Source of the DNA: Verrucomicrobiota bacterium
Lineage (GTDB): Bacteria; Verrucomicrobiota; Verrucomicrobiia; Limisphaerales; SIBE01
Reading direction: 5' to 3'
DNA length: 59,272 bases
Assembly: GCA_016871535.1 (NCBI GenBank)
Contig: VHCZ01000008.1
Coordinates: forward strand, 1-59,272
Shown: one piece after another, positions 1 through 59,272 of the stretch
Layout of the letters: every line of letters starts with the position of its first letter
How positions within the stretch are numbered: the stretch's first letter is position 1
Program-made: the position numbers and the translations under genes
The notes under the pieces: generated by a model
What the model was told of the DNA's origin: nothing
Databases searched by the model: none
The model's input: only the letters and a program-made list of their open reading frames with translations

Positions 1-1
1 G

Positions 2-67
2 AAAACCACGCTGGAAGAGCAGCTCAAAGCTCTGTTCCGCCAGGTCCGAAAACAGTCCACACTATGA
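2..67 (+). CDS. C-terminal end of an unidentified protein (cut by window start)
   Basis: A reading frame open from base 2 ends at a TGA at 65-67 and gives about 21 residues (KTTLEEQLKALFRQVRKQ...), rich in charged and helical residues. It would converge with the sulfatase remnant on the other strand. It is too short to assign to a family; it may equally be chance. Confidence 0.25.
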   Translation, partial: KTTLEEQLKALFRQVRKQSTL

Positions 68-119
68 TGAGTCAGCCGAACCAAAACTCAGATCCCCTTC
101 GGTAAGCTTTTCCCATGAG

Positions 120-429
120 TCAACGCGCGTCCAACAACAGCGCCCAATCACCTGCATCGGGCGCGTGTGGAGAAAACCATGCGCCTTCGGTCCTCTGCGC
201 CACAGGCGGCAAATCACGCCAGGTGCCCAGGCGCGGATTGAATCAGCGAGCGCAATAGTTTCCGGCAGCGAGCGTGAATTTCGCCGAGCCGCTCTTCGGC
301 AAATACGCCACGTAGCGGCGGCCAGCCTCGGCGAGGAGCAACGTGTTCTCTCCGGCCAGTTCGTCGCGCGGCTCGAGCTGCCACCACGGGAAGCTCGTGA
401 AAAAAGTGACTGGCTCCTTCCGCGATCTG
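120..429 (-). pseudogene. fossil of a collagen-binding-type C-terminal domain (PF12904-like)
   Basis: Translating the minus strand out of frame with the sulfatase reading gives a coherent C-terminal domain: [20 protein letters not shown], then a stretch ending [15 protein letters not shown], then NYCAR[12 protein letters not shown], and finally DAGDWALLLDAR before a stop at 120-122. This order (WW.LEPRD, aromatic YVAYLP, RWFNP.TG.W, GDWVLLL) is what I know of the putative collagen-binding domain found at the end of some glycoside-hydrolase-like proteins. The TGA at 243-245 sits where the family has tryptophan, so the copy is dead. It abuts palindromic element C at 430-513, beyond which a different gene (sulfatase) begins. 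I infer that the two were joined by deletion or recombination at the repeat. Confidence 0.6.
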
Positions 430-513
430 GGTAGGGACGGATTTCACTCCGTCCCTGACTTTTGTCTCCGGTCCGGGCGAAGAGTCAGGGACGCGGCGGA
501 ACGCGTCCTTACC
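430..513. repeat. palindromic element, family C copy 1 (84 bp)
   Basis: Begins GGTAGGGACGGATTTCACTC and ends ACGCGTCCTTACC. It consists of two inverted hairpin units, each with a GTA(G/A) foot and a stem around a short loop (AGGGACGGA / TCCGTCCCT and GGACGCG / CGCGTCC). Further copies lie at 31986-32070 and 55737-55821. It marks the exact break between the sulfatase and the unrelated downstream fossil. Confidence 0.9.
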
Positions 514-1593
514 AGGGATTGGTTTGCCCAATAGCAGCGGCGTGAGGCTGATGCCGTCGAGCGGCTTCTGGCTCGCCATCGAAATACCCGCAAGGTCCGC
601 AAGCGTCGGCAAGAGATCAATGGCCCCGGCAATTTGCGGCACGCGCGTTCCCGCCGGAATGCGGCCCGGCCAGCGAATGAGAAACGGTGAACGCACGCCG
701 CCTTCGTCGGTCGAGCCTTTGCGGCCTTTCATGCCGCCGTTCCAGCGCCAACTGTTCGGGCCGTTATCGCTGAAATAAATCACGATGGTGTGGTCGGCCA
801 GCTTCAGTTCGTCGAGGCGCTGCAAGATGCGGCCGACGTTCCAGTCGATGTTCTCGCACATCGCAAGCGCGGCGCGCGTGAAGTCCAGATCTTCCTGGCC
901 GGCGTCGTGGCTGCGCTTTTTCAAATCGGCCTTGGCGAATTTCTGGTAGAAGCGATCGGGAACCTGCATGGGCGAGTGCGGCGTGTTGTAAGGCACATAA
1001 CAGAAGAACGGGCGATCCTTGCTTTTCTCGATGAATTGGATCGCGTGATCGGTCAGGTCGTCCGTGATGTAGCCCTTGCCTTTCGCCGGCTTTCCGTTGT
1101 GGTCCATGGGCGGATCGAAATAGCTGCCCCAATGACCGGAGGTGAAGCCGTAGTATTCGTCGAAGCCGCGGGCGTTGGGATGATACGGCCATTGCGTGCC
1201 GTTGTGCCATTTGCCAAACGCGCCGGTCGCGTAACCGGCGGCCTTGAACGTGTCGCCGATGGTCCTTTCGTCGAGATCCAGGCGCTCGCCGCCGGTCGAG
1301 ACGCCGCGCACGCCGCCGCGCGGGTGATAGCGGCCCGTGAAGAATTCCGCGCGCGTCGGCGAACACACCGGACACACATAGAATCGATCGAAGATCGCGC
1401 CGGTCCTGGCGAGCGAATCGATGTTCGGCGTGGACAGATTGGAATTGCCGTTCACGCTCAAATCGCCCCAGCCCTGGTCGTCCGCGAGGATGACAACGAT
1501 GTTCGGGCGGCGAACGGAGGCGGTGGCAGTGGCTGCCTCCGAGCAGACCCCAGTGGCGAGCAAGATACAGAAGAAGGCGAGTTTCGATTTCAT
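514..1593 (-). pseudogene. truncated formylglycine-type sulfatase (arylsulfatase family)
   Basis: The first 360 residues are a good type I sulfatase. There is an N-terminal signal peptide ([20 protein letters not shown]), the metal-binding ADDQGWGDL near residue 37, and the C-x-P-x-R motif CSPTR at about 77-81, whose cysteine would be converted to formylglycine. GKWHNG and YFSDNGPN follow. Such enzymes hydrolyse sulfate esters of polysaccharides outside the cytoplasm. After ...[12 protein letters not shown] the frame enters palindromic element C. The remaining open frame (to 214) is only the wrong-frame reading of another gene's fossil, so roughly the last 100 residues of a normal sulfatase are missing. 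The start at 1593 is chosen for the signal peptide; the frame is open further upstream to 1725 without family similarity. Probably non-functional. Confidence 0.75.
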
Positions 1594-2125
1594 GGTAATC
1601 TTCGCTGCAGCTTCTCGGTGAATGTGAATCGTTCCCCGGTGTTTTCCTCGAAAAGCAACTCGGAGGCGGCTTCGGCGGCAGCCACCGAAACCAGCGGAGC
1701 CTGGGCAGTAGAAGCCACGAAACACACGAACGACACGAAAAGCGATGTGGTTGGAGAGAACGATCTATTCATCTAGCCGGCCTTCCGCCTCAAATCTCCT
1801 GCTCTCGTGTGTTTCGCGACAATCCAACAGATTTTTGCTTTCCTGGCAAACTTTCAGGCACAGACCTTGAACTTGAAACCTTAAACTTTGAACTCCCAGC
1901 GCGGCAGCGCGGCATTCAATCGGGCTCTCGCTTTTCTGCGGCGTCAGGCGCGCTGGGTGAGGCAGCCCTTCCGGAAACGAGGTAGCTCTTCCCCGCAGAA
2001 ACTCTGGGGTCTCGGATCCGCCGGCAGAAATAAGATGGAAAACGGCGTCGGTCCTTGGAGCGATTGGCTCCGAAGCCAGCGGCTCATCTGGCTACGTCGA
2101 AATTGTTGACGCTTCTTGATCGGGC
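1594..2125. other. intergenic, no gene recognised
   Basis: Holds no convincing gene. At about 1863-1893 there is a run of near-heptamer words (CTTGAAC, TTGAAAC, CTTAAAC, TTTGAAC) resembling the simple-word arrays near 8.0, 9.2, 11.3 and 13.5 kb. Short open frames here look like chance. Confidence 0.5.
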
Positions 2126-2641
2126 TTATTGGGGTCCGCTTCGATCCGAGATGGCACATCTGGTAAGCGCCGTTTTGGTTGCCAGGGCTATTTCGAGAGT
2201 CGGCCTCCAAAACACCACGGAAGCACGGTTGAGCCACCGAGACTTCGGCGCGGTGGTGTTATCGTCGGCCTCGCTCAAGGCCCGCCGCACCACATGCGGG
2301 AGGTTCACGTCGAGCCGCCGCTTGAGAACACATCCGGTCGCGCCGCTCCTTAACGTGTCGATGATCGCGCCCACGCCGATTTGATCGGACACGAGCACGA
2401 CCGGCACGCGGGGACATTTCTTGCGGGCGATGGCCAGCGCCGTGAAACCGCCCAGGCCGGGGATTCCGTAATCGGAAAGGATCAAATCCGGCGGGTGATG
2501 TTCGCTCTCATAAACGTAGCGCCGGCGGGTTTGCACGCGCTTGAAGCGAAACGCCAGCCCGCCGCCGCGCAACGCCGCCAGAATCAAGTCCACGTCCCGC
2601 GCGACATCCTCCACGAACAAAATCCGAATCGCCTTTTTCAT
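2126..2641 (-). CDS. response regulator receiver-domain protein
   Basis: A 171-residue protein whose first ~120 residues form a CheY-like receiver. The acidic pair is E11-D12 ([10 protein letters not shown]), the phospho-acceptor is D57 in [10 protein letters not shown], the serine of the switch region is near 85, and the invariant lysine is K107 in [10 protein letters not shown]. No DNA-binding or enzymatic output domain follows; the last ~45 residues match nothing I recognise and look degenerate. It would be phosphorylated by a histidine kinase, but none is encoded nearby. Its ATG overlaps the stop codon of the short prepilin-like ORF upstream (TTATGA), so the two may be translationally coupled. 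Confidence 0.75.
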
Positions 2642-2811
2642 AATCTGCTTCGGTCTATTTGAATTCGTGCGTGCTGACTCATTGCTCGGGCTCGCGCTTT
2701 GGCATGGGAAAGCGCCGAAAGAAGCAAACTGGCCAGCACAGCGATGATCGCGATCACGACCAACAGTTCGATCAGCGTAAAGCCTAACCGACAGCTCCGT
2801 TTCATGCGCAT
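2638..2811 (-). CDS. short prepilin-like peptide (57 aa), possibly a truncated pseudopilin
   Basis: Reads [20 protein letters not shown] and continues with a hydrophobic helix ([17 protein letters not shown]) and a basic tail ending QIDRSRL. The RLG/FTLIE junction is a classic type IV prepilin cleavage and methylation site, with glycine at -1, F at +1 and glutamate at +5. Normal pseudopilins are at least 130 residues, so the periplasmic domain is absent. Either the gene has been truncated, with the response regulator now following at a TGA/ATG overlap, or it is a minimal membrane peptide. ATG at 2805 is an alternative start. Confidence 0.55.
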
Positions 2812-2885
2812 GGCATTACTCAGATCACGACTCCTCCGGCAACTCAGGAAATGAGTAATCCCTCAGCCAGAATGATTCAGACCGA

Positions 2886-3038
2886 TGGGGAGCGCACGCG
2901 CCCTCGCGTGCTGTGGTCGGCGCCCTCGCCGACCACAATGGTGCCATCGAGCAAGTCACCATCGAAGGGACCATCTGACGCGGTCCTTCCGACTGGCGAG
3001 GCGCCAGTCGGAACACGCGAGGGCGCGTGCGCTCCCCA
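2886..3038. repeat. palindromic element, family B copy 1 (153 bp, four hairpins)
   Basis: The outer arms are 25-bp perfect inverted repeats (TGGGGAGCGCACGCGCCCTC...). Inside are further hairpins: GTGGTCGGCG-CCCT-CGCCGACCAC and CGACTGGCG-AG-GCGCCAGTCG. Other copies are at 6108-6259 and 8090-8239. Similarity of the flanks extends the element about 25 bp further out on either side. Confidence 0.9.
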
Positions 3039-3156
3039 GAGTTCCAACTGGATCGTTCCGGCTCTGTGAAGGAGTACGGGGTCATGGCGCCTTCGTTTCG
3101 ATCAGCGTCAACAGCGCGATTCGACTTCGCACTTGCTCCAGGTTAAGGTGATCGGC

Positions 3157-4116
3157 ATGGCCAGACCCGATTCCGATCCCGTGGATTCGGACAAATCGCT
3201 CCGCCAGTTCTTCGATCACCTGAGCGTGGAGCGAGCGGCGTCGGTTTACACGCAGCGGAATTATCGCCAGGCGCTGGCCGAATTCTGCCGGTGGTTCCAG
3301 GAAGAGCGCCAGGCGCCGCCGTCCTGGCCGAGCCTCCAACGCGATGATTTTCGAGCTTACCTCCGATTCCTGGGCCGGAATAACCTGAGCCGGGCCGCGA
3401 TTCAACTGCGATTCTCCGCGCTGCGTTCCTTCTACAAATTCCTGGTGCGCCGCGGCGGGGCGGAGACTTCGCCGATCAAAAACATCGCGCTGCCGAAATT
3501 GGAAAAACGGCTGCCCCGATTCCTGACCGCGTCGCAGATGCTGGATTTGCTCAAGGCGCCGCTCCTGGAACTTGATCTGTTGAAGCGAGCTTCGGATCAG
3601 CCCGTCGCTGAGACCCCGTTTCTCCGCGACGTGGCGCTGCTGGAAACGATTTACTCGTGCGGCCTGCGCGTCAGCGAACTGTGCGGGCTGCGGGCCGAGG
3701 ACATCGATTGGGCCGGACAAGTCGTTCGCGTGCGCGGCAAAGGCAAGAAAGAGCGCGTCATCCCGATTGGCAAACCCGCGCTGACCGCGATCCAGCTTTA
3801 CTGGAAGCAGCTTTCCGTGCCGCCGATCGGGGCGGTGCCGGTCTTTCTGACCGATGAGGAGAAGTTGAAGCCAATGTATCCGAGATTAGTCCAGCTTCGC
3901 CTCAAGCGTTATTTGGAGATTGCCAAACTGGATCCGGGTTTGACGCCGCACAAACTCCGCCACAGCTACGCCACGCATATGCTGGATGCCGGCGCGGACT
4001 TGCGCAGTGTGCAGGAATTGCTCGGTCATGCGCACCTGGTGACGACGCAGGTCTATACGCACGTGACGACCGAACGCCTGAAGAAAGCCTACGACGAGGC
4101 GCATCCCCGGGCCTGA
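3157..4116 (+). CDS. xerC: tyrosine recombinase of the XerC/XerD family
   Basis: A 319-residue integrase-family recombinase. Residues ~15-105 are the SAM-like N-terminal core-binding domain, and ~120-310 are the catalytic domain. The catalytic set is complete: R171 (GLRVSELCGL), lysine in the beta-hairpin (RGKGKKER, ~195-200), H265 and R268 (HKLRHS), H291 (LLGHAHL) and the nucleophile Y300 (TTQVYTHV). Length and motif spacing fit XerC/XerD, which resolve chromosome dimers at dif; no dif-like site is identifiable here. I choose ATG 3157 (an AAGG sequence lies just upstream) over the in-frame TTG at 3133. It converges with ureG and sits alone between repeat arrays. An integron integrase is unlikely because the extra motif of that family is absent. 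Confidence 0.88.
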   Translation: MARPDSDPVDSDKSLRQFFDHLSVERAASVYTQRNYRQALAEFCRWFQEERQAPPSWPSLQRDDFRAYLRFLGRNNLSRAAIQLRFSALRSFYKFLVRRGGAETSPIKNIALPKLEKRLPRFLTASQMLDLLKAPLLELDLLKRASDQPVAETPFLRDVALLETIYSCGLRVSELCGLRAEDIDWAGQVVRVRGKGKKERVIPIGKPALTAIQLYWKQLSVPPIGAVPVFLTDEEKLKPMYPRLVQLRLKRYLEIAKLDPGLTPHKLRHSYATHMLDAGADLRSVQELLGHAHLVTTQVYTHVTTERLKKAYDEAHPRA

Positions 4117-4179
4117 GCGGCGCCGATGGTGTGTTTTCATTCGAGGCGAAGGCCCGAAGGGCGCCGAAGGGCCGGGGGA

Positions 4180-4335
4180 TTCATGGGAAGCCCCCACGGT
4201 TCCCAACCATGCACACGGCCCATGAACCGAGCACTGCGCGGACCGCAGCCTTTAGGCTGCTTCCGGCCGCGCTCTGGAGTTCGGCGTTGAAGCGGCCTAA
4301 AGGCCACGGTCCGAGCCGGCGATTCATGGGAAGCC
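4180..4335. repeat. composite palindromic repeats: family L arms plus family H (75 bp)
   Basis: TTCATGGGAAGC...GGCCCATGAA (4180-4226) is an L unit. It is followed by H at 4239-4313, with hairpins CGCAGCC-TTTA-GGCTGC and GCGGCC-TAAA-GGCC, then another TTCATGGGAAGCC at about 4323. The same H element, also 75 bp and in the opposite orientation, is at 55464-55538. The rest of the 4117-4479 gap shows no gene. Confidence 0.8.
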
Positions 4336-4479
4336 AAGACGGTTGTTGGATCGCTCGTTGAGACCGAGTAACTACACGGTGCAGTGTCCAGCTCTTACTG
4401 TAAGGCTGTCCGGTGCCGGCACGAAACTCTTTCTCCGTTCCCTCCGTTGTCTCCTGTTATTTAACTCGAACCGCCGTTC

Positions 4480-5214
4480 TCAATGCGGCACGCCGTGGGC
4501 GTGTTGCCAGGCGTGAAGGACGTGGCCAACGATCTCGTCCAGTCCCACACCGTGCTTCACTTGCGCGAACACGAATGGCCCGCTGCCGCGCATCTTTTTG
4601 GAATCGCGTTCCATCACGCCCAGGTCTGCGCCCACGGCGCTGGCCAGATCCGTCTTGTTGATGACGAGAAGGTCGGACTGCGTGATGCCCGGCCCCCCTT
4701 TGCGCGGAATCTTGTCCCCGCCCGCCACGTCGATCACGTAGATGGTGTAATCGGCGAGTTCGCGGCTGAAGCACGCCGCCAGGTTATCGCCGCCGGATTC
4801 GAGCAGGAGGACGTCCGGACGGAACTTCTGATGCAGTTCCTCCAAGGCCAGCAAGTTGGCCGAGATGTCCTCGCGAATGGCCGTGTGCGGACAACCGCCG
4901 GTTTCAACGGCGCGAATTCGCTGGGCGTCCAGGGCTTGATGCCGAATCAGGAATTCGCCGTCCTCCTTGGTGAAGATGTCGTTGGTCACAGCGGCGATGT
5001 TCAAGCGGTCGCGCAGCTTGAGGCAGAGTTGGAGCATGAGCGCGGTTTTTCCGCTTCCGACCGGGCCGCCGACGCCAACGGTGAACGCCCTCCGATGAAA
5101 ATCGCGGTCCAGCGGCAGGTCCCGCTCATGAAAATGGCCGGGATGATCCGGGTGTTCGGGAGGATGGCCCTTGCCATGGTGGTCTCCGAAATGAAGCAGT
5201 AGAGTGGATTTCAT
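4480..5214 (-). CDS. ureG: urease accessory GTPase UreG
   Basis: A 244-residue SIMIBI GTPase that delivers nickel to apo-urease with UreF and UreD. The P-loop is GPVGSGKT (50-57), the conserved nickel-binding C-P-H is at 108-110 (TGGCPHTA), and the guanine-specificity motif NKTD is at 186-189. The first ~40 residues are a histidine-rich extension ([20 protein letters not shown]) that may store or bind nickel. This could matter because no ureE is found in the locus (inference). It is the last gene of the urea operon, 24 bp after ureF. Confidence 0.96.
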
Positions 5215-5238
5215 TTTAGTCCTGTGACACGGAATTAG

Positions 5239-6075
5239 TCAGCTTTGAAAGAGTCGCGAATAAAGTCGATCCTGCGTTCCTTGCCAAAGATCGAGCAGTG
5301 GTGAAGTCTGGGCAATATCATCGAGCGCAAGCCGCTCGCATTGCGTGCGGATGGCTTCGGCGTGGGACGAAAGCTGAAGCTGGATCGCCTGTGCGTCCAT
5401 GGGGCCGACGACGTTCAGCCGCACGGCTGCGGCGAGCAATGAGCGCAGGTGGCTGAAGAAGAAAAGCCGCGTGGCGAGTTCGCGGTTGAGGCCAAGCCGG
5501 TTTGTCACGGCGCCAAATACAGGGGCGTAGTGGAAGTAACGTAGGGCAGGCTTCCAGCCTGCCCAATTGAGCGAAGGGTCGTTGGAAGTCGTTTGAGACT
5601 GCAGGGCAGACATCCTCGAAACCGGCTGAGTGGGCATCTTTGTTCCGTCGTTCTGGCGGCAAGATGCCGCCAGAACCGGCAGGCTGGAAGCCTGCCCTAC
5701 GTTCACGATCCGCTCGACCGCAGTGAAGAAGGCTTTGCCCTGCAGACGGCTTGCGCGGTTGGCGACGTGATTCGTCGTGAACGCGTCGCACAGTTCATCA
5801 AATTCCTCCAGCCGCTCCGGCTCGGCGTGCGCCGTGGCGACGAAAGGCAGGGAACTGTGGCCGAGCTGGCGCAAACTGGCTTCGAGAAAAGAGACAAGCT
5901 CCACACGGTTCCGCACTTCGCCATGCTGCCAGGCCGCTTCCAGTCCCGCGGAATGCGCAAACGAGCCGGTCGGAAAGGCCGAATCCGCCAGTTGCCACAC
6001 GAGCCAGTCATTCCGTCCCGATGCGGACGTGAGAAAGCGTTGATCGATCGCGGATTGTTGAGTCAATGCCTCCAT
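5239..6075 (-). CDS. ureF: urease accessory protein UreF with an in-frame repeat insertion
   Basis: UreF is a GTPase-regulating chaperone in the UreD-UreF-UreG complex. The N-terminal WLVWQLADSAFPTGSFAHS (about residues 24-42) and the later YAPVFGAVTNRLGL are diagnostic. Between AFFTAVERIV and RYFHYAPVFG the protein carries about 54 extra residues (beginning GQASSLPVLAAS, ending NWAGWKPAL). These correspond exactly to a palindromic element with 26-bp perfect inverted ends (5538-5703). Removing it restores a normal-length UreF of about 224 residues, and the frame is preserved across it. Whether the extra segment is tolerated as a surface loop is unknown. The rest of the gene looks intact. Confidence 0.92.
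   Translation of the reverse strand: MEALTQQSAIDQRFLTSASGRNDWLVWQLADSAFPTGSFAHSAGLEAAWQHGEVRNRVELVSFLEASLRQLGHSSLPFVATAHAEPERLEEFDELCDAFTTNHVANRASRLQGKAFFTAVERIVNVGQASSLPVLAASCRQNDGTKMPTQPVSRMSALQSQTTSNDPSLNWAGWKPALRYFHYAPVFGAVTNRLGLNRELATRLFFFSHLRSLLAAAVRLNVVGPMDAQAIQLQLSSHAEAIRTQCERLALDDIAQTSPLLDLWQGTQDRLYSRLFQS
5538..5703. repeat. palindromic element, family E copy inside ureF
   Basis: The arms AACGTAGGGCAGGCTTCCAG... are perfect inverted repeats of 26 bp. The core runs from GTAG to CTAC (5541-5700, 160 bp). Each end is a REP-like unit: GTAG foot, stem GGCAGGC / GCCTGCC, loop TTCCA. An inner hairpin TTCTGGCGGCA / TGCCGCCAGAA lies at about 5650-5674. The element is in-frame within ureF and stop-free in that frame. 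Confidence 0.93.
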
Positions 6076-6107
6076 ACTTCGCTGCTACACCAAAACGATT
6101 CAATCGA

Positions 6108-6259
6108 TGGGGAGCGCACGCGCCCTCGCGTGCCGAGGTCGGCGCCCTCGCCGACCTCGGGCTTCCGTCCGAAACCGCCATTGCAGGACCTAACCGTTCC
6201 AACGACGTATCGACCGGCGAGGCGCCGGTCGATACACGCGAGGGCGCGTGTGCTCCCCA
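6108..6259. repeat. palindromic element, family B copy 2 (ureC-ureF gap)
   Basis: Same 25-bp arms as at 2886. The inner stems differ by paired changes: CGAGGTCGGCG / CGCCGACCTCG, where copy 1 has GTGGTCGGCG / CGCCGACCAC, and ATCGACCGGCG / CGCCGGTCGAT. It fills most of the 210-bp gap between ureC and ureF. Confidence 0.9.
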
Positions 6260-6285
6260 ATTTCGATTGCACAGACACGGCTAAG

Positions 6286-8001
6286 TCAGAAGAGGAAATA
6301 CCTCTGCGCGAGCGCTAACACGTTGGCCGGTTCGCACGCGAGCAGCTCGCCGTCCGCGCGGACTTCGTAGGTTTCCGGATCCACGGCGATTTCCGGCGTG
6401 GCGTTGTTCCATTTCAGATCTTTCTTGCCGATCTTGCGGCAGCCTTTGACGGCTTCGATGCGCTTCGTCAGGCCATAGCTTCGGGCGGTTCCTTTGCTCA
6501 GGCAAGACTGGCTGACGAAAGCGATGGAACACGGCCCCGAGGCTCGGCCGAAGCTCCCGAACATCGGGCGCATGAAAACAGGCTGCGGCGTCGGAATCGA
6601 CGCATTGGGATCGCCCATTTGCGACCAGGCAATGACGCCGCCCTTGATGACCATCTCCGGTTTGGCCCCGAAGAACGCGGGCTTCCACAACACCAGATCA
6701 GCCAACTTACCCACTTCGATTGAGCCGATGAGGTGGCTCATGCCGTGGGCGATGGCCGGATTGATGGTGTATTTCGAGAGATACCGTTTGACCCGGAGAT
6801 TGTCGTTTTCGCCTCGTTCGCCGGGCAAGCGTCCGCGCTGACGCTTCATCTTGTCCGCCGTCTGCCAGGTGCGAGTAATCACCTCGCCGATTCGGCCCAT
6901 GGCCTGGCTGTCGCTGCTCATCATGCTGATCGCGCCCAGGTCGTGCAGGATGTCCTCGGCAGCGATGGTTTCGCCGCGGATGCGGCTCTCGGCGAACGCG
7001 ACGTCTTCGGGCAAGTTCGGATCGAGGTGATGACAGACCATCAGCATGTCGAGATGTTCGTCGATAGTGTTCACCGTGTACGGGCGCGTCGGGTTGGTGG
7101 AGCTGGGCAGCACGTTCGGTTCGCCGCAGATGCGGATGATGTCCGGCGCGTGCCCGCCGCCTGCGCCCTCCGAATGATACGTATGGATGGTGCGCCCCTT
7201 GAAGGCGGCAATCGTGCCTTCGACAAATGTGGATTCGTTCAAGGTGTCCGTGTGGATGGTCACCTGGACGTCGTGTTCGTCCGCGACGCCCAGGCAACAA
7301 TCGATTGCCGCCGGCGTCGTGCCCCAATCTTCGTGCAACTTCAGACCGATGGCGCCGGCTTCGATTTGTTCGGGGAGACCGGCGGGCAAGGCGGTGTTGC
7401 CTTTGCCGGTGAACCCGAAATTGAGCGGCAAATCGTCCACGGCTTGCAGCATCATCCGGAGATTGAACGAACCGGGCGTACACGTCGTCGCGCACGTGCC
7501 GACGGCTGGCCCGGTCCCGCCGCCGACCATTGTGGTCAGTCCGGCTGCGATGGCTTCATGCGCTTGCTGCGGGCAGATGAAGTGAATGTGTGCATCCAGG
7601 CCTCCGGCGGTGAGGATCAACCCTTCGCCGGCGATGACTTCAGTAGTGACGCCGACGATCATTCCAGGGGTGACGCCTGACATGACATCCGGGTTGCCGG
7701 CTTTGCCGATGCCGCTAATCAAGCCGTTCTTGATGCCGATGTCGGCCTTGTAGATGGCGGTGTGGTCCACGACGAGCGCGTTGGTGATGACGCAATCCAG
7801 CGCGTCCTGGTCACCCACGCCGGCGGCCTGGCCCATGCCTTCCCGAATGACTTTGCCGCCTCCGAATTTGCATTCGTCGCCATAAGTGGTGTGGTCCTTT
7901 TCAATTTCCAAAACCAGGGAAGTGTCGCCCAACCGGACTTTGTCGCCCGTGGTCGGGCCGAACATTTCGGCGTAATGCCGCCGTTTCATTTTGTGAGGCA
8001 T
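6286..8001 (-). CDS. ureC: urease alpha (catalytic) subunit
   Basis: A 571-residue catalytic subunit that hydrolyses urea to ammonia and carbamate at a dinuclear nickel site. Visible are the N-terminal [18 protein letters not shown], metal ligands H138 and H140 (GLDAHIHF), the carbamylated lysine K221 ([11 protein letters not shown]), H250 and H276 ([22 protein letters not shown]), the mobile-flap C323-H324 ([20 protein letters not shown]) and D364 ([11 protein letters not shown]). All active-site residues are present and the length is normal. Start ATG 8001. It is separated from ureAB by about 270 bp occupied by a simple-word array and element B, and from ureF by another B element. Confidence 0.98.
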
Positions 8002-8006
8002 GGGAC

Positions 8007-8042
8007 GTTAAATGGGTTAAAAAAGGTTAAATCGTTAAATCG
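8007..8042. repeat. simple-word array, family K (GTTAAAT words)
   Basis: GTTAAATGGGTTAAAAAAGG followed by TTAAATCGTTAAATCGG: tandem imperfect 7-9-mers directly upstream of ureC. A related array brackets the ureAB-ureD gap at 9147-9276. Confidence 0.7.
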
Positions 8043-8089
8043 GTGAGATCTGATCGAGCGCACTTAAGCCGGAACGATTCTGTTGGAAC

Positions 8090-8239
8090 TGGAGAGCACA
8101 CGCGCCCTCGCGTGTGGCGACTGGCGCCTCGCCAGTCGGATCGTCGTTGAAACCATTGCACTGAATGGGATGGTTCAGTTCGATGGAATAGAGTCGGCGA
8201 GGGCGCCGACTCCAGCACGCGCGGCGCGTGCGCTCCCCA
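8090..8239. repeat. palindromic element, family B copy 3 (ureAB-ureC gap)
   Basis: Arms TGGAGAGCACACGCGCCCTC and its near complement ending GCGCGTGCGCTCCCCA. The inner hairpins are CGACTGGCG-CCT-CGCCAGTCG and GAGTCGGCG-AGGG-CGCCGACTC. The hairpin order is reversed relative to copies 1 and 2. The left flank GCCGGAACGATTC.GTTGGAACT matches the complement of the right flank of copy 1. Confidence 0.88.
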
Positions 8240-8269
8240 TCTGATCTGAATCTCCGACGGTGGACAATT

Positions 8270-9142
8270 TCATGATTTCGTCGTGGCGAATCCCTTCTGT
8301 TTTGCCCGTGCCAATGCGGCCTTTCGACCTGCCTCTGAGATCTGGCCACTGGCAAGATTGTTTCCGCCGCGGATGATTTTTTCGCCGGCGATGTCCACGA
8401 GCTTCACCGTTTTGGTTTCGCCGGGCTCGAATCGGACGGCCGTGCCGGCAGGGATATCGAGGCGTTTGCCGTAGGCTTTGGCGCGATCGAACTCCAGAAA
8501 GGCGTTCGTCTCAATGAAATGGTAATGGCTGCCGACCTGAATGGGACGATCGCCAAGATTTGTCACGGGCAACTCGACCGTCGCGCGGCCGGCGTTGAGT
8601 TCGATTTCCCCTTCGAGTGGAGCGCAAGCGCCGGGGACGGCGAATACTTCCTCCCTACGAACCCACCCACTCCCAGCCCCTCCCAGGAGGGGAGCCACGA
8701 TTGTCGCGCCTGCTTCAGCTTCCCCTCCTGGGAGGGGTGACGGGGTGGGTTCGTTAAGCGGAAGTTCGTCCTTGAATCTGGACATATCCGGCACAGGCAG
8801 AAAACTGCCGTGCAGGGCCAGCGCTAGATTGCCATGTTCGCTTGCGATGGGGTGATGCACGGTGACGAGTTTGGTGCCGTCCGGGAACGTGCCTTCCACC
8901 TGCACCTCGTGAATCATTTCCGGCACACCGGACATAACCTGGTTGCGGCCAAGCAACTGCCGGCCCAGGTTCATGAGTTCGGCGACGCGTTTGCCTTCGC
9001 GGATGAATTCGAGCAAGACGGCGGCGATCAGCGCAACGGCTTCCGGATGGTTCAGGCGCAGACCGCGGGCGAGGCGTTTCTGTGCGAGAAAACCGGCGTT
9101 GTGCAACATCAACTTTTCGATTTCGCGGGGGGATAAGTGCAT
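8270..9142 (-). CDS. ureAB: urease gamma-beta fusion subunit (UreA-UreB)
   Basis: A 290-residue fusion. Residues 1-~100 are the gamma subunit ([31 protein letters not shown]). The rest is the beta subunit ([37 protein letters not shown], and [20 protein letters not shown]). Gamma-beta fusions are known in several bacteria. Unusual is the linker: after KDELPLN comes a proline/glycine-rich stretch of about 33 residues ([16 protein letters not shown]... to GSGWVRR), which is the translation of palindromic element F (8658-8753). The frame is maintained through it. The subunit would assemble with UreC into the (alpha, beta-gamma) trimer. Confidence 0.95.
8658..8753. repeat. palindromic element, family F copy inside ureAB
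   Basis: CGAACCCACCCACTCCCAGC ... GACGGGGTGGGTTCG, with internal hairpins CCCCTCC-CAG-GAGGGG and CCCCTCC-TGG-GAGGGG. It lies exactly in the gamma-beta linker and is read in-frame. Other copies: 15273-15362 and 59108-59197, the latter also in-frame inside a gene. Confidence 0.9.
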
Positions 9143-9146
9143 TTTG

Positions 9147-9276
9147 TAATGGGTTGAATCGTTAAATGGGTCAAGTGGTTAAATGAGTGGAAGAGATTGA
9201 ACGGTTTGCGCCAGCCAAATGCACGGCGGCCTTTTGCCCAATTTAGCTTATTTAACTCTCATACCCATTTAACCTT
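9147..9276. repeat. simple-word arrays with inverted arms, family K (ureAB-ureD gap)
   Basis: The left arm has AATGGGTTGAATCGTTAAAT and GTGGTTAAATGAG. The right arm (9239-9276) is the complement type (TTTAGCTTATTTAACTC, CCCATTTAACC). Together they form an imperfect palindrome that fills the gap between ureD and ureAB. Confidence 0.6.
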
Positions 9277-9287
9277 CTCGCGCTTTG

Positions 9288-10334
9288 TCACCACTTTCTG
9301 GCGAAGGGATCATCGCCGAGGAGTTCAGCGACGGGAAGGAGGTGGCGATGAAGTTCGCGTGCGACTTCTTCGACTCGATTTCCAGCGACCCGGAAGACGC
9401 CGCCGTCCTGCGCGGGACTGGCGCTGAAAACCACCGTTCCACCGCGAGGGACGGGTTGCCCGGAAACGCTCTCCAGTATTTGGGCCGCGATGCGACGAAC
9501 GGGCGCGCCGAGAACCAGCAACAGCGCGAAGCAGTTGAAACGGCCCGTGCGATGCCGGCTCTCGAGAGAGCCCTCGGCGGAGTCGAGCAGCAATGAGTCC
9601 AGGAAGAGGGGTCTTCCGCGTCGGATGGTTTGTGCGGCGCGCTTCTCAATTCTCTGAACGGCATCGAAATCGGTTGCTTCTCCCTCACCCGAACCCTCTC
9701 CCGCTGGGAGAGGGGCAATGGGCGCTGTTTCTGCGAGCGCAGAGGACACGATTTCCTCCCTCAGCGGGGGAGGATCAAGGTGAGGGACAAGCTCTGGCAC
9801 TCCCCGAGAGGTTCGTTTTTGAATGCTCCAGACTTCATTTCGGCTTTGAAAGCGCTGGAACGCCCAGCGCTCGCCGCGCGCGACGCGGCCAGAACAAAAC
9901 CAGTCCACAAGCACAAGACCCGCGTCAGGACCAAGGTGAAACTCCTGGCGCTGGCTGTAAGTGGAATGAGCGAACGGCTGCGCCGGGTCGGGCGCAAACA
10001 CCAAAAACGATCCGGCTTCCAACGTAGCCTGGGTTACGTGACCGCAGGGGCGGCAGCTCGGATTGCGGTAGATTTTTGTCGAGGCTTGCGTGCCGACAAA
10101 GCATCGGGCGCTCGCTCCAAGTCGCAGGTCAAGGCGCGTCTGGTCGCCAGCAACCAGGCCGCCGCCGAAACTGCTTGCGAAGGCCCAGACGCTTCGGCCC
10201 CGCGTCCGAGGCGTCAAGAGTTTGAGTGGACTCGTGGCGAAGGCGGAAGTGACGGCGCTTTCTCCGGCGACCTGCGTGACTTCGAGCACGGCGTGCCCGG
10301 CCGTGCCTCGGTAGATGTCGGTCGGCGCGATCAT
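9288..10334 (-). CDS. ureD: urease accessory protein UreD with an in-frame repeat insertion
   Basis: A 348-residue UreD, the scaffold that binds apo-urease and channels nickel. Family features are VTSAFATSPLKLLTPRTRG (residues ~30-48), ASSFGGGLVAGDQTRLDLRL, TQASTKIYR and PDPAQPFAHSTYSQ. Between about residues 185 and 216 the sequence becomes low-complexity (PHLDPPPLREEIVSSALAET, then PIAPLPAGEGSGEGE). This is the translation of element G at 9681-9787; typical UreD is about 30-60 residues shorter. The downstream frame is intact to a normal C-terminus. It is the first urease gene after urtE in the operon. Confidence 0.93.
   Translation of the reverse strand: MIAPTDIYRGTAGHAVLEVTQVAGESAVTSAFATSPLKLLTPRTRGRSVWAFASSFGGGLVAGDQTRLDLRLGASARCFVGTQASTKIYRNPSCRPCGHVTQATLEAGSFLVFAPDPAQPFAHSTYSQRQEFHLGPDAGLVLVDWFCSGRVARGERWAFQRFQSRNEVWSIQKRTSRGVPELVPHLDPPPLREEIVSSALAETAPIAPLPAGEGSGEGEATDFDAVQRIEKRAAQTIRRGRPLFLDSLLLDSAEGSLESRHRTGRFNCFALLLVLGAPVRRIAAQILESVSGQPVPRGGTVVFSASPAQDGGVFRVAGNRVEEVARELHRHLLPVAELLGDDPFARKW
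9681..9787. repeat. palindromic element, family G copy inside ureD
   Basis: TCCCTCACCCGAACCCTCTC ... AGGATCAAGGTGAGGGA. Inverted ends TCCCTCACC / GGTGAGGGA, with a hairpin CCCTCTCCC-GCT-GGGAGAGGG at the left end. In-frame in ureD. Relatives are at 27423-27454 (partial), 54332-54377 (partial) and 58254-58371. Confidence 0.85.
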
Positions 10335-10394
10335 GGCTCACGGTCGTAAGGATCTCCATGGTTTCGAAAACGACTGCTCACACCGCGTGAAAAA

Positions 10395-10478
10395 GGTAGG
10401 GCGAGTCCGTCTCGGCGAGCCGCTCCGCGCGCTTGAAATACGTTCAGACCGGCTCGCTGAGGACAGGCTCGCCCTACC
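10395..10478. repeat. palindromic element, family A copy (84 bp, ureD-urtE gap)
   Basis: GGTAGGGCGAGTCCGTCTCG ... GACAGGCTCGCCCTACC. The ends GGTAGGGCGAG / CTCGCCCTACC are perfectly inverted. One of nine copies in the window; eight of them are exactly 84 bp. Confidence 0.93.
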
Positions 10479-10534
10479 TGGTTCGCGGGAAAGTGCCCGG
10501 GCGCCGGGCACAGCGAAAAGCGCTAACCCATCCC

Positions 10535-11290
10535 TCATACGGTCAGGTGTTGCTTGACGATGTCGTCATTGAGTTCGGAAACGGGACCGTTAGCGACGAT
10601 GGAACCGCGGTCCATGATGTAGAAGCTGTCGCCGACCTCCAGGCAGAAATCAAGATATTGCTCGACGAGGAGAATCCCCATTTTCCCTTCAGCGCGGACT
10701 TTATCGATCGCTTCTCCGAGAGCTTCCTTGACGCCGCGGTCGAAGCCGTTCGAACGGAGCTTTTTAATTGTCTCGCCGATGTGATCGATAATGTTGGGCT
10801 GGATGCCTTCGGTCGGTTCATCCAGGAGCAACACCTTCGGATTCGTCAGCAACGCGCGGCCAATCGCAAGCTGCTGCTGCTGGCCGCCGCTGAGCACGCC
10901 GCCCTTGCGCTGGAGCATTTCTTTCAGGACGGGAAACAATTCGAGCACGCGATCCATTTCTCCGTTGATTTTCCTTCCTTGAGCAATAGCGCCGATGCGC
11001 AGGTTTTCTCGGACCGTGAGGTTCGGAAAGATGTCGCGTCCCTGCGGCACGTAGCCGAGTCCGTGGCGGGCGCGATGCTCCGGCTTCAGGCCGACGAGTT
11101 TGGTGTCGCCGAGCTTCACGGAACCGGAATCGGTTTGAACGACGCCCGCGATGGCTTTGAGGGTGGTTGTTTTGCCGACGCCGTTGCGGCCCATAAGGCA
11201 GACGACCTGGCCCGGCGGCACGGTCAGGCTGACGTTGCGCAAGATGCGTGAGCCGTCGTAACTGACGCTGAGGTTGGTGAGGGAGAGCAT
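10535..11290 (-). CDS. urtE: urea ABC transporter ATPase UrtE
   Basis: A 251-residue LivF-type ATPase. Walker A is GRNGVGKT (~34-41), the Q-loop is in YVPQGRDIFPNLTV, the signature is LSGGQQQQLAIGRALL, Walker B is VLLLDEPTEGIQP and the switch is LLVEQ. The EPTEGIQPNII segment is characteristic of UrtE. A stretch of about 20 residues between the switch helix and the LLVEQ strand (SNGFDRGVKEALGEAIDKVR) is longer than I expect for LivF and is a lineage-specific insert. It works with UrtD under the UrtB/UrtC permeases and precedes ureD. Confidence 0.95.
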   Translation of the reverse strand: MLSLTNLSVSYDGSRILRNVSLTVPPGQVVCLMGRNGVGKTTTLKAIAGVVQTDSGSVKLGDTKLVGLKPEHRARHGLGYVPQGRDIFPNLTVRENLRIGAIAQGRKINGEMDRVLELFPVLKEMLQRKGGVLSGGQQQQLAIGRALLTNPKVLLLDEPTEGIQPNIIDHIGETIKKLRSNGFDRGVKEALGEAIDKVRAEGKMGILLVEQYLDFCLEVGDSFYIMDRGSIVANGPVSELNDDIVKQHLTV

Positions 11291-11297
11291 TTTGTTC

Positions 11298-11529
11298 AGT
11301 AATCAGTAATCAGTGTTTAGTATTCAGTGGTTTGCGGTCGGGTGTTGGCTATGGGGGATTGGTTATTGGCTTTCTGGTCTTTCAATCAGCGGTCGGTGGC
11401 AGTCTGCAGTCGGTTGCGGCGGCTCGCCAATTGATGCGGCGCGTCCAGGAATGATCGCCAATCGCCAATTGCCAATGACGGAGCCCGGGGGACTGAAAAC
11501 TGACCGCTGAATACTGATTACTGATTACC
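11298..11529. repeat. heptamer-word array with inverted arms, family I (urtE-urtD gap)
   Basis: The left arm is CAGTAATCAGTAATCAGTGT followed by TTAGTATTCAGTGG. The right arm is ACTGAAAACTGACCGCTGAA followed by TACTGATTACTGATTACC, the inverse complement type. The centre contains CGCCAAT words. It occupies the whole gap between urtE and urtD and contains no gene. Confidence 0.75.
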
Positions 11530-11533
11530 GAAT

Positions 11534-12298
11534 TCACGCGGCCTCCGCCTTCTTCTTCCTCCCCAGATATACCTCAACCACGCGTTCGTCGCTTTGCACC
11601 TGGTCCACGGTGCCTTCACAAAGAACGCTGCCCTCGTGGAGCACCGTGACCTTGCGCGCGATTTGGCGGACGAACGTCATGTCGTGCTCGATGACGACCA
11701 CGCTGTGCTTGGGAACCAGGCTCATGAGCAGTTCGCCGGTGCGCGCGGTTTCTTCGTCGGTCATGCCGGCGGTGGGTTCGTCCACGAGCAGCAACTTCGG
11801 GTTCTGGGCGAGCAACATGCCAATTTCGAGCCACTGCTTCTGGCCGTGCGCAAGGTTCCCCGCGATCCAATCCGCTTTGTCCGCGAGGCCGACTGTGTTC
11901 AGAATCTCCTGAATTTGATCGCGCTGCGCCGAGGTGACGCGCGAGAACAACGCCGCGAAAACGCCGCGGTTGCCTTGGAGCGAAAGGAGAATGTTCTCGA
12001 AAACGGTGTGATCCGTGTAAACGGACGGCGTCTGGAATTTGCGCCCAATGCCCAGCCGGTTGATCTGGTATTCGTTAAGGCGCGTCAGATCCGTATCCTT
12101 CTCGAATTCGATTTTGCCGGAATCCGGCTTGCTCCGGCCCGTGATCAGGTCCAGCAAAGTGGTTTTGCCCGCGCCATTCGGGCCGATGACGGTGCGCAAC
12201 TCGCCGCGGTCCATGTAGAAATTCAGGTCGCGGATGGCTTGAAAGCCATCGAACGTCTTGTTGGCGCCTTCGATTGCGAGGATGAATTCGGGTTTCAC
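11534..12298 (-). CDS. urtD: urea ABC transporter ATPase UrtD
   Basis: A 254-residue LivG-type ATPase. Walker A is [16 protein letters not shown] (~40-55), the Q-loop region is [12 protein letters not shown], the signature-equivalent is [16 protein letters not shown] (a hallmark of UrtD) and Walker B is [11 protein letters not shown]. The [12 protein letters not shown] and [12 protein letters not shown] segments fit the family. The GTG start at 12298 overlaps the urtC stop (GTGA), indicating translational coupling; the frame is open further upstream only as an out-of-frame shadow of urtC. Confidence 0.95.
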
Positions 12299-13470
12299 GG
12301 GAGATCCTCCGTGGCCACCGGCCCGTTGGGCGCCTCGGTTTTCGCTGACAATGCCGGAGAGGAACGCGGCAACCAGCGCTGCTTCAAGGCGCGGAATTGT
12401 TCCGGCAGACCGGCGATTCCTTTGGGCGTGAAGAGCGTGACGAACACAAACAAGCCGCCCAGAATGAAGAGCCAGTATTCCGGCCAAGAATGGGTGGTGT
12501 AGCTCTTGAGCCAGTTCACGCCCAGAGCGCCCAGAATCGGACCCACGAGCGAGTTGCGCCCTCCCACCGCGACCCAGACCACCGCTTCCAACGATTTGTC
12601 GGGGGACATTTCGCTGGGGTTGATAATGCCGACTTGCGGAACGTAAAGCGCGCCGGCGACGCCTGAAATGATGGCGGCGAACACAAAGATGAAGAGCTTG
12701 AAATTCGCCGTCGCGTAACCGGAAAAGAGCACGCGATTCTCGCTGTCCCGGATCGCGCGCTGGATTTTGCCGAACCGGGTGGAAGTGATCCAGCGGCACA
12801 GAAGATACGTCGCCAGGAGCAGCAGACCCGACGCGATATACAAGGCGCGTTTGGTCCCGGGCGCATTGAGATCGTGGCCGAGCACATCTTTGAAATCGGT
12901 GAATCCATTGTTGCCGCCGAACGTGAAGTCGTTGCGAAAAAACATCAGACACGCGGCGTAAGTGAGCGCCTGGGTCAGGATCGAGAAATAGACGCCTTTG
13001 ATGCGCGCGCGAAAGGCGAGAACGCCGAAGACCAGCGCGACCAGCGCAGGCACCCAGATCACGGCGCCCGCAGCGAAGGTGAAGTTCTGAAATGGAATGA
13101 ACCAGGGCGGCAACCCGCCGGTTTCCGGAAAACGCTTGTCGAATTCGAGAAACACCATGTAGTCCGGCAGCCGGCTCTTGTAAACGCCGCGCTCGCCGAT
13201 CATGAGGATCAAGTGCATGCCCATCGCATAACCGCCGAGCGCGAAAAACAGGCATTGCCCCAGGCTGAGGAGGCCGGTGTAACCCCAGAGAATGCCGACG
13301 CCCAGCGCCACCACGGCGTAGCACAGGTATTTTCCATACAACGAAATGGCGAAGCTGCTGACGTGGAAAGCGCTTTCCTTGGGCACGAACGCGTTCAGGC
13401 AAGGCAGGACGACCAGGCCGATCAAGGCCAGCAGCGTCAGCCAGAGTAGTTCGCGTTTGGGCAGGGGCAT
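12295..13470 (-). CDS. urtC: urea ABC transporter permease UrtC
   Basis: A 391-residue LivM-type permease with about ten hydrophobic segments. Characteristic stretches are [72 protein letters not shown] and [20 protein letters not shown]. These match UrtC rather than a general branched-chain amino-acid permease. It pairs with UrtB to form the channel for urea. It overlaps urtD by 4 bp and is separated from urtB by the family J word array. Confidence 0.96.
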
Positions 13471-13472
13471 TG

Positions 13473-13600
13473 GATTTGTGATTTATGATTTATGATTTTT
13501 TCCAAAGTTCATCACCCCGATTCGCCAATCACCCAATCGCCAATCGCCAATCGCCAATTGCCCATAGCCACTCACAAATCGTAAATCATAAATCATAAAT
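13473..13600. repeat. heptamer-word array with inverted arms, family J (urtC-urtB gap)
   Basis: GATTTGTGATTTATGATTTA ... the opposite arm AAATCGTAAATCATAAATCA. The centre has tandem CCAATCG words (CCAATCGCCAATCGCCAATT). It is nearly symmetric over 128 bp and fills the gap between urtC and urtB. Confidence 0.78.
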
Positions 13601-13606
13601 GCCCTC

Positions 13607-15259
13607 CTACCCTTCCAGACCGCGGGTCCGCGTGACGAACAATCCCGCGGGCCGCCATTGCAGGAACAGGATGATCGCGACCAGCACGGTGATCTTGCCC
13701 AGCACGGCGCCCATGAACGGTTGCAGCATTTGATCCGTGGTGCCGACGCCCCAGGAGGCGCAGACCGTTCCCGCCAAGTTGCCCACGCCCCCCAGGACGA
13801 CGATCATGAAACAATCCACGATGTAGGATTGGCCAAGCTGCGGGCCGATGTTCCCGATCAACGAAAGGCACGCGCCCGCCAGTCCCGCCAACCCGGACCC
13901 GAACGCGAAGGTGATCATGTTCATGCGGTCCGTTCGCACGCCGACGCACGCCGCCATGTTGCGGTTTTGCATCACCGCCCGGATTTGCAGGCCGATCGCG
14001 GTTTTATTCATCAGCAAATAAGTCGCGACCACGATGAGAACGCCGAAGAGGATCAGGAACACTCGATTGTAAGCGAAGAGAATGTCCCAGGCCTCGTACG
14101 TCCCTTTCAGGCAGCCTGGCGAGATCACGGAGACGTTCGCGGCGCCGAAGATGCGGCGGAACGCCTGCTGCAAAATGAGGCTGACACCCCACGTCGCCAG
14201 GAGCGATTCCAACGGGCGGGCGTAGAGAAAGCGTATGATGCCGCGCTCCAACATCAGGCCAATCGCTCCCGCGGAAAGGAAACCCGTGACCAGCGCGAGC
14301 GGGAAATACCAATCGAAGAAGGCGAGCGGTTGCAGCTTGTCGTCTAGAAAGAAGCGTTGCGTCACGAAAGCCGCGTAGGCGCCGACCATGATCATTTCGC
14401 CGTGGGCCATATTGATGATGCCCATCAAACCAAACGTGATCGCCAGCCCCAGCGCCGCCACGAGCAACACCGCGCCGAGGCTGAGGCCGCGAAAGATGCG
14501 TCCCACCGTTTCGCCCCAGAACATGTAAGTTTCGATCTTTGCCAGGGAGGCGCCGGCGGCCTTCACGGTCTCGGCGTCGTATTTCTTCGGGTCGGCCTTG
14601 GCTTCAGCCAGAATTCTTTTCAGCAAGGTGGGCGCGCTGATCGACCTCAGTTCGCCAAGCGTCTCGATGCCTTTGCGCCGAGTCGGCGCGTCCTCGCTGG
14701 CCAACTGCGTGATCGCGACGGCCTCCTGCAACGCTTTGCGCACGACGGGCACGGTTTCCTTCTCCAGGCGCGCTTGAAAGACGGGCACGTAATCCGAGTT
14801 CTGCTCGAAGCCGAGGCGATTGGCGGCGTCGCGGCGGAATTTGGGATCCGGATTGGAAAGCGCCATCAAGTCGAGCGTGCGCTTGATGGCGCTGCGCAAG
14901 GAACGCGTGGTATCGACCGGCCTCAGGTCTCTCTCCGAAAAGAGCAACGGTTTTCCGGAACCGTCCTTTAGCAATTCTCCGTCCGCGACGCTAATCGCTT
15001 TCTGGCGGTTTTGTTCGTCGCCCTGCGGGTCGAGAATGTAAGCGATTTTTGTGTCGTTGGTTTCGTGGACGAAAACGCCGCCCTTGGGCCACGCGGCGAG
15101 CGTTTGAGCGATGAGGGGATCGCTCGAACTGACTAGCGATTGCACCAGTCCGATCTGGTTGCCGCCGTCGTCGAAAATGGCCTTGAGCAAGTTCGCGCGT
15201 TCGGCGGGATTGGCGTGCGTGAAGCTGGCGGTCAGCAAGAGGAGAAAGGCGAAGATCAT
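13607..15259 (-). CDS. urtB: urea ABC transporter permease UrtB
   Basis: A 550-residue protein. Residues 1-~16 are a signal-like helix (MIFAFLLLLTASFTHA). About 20-250 form a HEAT-like extracytoplasmic domain typical of UrtB, and ~255-540 form the LivH-type permease (LAITFGLMGIINMAHGEMIM, YARPLESLLATWGVSLILQQ, GVRTDRMNMITFAFGSGLAG, IVVLGGVGNLAGTVCASWGV). The ATG at 15259 is selected for the signal sequence; the frame stays open upstream to 15976 only because the repeats F and A are stop-free. Confidence 0.95.
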   Translation of the reverse strand: MIFAFLLLLTASFTHANPAERANLLKAIFDDGGNQIGLVQSLVSSSDPLIAQTLAAWPKGGVFVHETNDTKIAYILDPQGDEQNRQKAISVADGELLKDGSGKPLLFSERDLRPVDTTRSLRSAIKRTLDLMALSNPDPKFRRDAANRLGFEQNSDYVPVFQARLEKETVPVVRKALQEAVAITQLASEDAPTRRKGIETLGELRSISAPTLLKRILAEAKADPKKYDAETVKAAGASLAKIETYMFWGETVGRIFRGLSLGAVLLVAALGLAITFGLMGIINMAHGEMIMVGAYAAFVTQRFFLDDKLQPLAFFDWYFPLALVTGFLSAGAIGLMLERGIIRFLYARPLESLLATWGVSLILQQAFRRIFGAANVSVISPGCLKGTYEAWDILFAYNRVFLILFGVLIVVATYLLMNKTAIGLQIRAVMQNRNMAACVGVRTDRMNMITFAFGSGLAGLAGACLSLIGNIGPQLGQSYIVDCFMIVVLGGVGNLAGTVCASWGVGTTDQMLQPFMGAVLGKITVLVAIILFLQWRPAGLFVTRTRGLEG

Positions 15260-15272
15260 GGAGGCTCCCTGT

Positions 15273-15362
15273 GAACCCACCCACCCCTTCGCTCCTTCCA
15301 GGGGAACTGGGACCTGCGACGCCGGACAGAACTCCCCTCCTGGCAGGGGAAGGGGTGGGCTC
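15273..15362. repeat. palindromic element, family F copy (upstream of urtB)
   Basis: GAACCCACCCACCCCTTCGC ... GGGAAGGGGTGGGCTC, with internal CCCCTCC-TGG-CAGGGG-type hairpins. 90 bp. Lies between urtA and urtB, only 13 bp from the urtB start codon. Confidence 0.85.
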
Positions 15363-15413
15363 GTGGGCCGCAAGCAGGTCCGATAGTCACTCAGAGCTTC
15401 CTTTGAACCAGAC

Positions 15414-15497
15414 GGTAGGGCGAGCCTGTCCCCAGCGAGCCGAGTCGGACGTGTTCCATGCACGTCGAGCGGCTCGCCGGGACGGATTCGCCCTACC
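15414..15497. repeat. palindromic element, family A copy (urtA-urtB gap)
   Basis: 84 bp from GGTAGGGCGAGCC to GGATTCGCCCTACC. The flanks TTTGAACCAGAC and GGGTTCATGAG are the same inverted GAACC/GGTTC extension seen around other A copies. Confidence 0.93.
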
Positions 15498-15932
15498 GGG
15501 TTCATGAGCCGAGCGCATGGTTCTGAAACCAAGGGAACTTCGCATGAATCACGGTTCGTCCTCGAGGTTTTGGATTCCACCAGTCGCCTCTGCTCCTCGC
15601 AACCCTGGGCTTTGGGGCAGAATCCCGTTGGGATTCCAGATGGGATAATTGCGTGCAAGGAGCAGGGTCCTCCCACTTTTGCGAGGCGCCAAAACGCCGC
15701 TTCGACGCGGCGGCGCCGGGCGTTTGGCGGGAGGAATTCAAAAGCGGCAGAGGACTGAGGCAGTCCAAGACCCTGTCGCGCGGAGGAGTGTCCCCTCTGG
15801 TTCATGGTCCAATTCGCGGTTGTTGTCGTCCGACAAAACAAGGGGTGGGCCGCCTCCGGCCCACCCCTCTCACCAGCACCCATACAGGACCTCGTGGAGC
15901 AAGCACAGGATCCATGCACAGAAAAGGGCGCG
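15498..15932. other. urtA-urtB intergenic region with palindromes, no gene
   Basis: About 435 bp without a credible gene. It includes the palindrome AATCCCGTTGGGATTC near 15622-15637, a low-similarity block at about 15700-15745 rich in GGCGCC, and the long perfect hairpin at 15841-15868. It is probably a stack of decayed repeats of families not otherwise represented in this window. Confidence 0.5.
15841..15868. terminator. strong hairpin downstream of urtA (possible terminator/attenuator or repeat)
   Basis: AGGGGTGGGCC-GCCTCC-GGCCCACCCCT: an 11-bp perfect stem with a 6-base loop, 65 bp after the urtA stop on the minus strand. There is no T-run after it in the urtA direction, so factor-independent termination is doubtful. 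It may act as an attenuator reducing urtB-ureG expression relative to urtA, or be another palindromic repeat. Confidence 0.45.
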
Positions 15933-17180
15933 TTACAGCTTCGGCAAAAACTTCTCGCTCCAGGGTTCGCCCGCAATTGCGCCGAGCGACTTGATGATCT
16001 TGAACTGTCCGTTCGGCAGCGTCTCGCCGATGAACACGGGATTCTTCAAGTGATGATTGGCCTGCATGGTCACTTCGCCCGTGGGTGCCTTGAATTTCAG
16101 ACCCACCATGGCGCCGCGAACTTTGTCCACCTCAAACGAACCCGCCTTCTCGACCGCTTGCTTCCAGAGATACACTCCGATGCGCGAGAGGTTCATCGGG
16201 CTGCAAGTCACGCGGCCTTCCTTTTTCACGTCGCCCGGCGCTTTGGTCTTGAGCCAGGCGAAGAAATCCTGAGTGAACTTCTTGTTCTCGGGCGTGTTGA
16301 CGGTTTGGAAGTAAGTCCAGCAACCCAGGTGGCCGACCAGGTCCTTCGTGGGCAGGCTGCGGAATTCGTCTTCCGAAATGCTGAAGGAGACGACTGGGCA
16401 ATTCTCCGAAGTCAACCCAGCGTTGGCGAACTCTTTGAAGAACGGCACATTGGTGTCGCCGTTGAGCGTGTTGACGACGCAGGCCTTGCCGCCGGCGGAA
16501 AACTTTTTGATGTTGGCCACGATGGTCTGGTAATCCTGATGCCCGAACGGCGTGTACTCTTCATACACGTCGTGCTTGACGGGATCGAAGGCCTCGCCTT
16601 CCTCCGGCACCCGGAATCCTTTCGCGCGCAAATATTTTTTGAGCACTTTGTTCGTTGTGCGCGGATACACGTAGTCCGAGCCCAGGAGGTAGAACTTCTT
16701 CCGGCCATCCGCGATCAAGAAATCCACGGCAGGAGTGGCCTGCTGATTGATCGCCTCCGCGGTGTAGAAGATGTTCTTCGACTGTTCTTCCCCTTCGTAC
16801 TGCACCGGGTAAAAGAGCAAGCCGTTGTTCCGCTCGAAGACGGGCAGCACGGACTTGCGGCTCACCGAGGTCCAGCAGCCGAATACCACCGCGACTTTGT
16901 CTTTGACGAGCAGTTGTTCGGCTTTCTCAGCGAAGAGCGGCCAGTTCGAGGCGGGGTCCACGACGACCGGTTCGATTTTGTGGCTTTTTCCGCCGATTTT
17001 GATGCCGCCGGAGCTGTTGATTTCATCGAAGGTGAAGAGCAACACGTCTTTCAGGGACGTTTCGCTGATCGCCATCGTGCCGCTGAGCGAGTGCAGCACG
17101 CCGACTTTGACGGTCTCGGCTGCCGTGGCGGTGTATGAGAGCGCCGCCAGGGCGAGCAGTTTGTTGAGTGTGTTTTTCAT
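15933..17180 (-). CDS. urtA: urea ABC transporter substrate-binding protein UrtA
   Basis: A 415-residue periplasmic binding protein of the type I (Leu/Ile/Val-like) fold. The signal peptide is [20 protein letters not shown], followed by [20 protein letters not shown], then [60 protein letters not shown] and [12 protein letters not shown]. This run is characteristic of UrtA/FmdD rather than LivK. The ATG at 17180 follows 50 bp after the porin gene, so the two are probably co-transcribed. It binds urea and hands it to UrtBC. Confidence 0.96.
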
Positions 17181-17230
17181 GGGCGATTTCGAGTTCAGTG
17201 GAGTGGTTTTGAAGTTTGTTTTGTTGCCAA

Positions 17231-18529
17231 TCAATAGAGGTAAGTGACACCGACGCCGACCACGACCCGGTCTTTCTTCCCGTCGAAGCCGCCCGTGTAA
17301 GTCGTGTGGTCGTAACGAATTTCCGGTTGGATTTTCACATTGGGCGCCGGTCTCCAGTTGAGGGTCAGCGCGACGCTGGCGATATCTCCGTCGGCATCCG
17401 GCGACGTGACGGCGCTGCCCACGCGGCTGGCGCCGGGAAAGGCAATGCCTTTGATGCCGCCCCCGTCCTTGTCGTCCAGGTACTCCCCGCGCAGCGCAAG
17501 GCCAACCTTCGGCGTGAAATCGTACCAGGCCCAACCGCCCGCGGACCACAGGTCCGCCGACGCGCCAACCGAGGGATCGAACACGAAATAGTCGAACTCG
17601 AACCCGGTGTGGAATTGCTCGGTGATATCCATGCCGCCGATCACCGAACCGCCTTTGACGCTCATGGTCGTGGATTCGTCGCCGCCGAAGCCGATGAGGT
17701 TCATCCATGCTTTGGAGCACGGCTTGATTCCGATGCTGCCGATGACGGTCTTGCCGTTGTTCCCGTCGATGGGACCGGCGTACATGCCGTTTTGCACCCG
17801 CACTTTCACATCGAGCCAGTCCGTGAACGTGTAACCGGCCTGAACGCCTGCGGCCGGGCCGTTCCCGGTGAAGAACCATTGATAACCTTGGGAGAAATTC
17901 GGATTCGCCGCGCCACCGTCGCCGGATTCCCAGTTCAGCAACGAGATCAACTGGCCGGCCTTGATGTTAAGTCCCGTTCCGATGGGTGCGTTCAATTCGA
18001 CGTAAGCCTCGCGCACGGCTTCGAAGCCCGCGGTGGGCGAGCCGGTGTTCAACACCGGCGAGTCTTCGCCCCAGATGAGGGACGCGCGGTAACCGGCGCC
18101 CCAGGTGTCACCGCTGCGCTCCGCAGCCGGGCTGGCCAGCGTGAGTTTGACCTTGTTCAGCGAAAATGAATTGTGCGTGGTGTTCCAGAGATATCCGTTG
18201 CCCTTGCGATCGGACGGCTCGGTGAAGTTGTAGAAATAGGAGGCCTGGACGAAGCCGCTGACCGTGATTTCGGACAGCGCTTTGATGGGGGTCGCGGAGC
18301 TATCCGCGGCGCTGGGCAGAATGCCTTCCTTTTTCGCGACCGTTTCCAGCGCGTCCAATCGCTTGCGAAGATCCTGGTTTTCTTGTTCCAGTTTCTCAAA
18401 TCGGCCCGGATCCTGGGCCAGAGCCGTGATCGGCCCGGCGGCGAGCAGGGCGCCGCCGAGGCAGGCCCCGATTCTCACCGGGTTCGAGAGGGAACGTTTG
18501 AATGGAGTGGGTTTGGTTTTTTTTCTCAT
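17231..18529 (-). CDS. outer-membrane beta-barrel porin (BBP2/OmpL-like), first gene of the urea operon
   Basis: A 432-residue protein. The signal peptide ends near ITALAQDP (~39). A short coiled coil (~43-66, [17 protein letters not shown]) is followed by a long barrel with alternating hydrophobic/polar strands ([55 protein letters not shown]) that ends in the aromatic VGVGVTYLY. This fits the putative beta-barrel porin-2 family (PF07642). Its place directly before urtA suggests that it admits urea or another nitrogen source across the outer membrane; that role is inferred from position only. Confidence 0.82.
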
Positions 18530-19128
18530 GAATGATGGGATTGATGACTATTGGCTGACGTGCGCATCCGGATGCATGACGCGTTACTCGCAGCCGACAT
18601 GCCGAAGAATCGGATGGACGCGGAAGTGGCCGGCAAAAAAGTCATGCTTTCGATGAAGACCATTCATCGAAGCGGTCCGGACACGGCGGCGGAATGGAAT
18701 TTGGCAGGAGAATTCTTCCGAAAAAACCAGCGCGCGCACCGAACAAAGGGAGCAAACGCGCGGCCCACGCCGTCTAATGGAATCGAAGCGTGACCAGGAA
18801 AACGCACGCTGGTCAAATCGGAGCAGAGGCGGTTCGGACATCGGAGAAGCCCTTGACCAGAACGATCCAGATGCTAACAAAAGCAAACGAAGGAAACGAA
18901 GATCAGGAAACAAGACCTTCGCTTCTCCGATCAGGCTCACTGACCTGTCCCCATCGCAGCAGGGATTCTACGTGTTCGATCCGTTTGTGAAGGTGTCCAT
19001 TCACAGCATGTGCCATGCTTTCTGCCATTACCTGGCTCGTGGCGATCGGTTGTGTTTCAGGCCGCGGCTTCCAGGTGCGCTTCCCCAATGTTTGAAAAGT
19101 TGTCGCAGCCAATTAAGTCGGCTCGCTG
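18530..19128. promoter_or_regulatory. 600-bp upstream region of the urea operon
   Basis: No convincing gene; an 80-codon open frame at 18551-18793 has no recognisable features. The region must hold the promoter of the porin-urt-ure operon. A 12-bp perfect palindrome GCATCCGGATGC lies at 18564-18575, 35 bp upstream of the porin start, and could be an operator. I do not see a convincing sigma-54 (GG-N10-GC) promoter in the right orientation. Confidence 0.35.
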
Positions 19129-22100
19129 CTACCGCAGGATCACGACGCGGTAGAAGCGCGTCGGACGCTGATCGAATCGCGCGGGATCTGTAACCACCAC
19201 TTCCCGCGGTCCATCGCTGATGGACACGTTCTCCAAAAGCGTCCACGCCGGCGGCGCGATCCCATCTGAATATTCCACGCGATAGCTCCTCCCAGGTTGA
19301 GCCGCGAAGCGGATGCCGGCTGCTCCTCCGCTGAACGCCGCCGCATCAACTCGGAAACGGCTGAAAGCATCGCGTGGATTGGTGCCGCTCAGGAACTCCG
19401 AGAAATTGCTCATGCCGTCCTGATCCGCGTCGGCTGTCGCATCTGCCGCCGACGTGGGGTCGAAGCCGTTGAGGGCTTCCCAGACGTTGTCCATGCCGTC
19501 CCGGTCCGCATCGCCGGGCAGAATGCGGTTCGGCGCGGCGGGCGTCGGCGAACCGGGAAAGCGCACGGTCTGCGAAGCGCCGTCGGGATATCGCCCCTCA
19601 GAGACGCCATCCAATTGAACGACGAAATCGATGCTGTCGATGATTTGCGCGCTCGGATTGAGCAGGCGGATCGTCTCGCCAAAACGGTCGAGTTGAAAGG
19701 CGGTGTAAGCCGGACCACGATTTCGCGTGCCGTCGGTACTGAAGCGCACGAAGGCCTTCGCATCGATGAACGTGAGTGAAGGCAGCCGGTTGTTGGTCGC
19801 GCCTCGCAGCGATGGATCATCCGTCAGCACCCAGCGTTCGAGGCTGACGGGCAAGGCGGCGGGATTGTACACCTCGACGAAGTCATTGGTTCCGCCGCCG
19901 CCGGCCAGCCATTCATTCAGCCGCAATTCGTTTCCCGAATCGAGCGCCGCCGGCTGCGCGTTGGCCTGACCGGGCGTAGGCGCGGAGAGCAAAACCCATT
20001 GCTGGCTCACGCGCCCCACGGAGCGATCGGCGACTTGCAGGCCGTACTCAATGCGATCGACGACGCGGTCAAGTGAGTCGCGGATGCTCAGCACGGCGCC
20101 GTCGTCGTTGAGCGGCGCGGGGAAGGAATGCGCATTGGGCGGCACAGTGAAGCGGGCGGGCGCGGGTCCGAAATAAACTATCATTCGTTCACCGGCTCGC
20201 ATCTGTGCTTCGGGGCGCAGCGCCCATCGAACAAGGGGTCCCGCCGGGGACTCGGCGCCAAGCGAGAATCCAGCCAGAGCCATCGATCCTCCGGAAACAT
20301 TCTCGAGCTCCACCCAATCCGGTCCGGTCGAGGAACGGGCGAGGAATTCAGAAATGCGCAGCCGTGTTCCCAATTCCGCCAGATAATTGCTCGCGCCGCG
20401 CGTGGCGCTGAATTGGAGCGGCTGAAACGTTCCCGTGCCATCGGGCAGCCGGCCAAAGGTAATGCCAGTCGCCTGCGCGCCATACGTGACCCGATCCAAC
20501 TCCTGGCCGTTCGGAGCGAGCAAGGCGATCAGGCCGGCGGATGCAGGCAACTTCAGCTCCAAATGATCCGGTCCGGAGTTTTCATCGGCGCGAAACACCG
20601 CAAAGCCGCCCGCCCCGATGAACACCGGCGAAGCGATGCGGGCCAACGCATTGCTGGTGACAATCGCGCAGCCTTGCAGCGCGACCGGGAGCGAACTCGA
20701 ATTATGAAGTTCGATCCAGTCGTCCCCGCCGTCCGGGTTCGCCAGGAATTCGTTGATCTTCAGTCCGCTCAAACCGCCGAGCGCCACCGGTTCGTTGGGG
20801 CCCGCGGGCGTCGGTTCACACAAGGTCAAACGACCATTCACGATGCCGGCGGTGTAGCCATCGGGCACGGCGCCGTACCAGACGACATCGACGCGATTCG
20901 TTGCGCCGTCAAAGAGCGCGACCGTCTCGCCGTCGCGGTTCAAACCGAACGAAGCTTTAAGAGGACCGCCTGAAGCGCCCTGGTTGCAGTCGATCCGCAG
21001 ATAGTCGCCTGCGGCGATAGAGGCGCCTGCCGGGAACACGTATTGCCGCGGATCGGAGTTATCGGTGAGCGACCAGCCGCCGATTTGCACGGCCGTGGCT
21101 CCGGGATTGTGCAGTTCGAGCCAATCGCGGTCGGTGCCCGGCTGAAGTTCGTTGATCTGGATCCGCGGCGGCGCGGCCAGCGCATTCGCGTCGCCCGGCG
21201 AACCGCCTGGAGCACTGGCTTTCCAATTGGACGGATCATCCGGTTCGCGTTGCGCATCGACCACTTCAATCGAAGCGCCAGTGCCATCCGCGACCACCGG
21301 CCAGGGATGCGCGTCGCGAAACTCCACCGCCGTGATAGTCCGGCCCGAAAGGTCGCGCAGCACGATGCGCTCGCCTCCGTTGTCCAGGGAACCGGAGAAC
21401 CAGCCCGCGACGCTCAGGCCCGGATAGCGGCGTTGAAAGTCCGCAGGCCGGGCGTCGTTGGCGAGAACCAGTCTCCCGCCCGGCTTCAGTTCGGGGAACG
21501 GCGTGGGAAACCTAAATCCGATTCCGCCAAAACTGCACCCGCTCAAATCGACCGCCAGGCCGCCCGTATTCTCCAGTTCGAGATATTCGTAGGCGTCGCC
21601 GCCCGGGGGATTGTACATGACTTCGGTGATCCGAACCGGATTGCCGGGCTGGGTGCTTTCGAACTCGAGATCGAGGACCGCGCTCCAGTTCGTGCCGGCC
21701 AGTGAGCGCGCCAGCAGATGGAGCGGGCCGGTTACGGTGATCGGCGCGCGGTATTCCATGGCCGCGTCGCTGGCCACGCTCGTGAAGGGCATACGCGGAT
21801 CAATGCCGTTCGTCGTGTAGAGGATCGCTCCATCGAGATTCTTGAGTGCAAGTTGATAGCCGGCCGGAACGCGTCCGCCAAATTGACTCGCGACCGGCGC
21901 ATTGGATGAAGCGAGGAATCCGGCCTTGATGAACATGTTGGTCAGATATCGCCTTCGGCCCGTGATCCAGGTCCCGATCACATCGCTGAAGCCGGAGATC
22001 GAGTTGGTCACCTGAGCTTTCATTCCATTGTAGTGGGCGCGAATCCTGGCGTCCGTCAGTGGTCCGTCATTGTAGAAGGCGCGATGGATCCGATCCGCAA

Positions 22101-25020
22101 AGAGCAGTTTGAACTCCGGCGATTTCTTCAGCGAGTTGAACATCGCCTGGTAATCCGTCGTGCCCCACGGCGGGCTCAAAGTGGACAGCGTGGTCGCAAT
22201 GGTATCATAGCTCACGGAATGAGCGGTGAAAGCGAACTCGGCGTCCCAGGGATAAAACCGGAACTTCGAGCCCGGTTTCCTTTCGCGGGCCGCGCGAGTG
22301 TTGTTGTGCGGCCAATCGTCGTTGTCCGCCCAGATCAGCGGCAGCAGATAGTCGATGAAATTCGCCAGGTCCATCCGCGTCGCCACATCCAGGTAGTTGG
22401 AGCGAATCGTCAGATCTGGAAAGCGGACCGCGGTGCGCAACTGGCTCCAGGCCGCGGTGTCGCCACGGATCGCGGCGTTGCTGGGTCCGAGCACGTCCCA
22501 GAGTTTGCCCCCGCCATGGTACGCCTGGAGAAAATCGTCATCTACGCGTTCGGTAGGGTTGTACAGCCCCTTATAGACGCCGTTCAGGAAGAGATGGACG
22601 AACGTGCCGTGGCACGCCGCAAGCCCGACGTCCAGGCTCAACGCGCGGATGAATTCGTCTTTGATGAACGGATTCGAGTGATCGTTCATCCCGGCGCGAA
22701 CGTGAAGGGTGTTGAACGATTCTAACGTCGAAGTAGGAAAGACCGGATAGTTCAATCGACCGGGGCCATAATCGCCGCGAAAATAAAGGCGATAGGAATA
22801 CTTGGTTTGCGGCAGACTGCTGCCGCGGTAGGTGTAGAGGCCGCGGATATAATCGCCGCCCGCCACGCGAATGCCCGCGTCGAGCTGGAATCCGCCGTTG
22901 TCCTCTGGGCGAATCCATTCGACGGAGACGGGCCGTTCCCAGGCCGCGCCGTGCTTGGTCGTGTTGCGCGGATTAAACTCCATGATCCCGGTGCGGCCAT
23001 ACAGGTTATTGGTCGCGGTGACGAGAGACAGCACGGGCAGGAGCCGTCGGTTGGCCGCCTGGTTCATCAAGTAAGTGTGGGTCCGCACGCGCGAGGGAAG
23101 TTGGTCGGAGGCGAAGGCCGCCGCGCGAACGATGCGGGTGGTCGTGATCTGAATCGGCGAAACATACACCACGCCGTTGGTGGGCGCGGGCGGGCTGCCA
23201 TCGAGCGTATATTTAATCTCGGCGCCCGGCGTGCGGCTGGCCAGGCTGAGATTGAACGGAGCGCTGAAAAAGCCGCGTTCCACGCTGAAGTGGACTTCAT
23301 CCACTTTGCCCGTGACGGTACTCACGCCATTTGCCACGCCGGGCGTCGCCACGGCAAAGTAGCTCCAGGCTTCGGCGGTTGTGCCGGCCTGACGTCCATA
23401 GGAATGATTCGGGGATTGCTCCGGATACGTCAGTTCATCCACGACCGCTCTGGGCAACTCCGCGCCGAAAAGCTGGAGCGTATCGCCGTTGGGGTTCAAT
23501 TTGAAATTCGTGTGGAACCGCTGACCTGGCGCAGGCTCGCGGCGATCCTTGCCTGAAGCCCAGACCACCAGAAACCCGCCGGCGGGGATGGTCGTCGGTG
23601 GAAACACCCATTGGCCTTCCTCTTCGCGATCCACGCTGAGCGACCAACCGCCGATATTGACCGGTTGCGCACCGCGATTGTGCAACTCAATCCAGTCCTC
23701 CGGATCTTTCTCCTCGTCCGTGATACCGGTCTGGTTTTCGGCCATGATTTCGCTGATGACAACGCCGGCGGCGGGCAACACCGGATTGATGCGGTATTTC
23801 CAGGAAAAGCCCGTGAACGCGACCGACACCGCGTCGTCTGACACAATTCCGTGGTTCGGACTCCACGACAAAGTCACCTCGCCCGCCGGCGCTGAGGCAA
23901 ACATAAACCGATACGGCCCTGCGCCGACGCCGGCGACGTTCGTGGCGCGAACTCCGTTGAGAAGCAGGTCCCTGGCATCGATGCCATCGACCGGGAGGGT
24001 GAAACTGATCTCCACTTCGCCCAGCCTGCGCAAAGTGGTTTCTGGAACGGGAAAGATATGGGTCAACGCGGGCCCGGCGGGATTGATCAACTGGTAAGCC
24101 CACCTCGAACCGGGAACACCGGCGTCGAAACGCTGCGGCGGATTGCCCAGGTCGGTAATGGAATGAAGCGCGCCCCAGGCAATGTCCACCGGCCCGAACG
24201 GCGGTTGCGGAAATGAGAAGGTGTAACTGGCCCCTCCGCCGGAGACGTTGGCCGAGGGAATCCCGTTGATCAGAAAGTCTCCCGCGCGAACCCCGGTCAC
24301 CGGTTCGCTGAAGGTCACTGAGACAGACGTGAGTTCGTTGACGACCCCCGGCTCCGGAACGACCCCGGTGATCGTCGGCGGCACCGGCACGCTCTCGGTC
24401 GAAGTCAATTCCGCGTCGAAAACCAGATCGGAACTTGTAATCGCGCCATTGAGCACAAGCACCGCCAGCGTGTTCTCCCCCGCAACGAGGTACTTGGACG
24501 GAGCGGGCAGATCGAAGGCCGCCTCGAAAGGTTCAATCGAAGTCGTGGCCACGCTCGTCCGCGTCAACCCGGCGTCGCTGGCCGGCGCGTTGGTGGACGC
24601 GACGCGGACCCCGTTGATCCAGGCGATGAACCCGTCATCGACCACCGTCCGAAGCTGCAAACTGGCGAGGGCCGTGGGGTCGGGGACGTTGAAGGATTTT
24701 CGGAGGTAGAGCGTCGTGTAACTGCCCTGCATGCCCGTCAGGTCCGTGCCACGAAAGGACGGTTCGCCGTAGGCGAACGGCGCGTTGCCTTGGGTCCACG
24801 TAGAATCGGCGAAAGCGCGCTGGCGCCAGGCAGAAGTGTTGCCCGGAGACGGATCCGCCGTGCCCCGAAAATATTTCCAGGGCGCGCCCAACGGGAAAAG
24901 GGTATCCGCGTTTGCGGGTGCGAGGGGGAGGAAAAACAAGGTGATCGCGGTGACGCGCCCGATGGCAGCAGGTAAGAGCGGCATAAGTCGGCGGGATTTG
25001 AGCACGATTCCGGAAGTCAC
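19129..25020 (-). CDS. giant secreted lamin-tail-domain / CotH protein
   Basis: A 1963-residue protein. After a signal peptide (ending LAPANA, ~38) comes a beta-sandwich domain (WKYFRGTADPSPG..., ~45-205). Then come Ig-like domains (~215-410), a lamin-tail domain (LTD, ~418-540, WIELHNRG), a chitobiase-C-like module (YTLDGSPPAPTNG, ~600) and a CotH-like domain (~657-1005, with HVRAGMNDHSN and FRFYPWDAEFAF). At least five more LTDs start near 1130, 1285, 1418, 1552 and 1697 (recurring WIELHN / WVELEN / YLELEN). Near 1833-1877 there are calcium-binding DADQDGMSN repeats. Such proteins are frequent in Verrucomicrobiota; CotH domains of known members phosphorylate secreted proteins, but I cannot confirm catalytic residues. 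The GTG start at 25020 overlaps the EF-G-like gene's stop; ATG 24984 is an equally good signal-peptide start. Confidence 0.88.
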   Translation of the reverse strand: MTSGIVLKSRRLMPLLPAAIGRVTAITLFFLPLAPANADTLFPLGAPWKYFRGTADPSPGNTSAWRQRAFADSTWTQGNAPFAYGEPSFRGTDLTGMQGSYTTLYLRKSFNVPDPTALASLQLRTVVDDGFIAWINGVRVASTNAPASDAGLTRTSVATTSIEPFEAAFDLPAPSKYLVAGENTLAVLVLNGAITSSDLVFDAELTSTESVPVPPTITGVVPEPGVVNELTSVSVTFSEPVTGVRAGDFLINGIPSANVSGGGASYTFSFPQPPFGPVDIAWGALHSITDLGNPPQRFDAGVPGSRWAYQLINPAGPALTHIFPVPETTLRRLGEVEISFTLPVDGIDARDLLLNGVRATNVAGVGAGPYRFMFASAPAGEVTLSWSPNHGIVSDDAVSVAFTGFSWKYRINPVLPAAGVVISEIMAENQTGITDEEKDPEDWIELHNRGAQPVNIGGWSLSVDREEEGQWVFPPTTIPAGGFLVVWASGKDRREPAPGQRFHTNFKLNPNGDTLQLFGAELPRAVVDELTYPEQSPNHSYGRQAGTTAEAWSYFAVATPGVANGVSTVTGKVDEVHFSVERGFFSAPFNLSLASRTPGAEIKYTLDGSPPAPTNGVVYVSPIQITTTRIVRAAAFASDQLPSRVRTHTYLMNQAANRRLLPVLSLVTATNNLYGRTGIMEFNPRNTTKHGAAWERPVSVEWIRPEDNGGFQLDAGIRVAGGDYIRGLYTYRGSSLPQTKYSYRLYFRGDYGPGRLNYPVFPTSTLESFNTLHVRAGMNDHSNPFIKDEFIRALSLDVGLAACHGTFVHLFLNGVYKGLYNPTERVDDDFLQAYHGGGKLWDVLGPSNAAIRGDTAAWSQLRTAVRFPDLTIRSNYLDVATRMDLANFIDYLLPLIWADNDDWPHNNTRAARERKPGSKFRFYPWDAEFAFTAHSVSYDTIATTLSTLSPPWGTTDYQAMFNSLKKSPEFKLLFADRIHRAFYNDGPLTDARIRAHYNGMKAQVTNSISGFSDVIGTWITGRRRYLTNMFIKAGFLASSNAPVASQFGGRVPAGYQLALKNLDGAILYTTNGIDPRMPFTSVASDAAMEYRAPITVTGPLHLLARSLAGTNWSAVLDLEFESTQPGNPVRITEVMYNPPGGDAYEYLELENTGGLAVDLSGCSFGGIGFRFPTPFPELKPGGRLVLANDARPADFQRRYPGLSVAGWFSGSLDNGGERIVLRDLSGRTITAVEFRDAHPWPVVADGTGASIEVVDAQREPDDPSNWKASAPGGSPGDANALAAPPRIQINELQPGTDRDWLELHNPGATAVQIGGWSLTDNSDPRQYVFPAGASIAAGDYLRIDCNQGASGGPLKASFGLNRDGETVALFDGATNRVDVVWYGAVPDGYTAGIVNGRLTLCEPTPAGPNEPVALGGLSGLKINEFLANPDGGDDWIELHNSSSLPVALQGCAIVTSNALARIASPVFIGAGGFAVFRADENSGPDHLELKLPASAGLIALLAPNGQELDRVTYGAQATGITFGRLPDGTGTFQPLQFSATRGASNYLAELGTRLRISEFLARSSTGPDWVELENVSGGSMALAGFSLGAESPAGPLVRWALRPEAQMRAGERMIVYFGPAPARFTVPPNAHSFPAPLNDDGAVLSIRDSLDRVVDRIEYGLQVADRSVGRVSQQWVLLSAPTPGQANAQPAALDSGNELRLNEWLAGGGGTNDFVEVYNPAALPVSLERWVLTDDPSLRGATNNRLPSLTFIDAKAFVRFSTDGTRNRGPAYTAFQLDRFGETIRLLNPSAQIIDSIDFVVQLDGVSEGRYPDGASQTVRFPGSPTPAAPNRILPGDADRDGMDNVWEALNGFDPTSAADATADADQDGMSNFSEFLSGTNPRDAFSRFRVDAAAFSGGAAGIRFAAQPGRSYRVEYSDGIAPPAWTLLENVSISDGPREVVVTDPARFDQRPTRFYRVVILR

Positions 25021-27107
25021 TCATTCTGAGCCGCCTCCTTGCCCTTCTTGCTTTCGGCAATGATCTTTTGCTCCAGCTCGCGCGGCATCTCCTCGTAATG
25101 ATCGAAATCTTCGGTGTGAAACGCGCGCCCGCCGGTGAGCGAACGCAACGTCGTGGAGTAATGATAAAGCTCCATCGCCGGCACATGCGCCTTGACAATC
25201 TGATAGGCTCCCACCGCGTCCATGCCCAAGATTTTTCCCCGGCGGCTGGAAAGATCGCCCATCACCTTGCCCATGCAATCCTCGGGCATCTTGATCTCGA
25301 TCACGTGGATGGGTTCCAAAAGGCACGCTTTGGCTGCGGCGAACGCTTCCTTGAACGCGTAATAGCCGGCGGTCTGGAACGCCACGTCCTTGGAGTCCAC
25401 CGGGTGCATTTTGCCATCGTAGAAATCAATCTTCACGTCCACCACCCGGTATCCGGCCAGAATGCCCTCGGTGCAGGCGCGCATGACGCCCTTTTCTACG
25501 GAGGGCACGAAGGCGCGGTCCACGTTCTGGCCCGTGAGAGTCTGAGTGAATTCGACGCCGGTGTTGCGCGGCTTCGGCTCAATGCGCATCCAGACTTCCG
25601 CGAACTGGCCGGCGCCGCCCGTCTGTTTCTTGTGACGGTATTTGGACTCGCCCTTGTTCTTGATCGTTTCACGGAACCGAATCTTCGGCGCCACCAATTC
25701 AATATCGACCTTGTAGCGCCGTTTCAGGCGGTCCGAAACCACTTGAAGATGCAACTCGCCCTGAGCCGAGATTACGGTCTGGTGCAGCTCGGAATCGACG
25801 TGATAGATGAACGTCGGATCTTCCTCGTGCAACGCGGACAAACCCTGCGCGATCTTGTCTTCGTCGCCTTTGGAGTTGAGCTTGAGCGCGGCATGGATGT
25901 TCGGCTTCGGATAAGTCACCTTGGGCAGGGAAACAAATTTCTTGGCCTCGCACAACGTGTCGCCGGTGTGTGTGTTTTTCAATTTGATGAAGGCGCCGAT
26001 ATCGCCGGCGGTCAAGTTGTTGACCATGGCGCGATTCTTCCCGTTCAGGATGTAAATCTGGCCGATTTTCTCCGACGCCTTGCGCGAGGTGTTGTACAGG
26101 TCCATCCCGAAGCGCACCGTGCCGGAGTAAGCCCGGACATAAGACAATTCGCCAAATTGCGCTTCGCTGATCGTTTTGAAGACATACACCACCGGGTCGG
26201 GATTCGTCAGCGAAATCTCCACCTCGGCGTCATTGATGTCGAGACCCTTGACCGTTTTGCGGTCCACGGGTGAAGAACCGTATTTGGCAATGAAATCCAT
26301 GAGGCGCGCGACGCCGACATTCGTTTCGGCGGCGGTGCAGAACAGGGGAATGAACGTCTGCTTCTGAACGGCTGTGTGCACCCCGGCACGCATTTCGTCT
26401 TCGGACAATCCGCCCTGGTCGAAAAATTTTTCCAGGAGCGCGTCATCGGATTCCGCGATGTGCTCGATGAGTTCCTGGTGGAGCTGCTTGACGCGCTCCT
26501 CCCATTTGCCGGTGGCGAGGGCCTCCTGGAATTTGCCGCTGCCGTCGGTCTGGTAGGTGATGATTTCGTTGCGCATCACGTCGAGCACCTGATTGAAGCC
26601 AGGGCCGGGATTGACGGGAAGGGTCATGGGAAAAACGCGGTCGCCAAACCGTTTTCGCGCTTGTTCGAGCACCATGTCGAAATTGGCGTTCTCTTTATCG
26701 ACCGCATTGATGACGATCATTTTTGGGATGCCATTGGCGGTGGCAGATTCCCAGACTTGATCCGTGCCCACGAGCACGCCGTGATTGGCGTGGATCACCA
26801 CGAGGGCGAAGTCCGCGACCCGGAGCGCGCCCAGGCTTTCGCTGATGAAATCGAGGTAGCCCGGCGTGTCGATGAAGTTGAATTTCTTCCCCTGCCACTC
26901 CAGATGCAGGAGCGAGGCATGGATGGAAATCTGCCGTTTGTGCTCGTCCTCGTGGTAGTCGGAGACCGTGCTGCCATTGGCGATGCTGCCGAGCCGGTTG
27001 ATCACGCCCGCGCAGGCGAGCATGCACTCGCTGAGCATGGTCTTGCCCGCGGTGGCGTGTCCGATGATGGCGAAATTGCGAATGTCCGCAGAAGGGTACT
27101 CTTTCAT
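25017..27107 (-). CDS. EF-G-like translational GTPase (FusA2-type paralogue)
   Basis: A 696-residue protein with all five EF-G domains: the G domain (1-~280), domain II (~300-390, VYVFKTISEAQFGELSYVRA), domain III (~400-480), domain IV (RHKKQTGGAGQFAEVWMRIE, ~490-620) and domain V (~620-690, GDLSSRRGKILGMD). G1 is GHATAGKT (16-23). G3 is DTPGYLDF with Tyr84 in place of the catalytic histidine of canonical EF-G (DTPGH). G4 reads N134-A-V-D137 instead of NKxD. The tyrosine in G3 is known in the EF-G2 / FusA2 group; loss of the G4 lysine is stranger. It is therefore an accessory paralogue, perhaps with low or uncoupled GTPase activity, not the housekeeping EF-G. Confidence 0.9.
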   Translation of the reverse strand: MKEYPSADIRNFAIIGHATAGKTMLSECMLACAGVINRLGSIANGSTVSDYHEDEHKRQISIHASLLHLEWQGKKFNFIDTPGYLDFISESLGALRVADFALVVIHANHGVLVGTDQVWESATANGIPKMIVINAVDKENANFDMVLEQARKRFGDRVFPMTLPVNPGPGFNQVLDVMRNEIITYQTDGSGKFQEALATGKWEERVKQLHQELIEHIAESDDALLEKFFDQGGLSEDEMRAGVHTAVQKQTFIPLFCTAAETNVGVARLMDFIAKYGSSPVDRKTVKGLDINDAEVEISLTNPDPVVYVFKTISEAQFGELSYVRAYSGTVRFGMDLYNTSRKASEKIGQIYILNGKNRAMVNNLTAGDIGAFIKLKNTHTGDTLCEAKKFVSLPKVTYPKPNIHAALKLNSKGDEDKIAQGLSALHEEDPTFIYHVDSELHQTVISAQGELHLQVVSDRLKRRYKVDIELVAPKIRFRETIKNKGESKYRHKKQTGGAGQFAEVWMRIEPKPRNTGVEFTQTLTGQNVDRAFVPSVEKGVMRACTEGILAGYRVVDVKIDFYDGKMHPVDSKDVAFQTAGYYAFKEAFAAAKACLLEPIHVIEIKMPEDCMGKVMGDLSSRRGKILGMDAVGAYQIVKAHVPAMELYHYSTTLRSLTGGRAFHTEDFDHYEEMPRELEQKIIAESKKGKEAAQNE

Positions 27108-27230
27108 AGGTCGTTAAGTGTGGCTCCTTGAACTAACCGGTTTTTCCAACGCGGCGCTGTTCCGCTCCTGATCTGACTCGTAATCCTGATCCTGATCTGA
27201 CTCGTAGTCTCTAACTGGGAGGCAGGATTA

Positions 27231-27373
27231 AGAGCCTGTCTGAAAAATGGGTGGAACGGGCTACCAGCCCGTGTTTGGCGGCAACCTGCCGCCAAAAGGC
27301 CCGGCGGGCTGGTAGCCCGCCGCAACAGGCCGGTGGCCTGTTCCACCCAGAAGACGATTTTCAGACAGGCTCT
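27231..27373. repeat. palindromic element, family D copy 1 (143 bp)
   Basis: 16-bp perfect terminal inverted repeats (AGAGCCTGTCTGAAAA). Inside is a row of hairpins with a three-base ACC/GGT loop: CGGGCT-ACC-AGCCCG, GGCGGCA-ACC-TGCCGCC, GGCGGGCT-GGT-AGCCCGCC and AACAGGCC-GGT-GGCCTGTT. A second copy, also 143 bp, is at 53895-54037. Confidence 0.93.
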
Positions 27374-27422
27374 AAGATGAAGATTAGGATTACGAGTGGG
27401 AGTCTGCGAGACGGCTTGCCGT

Positions 27423-27454
27423 ACCCTCTCCCCTCGCCTGCGAGAGGAGAGGGT
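27423..27454. repeat. partial family G hairpin
   Basis: ACCCTCTCCCCTCGCCTGCG then AGAGGAGAGGGT: a single hairpin unit of the G type within the gap upstream of the Calx-beta fossil. Confidence 0.6.
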
Positions 27455-27458
27455 TAAG

Positions 27459-28022
27459 TGGGGGGCGGTATCGCTCGCTTCCGATTCTGCCGAGGCGAAT
27501 GTCGTCGCGTATGGTGATGCGATGGTCATGACCTGGGGGTCGGGCGAAATGTACGATGGAGACACTTTCTTCCGCAAGAACGAAGAACGAGGTCCCAGCA
27601 ATCACAGTTTGACTTCGGTAGGACGAACCTGTCCCAGCGAGCCGCCTCCAAGGTGGTCCGGTGTTCCCAATACGTCGGACACGGCTCGCCGGGATGGACT
27701 CGTCCTGCCGTGGAAAACATTCGACGTCATGGAAGCAGTCCGGCTGAGCCGAACGATTTCCGTTTTCAGGATGGGTCCCTCTGGAACATGCGCCGCCACG
27801 GCGGCGAATGGAACGGATTATCCGGCTTTGCCGGGCTCGGCGACGATTCCGGCCGGCGCCCGTTCCGTTCGCATCCGCGTGATCCCCATTGACGACACCG
27901 CGGTGGAGCCTCCGGAAACCGTCATTCTGACGCTGCAAAGCGATCCCGGCTACGCGATTGGCGGAGTCGGCAGCGCCGCCGTGACCATCCTCGACAACGA
28001 CGTGGGCTTGCCCTTCCCATAA
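27459..28022 (+). pseudogene. Calx-beta domain fossil interrupted by an A-type repeat
   Basis: The reading frame ending at 28022 contains [12 protein letters not shown], then [40 protein letters not shown] and AAVTILDND. This is the second half of a Calx-beta (Na/Ca-exchanger-type) domain, a module common in secreted Verrucomicrobiota adhesins. The N-terminal half, signal peptide and any other domains are missing. A diverged A element (27617-27709) sits just upstream of the recognisable domain. The frame happens to be open for 208 residues, but only about 70 of these are domain sequence. It is a remnant of a larger gene. The upstream limit is approximate. Confidence 0.6.
27617..27709. repeat. 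diverged family A element (93 bp)
   Basis: GGTAGGACGAACCTGTCCCA ... GGGATGGACTCGTCCTGCC. The ends are recognisably A-type but the spacer is 9 bp longer than in the other copies. Confidence 0.75.
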
Positions 28023-28139
28023 CTCTCAGAGTGTGTTTGAAAGATTGTGGCAGCCGACATGAGGAGGCTCATTTCCTCCTGATTGTTGAGGAAATCAGAG
28101 CCTCGTTACCTGGGCTGCTACAGCAAACGGCGTTTTCTA

Positions 28140-29174
28140 CTAGCGGGCATGCGCCGCGGCGAGCGCCGCCACGGCCCAGCTTGTAGCGCAGACGGAGATG
28201 AACTGGTCCCTGTCGTGCGGGAAACCGGCGTCGAAGAACGTTTGCACCGGTTTGGATCGTGTCTTCACGTGCCACGTGCCGTCCTCCAATTGCGTATCGA
28301 GCAGGAACCGAACGCCGCGCTGATAGACGGAGTGATCGACCGGCATTCCCGTTTCGCGCAACACGAACAAGGTCTGTCCTGTGGCGTAGGCGTCGCTCTT
28401 CATCTCGGCGAGCTGCGCCCACCCGCCGTCGGGCTGCTGGCCTTCTTGCACCGCGACGCGCGCCGTTTCGATCTGCTCGCGGTCTGCACCCAGCAAGTGC
28501 AAGCCCCAGAACCGCGAATTCCGATCTTCCTGAGTCTTGGGGCGGTTTTCGACAAGCCACCGCTTGGCTTTGGCAACGGCTCCTTCTGCGGCGGAGGCGT
28601 CGCTCGTCGAAAGGAATCTTTGCATGTAATAAGCCACAATTGTCGTGGCGGTGAAGGCCGAGTCCTCCAAAGGCGGGCGGACGGTGTTGCTCCAGAAGCG
28701 GCCATCCTCCGCTTGCGTTTTCAGGAGATACGCGATCATGGCCGCGGTCGTGTCGTCGCGGTCCCAATTCGCCAGGTGCAACGCCCAGAGACCGTAACCG
28801 ACGGTCATGGATTTGCCGCCGATGCCGGTCCCGTCCCTGAGATCGCCGGCGCGGGAGCGGAAAGACTCATGCGTAAAGCGGGCTTGCGCTCGGAAAAGAT
28901 TCTCGTCGATTTTGAATCCATGCTGGCGCGCGATCACCATGGCTTGCATGGGGAGGGTTTGATGGTGGCACGAAAAACAGGCGCGCTTTTCCGAGTAAAT
29001 GGCGGCGCTTTTCTCCAAAGTCCGCAAACCGGCTTCGACAGCCTTGCCAATCTGCGGCTGTTCAGCGGCCGAATCCCCGGCCCGCGAGGCCGGCACGCCA
29101 GCCAGGAGCGCGAAGGCCAAGAATATCCGCCGGAGATCAGGTTCAAAGCCGCAGGTCGAGAGAATGGGTTTCAT
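28140..29174 (-). CDS. secreted alpha/alpha-toroid protein with a CxxCH motif
   Basis: 344 residues. An N-terminal signal helix (about 15-32, IFLAFALLAGVPASRA) is followed by a CxxCH motif at 66-70 (ACFSCHHQTLPM), then repeated Trp/Gly-rich helical repeats of the prenyltransferase / squalene-cyclase toroid type (GYGLWALHLANWDRD, LLKTQAEDGRFW, QQPDGGWAQ, TQLEDGTWHV). The catalytic DxDD motif of squalene-hopene cyclases is not present, so cyclase activity is unlikely. Related SCHH-containing proteins are common in Verrucomicrobiota and Planctomycetota next to DUF1501/DUF1549 genes; here a DUF1501 gene follows upstream on the same strand. Heme binding by the CxxCH is plausible but unproved. Confidence 0.7.
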   Translation of the reverse strand: MKPILSTCGFEPDLRRIFLAFALLAGVPASRAGDSAAEQPQIGKAVEAGLRTLEKSAAIYSEKRACFSCHHQTLPMQAMVIARQHGFKIDENLFRAQARFTHESFRSRAGDLRDGTGIGGKSMTVGYGLWALHLANWDRDDTTAAMIAYLLKTQAEDGRFWSNTVRPPLEDSAFTATTIVAYYMQRFLSTSDASAAEGAVAKAKRWLVENRPKTQEDRNSRFWGLHLLGADREQIETARVAVQEGQQPDGGWAQLAEMKSDAYATGQTLFVLRETGMPVDHSVYQRGVRFLLDTQLEDGTWHVKTRSKPVQTFFDAGFPHDRDQFISVCATSWAVAALAAAHAR

Positions 29175-29211
29175 AGGAAGTGTTCAGTCACGGCTGATCG
29201 AATCTCGCGAA

Positions 29212-29283
29212 AGGAGCGCGGGCAGCCTGCCCGCGCTCTTCTCGAAACCTTCAGCAACACGCGGGCAAGCTGCCCGGGCTCCT
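29212..29283. repeat. palindromic element, family N (72 bp)
   Basis: AGGAGCGCGGGCAGCCTGCC ... GGGCAAGCTGCCCGGGCTCCT. Two inverted hairpins (GCGCGGGCA-GCC-TGCCCGCGC and GGGCA-AGC-TGCCC). Lies between the toroid gene and the DUF1501 gene. Confidence 0.8.
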
Positions 29284-29314
29284 GCTTGAACCAGCCGTAT
29301 GTCGATCAACGGGT

Positions 29315-30760
29315 TCACGCCAGAATCTCGCTCACCACGCGCGCGCGGCTCACGGGCGAGTCCGTGAGCGTTTCTTCGCGGCCATGGTGCGGATAAGCCA
29401 GTTTGTCGTGGTCGAGGCCGAGCTGGTGAAGGATCGTGGCGTGGAGGTCCGGCACGCTCACCCGCTCCTCGACCGCCCGGTAACCCACCTCGTCGGTCGC
29501 GCCGTGAACCTGGCCCGCTTTGAATCCGCCGCCCGCCAGGAAAAGGCTGAACGCATTGCGATTGTGGTCGCGGCCCGTTCCATTTTGCGAGACGGGCAAA
29601 CGCCCGAATTCACCGGCCCAGATCACAATGGTCGAGTCGAGCAATCCGCGCGCTTTGAGATCCTGGATCAGCGCCGCCGACGGCAGATCGGTCATGCGGC
29701 AGATTTCCTCGAGTTCTGTTTTGACGTTCTTGTGGCTGTCCCACGGCTGGAACTGCGGTTTTACCGGCGGGAAAATCTGAACGAACCGGACGCCGGCTTC
29801 GACCAGCCGCCGCGCCATCAGACAACGCAATCCGTAGCCTGCCGTCACTGGGTTATCGATGCCGTAAAACTTCCGGGTGGCCTCGGACTCGCGGGCCAGA
29901 TCCAACGTTCCTTCCGCCGCCAACTGCATGCGGGCGGCGAGTTCGTAATTCTGGATGCGCGCTTCGAGTTCGGATTCGTAGGAGTATTGTGCGCGGTGCG
30001 CTTGATTCAGCTTCGCGAGCAGGTCGAGCTTGTCGCGCTGCACTTCTGAAGGAACCGGAACCGCGGGGTGCAAATTCAGGACGGGCGCGCCTTTGGTGCT
30101 GACTTCGGTGCCGCGATACCGGGCGGGCAGCCAGCCGTTTTGCCAGAGCAGCGTGCCGCTCGTGTTGTAGCCATCGGGATCCCGCAGGACGATATAGGCT
30201 GGCAGATTCTGGTTCTCGGTGCCGAGCGCATAGCTGATCCAGGAGCCGAGCGCGGGCCGTCCGGGAAAGATCTTGCCCGTGTTGAACATCACGAGCGCTT
30301 CGGTGTGATTGTTGTGTTCGGTGTGCATCGAGCGCACCAGCGTGATGTCATCCGCCAGCGCGCCAATGTGAGGAATCACTTCGGAAAGCTCCATCCCGCA
30401 CTGGCCTTGGCGGTGGAAAGCGAACGGTGTCCCCATCAATTTGTTCGCCTCGCTCCCTTTCTGGAACATTTCGACTTTGACGCTGTGGACCTTGCCGTCG
30501 TGCTGTTTCAGGTCCGGTTTCGGATCGAACAAATCCATCTGGCTGGGCCCGCCGTTCTGCATCAGCAGGATGACCGCGTTGGCCCTGGCCGGGAAATGCG
30601 GGCGCAAACGCCGCGGGTCCGGGCCGTGGGCTGGCGAAACCGATGAGGCTTGCGCGTGTAGAAGGAATCTCAACGCCAGCGCGCCGAACCCCAGGCTTGA
30701 GACCTGGAGCATTTGCCGGCGCGACAGGCCGGCGTGAAGGAATGGAGGCGTTCTTTGCAT
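29315..30760 (-). CDS. DUF1501 family Tat-exported protein
   Basis: 481 residues. A twin-arginine signal (LSRRQMLQVSSLGFGALAL, residues 13-31) is followed by the DUF1501 body: ARANAVILLMQNGGPSQMDL, DLFDPKPDLKQHDGK, SMHTEHNNHTEALVMFNTG, LMARRLVEAGVRFVQIF, VIWAGEFGRLP and GRDHNRNAFSLFLAGGGFK. The fold belongs to the alkaline phosphatase / sulfatase superfamily and is often annotated as a sulfatase-like protein, but it lacks the formylglycine motif. In planctomycetes and Verrucomicrobiota its usual partner is a DUF1549/DUF1553 cytochrome; no such partner is seen here. The substrate is unknown. Confidence 0.9.
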   Translation of the reverse strand: MQRTPPFLHAGLSRRQMLQVSSLGFGALALRFLLHAQASSVSPAHGPDPRRLRPHFPARANAVILLMQNGGPSQMDLFDPKPDLKQHDGKVHSVKVEMFQKGSEANKLMGTPFAFHRQGQCGMELSEVIPHIGALADDITLVRSMHTEHNNHTEALVMFNTGKIFPGRPALGSWISYALGTENQNLPAYIVLRDPDGYNTSGTLLWQNGWLPARYRGTEVSTKGAPVLNLHPAVPVPSEVQRDKLDLLAKLNQAHRAQYSYESELEARIQNYELAARMQLAAEGTLDLARESEATRKFYGIDNPVTAGYGLRCLMARRLVEAGVRFVQIFPPVKPQFQPWDSHKNVKTELEEICRMTDLPSAALIQDLKARGLLDSTIVIWAGEFGRLPVSQNGTGRDHNRNAFSLFLAGGGFKAGQVHGATDEVGYRAVEERVSVPDLHATILHQLGLDHDKLAYPHHGREETLTDSPVSRARVVSEILA

Positions 30761-30808
30761 AATCGACCAAGTCTATTCGGACGCGCCAGAATTCGCCGGC
30801 ATTTTCCA

Positions 30809-30832
30809 AGCCTGCTGACGTCGGAGCAGGCT
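30809..30832. terminator. hairpin between the parvulin and DUF1501 genes
   Basis: AGCCTGCT-GACGTCGG-AGCAGGCT, an 8-bp perfect stem, lying downstream of nothing on the plus strand but in the 5' region of the parvulin's downstream neighbour on the minus strand. It is followed by another hairpin-prone GC run (GCGCCGCGAAGCGGGGCGC). It could be a terminator or another REP-like unit. Confidence 0.35.
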
Positions 30833-30885
30833 AAAGCTCTGAAGGTCGCGTTCCCGGCGCCGCGAAGCGGGGCGCGAGGCAGCGC

Positions 30886-31980
30886 TCACTTTCCATCGAC
30901 AACCTGCACGTCAGCGGCCTTCTTTAGCTTCTCGACGTAGGCCGGCAGGTCTTTTTCGACTTCCTGTTTGAGCAATCCTTGCTTGATCCGTTCCACGACG
31001 CGCGAAAACTCCATCGTCCGGGTCGGAATCCGTTCCAGCGCTTTGATGATGTGGTAACCGTAACGCGTCGTGACCAGGTCGCTGGTCTGATTGGGCGCCA
31101 GCGAAAACGCCGCCGCTTCGAATTCAGGCACGACAGAGCGAGAGCGATCGTCCCGCGCGCGGGCGATGGTGTATTCTCCGCCCCGGTCCTTCGAGGGGGT
31201 GTCTTCGGAGAATTCCTTGACCAGCGTGGCGAAATCATCCCCTTTCTTGGCGCGATCCAGGATTTTCTCGGCGAGACGGCGCTTATCCAGTTTCTGGTCC
31301 GCAGGCAAATCCTGTCCGGTCTTTGGGTCCTGCGTGGAAAACAAAATGTGGCTGACGCGAGCCAGTTCCGGTTCTTGAAACAACTCCGGACTCTTGTCGT
31401 AGAACTCGCGCGCCTGGGATTCTGTGACCACTTTCTTCGCCCGGATCTCGCGGTCGATGACGGACTCCACGATCGCCTGTTCGAGCATTTGCGCGCGGTA
31501 TTGTTCGGGGGTCATTCCCACAGCGAGGAGTTGGCGGTTGAAGGACTCTTCCGACGGCGCTTGCTTCTTCTGCGCGGCCACGAGCTCTTCGACGAGCCCT
31601 TTGGCTTTGGTCCGGTCTGCCTCTGTGGCACGGCTCAACACCAGTTGCGTCGTGACGAGTTTGTCCAGAATGTCGGCCTCGATTTTCTTGCGCATCGCAT
31701 CGGGAACCAGCTTCCCGGCGGCCGCCTGGGTCGCTTTGAACGCCACGTACAAATCGTCCACCTGGCTTTGCCGCACTTCCACGCCCTTTCCTTTGGCGAG
31801 AATCCGGTCCGCAAAGAGGTTGGTGGCGGAAACGGAGAACAGAGGTTTGGGGGGAGCCTGAGGGGCGGGATCCGCGGCCTGGACGGAGGAGAAGCTTTCA
31901 GCCAGCACGAGTGCCGCCAAAAGGACCGTCGCACATTTCTGGGAAGCTCCCACGGCCAGCAAGCCGTACGCGCTGGCCAT
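30886..31980 (-). CDS. parvulin-type peptidyl-prolyl isomerase (SurA/PrsA-like)
   Basis: 364 residues from the ATG at 31980. A signal sequence (VLLAALVLAESFSSVQA) is followed by an N-terminal chaperone-like helical region (~45-200) and one parvulin domain (~205-318: ARVSHILFST, FATLVKEFSEDT, LAPNQTSDLVTTRYGYHIIK). It probably assists folding of outer-membrane or exported proteins. The start codon lies inside a repeat arm (GGCCATGAAC, L type) directly next to family C element 31986-32070. The frame stays open through these repeats to 32223, so the original 5' end may have been altered by the insertion. Confidence 0.87.
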   Translation of the reverse strand: MASAYGLLAVGASQKCATVLLAALVLAESFSSVQAADPAPQAPPKPLFSVSATNLFADRILAKGKGVEVRQSQVDDLYVAFKATQAAAGKLVPDAMRKKIEADILDKLVTTQLVLSRATEADRTKAKGLVEELVAAQKKQAPSEESFNRQLLAVGMTPEQYRAQMLEQAIVESVIDREIRAKKVVTESQAREFYDKSPELFQEPELARVSHILFSTQDPKTGQDLPADQKLDKRRLAEKILDRAKKGDDFATLVKEFSEDTPSKDRGGEYTIARARDDRSRSVVPEFEAAAFSLAPNQTSDLVTTRYGYHIIKALERIPTRTMEFSRVVERIKQGLLKQEVEKDLPAYVEKLKKAADVQVVDGK

Positions 31981-31985
31981 GAACT

Positions 31986-32116
31986 GGTAAGGACGCGTTT
32001 CACCGCGTCCCTGAAATGGTCTTTCCGGTCGCAGAGTAAAGTCAGGGAAGGAGTGGAATCCGTTCCTACCGGGTTCATGGGAAGCTTCCACGGCCTCCCA
32101 CCCGCGCGCACGGGCC
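31986..32116. repeat. palindromic element family C copy 2, followed by an L unit
   Basis: C: 31986-32070, GGTAAGGACGCGTTTCACCG ... GGAATCCGTTCCTACC. L: about 32074-32112, TTCATGGGAAGCTTCCACGG ... GGGCCTTGAA. They sit at the start of the parvulin gene, whose ATG is in the adjoining repeat arm. Confidence 0.85.
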
Positions 32117-32219
32117 TTGAACCCATCGCGGTGCTGCTGCGCCGCCGCATCGACGGAAGACCGGCTGCGCGGCAACGCGGCCCTACCGTGTTCTTGGAAA
32201 GGAGTCATGTTCGATGCGA

Positions 32220-33809
32220 TCAAAGTTTCACCACGCGCACGTTGCTGATATCGGCATCCCTCCGCACTTCCTCCAGCAACTCTTGCGGCGGAATGCTGTC
32301 CAGGTTCAAAACCGTCAGGGCTTGCCCGCCGACTTTTTCACGGCCCAGGCTCATGCTCGCGATGTTGACCTGATATTTGCCCATGAGCGTGCCGATGTAT
32401 CCGACAATACCGGGCCGGTCTTTGTTCGTCATCAGGAACAGCACACCTGAAGGGACGATTTCCACCGGCTGGCTGTTCAACCGCACGATGCGCGGCTGGC
32501 TGTGCGAGCCGTAAAATGTTCCGCCCGCCGAAATCTTCTGGTCCCCCGAAAAGGCCGCCACGTGCAGCCATTCGCTGTAATCCGTTTCCTCGTTGGATTT
32601 GATTTCCTCCACGAGCAGGCCGAGCGACAGCGCCAGAGTCCGCACGTTCACCTGGTTGACGTCCTTTCCTCCGGCCGATTCCAGGAAACCTTTCAAGACC
32701 GAGCGCGTGATCGGGTCGCCCGGCAACGCCGTGGCTTTGCCTCCGTACGTGACGACGAGCCGGTCGTTCCGCTTCGGCGCCAGTTGCGCGAGCAGGCGTC
32801 CGAGCTTTTCGCCCAGGTGCAAATAGGGTCTCACCTGCGCGTAGGTCTTGGCATCGAGATTGGGGAGATTCACGGCGTTGCGCACGGCGCCGCTCAGCAG
32901 AAAATCCGTGATCGCCTCCGCCACTTCAATCCCAACGTTGTCCTGCGCTTCCTCGGTGCTCGCGCCGAGGTGAGGCGTCATGATCACCTGAGCCAGGTTG
33001 CGCAACGGAAAATCCTTGGGAGGCGGCTCGGCTTCGTAAACGTCCAGCGCCGCCCCTGCGACCTGGCCGCTTTGAATTGCCGCGCCCAAGTCCGTCTCGT
33101 TGATGATCCCGCCCCGCGCGCAATTCAGCACGCGGACGCCTTTCTTCATTTTCGCGAACGCCGCGGCGTCGATCATGCCTTTGGTCTCATCGGACATCGG
33201 CATGTGAACCGTGATGAAATCCGACCGGGCGTAAAGCTCATCCAGTTCGACCATTTCCACCTGCAAAGCTTTCGCGCGGGACAAAGCCAGATAAGGGTCG
33301 AAGGCGAGAACCCGCATGCCGAACGCCATGGCCCGGCGCGCGACTTCGCTTCCGATGCGGCCCATGCCCAGAATGCCCAGCGTCTTGTTGCACAGTTCGA
33401 CGCCCTGGAACGCTTTTCGATTCCACTCGCCGGCCTTCATCGAGGCGTGCGCCTGGGGAATCTTTCGCGCCAACGCCATGAGCATGGAAAACGTCAGTTC
33501 CGCCGTCGAAATCGTGTTCCCGCCCGGCGTGTTCATGACCACGATCCCGCGCTGAGTCGCCGCTTCGACATCGACGTTATCGACGCCCACGCCGGCGCGC
33601 CCGACGACGCGGAGCTTCGGGGCCGCTTCCATCACTGTGCGTGTGATCTTGGTCTCGGAACGCACGACCATGGCGGCGACCTCCGCGACCCACGAAAGCA
33701 AGTCGGGTTCGAGCAGCCGCTTCGGCAGCACGTTCACTTCAAACTCAGAACGCTGCTGAAAATACGCGATCCCTTTCGGTGAAATCGGGTCGCAAATCAG
33801 AACCTTCAT
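32220..33809 (-). CDS. serA: D-3-phosphoglycerate dehydrogenase
   Basis: 529 residues, the long type of PGDH that starts serine synthesis by oxidising 3-phosphoglycerate. Present are the NAD-binding GILGMGRIGSEVARR (~148-162), the substrate-binding RAGVGVDNVDVEAA and NTPGGNTISTAEL, the catalytic arginine in NCARGGIINE, and the glutamate-histidine pair in YEAEPP and TPHLGASTEEAQ. Residues ~320-450 are the intervening domain and ~455-529 an ACT domain (FLMTNKDRPGIVGYIGTLMG) for feedback control, presumably by serine. I choose the start ATG 33809 (MKVLICDPISPKG); the open frame above it has no similarity. Confidence 0.96.
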   Translation of the reverse strand: MKVLICDPISPKGIAYFQQRSEFEVNVLPKRLLEPDLLSWVAEVAAMVVRSETKITRTVMEAAPKLRVVGRAGVGVDNVDVEAATQRGIVVMNTPGGNTISTAELTFSMLMALARKIPQAHASMKAGEWNRKAFQGVELCNKTLGILGMGRIGSEVARRAMAFGMRVLAFDPYLALSRAKALQVEMVELDELYARSDFITVHMPMSDETKGMIDAAAFAKMKKGVRVLNCARGGIINETDLGAAIQSGQVAGAALDVYEAEPPPKDFPLRNLAQVIMTPHLGASTEEAQDNVGIEVAEAITDFLLSGAVRNAVNLPNLDAKTYAQVRPYLHLGEKLGRLLAQLAPKRNDRLVVTYGGKATALPGDPITRSVLKGFLESAGGKDVNQVNVRTLALSLGLLVEEIKSNEETDYSEWLHVAAFSGDQKISAGGTFYGSHSQPRIVRLNSQPVEIVPSGVLFLMTNKDRPGIVGYIGTLMGKYQVNIASMSLGREKVGGQALTVLNLDSIPPQELLEEVRRDADISNVRVVKL

Positions 33810-33916
33810 ATCAAATGAGGTGCGGAGTGTAAGAAAAGCGACCGGCAGGGTCAAATCGCATTGCAGAGCGGGCGGCATGTGCGCGTGTCGGTTTTGCGTC
33901 GCCATTTGCGAGCGAA

Positions 33917-34032
33917 GTAGCGCAGGCTTTCGAGCCTGCGGGTTCACGGAGCTTTCCAGCTCCGTTTCGCGAGCTGCGCCCCCCGGGGACTGGAAAGTCC
34001 CCCAAACCGGCAGGCTGGAAAGCCTGCCCTAC
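33917..34032. repeat. palindromic element, family E copy (serA-symporter gap)
   Basis: GTAGCGCAGGCTTTCGAGCC ... GGCAGGCTGGAAAGCCTGCCCTAC (116 bp). The left unit is GTAG + CGCAGGCT-TTCG-AGCCTGCG; relative to other E copies the outer G.C pair has changed to C.G on both sides. An inner CGGAGCT-TTCC-AGCTCCG hairpin is present. Confidence 0.87.
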
Positions 34033-34135
34033 AAAATGAGACGCGCCCAGATGCGCCACGCCCTCGCTGATTGCAAGGCGCGGGAGGAGCCATTAGCATC
34101 GCGGCCTTGCAGCCGAACGATCAACCGAATTGCGC

Positions 34136-35443
34136 GTGAGCCCCTCGCCTCCCAGCACGCCCTCTGCCCTCACGCCCTGGTACCGCATCCTTTATGTCCA
34201 GGTGCTGATCGCGGTGCTCATCGGGATCCTGGTCGGGTTTGCGTTCCCGGAGTTCGGCAAATCGTTGAAGCCGCTGGGGGACGGATTCATCAAACTGGTC
34301 AAGATGTTGATCACGCCGCTCATCTTCTGCACGGTCGTTCATGGCGTGGCGTCGATGAGCGATTTGAAAAAACTGGGGCGCGTCGGGATCAAAGCGCTGG
34401 TTTATTTCGAGGTCGTCTCGACGTTGGCGCTGGTGATCGGCCTGGTGGTGGTGAACGTCCTCAAGCCGGGCGTCGGCTTCAATATCGATCCCGCGACTCT
34501 CGATCCGCAAATCGGCCGGGCCTACGCGCAAAAGGCGCACTCGATGGGGGTGGTTTCCTTTTTCCTCAATATCATTCCGAACACGCTGTTCGACGCTTTC
34601 GTAACGGGCGATCTGCTCCAGGCGCTGCTGGTCTCGGGCCTGACCGCGTTCGCGATCACCTTCATGGGCGAGCGCGGCAAGCCCGTGTTGCACGCCCTCG
34701 AGTATGCGTCGCAAATCCTTTTCGGAATCATGCGCATCGTCGTGGCGGTAGCTCCGCTCGGCGCGCTCGGGGCGATGGCGTTCACGATTGGCAGCTACGG
34801 ACTGGGCGCCTTGAATCGGCTGGTGATGTTGATGGTCTGTTTTTACGCGACGGCGGCGCTCTTTGTTTTCATCGTCCTCGGAGCGATCGCCGCCGCGAGC
34901 GGATTCTCGATTTTGCGTTTTCTGGCTTACATCACCGAGGAACTGATGCTCGTGCTCGGCACCAGTTCTTCGGAAACCGCCTTGCCAGGGATGCTTCAAA
35001 AAATGCGGCGTCTCGGTTGCGCGGAATCGACCGTGGGACTGGTGATTCCAACGGGCTACAGCTTCAACCCGGACGGCACGAGCATCTACATGACGATGGC
35101 GGCAGTCTTTCTGGCGCAAGCCACCAACACGCCGCTCACGCTGGGGCAGCAGCTCACCTTGCTGTTCGTGGCGATGATTTCTTCCAAAGGCGCGAGCGGT
35201 GTGACCGGCGCGGGGTTCATCGCGCTCGCGGCGACGCTCGCGGTGATCCCTACGGTGCCGATCGCTTCGCTGGCGATCCTCGTCGGCATCGACCGATTCA
35301 TGAGCGAATGCCGCGCGCTGGTGAACCTGATCGGCAATGGCGTCGCGACGGTCGCTATCAGCCGGTGGGAGCGGGAAGTGTCGGTGGAAACCTTGAACAA
35401 GAACTTGGCTGAATCGCACCCAGATGCTCAGCCTCATTCGTAG
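34136..35443 (+). CDS. dctA: dicarboxylate/cation symporter (DAACS family)
   Basis: About 435 residues with eight membrane helices and two re-entrant loops. Family marks are [39 protein letters not shown] (the serine-rich loop), [20 protein letters not shown] and [20 protein letters not shown]. These match the DctA/GltP family that imports C4-dicarboxylates or glutamate with protons or sodium. The NPDGTSIY segment favours C4-dicarboxylates. The GTG at 34136 is chosen; TTG 34130 is in-frame. It stands alone between serA (divergent) and the glycoside-hydrolase-like gene (30 bp downstream). Confidence 0.92.
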
Positions 35444-35473
35444 CGGCGAGCTGTTCGCGCCAAGGCGAGGCAA

Positions 35474-36727
35474 ATGAAATTCGTGAAAGGCCTTCTCGTT
35501 CCGGTTTGCCTGATCGGCCTCAGCCTCTTCTTGAGTTGCCAGACTGCGCCGCGCACGGAAGGAACCAGATCGCCGAGCAAGCAGACTTCCCAGGAACCTG
35601 ACGGTAGGGCGAGCCTGTCCCCAGCGAGCCGGTCCGGACGTGTTCCACGCACGGGCAGCGGCTCGCCGGGACGGACTCGCCCTACCCTGGACCGCGTCGC
35701 CGTTGCGCCGGATGCGCGGGGTTTCATGCTCGCAAAGTCACGCCGAGCCTTTCATCCCTGGGGCATGAACTACGGCAACGCGGGCCGTTTGATGGAAGAT
35801 TTCTGGGATCGCGACTGGGACACGCTGGCTGGAGATTTCCGCGAGCTGAAGGCGCTCGGCGCAAATGTCGTGCGCGTCCACCTTCAGTTCGGAAAGTTCA
35901 TGAAGGCAGCGGACCGTCCAGATGTCCATGCCTTGACGCAATTCCGCCGGCTGCTGCGGCTCGCGGAAAGCACGGGAATTTATCTCGATGTTACCGGGTT
36001 GGCGTGTTACCGGCCGAGCGATGTGCCGGCGTGGTTCGACGCGCTCGAAGAGACGGCGCGTTGGGCGGCGCAGGCGAAATTCTGGGAGGCGGCCGCCGAG
36101 ATTGGGGCGTCGAGCCCGGCGGTGTTTTGCTACGATTTGATCAACGAACCGATTTCACCCGGCCAACGCCGCGAGCCGGGAAAATGGCGATCGGGCAGCT
36201 TGTTCGGCGGTTACGACTTCCTGCAATACATCGCGCTGGATCCCGGCGGCCGCACGCGTGAACACATCGCGAGTCAATGGATCGAACGCATGACCGCGGC
36301 GATTCGCAAACACGACCGGCAGGCCTTGATCACGGTCGGACTTCTCCCGTGGTCGCGGCAGTGGAAGCATCTGTCCGGTTTCGTGCCTGAAAGAACCGCT
36401 TCGCAACTGGATTTCATCAGCGTGCACATTTATCCGAACCGCGACCTTCCGGACGAGGCGATGGAATCGCTCCGCATCTGCAGCGCGGGCAAACCGGTCG
36501 TGATCGAGGAAACCTTCCCGCTTCAGTGCGACGTGGACCAACTGGAGAAATTCCTGCGCGCGTCCCGCGAGATCGCTTGCGGGTGGATCGGCCATTATGA
36601 CGGCGACACCCCGGAGCAATTGGATGGATTGGAACGCGCGGGGAAGCTCGGCATTTCGCAAAGCATCTACCGCTCATGGATGAGAATGTTCGTTCGCCTC
36701 AAACCCGAGTTCGCCCCCGATCCATAA
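35474..36727 (+). CDS. GH5-like glycoside hydrolase lipoprotein with an in-frame A element
   Basis: 417 residues. Lipoprotein signal LVPVCLIGLSLFLSCQTA (lipobox cysteine ~22), then about 28 residues encoded by repeat A (GRASLSPASRSGRVPR...), then a (beta/alpha)8 cellulase-superfamily domain: FHPWGMNYG (~95), GANVVRVHLQFGKFM, the acid/base candidate E225 in FCYDLINEPI and the nucleophile candidate E345 or E346 in KPVVIEETFPLQ. The spacing fits clan GH-A (GH5-like); the substrate is unknown. The element lies between the lipobox and the catalytic domain, where a flexible linker is normally tolerated, so the protein is probably functional. It converges with and slightly overlaps the ankyrin remnant. 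Confidence 0.78.
   Translation: MKFVKGLLVPVCLIGLSLFLSCQTAPRTEGTRSPSKQTSQEPDGRASLSPASRSGRVPRTGSGSPGRTRPTLDRVAVAPDARGFMLAKSRRAFHPWGMNYGNAGRLMEDFWDRDWDTLAGDFRELKALGANVVRVHLQFGKFMKAADRPDVHALTQFRRLLRLAESTGIYLDVTGLACYRPSDVPAWFDALEETARWAAQAKFWEAAAEIGASSPAVFCYDLINEPISPGQRREPGKWRSGSLFGGYDFLQYIALDPGGRTREHIASQWIERMTAAIRKHDRQALITVGLLPWSRQWKHLSGFVPERTASQLDFISVHIYPNRDLPDEAMESLRICSAGKPVVIEETFPLQCDVDQLEKFLRASREIACGWIGHYDGDTPEQLDGLERAGKLGISQSIYRSWMRMFVRLKPEFAPDP
35603..35686. repeat. palindromic element, family A copy inside the GH5-like gene
   Basis: 84 bp, GGTAGGGCGAGCCTGTCCCC ... GGACTCGCCCTACC, read in frame 1 (GRASLSPASR...). It forms a linker directly after the lipoprotein signal. Confidence 0.93.
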
Positions 36728-37182
36728 GGCGTGACTGTGCAATTCCGCGCCACCCAACGTCCATTGGTAAATGGTCCCACCGGATCTCCGGTTGATCATG
36801 GGAAAGGATTCGCCACTCACGCGCATCTGAACGCAATCAGGGTCCACGTCGAGGTGTTTGCGAACCAGATCGGCATCGCCGAGCGCCGAGGCCATAAAGA
36901 TATCTGTTTTGCAGCCCCGGCGAACCAGGCAACGCACGACGTCTTGCCGATCCCGAATCATGTATTGCGCAGGTGTGGATTCGTGATCGACATCCAGAGC
37001 ATCGATGTCCGCGCCGCGATCCAGCAGAAACTCGGCAATCTCAACGGTGCTGGCGAAGTGCAGCGGCGTCTGGCCGTCGCCGCCGCGGGCGTGGACCAGA
37101 TCAGGATTCGTCGAGACGAGCTCGCGCAGAACGCGGCGGCGTCTCTCTCCAGGGCCTGCCGGCAGATTTCGATGGGGCTCAT
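36674..37182 (-). pseudogene. ankyrin-repeat protein, frameshifted
   Basis: Starting from ATG 37182, MSPIEICRQALERDAAA is in one frame. The continuation LRELVSTNPDLVHARGGDGQ, with ankyrin consensus TPLHFAST..IAEFLLDRGADIDALD, follows in another frame, so there is a one-base shift near 37130. Later repeats include DVVRCLVRRGCKTDIFMASA and ADLVRKHLDVDPD. After TIYQWTLGG the sequence loses similarity and overlaps the 3' end of the GH5-like gene. A sequencing error at the shift cannot be excluded. The role of the intact ancestor is unknown. Confidence 0.65.
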
Positions 37183-37195
37183 GCAACCGATTGAT

Positions 37196-38287
37196 TCAAG
37201 GCCGGGCTGTGGCGCTCAGACTGGTTGGAGTGCTCGCGGGACTATTCGTCAAGCTGGCCTTCAGCCGGGCGGAGAAAGCGTGAGCACGGCGAATCGCTTC
37301 CGCGATGTCGCTGGCCGTGATCTGGAGTCCCAACTCAATCCGATCCTTTCGCGCGTCCCGGTCTCCCTGATCGCTGGCGAGGATCAACCATTTGTAAGCT
37401 TCCACCAGGTCTTTCGCCACGGCTTTGCCCTCGACATGCGAGCGGGCGAGATTGTATTGCGCGAAGGGATGGCCTTGCTCCGCCGCTTTGCGGAACCAGG
37501 CGATAGCTTCCTTCGCGTCTTGAGGCACGCCCTGGCCTCGGGCATACAGCACACCCAGATTCGATTGGGCGGAGATGTTCCCCTTGTCGGCGGCTTGGCG
37601 ATACCAGTGCGCCGCTTGCGCGAAATCTTGTTCAACGCCGTTGCCGCTCGCGTAGAGTGCCGCCAGGTTGTAGGCGGCGTCGGAATGCCCTTGCTCCGCC
37701 GCTTTGCGCGCCCATTGGGCCGCCGACTTCATGTCCTGAGTCACTCCGAGGCCTGCGGCGCAAAGGCTCGCCAACTTGAATTGAGCTTCGGCCAATCCTT
37801 GCTCGGCGGCCTGGGCCAGCCAATGGGCCGCTTGAACGGCGTCGTTGGTCACACCGTTTCCAGTCAGGTACATCACGCCGAGATTGTGTTTCGCGCCCGG
37901 ATTGCCGAGATCGGCGGCCTGCCGGAAAAATTTTGCGGCGTCCGCGGCATTCCTGGGAACGCCATCGCCCTGGAAATGGCGGACGCCTTCGTTGTACAGC
38001 CTCATCGATTCCGCGGAATTCAGCGCGGTTTCGCTGGGCGGCGGGTTCGTCTGTCGAAGTGGCGGCGATGGCGGCGAAGTGCTTTGCAGCGACCGGCCGA
38101 AACTGCCAACTTCGGAGGGAGCGTCGTTGGTGCTCGTTTGCCGACCGGAGTTAGCGCTCGAAAGAGCGACCGGAGTCGTGTGGGGCCGCTTATCGCAACT
38201 CGACAGGACGAACGGGCCGAGCACCAAGGCATAAAAGACAGACGATCTCGCAGTCCACGAGGCAACTTGTGATTTGGCCGGTCGCAC
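37196..38287 (-). CDS. Sel1-repeat (TPR-like) lipoprotein
   Basis: 363 residues. A lipoprotein-type signal (FYALVLGPFVLSSC, cysteine ~31) and a Ser/Pro-rich linker (~35-90) are followed by six Sel1 repeats from ~95 to ~320. The repeated pattern is A..WY..AA..G...A...LG.LY..G.GV..D (for example NLGVMYLTGNGVTNDAVQAA and NLGVLYARGQGVPQDAKEAI). Sel1 proteins act as protein-interaction scaffolds. The function here is not known. It ends 13 bp before the ankyrin remnant on the same strand. Confidence 0.85.
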   Translation of the reverse strand: MRPAKSQVASWTARSSVFYALVLGPFVLSSCDKRPHTTPVALSSANSGRQTSTNDAPSEVGSFGRSLQSTSPPSPPLRQTNPPPSETALNSAESMRLYNEGVRHFQGDGVPRNAADAAKFFRQAADLGNPGAKHNLGVMYLTGNGVTNDAVQAAHWLAQAAEQGLAEAQFKLASLCAAGLGVTQDMKSAAQWARKAAEQGHSDAAYNLAALYASGNGVEQDFAQAAHWYRQAADKGNISAQSNLGVLYARGQGVPQDAKEAIAWFRKAAEQGHPFAQYNLARSHVEGKAVAKDLVEAYKWLILASDQGDRDARKDRIELGLQITASDIAEAIRRAHAFSARLKASLTNSPASTPTSLSATARP

Positions 38288-38426
38288 GGGACGACACTAA
38301 CCACTCGCGCCGATGGCTCAAGTCTTTGGTTAATGTCAAAGTGAAGTGAGAATTCCTTTCCGCGCGGGGACAGGACCACACCCTACAATCAAACGGCTCG
38401 GACGAGTTCGAATTGGCCAGCGTCGT

Positions 38427-39317
38427 TCAGCTTTGCCTGGACAGCGCGACGATGTAGCGGTGAATGCGCGCGGCTTCGTCCGTGAGCGAAAGCTGGGAGT
38501 AGATCTGGTGCAAGTTGGAGCAAACGCGAACCAGAATGCGCCGGGGACTCACTGGCGCCAGATAAGCCTCCTGGAATCCGTAGCTTGTGTGCAGGAGATA
38601 CTTGATGCAATCGGCTTTAGTGAGCAGTTTGCCCCGGTTGAACGCATCGATGTACAGCTCGCCTGTGGAAGTGGATTGATAGCGCACGAGGAAGTGTCCC
38701 GGCATGCCGATGCCCACGACGGGCAAGCGAAGCCGCCGCGTGACAAACAGGTAAACGAGACAGAGGCTGATCGGATTGCCCGTGCGGCGATCCACCACGC
38801 GGTTCAGATAGCTGTTATCCGGGTCGTAATAATTCTCTTCATTGCCGCAATATTCCAACTCGGAGAACAAGAACCGGTTGATCGTGGCCAGAATCGCATC
38901 CGGCTCCGCGCCAAAATCAATCCGCTCCCTCAGGTCGCTGACGTAACTGTCAAACAAGGCCGCGTAGGCGGCGGTGTTGATTTCCGGGTATTGGGTCTGG
39001 GCCAGGAGCCACGCGCCTTCTTCCAAATCCAGGTCTTCGCCTTGTGTCACGCAAAAGGACAGGAAGCGGTTGTCGGTGACCTGGCTCTTGAGGTAATGAA
39101 CGATCTCCTGCACGCGGCGCCGCAGCAGGGGATCGCTGCTCAACGTGTGCGGCCGCAGCCAGTCGTTGGCCGATTCGCCGAAAGACAGAATCTTGCTTCG
39201 GATAGCTTGATAGACAGCCGGGTCGTCGTCCGCGAGCAATTTCACCAACGCTGTCTTCTGGCTCTCCGACAAAGGCCGGGTCGAATCGCTGGTAGCAGAA
39301 GGAGCCATGCGGTTCAC
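38427..39317 (-). CDS. SirB1/transglutaminase-like family protein
   Basis: 296 residues. An N-terminal helical segment precedes the core ENYYDPDNSYLNRVVDRRTG-NPISLCLVYL (~160-190), then LPVVGIGMPGHFLVRYQ and a C-terminal TPR-like helical part (YLAPVSPRRILVRVCSNL, LSLTDEAARIHRYI). This order fits the SirB1 N-terminal domain family (PF13369), with a transglutaminase-like fold. Activity and partner are unknown. The region upstream is filled by repeats. Confidence 0.8.
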   Translation of the reverse strand: MNRMAPSATSDSTRPLSESQKTALVKLLADDDPAVYQAIRSKILSFGESANDWLRPHTLSSDPLLRRRVQEIVHYLKSQVTDNRFLSFCVTQGEDLDLEEGAWLLAQTQYPEINTAAYAALFDSYVSDLRERIDFGAEPDAILATINRFLFSELEYCGNEENYYDPDNSYLNRVVDRRTGNPISLCLVYLFVTRRLRLPVVGIGMPGHFLVRYQSTSTGELYIDAFNRGKLLTKADCIKYLLHTSYGFQEAYLAPVSPRRILVRVCSNLHQIYSQLSLTDEAARIHRYIVALSRQS

Positions 39318-39380
39318 AGAACAGGAAAGCCTAAAGGGAAAGAAAACTCAAGGACGAAGCCAAGATGATCTGCGTTTCTT

Positions 39381-39488
39381 CCCATGAACCGGACGGTAGG
39401 GCGAGCCTGTCCCCAGCGAGCCGAGTCAGACGTGTTCCAGTCACGTCGAGCGGCTCGCCGGGACGGACTCGCCCTACCCGGTTCATGG
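39381..39488. repeat. palindromic element, family A copy with full flanks
   Basis: The 84-bp core is 39395-39478. The flanks CCCATGAACCGGAC and CCGGTTCATGGG are also inverted, giving the longest version of the element in the window. Confidence 0.92.
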
Positions 39489-39530
39489 GCGTAATGCGCG
39501 CACTGGTTCGAGGAAGTCTCATTTGGCGGT

Positions 39531-39599
39531 ATGTAGTCCCGACGTTAGTCGGTTTTCTCCCGCCGGGCCGCCTAAAGGCGCCTAAAGGCGGGACTACAT
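39531..39599. repeat. palindromic element, family M
   Basis: ATGTAGTCCCGACGTTAGTC ... GCGGGACTACAT. GTAG feet at both ends, stems CCGAC-GTTA-GTCGG and CGCC-TAAA-GGCG. The T(T/A)A loops resemble family H. Confidence 0.85.
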
Positions 39600-39645
39600 G
39601 CGGGCCGTTCAGAGCCACCGGTCCAAAGTGAGAATGGCGGCGCAA

Positions 39646-41040
39646 TTACACTTGAGGTCGAGCGGCGGCTTGAGGCCGCCGGAGCAACTCGTGCCCTTCG
39701 GAGCGCGCGACAAAGGTGGCGGCGGTGAGGTCGCCGGCGACGTTGAGTGTCGTGCGGCACATGTCGAGGATGCGGTCCACGCCGAGGATGACGGCGATCA
39801 GCGCCGGGTTGACGTTGATCGTGGCGAGGACCAGAACGATGAACGGGATGGATCCCGAGGGCACACCCGCCGTTCCGATGCTTCCCAAAATTGCCAGGTA
39901 CGCGACCATGATTTGTTGGCCCAGCGAGAGCTCGACCCCGGCCAGTTGCGCGAGAAAGAGCACCGTGATCCCTTCGTAAAGCGCCGTGCCGTTCTGATTC
40001 GCCGTCGCGCCGATGGTCAGCACGAAGCTGTTGATTTCGCGGGGCACACCCAGATTCTCCTCCGCCACACGCAAGGCGGTTGGAAGCGTCGCATTGGAAG
40101 ACGAAGTGGAGAAGGCCGTCAACATGACCACCTTGATGCGCCGGAAGAACTCGAGGGGCGAAATTCGGGAAAGGAACCGAACGGCCAGCGAGTACGTGCC
40201 AAACATGTGCAGCGCCAGGCCCACGAGCACTGTCGCCACAAACCAGCCCAGCGCGTAGAGAAGTTCCAGGCCGAATCGAGCCGTGTTCGTGAAGAGCAGG
40301 CAGGCGACCGCGAACGGCGCGATCCGCATGATGAGATCGATCAGCTTTGACGAGATCGCGAAGAGCGCTTCGAGCGCGCGCACGAGCGGCGCGGATGTGG
40401 CCGTGGGGATCAGGGTGAGGGCAACACCGATCGCTAGCGAAAAAAACATCAAGTGGAGCATGTTGGGCGGGTCGCTCGCCACGGCGGCAATTGGATTGGC
40501 CGGGACAAATGTCTTCACGATTTGCAGAACCGCGGACTCGCCAGGGCCTGTTTTCTTCGCAGCCGAAACCTGCTGCGATGCATCGCCGCCATAACGGCTT
40601 TGCAGTTCGGCCGCCGTCGCCGGGCTCACTCGTTTGCCCGGTTGCACGGAATTCGCCAGAGCCAGACCGATCGCGACGGAGATCGCCGAAAGGACGAAAC
40701 AGTAAGCGAACGATTTGACGCCGATTCGGCCCAGTTTGCGCACGTCACCGATTTGAGCAATGCCGACGACCAGCGACGAGAACACGAGCGGAATGACGGT
40801 CATGAGCAGCAGCCGCAGGAAAAGTTGGCCAACCGGCTCCGTAATTGAAGCGATGCACCACACGACGCCGGGATGGCTGCCGCCGAGGACGAGATTCGCG
40901 GCCAGGCCGAGAGTGACCCCGGCAAAAAGCCCGAACAGAATAGGCGTGTGCCGAGAGCGACTGGAGACTCCCAAAGCGACTTCTGGCTCTGGTGAAGATT
41001 CGGCGGCGGGCCCTGGCGCGCTGGGTTCTCTTTCGAGCAT
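39646..41040 (-). CDS. sodium/proton:dicarboxylate (or glutamate) symporter, DAACS family
   Basis: 464 residues from ATG 41040 (MLEREPSAPG). The protein has eight helices; conserved are PVGQLFLRLLLMTVIPLVFS, TAFSTSSSNATLPTALRVAE (serine-rich loop) and IGATANQNGTALYEGITVLF, then the re-entrant SIGTAGVPSGSIPFIVLVLA and ILDMCRTTLNVAGD. ATANQNGTALYEG resembles sodium-coupled glutamate/aspartate carriers more than DctA. It is a second, clearly distinct member of the family about 4 kb from the first and on the opposite strand. Confidence 0.92.
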   Translation of the reverse strand: MLEREPSAPGPAAESSPEPEVALGVSSRSRHTPILFGLFAGVTLGLAANLVLGGSHPGVVWCIASITEPVGQLFLRLLLMTVIPLVFSSLVVGIAQIGDVRKLGRIGVKSFAYCFVLSAISVAIGLALANSVQPGKRVSPATAAELQSRYGGDASQQVSAAKKTGPGESAVLQIVKTFVPANPIAAVASDPPNMLHLMFFSLAIGVALTLIPTATSAPLVRALEALFAISSKLIDLIMRIAPFAVACLLFTNTARFGLELLYALGWFVATVLVGLALHMFGTYSLAVRFLSRISPLEFFRRIKVVMLTAFSTSSSNATLPTALRVAEENLGVPREINSFVLTIGATANQNGTALYEGITVLFLAQLAGVELSLGQQIMVAYLAILGSIGTAGVPSGSIPFIVLVLATINVNPALIAVILGVDRILDMCRTTLNVAGDLTAATFVARSEGHELLRRPQAAARPQV

Positions 41041-41655
41041 GCCGCAGACTACTGGCGCAATATCCGGCGCGTCAATTCTGCCCTGGCGCGCGGCATCGCC
41101 GCGCCAGCGCATCTGTCCGCCGCCTCCCGGCAGGGCGGAGCTACGGCTCCGCCTCGACTTGGAAGCGAGCGATTTCAAGGGGCGGCCTCAGGGCGGCGAC
41201 GAAATTCGGCAGACCGGCAGGTCTGCCCTACCGCGTTTGGTGGAAAGGGCAAGATGCGCCTCCCTGCTGGTCAGCGCATCACTTCGGAGGCCAGGCGCAG
41301 GATTCGTTTGCCTGAACGCACGCCGACAATTGACATGAGCGGGGCAAGACGCAGGAAAGAAGCTTCAAAAGCCCAAGAAAACGGGCTGAAAATCGGAGAA
41401 ATTCAGCAGGGCTTTGCCGGGATTCGCCTGTCCAGGCCGGGCCTCTCTGATTCTCCGAAAAGTCAGCGATCACGGAAGATACAACGGATCATTTACCGAA
41501 GCCCTTTGCTCCAGGAGGCAGGAGTTATTCACGCTGTTCACACAATATTCACCTGCGCTGTTTGAGTGCTGGCCCGCGTCGATCGGGGGCAGCCGCGGCC
41601 CGCGCCACCGAGTTTTTCACAAGTTGTTCCAGGTGTTTTTCACCGGTTATTGACG
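41041..41655. other. intergenic region with REP-like hairpins, no gene
   Basis: Contains the hairpin GGCGGAGC-TAC-GGCTCCGCC (41134-41153) and a solitary REP-type unit at 41208-41231 (complement: GTAG, stem GGCAGACC / GGTCTGCC, loop TGCC). The remainder to 41655 shows no credible coding sequence; promoter elements were not identified. Confidence 0.55.
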
Positions 41656-42726
41656 TTATTCGACCGGGTATCGAAGTCCCCACTGCGCCCGAATTGCATC
41701 CAGCGTGCGCAGGATCGAGAGGGTCTCATGAAGAGGCATGGTCGGACTTTCGAGTTTTCCCTCGCGAAGACACCGCATGACTTCGGCGGCTTCGTAGCAA
41801 TAGCCGTTTCCCTCGAAGGGGAAATCAAGAGTTTTCTCCGATCCGACCCCAGCGCTGACGTTCAAGGTGATGGGTCGCGCGAAGGGCAGATTCAAACGGA
41901 ACTGTTTTTCTCGCTGAACCCGGTGATGGCTCTGATCGATCACAAGGGACATCGATTTGGGGCGCCACCAAGGACTGTGAATTCGAATCTGGCCCGCGCT
42001 GCCCATGATCAAAGCTTCCTGCGGCATGTTCGTGCGCACGGCGCACCCGATCATGGCCAGTTCGCCTCCGGCGTGCTGCAAGAGCACCGCGGATTCCTCG
42101 TCCACCCCTGTTTTTCCTAAACGCGCCAGGCCCGTGATCTTCGTTGGCGACCCGAAAATCATGGACGCGAGTGAAATCGGATAGATGCCGACGTCGAGGA
42201 GTGCGCCTCCGCCATCAATGGGATTGAAGAGCCGGCTGGCCGGATCGAACTCGGCGCGAAATCCGAAATCGGCCATCAACATCCGCGGCTCACCGATGAC
42301 TTTTTCTTGCAACATTTCGCGCAGCCTGACCATCAACGGGAAGAAACGCGTCCACATGGCCTCCATCAAAAACAGTTTGTTGAGGCGCGCGAGCTCCATG
42401 ACCTCCTCGGCCTGGCGGGTGTTCACCGCGAATGGCTTTTCGCAGAGCACCGCTTTTCCCGCGGAGAGAGCAAGCTGGGCGTTCTCTTTGTGGCTGGAGT
42501 GCCTCGTGGCCACGTACACGACATCGACTTGAGGATCGTTCACCAGTTCAGCGTAGCTGGCGTAACGGTTCGGCGCGCCGCACTGTTGACCGAACGACTC
42601 AGCCCGTTCCGAAGAGCGCGATCCGACCGCGACGAGTTCGGCGCCCGGCGTCTGCTTCAACGCGGCGGCGAACTTCCGCGCAATTTGTCCGGCGCCCAGA
42701 ATGCCCCAGCGTACCGAGGCGCTCAT
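41656..42726 (-). CDS. Gfo/Idh/MocA family oxidoreductase
   Basis: 356 residues. An N-terminal Rossmann fold (WGILGAGQIARKFAAAL, ~8-24) with the EKP catalytic region AVLCEKPFAVNTRQAEEVME (~92-111) and a C-terminal alpha/beta domain (DGGGALLDVGIYPISLASMI, where a D..Y.I pattern replaces the histidine common in sugar dehydrogenases). The family uses NAD(P) to oxidise or reduce sugars and diols; this one most resembles the dihydrodiol dehydrogenase-like branch. Its ATG overlaps the stop of a small upstream ORF. Confidence 0.9.
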   Translation of the reverse strand: MSASVRWGILGAGQIARKFAAALKQTPGAELVAVGSRSSERAESFGQQCGAPNRYASYAELVNDPQVDVVYVATRHSSHKENAQLALSAGKAVLCEKPFAVNTRQAEEVMELARLNKLFLMEAMWTRFFPLMVRLREMLQEKVIGEPRMLMADFGFRAEFDPASRLFNPIDGGGALLDVGIYPISLASMIFGSPTKITGLARLGKTGVDEESAVLLQHAGGELAMIGCAVRTNMPQEALIMGSAGQIRIHSPWWRPKSMSLVIDQSHHRVQREKQFRLNLPFARPITLNVSAGVGSEKTLDFPFEGNGYCYEAAEVMRCLREGKLESPTMPLHETLSILRTLDAIRAQWGLRYPVE

Positions 42727-42911
42727 GCAAGTTGTCCCGTCGTTGCCGGAGTGCCTCCGCCCCGCCTGTCGGGAAAGAACAAGTCGTCGTCTGCGATATC
42801 TGGAATGTGCCGAACAACGATCGCCGCAACGCCATTCGTTGTTTGCATACGGAAGATGTTTGCGCTGCCAGCCAGCGTTGTGAAGCTGGTTAGTTGAGCA
42901 AGCGATACCAA
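42723..42911 (-). CDS. small hypothetical ORF linking mqnC and the oxidoreductase gene (62 aa)
   Basis: The frame begins inside the end of mqnC (22-bp overlap) and stops at a TGA overlapping the oxidoreductase ATG. It reads MVSLAQLTSFTTLAGSANIF, then a hydrophobic VAAIVVRHIPDIADDDLFF and a Gly/Pro tail. No family is recognisable. The double overlap suggests translational coupling but may be chance; a shorter start at MQTTNGVA (42851) is possible. Confidence 0.3.
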   Translation of the reverse strand: MVSLAQLTSFTTLAGSANIFRMQTTNGVAAIVVRHIPDIADDDLFFPDRRGGGTPATTGQLA

Positions 42912-44083
42912 TTGTCGCGCTGGCGTGGTTCGTAGCCCAAATCCCGGATGAGCCGCTGCATGTCCTGCACGGTCATCCGGAACGTCGTGCCGGCTTGCGA
43001 AACCACGTTCTCCTCAATCATGATGCTGCCAAGATCATTTGCGCCGTGCTTCAACGCGATCTGTCCGATCGACAACCCCTGAGTGACCCACGAACTCTGA
43101 ATGTTCGGGACGTTATCCAGATAGATTCGACTCAGCGCTTGGGTTCGCAAGTAATCATGAGCGCCCACGGTTGGCGCCCGCAGCTTTGTATTCTCAGCCT
43201 GGAAGGTCCAACCGATGAACGCGGTGAAGCCCGCCGGATGTAGGGCAGGCATCTTGCCTTCCACCGCGCCAGTGTTCGCGTTGGCATGGGCATTTTCGCC
43301 CGGTCTCTCGGTCTGGGCAGGCTGGAAGCCGGGCCTACTCTTATCCTGTTGCGCGCGCACGCGCTCGAGATGCTCGATCCGGTCTTCCGGCGTCTCAACG
43401 TGGCCGAACATCATTGTCGCCGTAGAGTTCAGTCCAAGCTTATGAGCCACATCCATGACGCCGAGCCAATCATCGCTCATCGCCTTGAGCGGTGAAATAC
43501 GCTTGCGGACGCGATCGACGAGGATTTCGCCGCCGCCCCCCGGAATCGAGCCCAAACCCGCTTTCATGAATTGAGAAATGATGTCTTCAAGCGGCAACTG
43601 AAAAACCTCGCGAAAGTGGATGAACTCGCTCGGACTGAATCCATGAATGTTGACCTGGGGAAACTTGCCTTTGATGTGCGCCAGCAGATCGAGATACCAT
43701 TGCATCGTGAGTTTCGGGTGATGCCCGCCCTGCATCAAGACCTGCGTTCCGCCCAGCGCAATGGTTTCTTCGATCTTCTTGTCGAGATCCTCGAGAGTGA
43801 GGACGTAGGCGTCGGCGTCCTTTTCGGTGCGGTAAAAGGCGCAGAACTTGCAATAGACGTTGCAGACGTTCGTGTAGTTGATATTGCGGTCGATGATGTA
43901 AGTGACGATTTGGTTGCCGCGGCCTTCGTAAGCGCTGGCCTTGGCCAGTTGCCGGCGGCGATCCGCCAACGCGCCGAGTTCCTCCAGGGGCAGATGGTAA
44001 AGCCGGAGCGCCTCAGAGGGGTTGATTCGCCCGCCGTCCCAGACCTTCTGCAACACATCATCAATCGTCGTGTCGTAAATCAT
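42890..44083 (-). CDS. mqnC: cyclic dehypoxanthinyl futalosine synthase MqnC with an in-frame repeat insertion
   Basis: 397 residues. A radical-SAM enzyme of the futalosine menaquinone pathway that cyclises dehypoxanthine futalosine. The 4Fe-4S cysteines are C74, C78 and C81 (TNVCNVYCKFCAFYR). QVLMQGGHHPKLTMQWYLDL, VNIHGFSPSEFIHF, SIPGGGGEILVDRVRK and FTAFIGWTFQAENTKLR are MqnC-typical. Between RVRAQQDK and GFTAFIGWTF the family normally has no gap; here about 33 residues (RPGFQPAQTERPGEN to GKMPALHP) are inserted, matching the 99-bp element 43240-43338. The insertion is just before a core strand, so activity may depend on it forming a surface loop. Start ATG 44083 (MIYDTTIDDV). It implies that this organism makes menaquinone by the futalosine route. 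Confidence 0.93.
   Translation of the reverse strand: MIYDTTIDDVLQKVWDGGRINPSEALRLYHLPLEELGALADRRRQLAKASAYEGRGNQIVTYIIDRNINYTNVCNVYCKFCAFYRTEKDADAYVLTLEDLDKKIEETIALGGTQVLMQGGHHPKLTMQWYLDLLAHIKGKFPQVNIHGFSPSEFIHFREVFQLPLEDIISQFMKAGLGSIPGGGGEILVDRVRKRISPLKAMSDDWLGVMDVAHKLGLNSTATMMFGHVETPEDRIEHLERVRAQQDKSRPGFQPAQTERPGENAHANANTGAVEGKMPALHPAGFTAFIGWTFQAENTKLRAPTVGAHDYLRTQALSRIYLDNVPNIQSSWVTQGLSIGQIALKHGANDLGSIMIEENVVSQAGTTFRMTVQDMQRLIRDLGYEPRQRDNWYRLLN
43240..43338. repeat. palindromic element, family E relative inside mqnC (99 bp)
   Basis: GTAGGGCAGGCATCTTGCCT ... GTCTGGGCAGGCTGGAAGCCGGGCCTAC. GTAG feet at both ends. 99 bp is 33 codons, and the frame through the element is open. Confidence 0.87.
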
Positions 44084-44100
44084 GGGCAAATCACGGCGGG

Positions 44101-44997
44101 TCAAGGATCCAACCGATTCGCCTCTGTCTGGTTGACCGACCACGATCCCGCCAGTGAATTATCGTTGTTCCACCGGCGGTGCCAGGCGTCATTCTTGGGA
44201 TTGATAACGTCGTTGCGGAGCGCGCTCTCGGCGTGGCCGTCGCAGAACATGAGGACCGTGCGGCGATTATGGCGGTTGGAGGGCCATTCGGTGGAAGTCG
44301 TTGGATCGATGTTCGCGTCGTACTGCCCCCGGGTAGGCTTGGCGCTGCTGCCGTCACCGGGCTTGCTGTCGCCCAGCATGATCATGTCGGATGGCACTCG
44401 GACGGCTGCTTCTTTGACCTCGTAAGTCAGTGTGTCCACGTCCCCTCCCAGGCCTTTGTCCGAGAAGGCGGGAAACGCTCCCCAATCGTTGTAACCAACC
44501 GAGAAAAGTGCGGTCTCGCTAATTCCCCAGGGATCTCGGCCGCCGCCGTAGAGGTTAAGCGCTCCAAGGGTTTTGTTGAGATTCGTGCTCCATCGGCTAT
44601 CGGCCCGCGCCGCAGGACACGCAAAGATCTCCCGGTTGGTTCCGATCTGGGTGAAAAGCCGCGCGGGCCAGACATAACGGACGCCTCCCTGAGCGAACAG
44701 AGTGCCGGGATACTTGCCGTTGTCCTGCACGTACATGACGGTCGCGAGGCCCAACTGGCGCATGTTGTTGAGGCAGGAAGTTTGTTTGGCCTTGGACTTC
44801 GCCCGCGCCAGCGCCGGCAGCAACATGGCGGCGAGGATCGCGATGATGGCGATGACAACGAGTAGTTCAATGAGTGTGAAAGCGGCGAACCGGCTTCGAG
44901 GGCACAGCGATGTGAGCGTTGCTGCCCCAGGCAGGCCGACGGCTTTCTGGAAGGAATTAGGCGCTTTGGAAATCGATTCGGCAGTTATCATGGTCAA
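44101..44997 (-). CDS. prepilin-type protein with C-terminal H-X9-DG motif
   Basis: 298 residues. A basic leader ends at SRFAA before [20 protein letters not shown] (~40-60), the class III prepilin cleavage/methylation site and helix. The body includes [20 protein letters not shown] (common in the planctomycete/verrucomicrobial pseudopilins) and ends with [16 protein letters not shown], the H-X9-DG type signature. These pseudopilins are processed by a prepilin peptidase and probably belong to a type II secretion-like machine. It is transcribed divergently from the exopolysaccharide export genes and sits just behind mqnC. Confidence 0.9.
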
Positions 44998-45133
44998 TCT
45001 TTCTCAAAAAAAACGCACGGGATGTCAGGTGTCGAGTTCATGTTAGGCGCGAGGAGGCAGCTTCGCGAGACAATTTTTGAAAACGGTTCTCGACAGGCTG
45101 AATGGAAAAAGAGTAAGCACTGGCGGAGTGTTG
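44998..45133. promoter_or_regulatory. divergent intergenic region between the prepilin and exopolysaccharide genes
   Basis: 135 bp that must hold both promoters. A run of A's is at 45008-45015. I could not identify convincing -35/-10 boxes. GGAG lies five bases before ATG 45134 and decides that start. Confidence 0.35.
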
Positions 45134-46450
45134 ATGTTTGATCGTCGCGAACCAATCCTGTTTGGCCTGGCCCTGGCTGGTGTGTCGTCAGCGGGGGTGC
45201 AATTGCAGGCAGCAGACGCCAGCGGTTATCTGCTTTTCAGCAGAGGGCCGCTGCTGGTGCGCCCGCGGCTGTCCGTGTCTGAGGACTTCACGGACAATCT
45301 CTTTTCGCAACCGGATGGCAAAAGTGATCTCATTTCCACGGTCAGTCCGGGTATCAACATCCAGTTTGGTCGGTTGGCCAGGAATTTCGTGACCCTGGAC
45401 TACGGGTTGAGCCAGCACTTTTATTTGGATCGATCGGATCTGAATTCGGGAGAACACAGCTTCAGTCTTCGCAGCCGCATTCAAGGCGACCGCCTCGCTT
45501 TCAGCGGAAGCGACTCGGTCCAATTGCTGTCCAGTCCGATCGGACTCGTGACAGAATACGCGCAGCGATTTGCGGCCACACCGCCAACGCCAGATCCTGG
45601 AGGCGGAGCGGCTCCACCGCCCGTTGGAGGAGAACCGCCGGGTACGGTTCAAGGGCCGGAAGTAATCTCTACCGTCGCGGACCGGAGCGTGGATCGGAAC
45701 AGCTTCTCGGATGGGTATAGCCTTAGCTACGCCATCAGCCCAAAGACCGGGGTCTATTTGCAGGGACAGCATTCGACGACCGACTACGAGCAGGGGATCA
45801 GCCTCTATGATATCAACACGCTTCGAGGGACGGTCGGATTTGGATTTCAGGCATTCCCCAAAGTCGGATTCTTGGGAGAGATGTTCTATGGCCAAACAGC
45901 AACAACTCCAAACTTCCCCGCTCCGAAGAATCCGCACATCGAATCCATCGGCGGTGGCCTTGGCGCGCGGGGCAATTTCACCGAAAAGCTGTCGGGCTCA
46001 GTGCGCGTCGGCTACGAAGCGCGAGAATTCAGTGACAAGACACCGACGCCGAGCTCGCCGGTAGCGGATCTGGCGCTGAGCTATCGAGCAACACAGAAAA
46101 GCGCGATCTCCTTCTCATTTGCCCGGCTGCACGATGTTTCGATTCAGTATGGCAAAGAGTCGTACACGGCCAACGTGGCGACAGTCCAGTGGGACCAGAT
46201 GTTGGGTGCCTCGCACAAATGGCGGACAACGGTAGGCGGACGGTTTGGTATGTTCGACTATGAATCGCCGGACAGCGCAGCCCAACGGCGCTACGATCAG
46301 TATTCAGCGTATTTTCGACTGGCATACCAGATACAACTGTGGTTAAGTGCCAGCCTGGGTTACACCTGGGATAGCATTCGAACGGGCTCGGGTGGTGGGT
46401 CCGATTACGACGTGAACCGCGCTACGATGGGAATTGCCATTGGTTATTAA
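45134..46450 (+). CDS. outer-membrane beta-barrel protein of exopolysaccharide export
   Basis: 438 residues from ATG 45134 (GGAG-N5-ATG), with signal peptide FGLALAGVSSAGVQLQA. The mature part begins SGYLLFSRGPLLVRPRLSVS-EDFTDNLF, followed by alternating barrel strands (LISTVSPGINIQFGRLARNF, LRSRIQGDRLAFSGSDS, SYAISPKTGVYLQGQHST, SVRVGYEARE) and ends YDVNRATMGIAIGY. It resembles the BBP2_2-type barrels (PF10082) found beside Wza/Wzc genes. A proline/glycine loop at ~155-180 (PPTPDPGGGAAPPPVGGEPP) is prominent. The gene is separated by one base from the Wza-like gene, so the two are co-transcribed. TTG 45077 is an alternative longer start. Confidence 0.8.
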   Translation: MFDRREPILFGLALAGVSSAGVQLQAADASGYLLFSRGPLLVRPRLSVSEDFTDNLFSQPDGKSDLISTVSPGINIQFGRLARNFVTLDYGLSQHFYLDRSDLNSGEHSFSLRSRIQGDRLAFSGSDSVQLLSSPIGLVTEYAQRFAATPPTPDPGGGAAPPPVGGEPPGTVQGPEVISTVADRSVDRNSFSDGYSLSYAISPKTGVYLQGQHSTTDYEQGISLYDINTLRGTVGFGFQAFPKVGFLGEMFYGQTATTPNFPAPKNPHIESIGGGLGARGNFTEKLSGSVRVGYEAREFSDKTPTPSSPVADLALSYRATQKSAISFSFARLHDVSIQYGKESYTANVATVQWDQMLGASHKWRTTVGGRFGMFDYESPDSAAQRRYDQYSAYFRLAYQIQLWLSASLGYTWDSIRTGSGGGSDYDVNRATMGIAIGY

Positions 46451-46451
46451 C

Positions 46452-47108
46452 ATGAAAATCGCCATAGCTCGCTTGCAAGGGCTGACTTTATCTTTGCTTC
46501 TGACCTTCTTTGGGACCAGTTGTGCGGGACCGGGACAAGGAGCCGGACGAACGACCGCCTCCGGGGATAGTCTGCCGCCGAACTTGCTCGGGCCAAACCG
46601 AGAGCCGGATGAAGCGGACCGGAAGATTGCCGCAGGCGACACGCTGATAATCGACGTTCTCAACGAGAAGGGGCTTTCCGTGGAACGGCGCGTTGAACAA
46701 GGCGGAACTATCAGCTTCCCGCTGTTGGGGATCGTGCTCGTGGGCAGCAAAACGACGCGTGAGGTTGCGGAGGAACTCACCAGGAGGCTCGGGGAGAGTT
46801 TTCTCATGGATCCGCAAGTGAGCGTTAACGTCAAGGAGTATAGCCTGATGACGGTCAGCGTTCTGGGCGAGGTCGCAGGCAAGACGGGAGCCATCAAACT
46901 CCCTGCGGAACGCCGAATGAACATTTTGGAAGCGATCACCGACGCCGGCGGTTTCGCGCCCAACGGAAATCAAAACAAGATCCAGCTTTATCGCAAAGGC
47001 CGAAAGTCCGAATTCAAGCTGGAACAGCTTCTGAAACTCACTGATCCCTCAAAGATGATTTGGCTCGAGCCTGGGGATGTGATCTACGTGCCCGAACGAA
47101 TGTTTTAA
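46452..47108 (+). CDS. polysaccharide export lipoprotein (Wza-like, Poly_export + SLBB)
   Basis: 218 residues. The lipoprotein signal ends TFFGTSC (~23). The Poly_export domain (~55-135) starts RKIAAGDTLIIDVLNEKGLS and contains VEQGGTISFPLLGIVLVGSK. An SLBB-like domain (~140-215) has VSVLGEVAGKTGAIKLPAER and ends EPGDVIYVPERMF. It would form the outer-membrane exit channel for an exopolysaccharide. It lies between the barrel gene and the Wzc-like gene; the window holds no glycosyltransferase, so synthesis genes are elsewhere. Confidence 0.93.
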   Translation: MKIAIARLQGLTLSLLLTFFGTSCAGPGQGAGRTTASGDSLPPNLLGPNREPDEADRKIAAGDTLIIDVLNEKGLSVERRVEQGGTISFPLLGIVLVGSKTTREVAEELTRRLGESFLMDPQVSVNVKEYSLMTVSVLGEVAGKTGAIKLPAERRMNILEAITDAGGFAPNGNQNKIQLYRKGRKSEFKLEQLLKLTDPSKMIWLEPGDVIYVPERMF

Positions 47109-47115
47109 TCGTGTT

Positions 47116-49275
47116 GTGAATATGGAAAACGACAATTTAGGCCCGTTCAATCAAACGGCTCAGGAAGACACGATCAATCTGCGCCACTACTGGCACGTCA
47201 TCCTGGAGCGGCGCTGGCTGATCATGACGGCGTTCATCTCGGTCTTCGTGCTCAGTTTGATATACTTGTTCAAAGCCACGCCGATCTATCGCGCCACGGC
47301 GCGTCTTCAAATCGACCCCGAAGCCGAAAACATTCTCCGGGTTGAAGGAATTGCTATGGCGCGGCAGGAGCAGGATTATCTCCAGACTCAGTACAAGAAC
47401 CTGCTCAGCCGGACCTTGCTTCGGTCGGTGTTCAATCAACTCAACTTGAAGGATGACGAACGTTACGCTCGGGCGTTGGATCCCGTGACTGCTCTGGTGG
47501 GTGACCTTCAGGTTGCGCCCATTCGGCTGAGCCGATTAGTGGACATCAGCGCCGAGCATCCAGACCCCAGGCAGGCTGCCCGGATTGTCAACAGTTGGTC
47601 CACGAATTTCATGCGGCGCAACCTCGATCAAAAAATCACCAATTCACTGGATGTGGTCCAGCGGTTGAAGGACGAGATCACAAAACAACGCCACGATCTC
47701 GAGGCGGCCGAAAAGCTCGTCCAGGAGTACAGTCGAACCAACAAAGTTGTTTCGTTCGACGAGGGCGAGAACATCATTCTCCAGGCGCTAAAGCAGTACA
47801 CCGACTTGCACGCCAAGGCCACGGCAGAATCTGATGCCGCCCAGAAGGTTGTGGAGGAGGTGGATCGATTCATTAAACAAGGGGTCCCGATCGAGGCGCT
47901 GCCCCAGGTGGCGGACAATGCCCCAATCCAGGAACTGAAAAAGGAGTTGGCGCTGGCCAGAGCCGAGTTTGATGCCCTCAAGAAGCGCTATCTCGGCGGA
48001 ATGGTGGAGTATCGGCAAGCTGAGGAGAAGGCTCATTCGCTCCAGTCCTCCTTGACCCAACAGGCTGCAACCCTCCTCGAAGCTCTCCGTCATCGAGCTC
48101 AGATAGCCCAGGCCCATAAGGAAACCGTCGCGAGCCTGCTTGATCAGCAATCCGGCGAGCAGCAAAAGCTCAAAGCACTTCGCGTGCAATACGACATTCT
48201 GAAACGCGAGTCCGGGGAAAAGGAGCAGCTCTACAAAGCGGTGCTGGCGAAGATTAACGAGATGGAACTGACGGCCCGGAACAAGATCAATAACATCAAT
48301 GTCGTTTATGATGCGGACGTGCCGCTCAAGCACGTCAAGCCGCGCACGCTCTTGACTATCTTCCTTGGCATCATTGGCGGGCTGGGTGTTGCTTTGGGCT
48401 TGGCCTTTTTTGTCAATTATCTCGACGACTCCATCAAGAGCCAGGATGACGTCGAAACTTATCTTCGTCTGCCCTTCCTGGGCTACGTTCCGAACATCAA
48501 AACCAACAGCGTCGTCGAACGCGACCTCCAGGCGCACTCGCATCCTCAGTCAAACGCCGCAGAGGGATTCCGCACCATTCGCGCGACTATCTCCCTCACC
48601 CACAAACCCGATCAGTTCCGAACCGTCGCGATTACGAGCACGATTCCGTCCGAAGGCAAATCGCTCGTGGCATCCAATCTCGCGATCGTGACGGCGCAGA
48701 CCGGGCTGAAAACGCTGCTCGTCGACGCCGACTTGCGGCGCCCTTCCGTCCACAAGGCCTATCGCCTCCATAGCCCGATGGGCTTGTCCTCTTACCTGAT
48801 GGATGAAGTCAGCCAAATCGAGCCCATCATTCACAAAACCGAAGTGCCCAACCTGGATGTCATCTGCTGCGGTTCAGTGCCGTCGAATCCTTCGGAGTTG
48901 ATCGGGTCAAAACGGATGATTGAGTTTCTGGACGCGGTGCGTGGAAAGTATGATCGGATCCTGCTGGATTGCCCGCCGATCTCCGCCGTCAGCGACCCGT
49001 TGATCATTGCCGCCATGTCCGACGGCGTTTTGTTCGTGACGAAGTTCAACAAGATTCGCCGCGAGCACGCGCGGAAGTCGATCCAACGGGTTCAGAACGC
49101 CGGCATCCACATCGTCGGCGTGGTCTTGAACGACATTGATTTCGAGGGGAAGGATTCTTACTACTACTCCTACTACTATTATCAAAACCGCTATTATTCC
49201 AGCCATTATCGGTCCGCGGGCGAGCGCGCCAAAGGGAAATCATCCGACACCGGAAAGAGCGCGGAGCGAAACTGA
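47116..49275 (+). CDS. polysaccharide co-polymerase fused to BY-kinase (Wzc-like)
   Basis: 719 residues. A Wzz domain starts NLRHYWHVILERRWLIMTAF, with a first membrane helix at ~35-55. A long coiled-coil periplasmic part (~170-400) precedes a second helix at ~418-440 (LTIFLGIIGGLGVALGLAFF). The tyrosine-kinase domain has Walker A SEGKS (~512-516, STIPSEGKSLVASNL), Walker A' LLVDADLRRPSVHK (~535) and Walker B RILLDCPPIS (~617). The C-terminal tyrosine cluster DSYYYSYYYYQNRYYSSHYR (~680-700) is the autophosphorylation tail. It regulates chain length and export. GTG 47116 and ATG 47122 are both possible starts. Confidence 0.95.
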   Translation: MNMENDNLGPFNQTAQEDTINLRHYWHVILERRWLIMTAFISVFVLSLIYLFKATPIYRATARLQIDPEAENILRVEGIAMARQEQDYLQTQYKNLLSRTLLRSVFNQLNLKDDERYARALDPVTALVGDLQVAPIRLSRLVDISAEHPDPRQAARIVNSWSTNFMRRNLDQKITNSLDVVQRLKDEITKQRHDLEAAEKLVQEYSRTNKVVSFDEGENIILQALKQYTDLHAKATAESDAAQKVVEEVDRFIKQGVPIEALPQVADNAPIQELKKELALARAEFDALKKRYLGGMVEYRQAEEKAHSLQSSLTQQAATLLEALRHRAQIAQAHKETVASLLDQQSGEQQKLKALRVQYDILKRESGEKEQLYKAVLAKINEMELTARNKINNINVVYDADVPLKHVKPRTLLTIFLGIIGGLGVALGLAFFVNYLDDSIKSQDDVETYLRLPFLGYVPNIKTNSVVERDLQAHSHPQSNAAEGFRTIRATISLTHKPDQFRTVAITSTIPSEGKSLVASNLAIVTAQTGLKTLLVDADLRRPSVHKAYRLHSPMGLSSYLMDEVSQIEPIIHKTEVPNLDVICCGSVPSNPSELIGSKRMIEFLDAVRGKYDRILLDCPPISAVSDPLIIAAMSDGVLFVTKFNKIRREHARKSIQRVQNAGIHIVGVVLNDIDFEGKDSYYYSYYYYQNRYYSSHYRSAGERAKGKSSDTGKSAERN

Positions 49276-49288
49276 GAAATGACGCGGC

Positions 49289-50158
49289 TCAGAGGTATTT
49301 CGCGAGCAGGACCCGCAGTTGTTTCGCCGTCTTTGCGGGCCAAAGTTTGCGGTCCGTGAGGATCGCGTTCTTGAGAGCGTGATGGCAGGAGCAATCTGGT
49401 GACGCCGGAATCGTCGGGAGGACGGTGACGATGATGTTCTTGGCCAGGGCGGCATTTTTCTGGAGGTTGGCCACGACCATTTCCACCGTGACGTGCTCTT
49501 CGTCCGTCTTCCAACAATCGTAATCCGTGACCATCGCCAGGGTGGCATAGGCGATTTCGGCTTCACGAGCGCATTTGGCTTCTCCCAAATTCGTCATGCC
49601 AATGACCGAGTAACCGGCGCGGCGATTCGTGAGTGATTCGGCGCGCGTGCTGAAGGCGGGGCCTTCCATATTCACGTAAACGCCGCCGTCGTGCGCTCGA
49701 ACGCCGGCCTGGCGGCACGCTCTGAGGAGCAACCGGCGCAGTTCTTCGCAAATCGGATCCGCAAACGCGATGTGCGCCACAATTCCCCGTCCGAAAAACG
49801 TGTGGTCGGCGGATCGCTTGGTCCGGTCCAGGAATTGATCCGGAAGCACGATGTCACAAGGCTTGAGGCGCGCCTGCAACGAGCCGACCGCGCTGACGCT
49901 GATAATCCAGGCCACATCCAGGCTTTTCAGGGCCCAGATATTCGCGCGGTGATTCAGTTCACTGGGAAGAATTCTATGGCCTCGTCCGTGCCGAGGCAGG
50001 AACACTACGCTGCGTCCGGCGAGTTCCCCGGTCAGCAGGCGATCCGAAGGCGGTCCGAAAGGCGTTTTGGTCGTGACCCACTTCTGCCGGCTCAGGCCCT
50101 CAATATGGTAAAGACCGCTGCCGCCGATGATGCCAATGCGATTATTTCCTTTGCGCAT
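49289..50158 (-). CDS. mtnP: S-methyl-5'-thioadenosine phosphorylase
   Basis: 289 residues. PNP/MTAP fold: RIGIIGGSGLYHIEGLS (~7-23), LPRHGRGHRILPSELNHRAN, phosphate-binding SAVGSLQARLKP and NMEGPAFSTRAES. The specificity loop TDYDCWK (~220) is that of MTA phosphorylase; purine nucleoside phosphorylases have asparagine there. It cleaves MTA to adenine and methylthioribose-1-phosphate in methionine salvage. The start ATG 50158 overlaps the end of the cytochrome gene by 17 bp, suggesting co-transcription with the bc complex without an obvious functional link. It converges with the Wzc-like gene 13 bp away. Confidence 0.94.
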   Translation of the reverse strand: MRKGNNRIGIIGGSGLYHIEGLSRQKWVTTKTPFGPPSDRLLTGELAGRSVVFLPRHGRGHRILPSELNHRANIWALKSLDVAWIISVSAVGSLQARLKPCDIVLPDQFLDRTKRSADHTFFGRGIVAHIAFADPICEELRRLLLRACRQAGVRAHDGGVYVNMEGPAFSTRAESLTNRRAGYSVIGMTNLGEAKCAREAEIAYATLAMVTDYDCWKTDEEHVTVEMVVANLQKNAALAKNIIVTVLPTIPASPDCSCHHALKNAILTDRKLWPAKTAKQLRVLLAKYL

Positions 50159-52043
50159 TTGAATTGGTTCCGGGTTTCGGAGTTCGACTTTCGTTCGTGG
50201 AGTTTTGTTGCGAGAAGCTGGCTTGCCGCGCACTGGATTCAGATTCCCGCAGCTCGTACCAATCGCCCCGGAGCCAATCGGCCAGCAAACCAATCGCGTG
50301 CGGGTCCAGGCGGTCCTTGCCAAACGCGGGCATCCGGTCGTTGCGTTTGCCGTAGAATCGCTCGTGCCCCGGATCGCTGATGAACTCAATCAGCCAGTCG
50401 CGCGAACCGTAACCGGTCAACTCTGGGCCCGTGGGATCCTCGCCTTGATCATGAAACCGGTGGCATTCGGTGCAGCGCATGTCTTCGCCGGCCATCAGCT
50501 TGCGGCCCTCGTTGATCGCAGCCGCGTCTTGCTCGTCTGCGGCCCGCTGCGCTTTCAGGTCGGCCTCGGCCGAAAGGGTCAGGATCACCTTCCGCAGTTT
50601 CTCCTTTTCTTCGACGGAAAACCTGGCGACGTCACGCAAGACATACCGCACCATCCTGCCATCCTTTAACTTAGTGCCGCCATAATAATGAAGGCTGACG
50701 ATACGCGCGGGGTCCATCAACCCCGTTAGCCAATCCCGTCCGGCAAAACCTTTCAAGTCGGACGCAGTCTGCTCCTCTTGGAGTGGGATCCCCGTGCCGT
50801 CATGGCCGTCATAGCGGTGGCAACTGGCACAATGCTTGGAGAAGAGTTTCGGCCCCTGTGTTTTTGGATCGTCGCGCAAGAGATTGACGGCGCCGGTTGG
50901 CGGGATGCCCGCGGGCGCCTGGGCCAATTCGCGGACGCGTTCCGCGTTTCGTCGAGCCTCCTGAACGGCGACTTGATACGCGGGATCGCGCTCGTCCTGA
51001 GTCATGGCGAGATAAGTCAGCAGCGCCACACCCGCGAGCAACGAGATCGACAAGCCCACATTAAAGACGTGACCCAGGTGCCATCGCCCGATGATCGGCA
51101 TCAAGAAAATGATGCTCATGATCAGGCCGGGAATGACCACCGCTCCCCACACTTCGTAGCCGCCCGGGAAGAATTTCAAAAACTCGAACAAGAACAGGAA
51201 ATACCATTCGGGTCGCGCGGCCGAATAGGTCTCGGAAGGATCGGCCGGCGCCGCGAGTTCGGCGCCCAAATGTTCACCCGTGTTGAATAGCCAGGGCCTG
51301 AGCACCAGGAACAATATCGTGGCCATGACAGCCAGGCAGGCCACGGCGTCTTTGAGCACCTGGTCCGGCCAGAAGTATTCGTCCGGTTTCCTTTTGGGAT
51401 CTTTGGCCGTGATGCCATGGCGTCGGAACAAAAAAATGTGCCAGACCAGCAACACGATGACTGTGGCGGGCAGCACACCGGCGTGAAGCGCAAAGAAACG
51501 CGTCAGCGTGTGATGTCCGTAGTCCGATCCCCCGATGATGAGTTTCTGGAGGGTCGGTCCAACAACCGGGACGATCGCAGCGATGTTGGTGGCGACCTTT
51601 GTGGCCCAGTATCCCTTCTGGTCCCAGGGCAACAGGTATCCGGTCAGCGAGAGCGCCAGCACGAGAAGCAACAGCCCGATCCCAAACCAGAAATTGAATT
51701 CTCGCGGCGCGCGGTACGCCCCGTCGATCACGACCTGCATCAGGTGCAGCACCAACAGCACGTTCATCACCGAAGCCGTGAAATGATGAATGCCACGCAG
51801 CAACCAGCCTCCGGTCATCTCATATTGGATGAAATAGACGCTCTCCCAGGCCGTCTGCGAACTGGGGCTGTAGGCCATCCAGAGAAACAGGCCCGTGACA
51901 AATTGAATCGTGAGCGTGAAAACCAGCGTGCTGCCCCAGACATAACGCCAACGCGCGCCGCCGGGAATGTTCTCGTAGAGACTGTAGCGAACGATCCGGC
52001 GGTAACCCGTTCGTTGATCCAGCCAGTCGAGAAGCGCTTTCAT
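50142..52043 (-). CDS. cytochrome b fused to two c-type cytochrome domains
   Basis: 633 residues. The N-terminal half is a b-type cytochrome of the bc1/b6f kind. Heme ligand candidates are H86/H87 and H100 in the second helix, and H187 and H202 in the fourth, with the quinol-site PEWY at 278-281 (ARPEWYFLFLFEFLKFFPGG). Membrane helices continue to ~346. Two CxxCH heme-c sites follow: CASCH (405-409) and CTECH (524-528), in domains of about 110 residues each. The ATG at 52043 overlaps the Rieske stop (ATGA). The fusion supplies a cytochrome b and a di-heme cytochrome c in one polypeptide, so electrons from quinol pass through Rieske to the attached c hemes. A separate cytochrome c1 gene is not present. 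Confidence 0.93.
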   Translation of the reverse strand: MKALLDWLDQRTGYRRIVRYSLYENIPGGARWRYVWGSTLVFTLTIQFVTGLFLWMAYSPSSQTAWESVYFIQYEMTGGWLLRGIHHFTASVMNVLLVLHLMQVVIDGAYRAPREFNFWFGIGLLLLVLALSLTGYLLPWDQKGYWATKVATNIAAIVPVVGPTLQKLIIGGSDYGHHTLTRFFALHAGVLPATVIVLLVWHIFLFRRHGITAKDPKRKPDEYFWPDQVLKDAVACLAVMATILFLVLRPWLFNTGEHLGAELAAPADPSETYSAARPEWYFLFLFEFLKFFPGGYEVWGAVVIPGLIMSIIFLMPIIGRWHLGHVFNVGLSISLLAGVALLTYLAMTQDERDPAYQVAVQEARRNAERVRELAQAPAGIPPTGAVNLLRDDPKTQGPKLFSKHCASCHRYDGHDGTGIPLQEEQTASDLKGFAGRDWLTGLMDPARIVSLHYYGGTKLKDGRMVRYVLRDVARFSVEEKEKLRKVILTLSAEADLKAQRAADEQDAAAINEGRKLMAGEDMRCTECHRFHDQGEDPTGPELTGYGSRDWLIEFISDPGHERFYGKRNDRMPAFGKDRLDPHAIGLLADWLRGDWYELRESESSARQASFSQQNSTNESRTPKPGTNSNAQRK

Positions 52044-52588
52044 GCCACCGGAATCTTCTGCCCGTGGCCGGCGACGAAGTTCTGGAACTTCACCCAGATT
52101 TCCGATTGGTTGCGAATTTCGACCTCCAACGCGTCCAGCGCGCGCGGGCTGGGGCTCTTGCGATCCGCAATCGTTCCATCCAGCCCAAACCGGCTGTTGT
52201 GGCAGGGACAGGTAAAAGCCTTCTGAGCCGAACTGTATTCCACGAAACACCCCGCGTGCGGACACACCACATTCAGAGCAATGACCTCGTTGGCTTCAGT
52301 CTTGCGAAGATAAACCGCGCCGATCGGCACGCGCGGAGATTTGTTCCAGGCGTCCGTGCGGTCCGCGACCACAGAAAACTGCCGGGGCGTCCCATCGGAC
52401 GGCAGCGAGTCGATCGACGCGACGTGGATAAATTCCCTGCGCAGGCCCTGGCGTTGCAGCGGATCCAAGAACACCGTCAGGGCGGCGCCCGTCGGAATCG
52501 CGCCCGCCAAGCCGCCGATCACGATGGATCCGGCTTTCTTGACGAAATCCCGCCGCGCGGGTTCAGGAGGTCGCTCTGAGTTTTCCAT
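52040..52588 (-). CDS. Rieske iron-sulfur protein of the bc complex
   Basis: 182 residues from ATG 52588. Tat-type signal-anchor (PARRDFVKKAGSIVIGGLAG, ~9-28), then the Rieske fold with cluster ligands CPHAGC (109-114) and CPCHNSRF (127-134), and the disulfide cysteines in place. It carries electrons from quinol to the cytochrome c domains. Overlaps the cytochrome b-c gene by 4 bp. A longer frame to 52741 has no similarity and would run into the divergent gene. Confidence 0.95.
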   Translation of the reverse strand: MENSERPPEPARRDFVKKAGSIVIGGLAGAIPTGAALTVFLDPLQRQGLRREFIHVASIDSLPSDGTPRQFSVVADRTDAWNKSPRVPIGAVYLRKTEANEVIALNVVCPHAGCFVEYSSAQKAFTCPCHNSRFGLDGTIADRKSPSPRALDALEVEIRNQSEIWVKFQNFVAGHGQKIPVA

Positions 52589-52704
52589 ACGCTCGACGGG
52601 GCATACCAATACCTGAGGAGACTCGACAAAGGCAATTCGCAAACCTTCGCAAAACCGAAATTCTGCGTTTCCTTTCGACCCGTTGAGTGTAGGTATTGGT
52701 CGGA
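52589..52704. promoter_or_regulatory. divergent promoter region, Rieske and NifS-like genes
   Basis: 116 bp that must carry both promoters. A repeated GTATTGGT/GGTATTGGTATG-like word occurs at each end (CATACCAATACC near 52598-52611, GTAGGTATTGGTCGG near 52689-52703). It forms an inverted pair that could be a shared operator. Confidence 0.35.
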
Positions 52705-53895
52705 ATGCAAATGCGCCGGATTTTTTTGGATCATCAGTCATCGACCCCGGTGCTTCCGGAAGTGTTCGAGGCGATGAAGCCTTGCTTCACGGAAGCTTTT
52801 GGGAATCCGTCGTCGCTGCACCAACTCGGCCTCCAGGCACGGGATGCGCTGGCCAAGGCGCGGGCGCAAGTTGCGGCGTTGATCAATGCCGAGTCGCCTG
52901 ACGATATCCTTTTCACTTCCGGCGGAACGGAAGCGGCCAACCTCGCCGTCAAAGGCGCCGCCTATGCCAGTCAACGGCGCGGCACGCATGTCGTCCTGAC
53001 CGAGGTCGAACACCCGGCGGTGGTGAACTCCGTGGAATTTCTGGAAAAACAAGGTTTCACTTGCAGCCGGGTGAAAGTGGACCGGGAAGGCCGCGTGCAT
53101 CCGGCGGACATTCAAGCGGCGCTGACCGATCAGACCATTTTGATCTGCTTTCAATTGGCCAATCACGACATCGGCACGATTCAGCCGATCCGCGAGATCG
53201 GGCAGATCGCCACGGAGCGCGGAATCCCCTTGTTCGTCGATGCCGTGGCGAGCGCAGGGTGGCTGACCATTGATGTGCAAGTGATGGGGATTGGTTTGCT
53301 CTCGCTGACACCGCATCGTTTTTACGGGCCGAAAGGCGTGGGCGTCCTTTATCGAAATCGCCAAACGCGGCTCGCGGGGATCATTCATGGTGGAATGCAG
53401 GAGGGCGGGCGCAGGGCGGGGACGGAGAATGTCCCCGCAATCGTAGGAGCCGGAGCCGCGGCGGAAATTGCGGCTCGTGAGATGCCTCGACGCATCGCAC
53501 ACACGACGGAGCTTCAAAAGCGGCTTTGGTCGGGCATTCGCACCCGGATTCCGCACGTGACGCTGAACGGACCTGAACCTGGACCACTCAGAATCAGCAC
53601 GAATCTGAATGTCAGTTTCGAGTTTCTCGAAGGCGAGGCGATCCTGCTGCGGTTGGACATGCTTGGAATCGCCGTGGCCAGCGGCACGAGTTGCATGAGC
53701 AAATCCCTGAAAATCTCGCCGGTGCTGGCGGCAATTGGGCTGGAGCACAGCCTGGCGCAAGGGAGCATCATCTTCAGTCTCGGCCAAGGCAATACTACCG
53801 ACGAGATCGATCAAGTTATCGAGACCTGTGCGTCGGCGGTCGCGAAGCTTCGGGAGATGTCGCCAAGGTGGGAAGAGCGCCGCCGGGGTCCTTGA
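52705..53895 (+). CDS. NifS/IscS-like protein with arginine replacing the PLP lysine
   Basis: 396 residues, clearly of the class V aminotransferase / cysteine desulfurase fold: FLDHQSSTPVLPEVFEAM, FTSGGTEAANLAVKGAA, EVEHPAVVNSVEFLE (PLP-stacking H103), FVDAVASAGWLTIDVQVMG (D179) and the cysteine loop SGTSCMSKSLKISPVLAAIG (C330). At the place of the Schiff-base lysine (normally S..HKxYGPKG) it reads LTPHRFYGPKG, with Arg205. Also altered are the NNE of the PLP pocket (LANHDIGTIQP) and the R of the C-terminal SIRFSLG (here SIIFSLG). The gene looks under selection (no frame damage), so it may be a catalytically altered or non-PLP paralogue, not a decayed desulfurase. It ends directly at element D. 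Confidence 0.88.
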   Translation: MQMRRIFLDHQSSTPVLPEVFEAMKPCFTEAFGNPSSLHQLGLQARDALAKARAQVAALINAESPDDILFTSGGTEAANLAVKGAAYASQRRGTHVVLTEVEHPAVVNSVEFLEKQGFTCSRVKVDREGRVHPADIQAALTDQTILICFQLANHDIGTIQPIREIGQIATERGIPLFVDAVASAGWLTIDVQVMGIGLLSLTPHRFYGPKGVGVLYRNRQTRLAGIIHGGMQEGGRRAGTENVPAIVGAGAAAEIAAREMPRRIAHTTELQKRLWSGIRTRIPHVTLNGPEPGPLRISTNLNVSFEFLEGEAILLRLDMLGIAVASGTSCMSKSLKISPVLAAIGLEHSLAQGSIIFSLGQGNTTDEIDQVIETCASAVAKLREMSPRWEERRRGP

Positions 53896-54037
53896 GAGCG
53901 TGTTTTGAAAATGGGTGGAACGGGCTACCAGCCCATTTTCGGCGGCAACTTGCCGCCGAACATTGCGGCAGGCTGGTAGCCTGCCGCAACAGGCCAGTGA
54001 CCTGTTCCACCCAAAAGGCATTTTCAAAACGCGCTCT
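53895..54037. repeat. palindromic element, family D copy 2 (143 bp)
   Basis: Ends AGAGCGTGTTTTGAAAATG and CATTTTCAAAACGCGCTCT. Internal hairpins have the same three-base-loop plan as copy 1, with changed, still paired stems (GCGGCAGGCT-GGT-AGCCTGCCGC). It begins at the last base of the preceding gene's stop codon. Confidence 0.92.
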
Positions 54038-54088
54038 GAGCGTCACAGTCTTGCCAAGCGATTGCGCTCCTGACTCAATGGCGCCGAC

Positions 54089-55270
54089 ATGAGCGCAGTC
54101 GCCCGCCAAACGCCGAGATCACGCCCCCGAGATTTGTTCGTCCTCGTGTCGTTTCTGTCGGTCGGGTCCGTTCTTGCAGGAGACATTCCCCGGGATCGCT
54201 CGCTTCAAGTGATATCGGGTCGGACGATGGGGACGACTTTCACGGTCAAATTCTTGACCAGTCTTCCTGCGGCTTCGGAGTCATCCAGGAGGAGAATTCT
54301 CCAAAAACCTTCGCACATTGAACCGCTGAACGGCCCCCTCTCCCGTTCCCTCTCCCCCTCCGAGGGGGAGAGGGTGTCCGTAGGACGGGGCGCGTTTGTG
54401 AAAGAGGTCGAGTCGGAGATCAATCGATTGCTCGAGAAGATCAACCGGCAGATGTCCACTTATTTGCCCGATTCGGAGCTTTCCCAATTCAATGCGTGCG
54501 GGCACACGAATTGGTTTCCGGTGTCTCGAGAAGTCGTGGAAGTCTTCGAGAACGCGCTGGCGCTCAGTGAGGCTTCCCAGGGCGCGTTCGACATCACGGT
54601 GGGACCGCTGGTGAACCTTTGGGGATTCGGACCCGAGAAAAGGGCCTGGCAAGTTCCGGAGGCCGACCGCATCGCGCAACTCCTGCGGCACGTGGGCTAC
54701 AACAAGGTTTTCGCGCAGACGCGCCCTCCCCGCATCCGCAAAACCGCGCCGGAGGTGTATTGCGACCTATCGGCCATTGCCAAAGGGCATGGTGTGGATC
54801 GCGTGGCGCAATATCTGGAAGCCATCCGCGTTCAGGATTATTTGGTGCAAATTGGCGGGGAGGTGCGCGCCAAAGGGAAGAATCCGGAAGGACAGACTTG
54901 GAACGTCGGCATCCAGGACCCGAGGGACGCCAGCCGAATTTGCCGCCGCGTGCAGCTTCAAAATCAAGCGCTCTCCACGTCCGGGGACTACGTGCAGTCT
55001 TTCGAGCAGAACGGCCGGAAGTATTCGCACACGATCGATCCGCGAACCGGGCGTCCGGTCACCCATGCGCTCGCCTCGGTCAGCGTCGTCCATGATTCCT
55101 CCGCGATGGCGGATGCGTGGGCCACGGCTTTGAACGTTCTGGGTTCGGAGGCGGGATTCGCGCTGGCCGCGAAAAAAGGACTGCCCGTTTTGATGGTCCT
55201 TCGGACTCCAGATGGCTATGTGGAAAAAATGACGCCGGATTTTTTAGAACTGATCGCTGAAGCGCCATGA
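54089..55270 (+). CDS. apbE: FAD:protein FMN transferase (ApbE)
   Basis: 393 residues with an N-terminal hydrophobic segment (about residues 16-30). The ApbE core starts GRTMGTTFTVKF (~44) and includes INRQMSTYLPDSELSQFN, DITVGPLVNLWGF, CDLSAIAKGHGVDRVAQYLE, YLVQIGGEVRAKG, STSGDYVQSFEQNGRKYSHT and IDPRTGRPVTHAL, then SSAMADAWATALNVLG. It attaches FMN covalently to threonine in S(G)AT motifs of target proteins; the next gene has such a motif. Between the first strand and KEVESEINRLLE is a low-complexity stretch (~66-101) containing a partial G element (RSLSPSEGERVSVG), in-frame. Its TGA overlaps the ATG of the following frame (ATGA). Confidence 0.95.
   Translation: MSAVARQTPRSRPRDLFVLVSFLSVGSVLAGDIPRDRSLQVISGRTMGTTFTVKFLTSLPAASESSRRRILQKPSHIEPLNGPLSRSLSPSEGERVSVGRGAFVKEVESEINRLLEKINRQMSTYLPDSELSQFNACGHTNWFPVSREVVEVFENALALSEASQGAFDITVGPLVNLWGFGPEKRAWQVPEADRIAQLLRHVGYNKVFAQTRPPRIRKTAPEVYCDLSAIAKGHGVDRVAQYLEAIRVQDYLVQIGGEVRAKGKNPEGQTWNVGIQDPRDASRICRRVQLQNQALSTSGDYVQSFEQNGRKYSHTIDPRTGRPVTHALASVSVVHDSSAMADAWATALNVLGSEAGFALAAKKGLPVLMVLRTPDGYVEKMTPDFLELIAEAP
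54332..54377. repeat. partial family G element inside apbE
   Basis: GGCCCCCTCTCCCGTTCCCT followed by CCCTCTCCCCCTC-CGA-GGGGGAGAGGG, a strong hairpin with TCC-type loop, in-frame within apbE. Confidence 0.75.
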
Positions 55271-55866
55271 ACCCGTTGAACTTTCCCGCTCCAGAGCTTC
55301 CCATGAACCGGACGGTAGGGCGAGCCTGTCCCCAGCGAGCCGGTCCAGACGTATTCCAAGCACGTGGAGCGGCTCGCCGGGACGGACTCGCCCTACCATC
55401 GACGCGTTCGTGGGCCGTAGGCACGGCTCGCAGGCCGTGGAAGCTCCCCATCAACCGTCTCTTCGGACCGTGGCCTTTGAGCCGCTGCATCCGCGAACTC
55501 CGGAGCGGGGCCGGAAGCAGCCTCAAGGCTGCGGTCCGCACGGTCTTCAGTTCATGGCCCGTGAACAACAGGAGACTCCCCATGAACCACTGGGTAGGGC
55601 GAGCCTGTCCCCAGCGAGCCGGTCCAGACGTATTCCAAGCACGTGGAGCGGCTCGCCGGGACGGACTCGCCCTACCATCGACGCGTTCATGGGCCGTAGG
55701 CACGGCTCGCAGGCCGTGGAAGCTTCTCCTGAACTCGGTAGGGACGGATTCCACTCCGTCCCTGACTCTACTCTGCATTCGAAAGTGCAGCTTGAGGGAC
55801 GCGGCGGAACGCGTCCTTACCAGTTCCTGCACCGTGTGCGCAGTTCGGAAGCCGTGCGAGCTCGGG
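55271..55866. repeat. repeat island between apbE and the FMN-binding gene
   Basis: Six palindromic units in 600 bp: A (55314-55397), L (55408-55450), H (55464-55538, 75 bp), A again (55593-55676), L (55687-55728) and C (55737-55821). The two A-L pairs are nearly identical over more than 100 bp, so part of the island is a tandem duplication with H in between. The frame starting at the ATGA of apbE remains open through the whole island into the FMN-binding gene. Confidence 0.92.
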
Positions 55867-57237
55867 GTGAAACCCACGGCAGCAGACGGCCTTCTGTCAA
55901 CGTGGCTGCGCTGGTTCCTCTGGATTTGCCTATCCTGTCTGGCCGCCACGACTGTAATCGCCGAGGATGAAATCGAACTTCTCAGCGGCAATCGAATTCA
56001 GGGGAAGATTATTGAGCGCACCGCCCAATCGATCAAAATTCAGATCACAGTGGAGAAACGTCCTTTGGTCCGGAGTTATCCGCTCAACCGCGTGCGAGCC
56101 ATTACTCAAAACGGCCAGCGCCAGATTCTCGTTCCTACAGGCAAAGAGGCCTCGAACTCGGCGCCCGCCGCTGCTTCACGTCCCGCCTCCGTACCGGGGA
56201 AACCGCCGCCCATTGATCCCGGTCTGGATTCGCAAATCGACCAGATGGGACGCACGCCGCCGGATTGGTTTGATGCCACGCCGCTGGAATATCCAGACAC
56301 GCTCGATCTCTCCTGGCCCGAACCGGCGCCGGTCATTTGGAATTACACGCGCAACGTGGACCACTACCTCTGGGACATCATCAGTTCGAATCCCAGGCGC
56401 TATCGGAGCGGCGTCCGCTTCATGCACCATGTCCTGAACGTCAATCAGCAAAACGAAGGCGTGCGCGCCCGCGCCATCAATGAACTCGGCCGAATGTATT
56501 TTGAATTCTTCCGCGATTACGCGCGGGCGGCGTTTTGGTGGCGTCAGGCCAAAGTGGATCAAAATCCGAAATTCACTCCATCGCCCAGCGCTGCTCACCT
56601 GGCGGAGTGTTACTGGCGATTGGGCAGCCGTTCGAGCGCCACGAGCTTGCTCGAACAGCTTCCGCTGACACCCGCTGTCATCAAGGCCTGGGCCGATCTG
56701 AAGGAGACCGAGAAAGCGCTCTGCCTTTGCGACGAGGCCCTCAAGCTCGGCCTTCCGCCCAGCCAGATTTACCTGCTGGCCGGGGACGCCTGCCGCGCGG
56801 CCCGCGATTTCTCCAAGGCAACCGAGTTTTACCAGAAAGTCCTGGGCGTCCCCAAACCGGCGAAGCCAGATGATGAAATCAAGAGGGACCAGGAACGAGC
56901 GGCCGCGACTTTGGAGGTGATTCGCTTGTTCGATACGCTGGACGTGAGCCGGATTCCGGACGGCAGCTATCCCGGAAAAAGCCTGGGCTACTACGGCCAC
57001 CTCGAAGTGGAAGCCATCGTGAAAGCAAAACGAATCGAGGACCTCAAGGTGACCTACAACCCGGATCGCCAATATTTTCACGCCGTGGATGAATCGATCC
57101 GCCGCATCCTGGAGCGGCAAACGGTCAACGGCGTGGATGCCATCAGCGGCGCCACGGTGACTTCCGAAGCCGTCATCCGCGCCGCAGCCAAAGCGCTGGC
57201 AAGCGGGATGAGCACGAATGCGGCGGAGCGCCGTTAA
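55867..57237 (+). CDS. FMN-binding-domain protein with TPR-like region, likely ApbE substrate
   Basis: 456 residues from GTG 55867. Signal sequence LRWFLWICLSCLAATTVIA; an SH3-like stretch (IELLSGNRIQGKIIERTAQS, ~40-85); a proline-rich linker; a helical TPR-like region (~180-340, with INELGRMYFEFFRDYARAAF, LAECYWRLGSRSSATSLLEQ and IYLLAGDACRAARDFSKATE); and a C-terminal FMN_bind domain (DGSYPGKSLGYYGHLEVEAI ... VDAISGATVTSEAVIRAAAK, ~375-445). SGAT is the motif that ApbE flavinylates, on the threonine. The frame is open upstream to 55267, where an ATGA overlap with apbE may have been the original start before repeats filled the 5' end. It likely hands electrons from or to the polyferredoxin encoded next. 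Confidence 0.85.
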   Translation: MKPTAADGLLSTWLRWFLWICLSCLAATTVIAEDEIELLSGNRIQGKIIERTAQSIKIQITVEKRPLVRSYPLNRVRAITQNGQRQILVPTGKEASNSAPAAASRPASVPGKPPPIDPGLDSQIDQMGRTPPDWFDATPLEYPDTLDLSWPEPAPVIWNYTRNVDHYLWDIISSNPRRYRSGVRFMHHVLNVNQQNEGVRARAINELGRMYFEFFRDYARAAFWWRQAKVDQNPKFTPSPSAAHLAECYWRLGSRSSATSLLEQLPLTPAVIKAWADLKETEKALCLCDEALKLGLPPSQIYLLAGDACRAARDFSKATEFYQKVLGVPKPAKPDDEIKRDQERAAATLEVIRLFDTLDVSRIPDGSYPGKSLGYYGHLEVEAIVKAKRIEDLKVTYNPDRQYFHAVDESIRRILERQTVNGVDAISGATVTSEAVIRAAAKALASGMSTNAAERR

Positions 57238-57255
57238 AACGTTTCGGAGAACCCC

Positions 57256-57339
57256 GGTAGGGCGAGTCCGTCCCGGCGAGCCGCTCGACGTGCGTGGAAC
57301 ACGTCCGACTCGGCTCGCTGGGGACAGGCTCGCCCTACC
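57256..57339. repeat. palindromic element, family A copy
   Basis: 84 bp, opposite orientation to the copies at 55 kb. Fills the 140-bp gap before the polyferredoxin gene. Confidence 0.93.
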
Positions 57340-57376
57340 GTCTGGTTCATGGGAAGTTGAATAACGTGAGAGCGCT

Positions 57377-59272
57377 GTGAGATTAGACCATTTCCTACCC
57401 ACACTGACCCGGATCAAAGGCCGTCCGCCTCGGCTCGCCAAATGGCCGTCGCGTCTGGCGCAAAAGCTCTTGCCGGCTGAATGGCTTTCACACTGGGAAT
57501 CCCGCAAAGCCGGCGCGATCCGCCGCGCATTGAAGCGTCTCGGACCGACCTGGCTTTCTTCGCCCGTGCGGCGCGTGATCCAGGGCGTCTGCTTCGTTTT
57601 GTTTCTCTGGTTCTTCTTTTACTCCTGCTGGCCGTATCGCGTGCAGCCCGCGCCGGTCTGGAAGGCGTGGATTCCCGTTGAGATCGATGCCGATACCGGC
57701 GACTGCCGCGTCACGGCGAAGGATGAACTGCCGGGCGTGATTCGCGAAGGCGATCTTCTCCACATCTCGGATGAAAGTCCCAGCGGCCACGCGACGGCCT
57801 ATCTTGGCCCCTTTGTGGTTCGCCGCGCCGAGAACAAGGAATTGCACCTGCATCCTGAAAAAGCGATGACGCCCGAAGCGCTGGAAAAAATGTCCGTGAG
57901 CACCGGCCCGTGGATGCTCTCGGTCCGTCCACCGAACGAATGGCCCTCACACTACGCGGATGAATTCGCGCGTCGCGACGAAATCCCGGTCGAAGCGTTT
58001 CTCTTGATCGATCCGCTCGTGAGCCTATCCACGGCGGTGGCCGCCAAGGCCTGGATGGGATCGCTCTGGGGCGCGGCGATCATCCTGGCGGTCTGTGTGT
58101 TCATCCCGCGCGGATTTTGCGGATACGTCTGTCCGCTCGGCACGTTGATCGATTTGTTCGACTGGGCTGTGGTCGGACGCGTGAAGCGCTGGTGGTTCTT
58201 CGCTGTTTCCCGCGGCAACCGTCGTGAAGGTTCCGACATCTGGTTCTTCGGCATTCCCTCTCCCTGGAGGGAGAGGAATAGGGTGAGGGTGAAAGCGCTG
58301 GACAAATCGGCGACCTTGGAAAGTACCGGCGCGTCTCCCTCACCCCAACCCTCTCCCGCTGGGAGAGGGAGAACGGCCACTGAAAGCAGCAAACCGCGGC
58401 TCCGCGTGCCGGAGGATGGCTGGTGGGTTCATCTGAAGTACTATTTGTTGTTCGGCGTGATGCTGGCGGCTTTTAGCGGGGTCTTGTTGTCCGGGATCGT
58501 CTCGGCGATTCCGGTGCTGACACGGGGTTTGCTCTTTCTCCTCGCGCCGCTACAACTGGGATTCATGCGCGGCTGGCATCAGGTGCCGCCGATGAACCTC
58601 GGCCAGATCGTGTCGATCGTCTTGTTCCTGGCCGTGCTCGGCCTGGGCTTTTTTCGCCCGCGATTCTGGTGCAAATACGTTTGTCCCAGCGGCGCGGTCT
58701 TCTCCCTGGGAAATCTTTTTCGCGTGAGCGAGCGCAAGGTGGAAAACACGTGCATTCACTGCAACAAGTGCGTCGAGATTTGCCCGTTCGACGCCATCAA
58801 ACCGGACTTCACCACGCGCGTCACCGATTGCACGCTGTGCCAGACCTGCGGCGGGGTCTGTCCGACGCACGCAATCAAATTTGTGGAGCGCAGCAATCGC
58901 GTGGCGTTGAAATTGGAAAACGATCCGCCCACAGGTGAGCGCTCGCTGGAAGCCGACTTGCATTGGCTCTTTTCGCGTGAACGCGGTAGGGCGAGCCTGT
59001 CCCCAGCGAGCCGAGCCGGACGTGTTCCAAGCGCGTGGCGCGGCTCGCCAGGACGGACTCACCCTCCCAGGCTCATGGACGGCTTCGAGACCGCGGGAGA
59101 TCTCGACGAACCCACCCCTTCGCCCCTCCCAGGAGGGGAATTTGAAGCTCGCGCGCGCAATACGGCTCCCCTCCCGGGAAGGGCTGGGGGCGGGTTCGTG
59201 AGTGCGTCCATTGGCCGTCGGAGTTTTGTGTCCAGCGGAATCGGCTTGCTGGCGGCGTTCGTCGGCGGTCTC
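57377..59272 (+). CDS. NapH/NosR-like membrane polyferredoxin with three in-frame repeats (3' end outside window)
   Basis: At least 632 residues from GTG 57377; the frame is open to the window end. Helix ~75-90 (GVCFVLFLWFFFYSCWPY), an extracytoplasmic region (~95-215), and helices around GCIVILA-like AAIILAVCVFIP. The cysteine pair CGYVCPLGTLIDLFDW (~249-264) and its twin WCKYVCPSGAVFSLGN (~431-446) are the NapH/NosR motif, and two 4Fe-4S clusters follow (CIHCNKCVEICPF and CTLCQTCGGVCP, ~459-497). Extra segments match repeats: G (58254-58371), A (58985-59068) and F (59108-59197). Then comes a twin-arginine-like GRRSFVSSGIGLLAAF. It fits the role of a membrane electron conduit to the flavinylated protein. 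Confidence 0.85.
   Translation, partial: MRLDHFLPTLTRIKGRPPRLAKWPSRLAQKLLPAEWLSHWESRKAGAIRRALKRLGPTWLSSPVRRVIQGVCFVLFLWFFFYSCWPYRVQPAPVWKAWIPVEIDADTGDCRVTAKDELPGVIREGDLLHISDESPSGHATAYLGPFVVRRAENKELHLHPEKAMTPEALEKMSVSTGPWMLSVRPPNEWPSHYADEFARRDEIPVEAFLLIDPLVSLSTAVAAKAWMGSLWGAAIILAVCVFIPRGFCGYVCPLGTLIDLFDWAVVGRVKRWWFFAVSRGNRREGSDIWFFGIPSPWRERNRVRVKALDKSATLESTGASPSPQPSPAGRGRTATESSKPRLRVPEDGWWVHLKYYLLFGVMLAAFSGVLLSGIVSAIPVLTRGLLFLLAPLQLGFMRGWHQVPPMNLGQIVSIVLFLAVLGLGFFRPRFWCKYVCPSGAVFSLGNLFRVSERKVENTCIHCNKCVEICPFDAIKPDFTTRVTDCTLCQTCGGVCPTHAIKFVERSNRVALKLENDPPTGERSLEADLHWLFSRERGRASLSPASRAGRVPSAWRGSPGRTHPPRLMDGFETAGDLDEPTPSPLPGGEFEARARNTAPLPGRAGGGFVSASIGRRSFVSSGIGLLAAFVGGL
58254..58371. repeat. palindromic element, family G inside the polyferredoxin gene
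   Basis: TTCCCTCTCCCTGGAGGGAG ... CCTCTCCCGCTGGGAGAGGGAG, with hairpins CCCTCTCCC-GCT-GGGAGAGGG and TCCCTCTCCC-TGG-AGGGAGAGGA. In-frame, between the first CPLG motif and a membrane helix. Confidence 0.88.
58985..59068. repeat. palindromic element, family A inside the polyferredoxin gene
   Basis: 84 bp (last foot slightly diverged, CCCTCCC). Read GRASLSPASRAGRVPSAW..., the same frame as in the GH5-like gene. It lies after the 4Fe-4S domain. Confidence 0.92.
59108..59197. repeat. palindromic element, family F inside the polyferredoxin gene
   Basis: GAACCCACCCCTTCGCCCCT ... GCTGGGGGCGGGTTC, 90 bp. Read [16 protein letters not shown]..., the same frame and nearly the same peptide as in the ureAB linker. 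Confidence 0.92.

Follow-up and report, generated by a model that had tools for sequence, protein, structure and literature searches.

GTAG-tagged REPs are known to form dimers, some of them intragenic, and the largest count of intragenic GTAG repeats was reported for Opitutus terrae, a member of the Verrucomicrobia (Di Nocera et al. 2013; PMC3733652). In the same work, GTAG repeats are associated with a transposase gene and CGTC repeats are not (PMC3733652). A related arrangement, the REPIN, was described in extragenic space (Bertels and Rainey 2011; PMC3116915), and it is a published hypothesis that REPs are moved by RAYTs, the REP-associated tyrosine transposases (PMC3116915; PMC3733652). 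Intragenic GTAG REP dimers are therefore already known, and the insert in the urease accessory gene ureF considered here adds another case.

The window (the whole 59,272-nucleotide stretch of DNA that was analyzed, from a Verrucomicrobiota genome referred to here as G000) includes ureF and the genes of its urease operon (Table 1). Within ureF, two inverted arms of 26 nt each (5538-5563 and 5678-5703) are 100% complementary with 114 nt between them, as the preliminary description had it, and the chance expectation of such perfect pairs no more than 250 nt apart in the window is about 9e-9. The insert is 166 bp long, starts at codon 125, reaches one base into codon 180, and adds ~55 residues to a frame that stays open over its full length, in agreement with the roughly 54 residues estimated earlier. 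RNA of the ureF strand folds at -93.1 kcal/mol (z = -9.7 vs. 200 shuffles), the two inverted REPs pairing as one long hairpin through the 26-bp outer pairing. The arms are not the simple terminal repeats for which they were taken: each is a hairpin of its own, a GTAG-tagged REP (GTAG-GGCAGGC-TTCCA-GCCTGCC) that when folded comprises the tag, an 8-bp stem, and a 3-nt loop, and further hairpins lie between them. These dimensions are those of GTAG REPs, in which a terminal GTAG lies beside a short stem-loop that is G+C-rich and has a stem of 5-13 bp and a loop of 2-20 nt. The insert is a composite. On the right, in forward-strand coordinates, lies a worn 100-bp element (5601-5700), and to the left of it come a 37-bp spacer and then a separate REP (5541-5563), so that each of the two perfect arms is part of a different unit. 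A peptide segment of the insert region, in predicted translation, is VGQASSLPVLAASCR.

Table 1. Coordinates of the urease genes, the parts of the ureF insert, and other repeat-bearing features of the window
Feature	Coordinates	Strand	Remarks
ureG	4480-5214	-	Pfam cobW/HypB/UreG; 89% identical in G001
ureF	5239-6075	-	278 codons, intact, with in-frame insert; Pfam UreF, E 1e-27
Composite REP-doublet insert	5538-5703		Perfect 26-bp inverted ends; loop with pLDDT 41-46
GTAG REP type A	5541-5563	+	0 mismatches to consensus
37-bp spacer	5564-5600		REP-adjacent part similar to the spacer in the ureF doublet of G001
Worn 100-bp four-hairpin REP element	5601-5700		17/100 sites differ from consensus
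Degraded left REP of the 100-bp element	5601-5623	+	Second stem arm destroyed
Internal hairpin GTTCTGGCGGC-AAGAT-GCCGCCAGAAC	5650-5676		11-bp perfect stem; sequence and fold
GTAG REP type A	5678-5700	-	0 mismatches; inverted relative to the REP at 5541-5563, with the GTAG tags on the outside (head-to-head doublet)
ureC	6286-8001	-	Pfam; 95% identical in G001
ureAB fusion	8270-9142	-	Another repeat family in linker
ureD	9288-10334	-	Another repeat family, in frame
GTAG-like doublets of the GGTAGGGCGAGCCTGTCCC family	15413-15498, 35603-35686, 39395-39478, 55311-55400, 55593-55679, 57255-57340		Inverted arms
mqnC/cofH-like radical SAM gene	42893-44158	-	Contains the doublet at 43240-43338
Second in-frame doublet of the ureF REP family	43240-43338		Inside the mqnC/cofH-like gene

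At the protein level, the Pfam UreF match runs across the insert (residues 54-235). In an AlphaFold model the UreF core is mostly confident (pLDDT up to 96), with a TM-score of about 0.78 (by target length) to Helicobacter pylori UreF (4hi0, 3sf5, and 3cxn). The insert is modeled as a predicted disordered loop between helices 103-130 and 183-193, which is the kind of position that a proposed structural check was meant to reveal and which supports the earlier suggestion that UreF tolerates the added residues. Between G000 and its congener G001, the dN/dS values are 0.076 (ureF core), 0.046 (ureC), 0.065 (ureG), and 0.078 (ureAB), and these G001 genes have no stops. From these comparisons, the UreF core is intact and, at a dN/dS of about 0.08, evidently under purifying selection, and the insert looks non-damaging. 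The genes ureG, ureC, and ureD are intact as originally described, and so is ureAB. The in-frame repeats in the ureAB linker and in ureD are unrelated to the ureF REP and are different again in G001. An Rfam match to 5_ureB_sRNA (RF02514; 104.5 bits) lies antisense to ureC at 7555-7847 on the forward strand, and may merely mirror coding conservation.

The REP of the ureF insert has many dispersed copies. The G000 genome contains 182 at no more than three mismatches (vs. 73 and 214 in two congeners and 0 for a reversed-pattern control), and among 56 genomes of the order, 18 have any such REP at no more than two mismatches, the distribution being patchy. MAG contigs were used throughout. About 100 of the 182 places in G000 were sampled, by region, and the 80 sampled stretches together with the window hold 53 head-to-head doublets and 51 single units, so that both the copy number and the mostly head-to-head pairing are those of GTAG REPs. 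The 100-bp four-hairpin element recurs as well, with 12 copies of exactly this length in the sampled stretches besides the one in ureF. Coding context was called by Pfam matches, because a codon-usage score meant to call it on both sides was noisy. A length-modulo-3 bias toward in-frame doublets was looked for and none was seen. In coding frames, VGQASSLP is the usual reading of the 5' REP, with 16 cases against 3 of RAGFQPA when a loose coding cut-off is applied to stretches L103-L182 and L205-L264 of G000-G002; both frames are open. Other repeat families occur in the window. One is palindromic (TGGGGAGCGCACGCG...), is found at 2886-3038 and 6108-6259, and has a translation resembling the peptides that flank the first RAYT of alaS (see below) as well as a part of the UreF loop of G001; another, GGTAGGGCGAGCCTGTCCC, forms GTAG-like doublets with arms 46 nt apart.

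Residence in conserved genes is frequent for this repeat family in the group. Among the Pfam-confirmed proteins of G000 that carry ureF-family REPs in frame are GcvP, UvrD, MutS (in its domain III), a class III aminotransferase, the mqnC/cofH-like protein of the window, and DnaX and LigD, the last two with the REP in a linker. A number of in-frame sites are common to more than one species: uvrD and mqnC (three species each, the mqnC REPs being worn in two), gcvP, and genes for a kinase, a PSD1 protein, and a WD40 protein. It should be noted that the uvrD, kinase, PSD1, and WD40 cases over-represent intact REPs, because those stretches were fetched for holding REPs. The notion that REPs at shared sites never decay was dropped, as protein-led searches, which do not select for intact REPs, gave worn REPs in mqnC and gcvP. 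At the mqnC site, G001 and G002 have worn doublets and G003-G006 (sister genera of the family) have a clean empty site. In mutS (stretches L157 and L263), the insert of G002 at the place of the G000 REP element is a different one and, at roughly 190 residues, much longer. Three REP doublets of 77 bp each lie in frame within a 2468-residue TPR/glycosyltransferase frame (L103:2596-9999), at intervals of about 240-250 residues. Shared in-frame REPs of this kind provide paired sites at which the entry of REPs into genes, their rate of decay, and their use by proteins can be studied.

A candidate mobilizer is present. In G000, 13 matches to the Y1 transposase family were found, and one of them, a Y1_Tnp domain on contig 42 (stretches L067 and L111), lies between two doublets of the ureF REP family, which is the kind of RAYT association recorded for GTAG REPs. 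It is the only RAYT found with ureF-family doublets on its flanks, and it is lodged inside a DinG-like helicase gene (L111:3176-6295), which holds the whole RAYT and both doublets in frame. At the corresponding place, the congener G002 has one REP doublet, and G003, G004, G005, and G009 have an ordinary linker. From this association we infer that the contig 42 RAYT moved the ureF insert.

Whole RAYTs also reside in other host genes. The alaS of G000 (contig 141, L309:1809-6002, forward strand), the only AlaRS gene found, is one 1398-codon frame with two RAYT domains, both with the MPDHVH motif and in frame, at two sites. Both are present in G002 and one in G009, which belongs to another family; RAYT motifs also fall within the AlaS frames of five further genomes of the order (G012, G017, G029, G033, and G035), and AlaS is ordinary in other genera of the same family. 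For the first alaS RAYT, dN/dS is about 0.12-0.19, with dS near-saturated. In-frame RAYTs were also found in HsdR-like proteins of G002 and G006, in a second type I restriction R protein of G006, and in a DnaE-like protein of G009, so named from HHH_6 and OB-fold matches and reading of the sequence (the stretches that carry these RAYTs are L311, L314, L313, and L302). In a limited search of the open-licence literature, we found no description of RAYTs in frame within host proteins and nothing relevant on RAYTs and alanyl-tRNA synthetase. It is conceivable, and we put it forward tentatively, that the REP/RAYT systems of this order are adapted to life in coding sequences, with doublets that have usable open frames and with whole, stop-free RAYTs in frame within host proteins that are essential or conserved (AlaS, with two, and the DinG-like helicase, HsdR, and DnaE). 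If so, the host gene would shelter the RAYT from deletion and also provide for its expression, and the alaS transposase domains may be long-term residents. Through the alaS RAYTs, one can test whether a transposon is able to persist as a component of an essential enzyme.

Returning to ureF, the reading that we consider highly probable is that a RAYT-type REP doublet lies in a variable loop of UreF, that it likely entered before the split from G001, that the 100-bp unit came later, and that the whole is tolerated. The insert is a GTAG-tagged REP doublet (REPIN/BIME), a non-autonomous type of element that a RAYT would move in trans, and it most likely entered a naturally variable surface loop before that split; later, in the lineage of G000, an element of this family, 100 bp long and with four hairpins, would have been added or exchanged at the 5' REP. 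Its retention would be explained by the open reading frame, the frame-preserving length, and the disordered loop, with which UreF is proposed to keep working. We infer both the order of the insertion events and the functional neutrality of the loop. The insert is absent from ~20 relatives in the order, most relatives having UreF loops of about 8-25 residues, which bears out the original view of a mobile palindromic element between conserved blocks of UreF; relatives with the same residues and without palindromic ends were not found. Because no empty ureF site at the DNA level was found in a close relative, the exact insertion event is not reconstructable. In G001 (67% complete; JACPRI010000073.1), a REP doublet occupies the same position of ureF, with one mismatch per REP and adjoining part of a second palindromic family. 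That doublet, present despite only 48% identity at fourfold sites of ureF (the UreF proteins are 70% identical), and the 17 of 100 differences in the 100-bp element speak against the claim that the insertion is recent. Perfect arms are here weak evidence of recency, since homogenization or re-insertion could keep them alike.

The main competitor is that the loop is a permissive hot spot at which G000 and G001 each gained a REP doublet of their own. The 5' REP of G000 is part of a 100-bp element that G001 lacks, G001 has a second repeat family beside its doublet, and the REPs are nearly perfect in both species (arms 44/46 identical) in spite of the low identity at fourfold sites. Hot-spot behavior also has parallels in the differing inserts of mutS and in the long unrelated loops of G004 and G006 at the same position of UreF. 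Against this, the spacer next to the 3' REP matches that of the G001 doublet at 14 of 24 positions, ranking first of the 242 spacers compared; the AAC flank and the insert boundaries agree between the two genomes; and the mqnC and gcvP REPs wear down from what appears to be a single insertion, with a shared derived base in mqnC. We thus favor a single ancestral insertion in ureF that would later have been remodeled, the modest spacer match being part of its support, and regard independent insertions as rather unlikely. Selective retention, with the translated REP or an RNA or DNA hairpin co-opted in UreF or in expression of the operon, could account for the similarity of the arms and for the 20 matched insert codons of G000 and G001, which differ by six synonymous and zero amino-acid changes. 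This zero hints at constraint on the peptide, in segments that were picked for matching; gene conversion or re-insertion would equally keep REPs alike, the remainder of the loop is not conserved, REPs decay at mqnC and gcvP, and the same peptide occurs in many unrelated proteins, so that co-option appears quite improbable. Even less probable is the proposal that a recent insertion has set the operon on its way to inactivation: the perfect arms and the very stable mRNA hairpin would fit it, but the doublet of G001 lies at the same place, the inner REP is worn, and every urease gene is open and under purifying selection. Removal of the insert after transcription or translation, as with an intron or intein, is scarcely credible; it has only size and strong folding in its favor, and the frame is open throughout and the loop varies between species in length and content. 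An intron was rejected, as Rfam gave no intron-family match over 4400-10500 (the sole match was the ureB antisense RNA model). The ureF case indicates that the palindromic insert of this accessory gene is tolerated and does not amount to a lesion.

Given that intragenic GTAG REPs have been described in Opitutus terrae (PMC3733652), the ureF insert belongs with a known kind. It shares with those repeats the GTAG tag, a short stem-loop, and high copy number, as well as head-to-head dimers with GTAG outside, RAYT association, and in-frame residence in conserved genes; the published GTAG REPs comprise 24 families, and the likeness is at the level of the class. What differs here is the recurrent 100-bp four-hairpin unit and the many intragenic sites common to species. 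With REPINs (PMC3116915) it shares an inverted REP doublet that forms a hairpin and a cognate RAYT in the genome, but REPINs are extragenic and this insert lies inside ureF, in frame and (as predicted) translated. Because it is intragenic, and because intragenic units are counted as REP class (PMC3733652), we file it as a GTAG REP doublet and not strictly as a REPIN. Rickettsia palindromic elements similarly are palindromic repeats tolerated in frame in unrelated proteins, but they are of the CGTC class, and the tag of the ureF insert is GTAG.

Follow-up and report, generated by a model that had tools for sequence, protein, structure and literature searches.

Palindromic repeats inside bacterial genes

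Palindromic repeats placed within protein genes were reportedly described by Ogata in 2000 and 2002 as Rickettsia palindromic elements (RPE). These elements are short, hairpin-forming dispersed repeats, found in intergenic regions as well as in frame inside conserved genes, and several families can coexist in one genome (PMC2229807, PMC10969869). The enterobacterial RU and ERIC repeats and the neisserial MITEs, likewise small and mobile, have open frames that are joined in frame to ORFs (PMC2229807). Closer in taxonomy to the genome studied here, the verrucomicrobium Opitutus terrae carries GTAG/CGTC REPs that form inverted dimers, most of them lying between genes and the smaller part within ORFs; its uvrA genes have two repeat inserts each (PMC3733652). 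In-gene translated repeats are already known in this phylum, and the gene presented below is a new, well-defined example of them. A literature search for such repeats in Pedosphaera, or for repeats of this kind as an ISL3 MITE, retrieved nothing relevant.

We studied a 59,272-base contig of an uncultured verrucomicrobial lineage (C8; the whole of it is called the window) in which three repeat families, named A, F and G, lie within one polyferredoxin gene. Our main reading, to which we assign a probability of about 85%, is that non-autonomous palindromic elements were inserted into a working NapH-NapG gene, where they would be translated within the protein and tolerated. Like RPE, these are hairpin repeats of several families located between genes and in frame inside them; they differ in that the host belongs to another phylum and has a larger, GC-rich genome, and in that three families share one gene, one of them as a full MITE. 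The likeness drawn here concerns the phenomenon, and the same holds for RU, ERIC and the neisserial MITEs, whose hosts also differ. With the Opitutus repeats they share the phylum, the inverted dimers and a uvrA gene with two inserts, but their size is different (about 85-210 nt, versus 20-40 nt in REPs). None of the three families has the GTAG REP unit, i.e., a terminal GTAG on a self-folding sequence of 20-40 nt: A starts with GGTAG, yet shuffled sequences fold as well as its 30-nt half does (z 0.13), whereas the halves of G and F fold and have no terminal GTAG. No copy of A, G or F was found near the tyrosine transposase loci that were examined, a minority of the 13 Y1_Tnp matches. We also considered G and A as the two halves of one REPIN; this was rejected because G by itself provides the two inverted halves at 58255-58372, and A is another family, located elsewhere in the gene. 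This lineage joins a short list of bacteria with apparently translated palindromic mobile elements, and the window gene stands out by its three families and by a precisely defined empty site (see below).

The host gene

The assembly that contains the contig consists of 460 contigs and 6.67 Mb. The host gene (57377..59272, positive strand) was delimited by its open frame, Pfam and NCBIfam matches and comparison with orthologues: it comprises a NapH-like half plus the beginning of a NapG-like half, and lies downstream of genes for ApbE and FMN_bind. Its frame runs from a GTG at 57377 to the contig end at 59272 with neither stop codon nor frameshift in 632 codons, and the N-terminus, MRLDHFLPTLT, corresponds to a start common to related Verrucomicrobia. 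A full-length orthologue, L011, presented a NapH match followed by a NapG match, both significant and below the curated cut-offs. Judged from this order of a NapH-like membrane Fe-S domain and a NapG-like half, the latter seen only in L011, the host gene represents the first part of a polyferredoxin fusion of NapH-NapG type. The contig end truncates it, leaving GRRSFVSSGIG as the first residues of the NapG-like part; the missing half bears further Fe-S cysteines in the orthologues and, with the C-terminal half of L011 as the query, was not found in any contig of the assembly. The original prediction held that the cysteine motifs of the gene are intact, and those present (C248, C252, C432, C436, C459-C469 and C485-C495) were indeed invariant in the orthologue alignments.

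A predicted structure of the host protein was poor overall (mean pLDDT 58), with the lowest values at residues 280-350 and in the linker between the NapH and NapG halves; the element insert scored about 30-42 and was devoid of secondary structure. These low-confidence regions at the inserts weakly suggest loops.

Element G and its empty site

Element G was a MITE of 202 nt at full length (58194..58395, positive strand). It was recognized by its hairpin fold, by copies in a sister genome (G001) that match past the core, and by imperfect terminal inverted repeats that delimit the 202 nt. Only the core, 58255-58372, had been noticed originally, so the extent of G had to be corrected. The terminal repeats start with GGTTCTTCGC; in the window copy, the right end has degenerated. 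In the host protein G is located in a loop preceding a predicted helix. The G001 orthologue joins precisely at window positions 58190 and 58401, which gives a net insertion of 210 nt (70 codons). All 40 orthologues compared have a fixed 10 residues at this site, against 80 in the window gene; comparison with orthologues for empty sites had been proposed together with the original prediction, and for G it showed the site to be empty. Like the Rickettsia elements, G was inserted in frame into a conserved gene, and the orthologues have no such insert.

The element is flanked by a probable 8-bp target duplication, the octamers of which are degraded: the left copy, GCGCTGGT (58186..58193, positive strand), matches the empty site, GCGCTTCC, in 5 of 8 bases, and the right copy, GCGGCTCC (58396..58403, positive strand), in 6 of 8. 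At other G copies the octamers matched in 3-5 of 8 bases. Since the 202 nt of G and the apparent 8-bp duplication add up to 210, the net insertion is fully accounted for by one MITE. Full-length G copies measured 202, 208, 208, 202 and 256 nt, all multiples of three once the 8-bp duplication is added.

In locus L240 of the same genome, an ISL3-family element (588-2386, PF01610) lies in the centre of another full-length G-type MITE. It has ends GGTTCTTCAC.., an 8-bp duplication, CCCCAAGG, and a transposase that is apparently split by a frameshift. The G end, GGTTCTTCGCTG.., resembles that ISL3 end, so G has ISL3-like terminal inverted repeats; in comparison with ISL3-type bacterial MITEs, the ends of G are similar and the duplications at its copies are degraded. 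The type of end and the duplication in L240 suggest that an ISL3-type transposase mobilised G. A search for an autonomous element with ends exactly matching those of G found none.

Elements A and F in the NapH/NapG linker

Element A (58971..59082, positive strand; core 58984-59068) has degenerate ends, was defined by the dispersed-repeat and frame analyses and encodes GRASLSPASRAGRVPSAWRGSPGRTHPP. Element F (59106..59200, positive strand), identified by its hairpin fold and in the copy survey, encodes a 29-residue peptide. Predicted peptides of the elements include SATLESTGASPSPQPSPAGR and ASLSPASR. About 40 nt separate A from F, and both fall within the single linker that joins the NapH and NapG halves, between TGE and GRRSF. 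Of the separate places assigned to G, A and F by the original prediction, that of G stands, whereas A and F share the linker, giving two sites; three independent insertion sites were accordingly rejected.

In most orthologues the linker is only about three residues long; it was expanded in the family of the source genome and at two further loci (L027 and L033). No exact empty site for A or F was found in the nearest relatives, and the linker itself is absent in most orthologues. The linker of the G001 gene contained a stretch of about 30 nt that recurs some 20 times elsewhere in that genome, and that of G003 a 32-nt stretch with about 10 other copies; for a repeat in the linker of G002 the evidence was weak. 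The repeats in G001 and G003 are unlike A and F, which indicates that this linker has received different repeats in different lineages. No offset stood out as a target duplication for A. Among 30 relatives we found 0-2 weak matches to A per genome, so that A is almost confined to the source genome and its expansion looks lineage-specific.

We propose that the three elements were inserted at two positions tolerant of extra residues, i.e., the loop before the predicted helix and the NapH/NapG linker, and that G, A and F would be transcribed and translated as segments of the protein, apparently as floppy extra loops. Few stop codons within the elements and suitable net lengths would explain why the frame was kept, together with selection, which would have eliminated insertions that disrupted the gene.

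Distribution of the families in the genome

Repeat surveys covered 2.0-2.5 Mb of the 6.7-Mb genome. In a 2.03-Mb sample we counted about 132 copies of A, 92 of G and 26 of F; all three are dispersed palindromic repeats present both between and inside genes. Compared with shuffled sequences, the hairpin fold was strong for G (z -6.0) and F (z -3.7) and weaker for A (z -2.2). The 2.03-Mb sample contained 199 element clusters, 19 of which (about 10%) were in genes, defined as having same-strand coding on both sides, versus about 44% of random segments; coding was called, approximately, with a hexamer model whose frame agreed with the ORF frame at 81% of positions, shadow ORFs included. Most in-gene clusters (14/19) were in frame and open (p = 0.0004 against one third), and in a larger sample the same was true of 16 of 21 in-gene cases. 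A match in C54 that had been taken as an in-frame case looked like a shadow ORF, was absent from the second survey and was discarded. The rarity of clusters in genes and the excess of in-frame copies fit the loss of disruptive insertions.

The same numbers bear on the idea that the elements are skipped, by RNA excision, translational bypass or protein processing, so that the mature protein would have none of them. Strong hairpins would suit such a mechanism, but skipping would make the frame and stops inside the elements irrelevant, and yet most of the copies within genes keep the frame and contain no stop; moreover, Rfam, self-splicing introns included, gave no match in the region. We regard skipping as extremely improbable.

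It is also conceivable, but unlikely, that the families have evolved tolerance to genes, with net lengths divisible by three and one frame, free of stops, for a disordered hydrophilic peptide, so that in-gene copies survive. There are three hints of this. One is the set of G lengths given above. The second is the spacers between the ends and the core of A, which on both sides measured mostly 1, 4 or 7 nt in the sampled G000 contigs, so that end-to-end lengths of A differ by threes. The third is that all the in-gene A copies (n=4) use a single one of the four stop-free frames of A, encoding a Ser/Pro/Gly/Arg-rich hydrophilic peptide. These hints rest on few independent events, for which founder effects could be an explanation. 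Indels in the A core presented no such constraint, as 11 of 44 lengths other than 84 were divisible by three, the proportion that chance would give.

Selection on the host gene

Three distinct palindromic families in frame in one polyferredoxin gene, with the frame open and the families dispersed genome-wide, were confirmed by this analysis. The original prediction had gone on to argue that independent insertions all preserving the frame are improbable unless out-of-frame ones are removed by selection. This argument was overstated, given that the elements have few stops, that G adds a net 210 nt and that A and F lie in a tolerant linker. The elements being easily read through, little can be concluded from their in-frame state by itself, and the data from orthologues and dN/dS carry the claim.

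The alternative is a decaying pseudogene in which the elements are in frame by chance owing to their few stop codons. All six frames of F lack stops, as do four of those of A and three of those of the G core, and the downstream half missing from the assembly could hide a stop in its frame. dN to outgroups was also slightly raised, about 1.1-1.2 times that of a relative without G, A and F, although a ratio of this size makes the host gene unlike a pseudogene. Against decay, dN/dS relative to the nearest orthologue was 0.17 over the whole gene and 0.08 in the stretch between the two insertion sites, which shows purifying selection; these values average the whole branch and would let a very recent loss of function escape. 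The cysteines are invariant, the 632 codons are uninterrupted, and the element copies have diverged, which argues that they are not very recent. A pseudogene is thus quite unlikely. In agreement with the original prediction, the host gene is probably functional, as judged from dN/dS, the cysteines, dN to outgroups and the genome-wide depletion of clusters in genes.

Inserts in other genes

The window contained a second host of element F, a fused urease gamma-beta gene (8273-9142, negative strand), with the element at 8660..8752 (negative strand; residues 131-161), in frame between the domains. The neighbouring apbE, an operon-mate of the polyferredoxin gene, presented an in-frame insert with a G-type half element (54264..54404, positive strand), a net gain of 111 nt relative to L011. 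Outside the window, a nuoL gene (L157:3289-5634, negative strand) had an in-frame insert of about 70-80 residues of G-type repeats; the flanks of this insert align to adjacent residues in a solved homologue, where the junction is continuous. A uvrA-like gene, recognized as such by sequence (G000:C38, around 20043-20131), presented two repeat-like in-frame inserts. Genome-wide, the hosts (nuoL, urease, uvrA and others) are functionally unrelated.

This variety of hosts is relevant to whether the elements have been co-opted to the benefit of the protein or its mRNA, for instance as flexible linkers or as hairpins with a regulatory role. Consistent with such a role, the in-gene A copies share one frame and hence one type of hydrophilic peptide, and repeats recur in the same linker of related lineages. 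The linker repeats differ between those lineages, however, the G site is empty in every orthologue compared, the host genes have no function in common and the insert is predicted to be disordered, all of which makes co-option very unlikely. According to the reading that we prefer, of translated elements tolerated in a working gene, the Ser/Pro/Gly/Arg-rich peptides, predicted to be disordered, most likely have no function and would be tolerated selfish DNA. With its many in-gene copies, in nuoL, urease and uvrA among others, this genome is a place to test selfish DNA as a seed of protein segments versus mere tolerance.

The FMN_bind ORF contains, at its 5' end (55297-55734), a pair of almost identical 159-nt units, both of which include a copy of A; these units are likely upstream of the true FMN_bind start.
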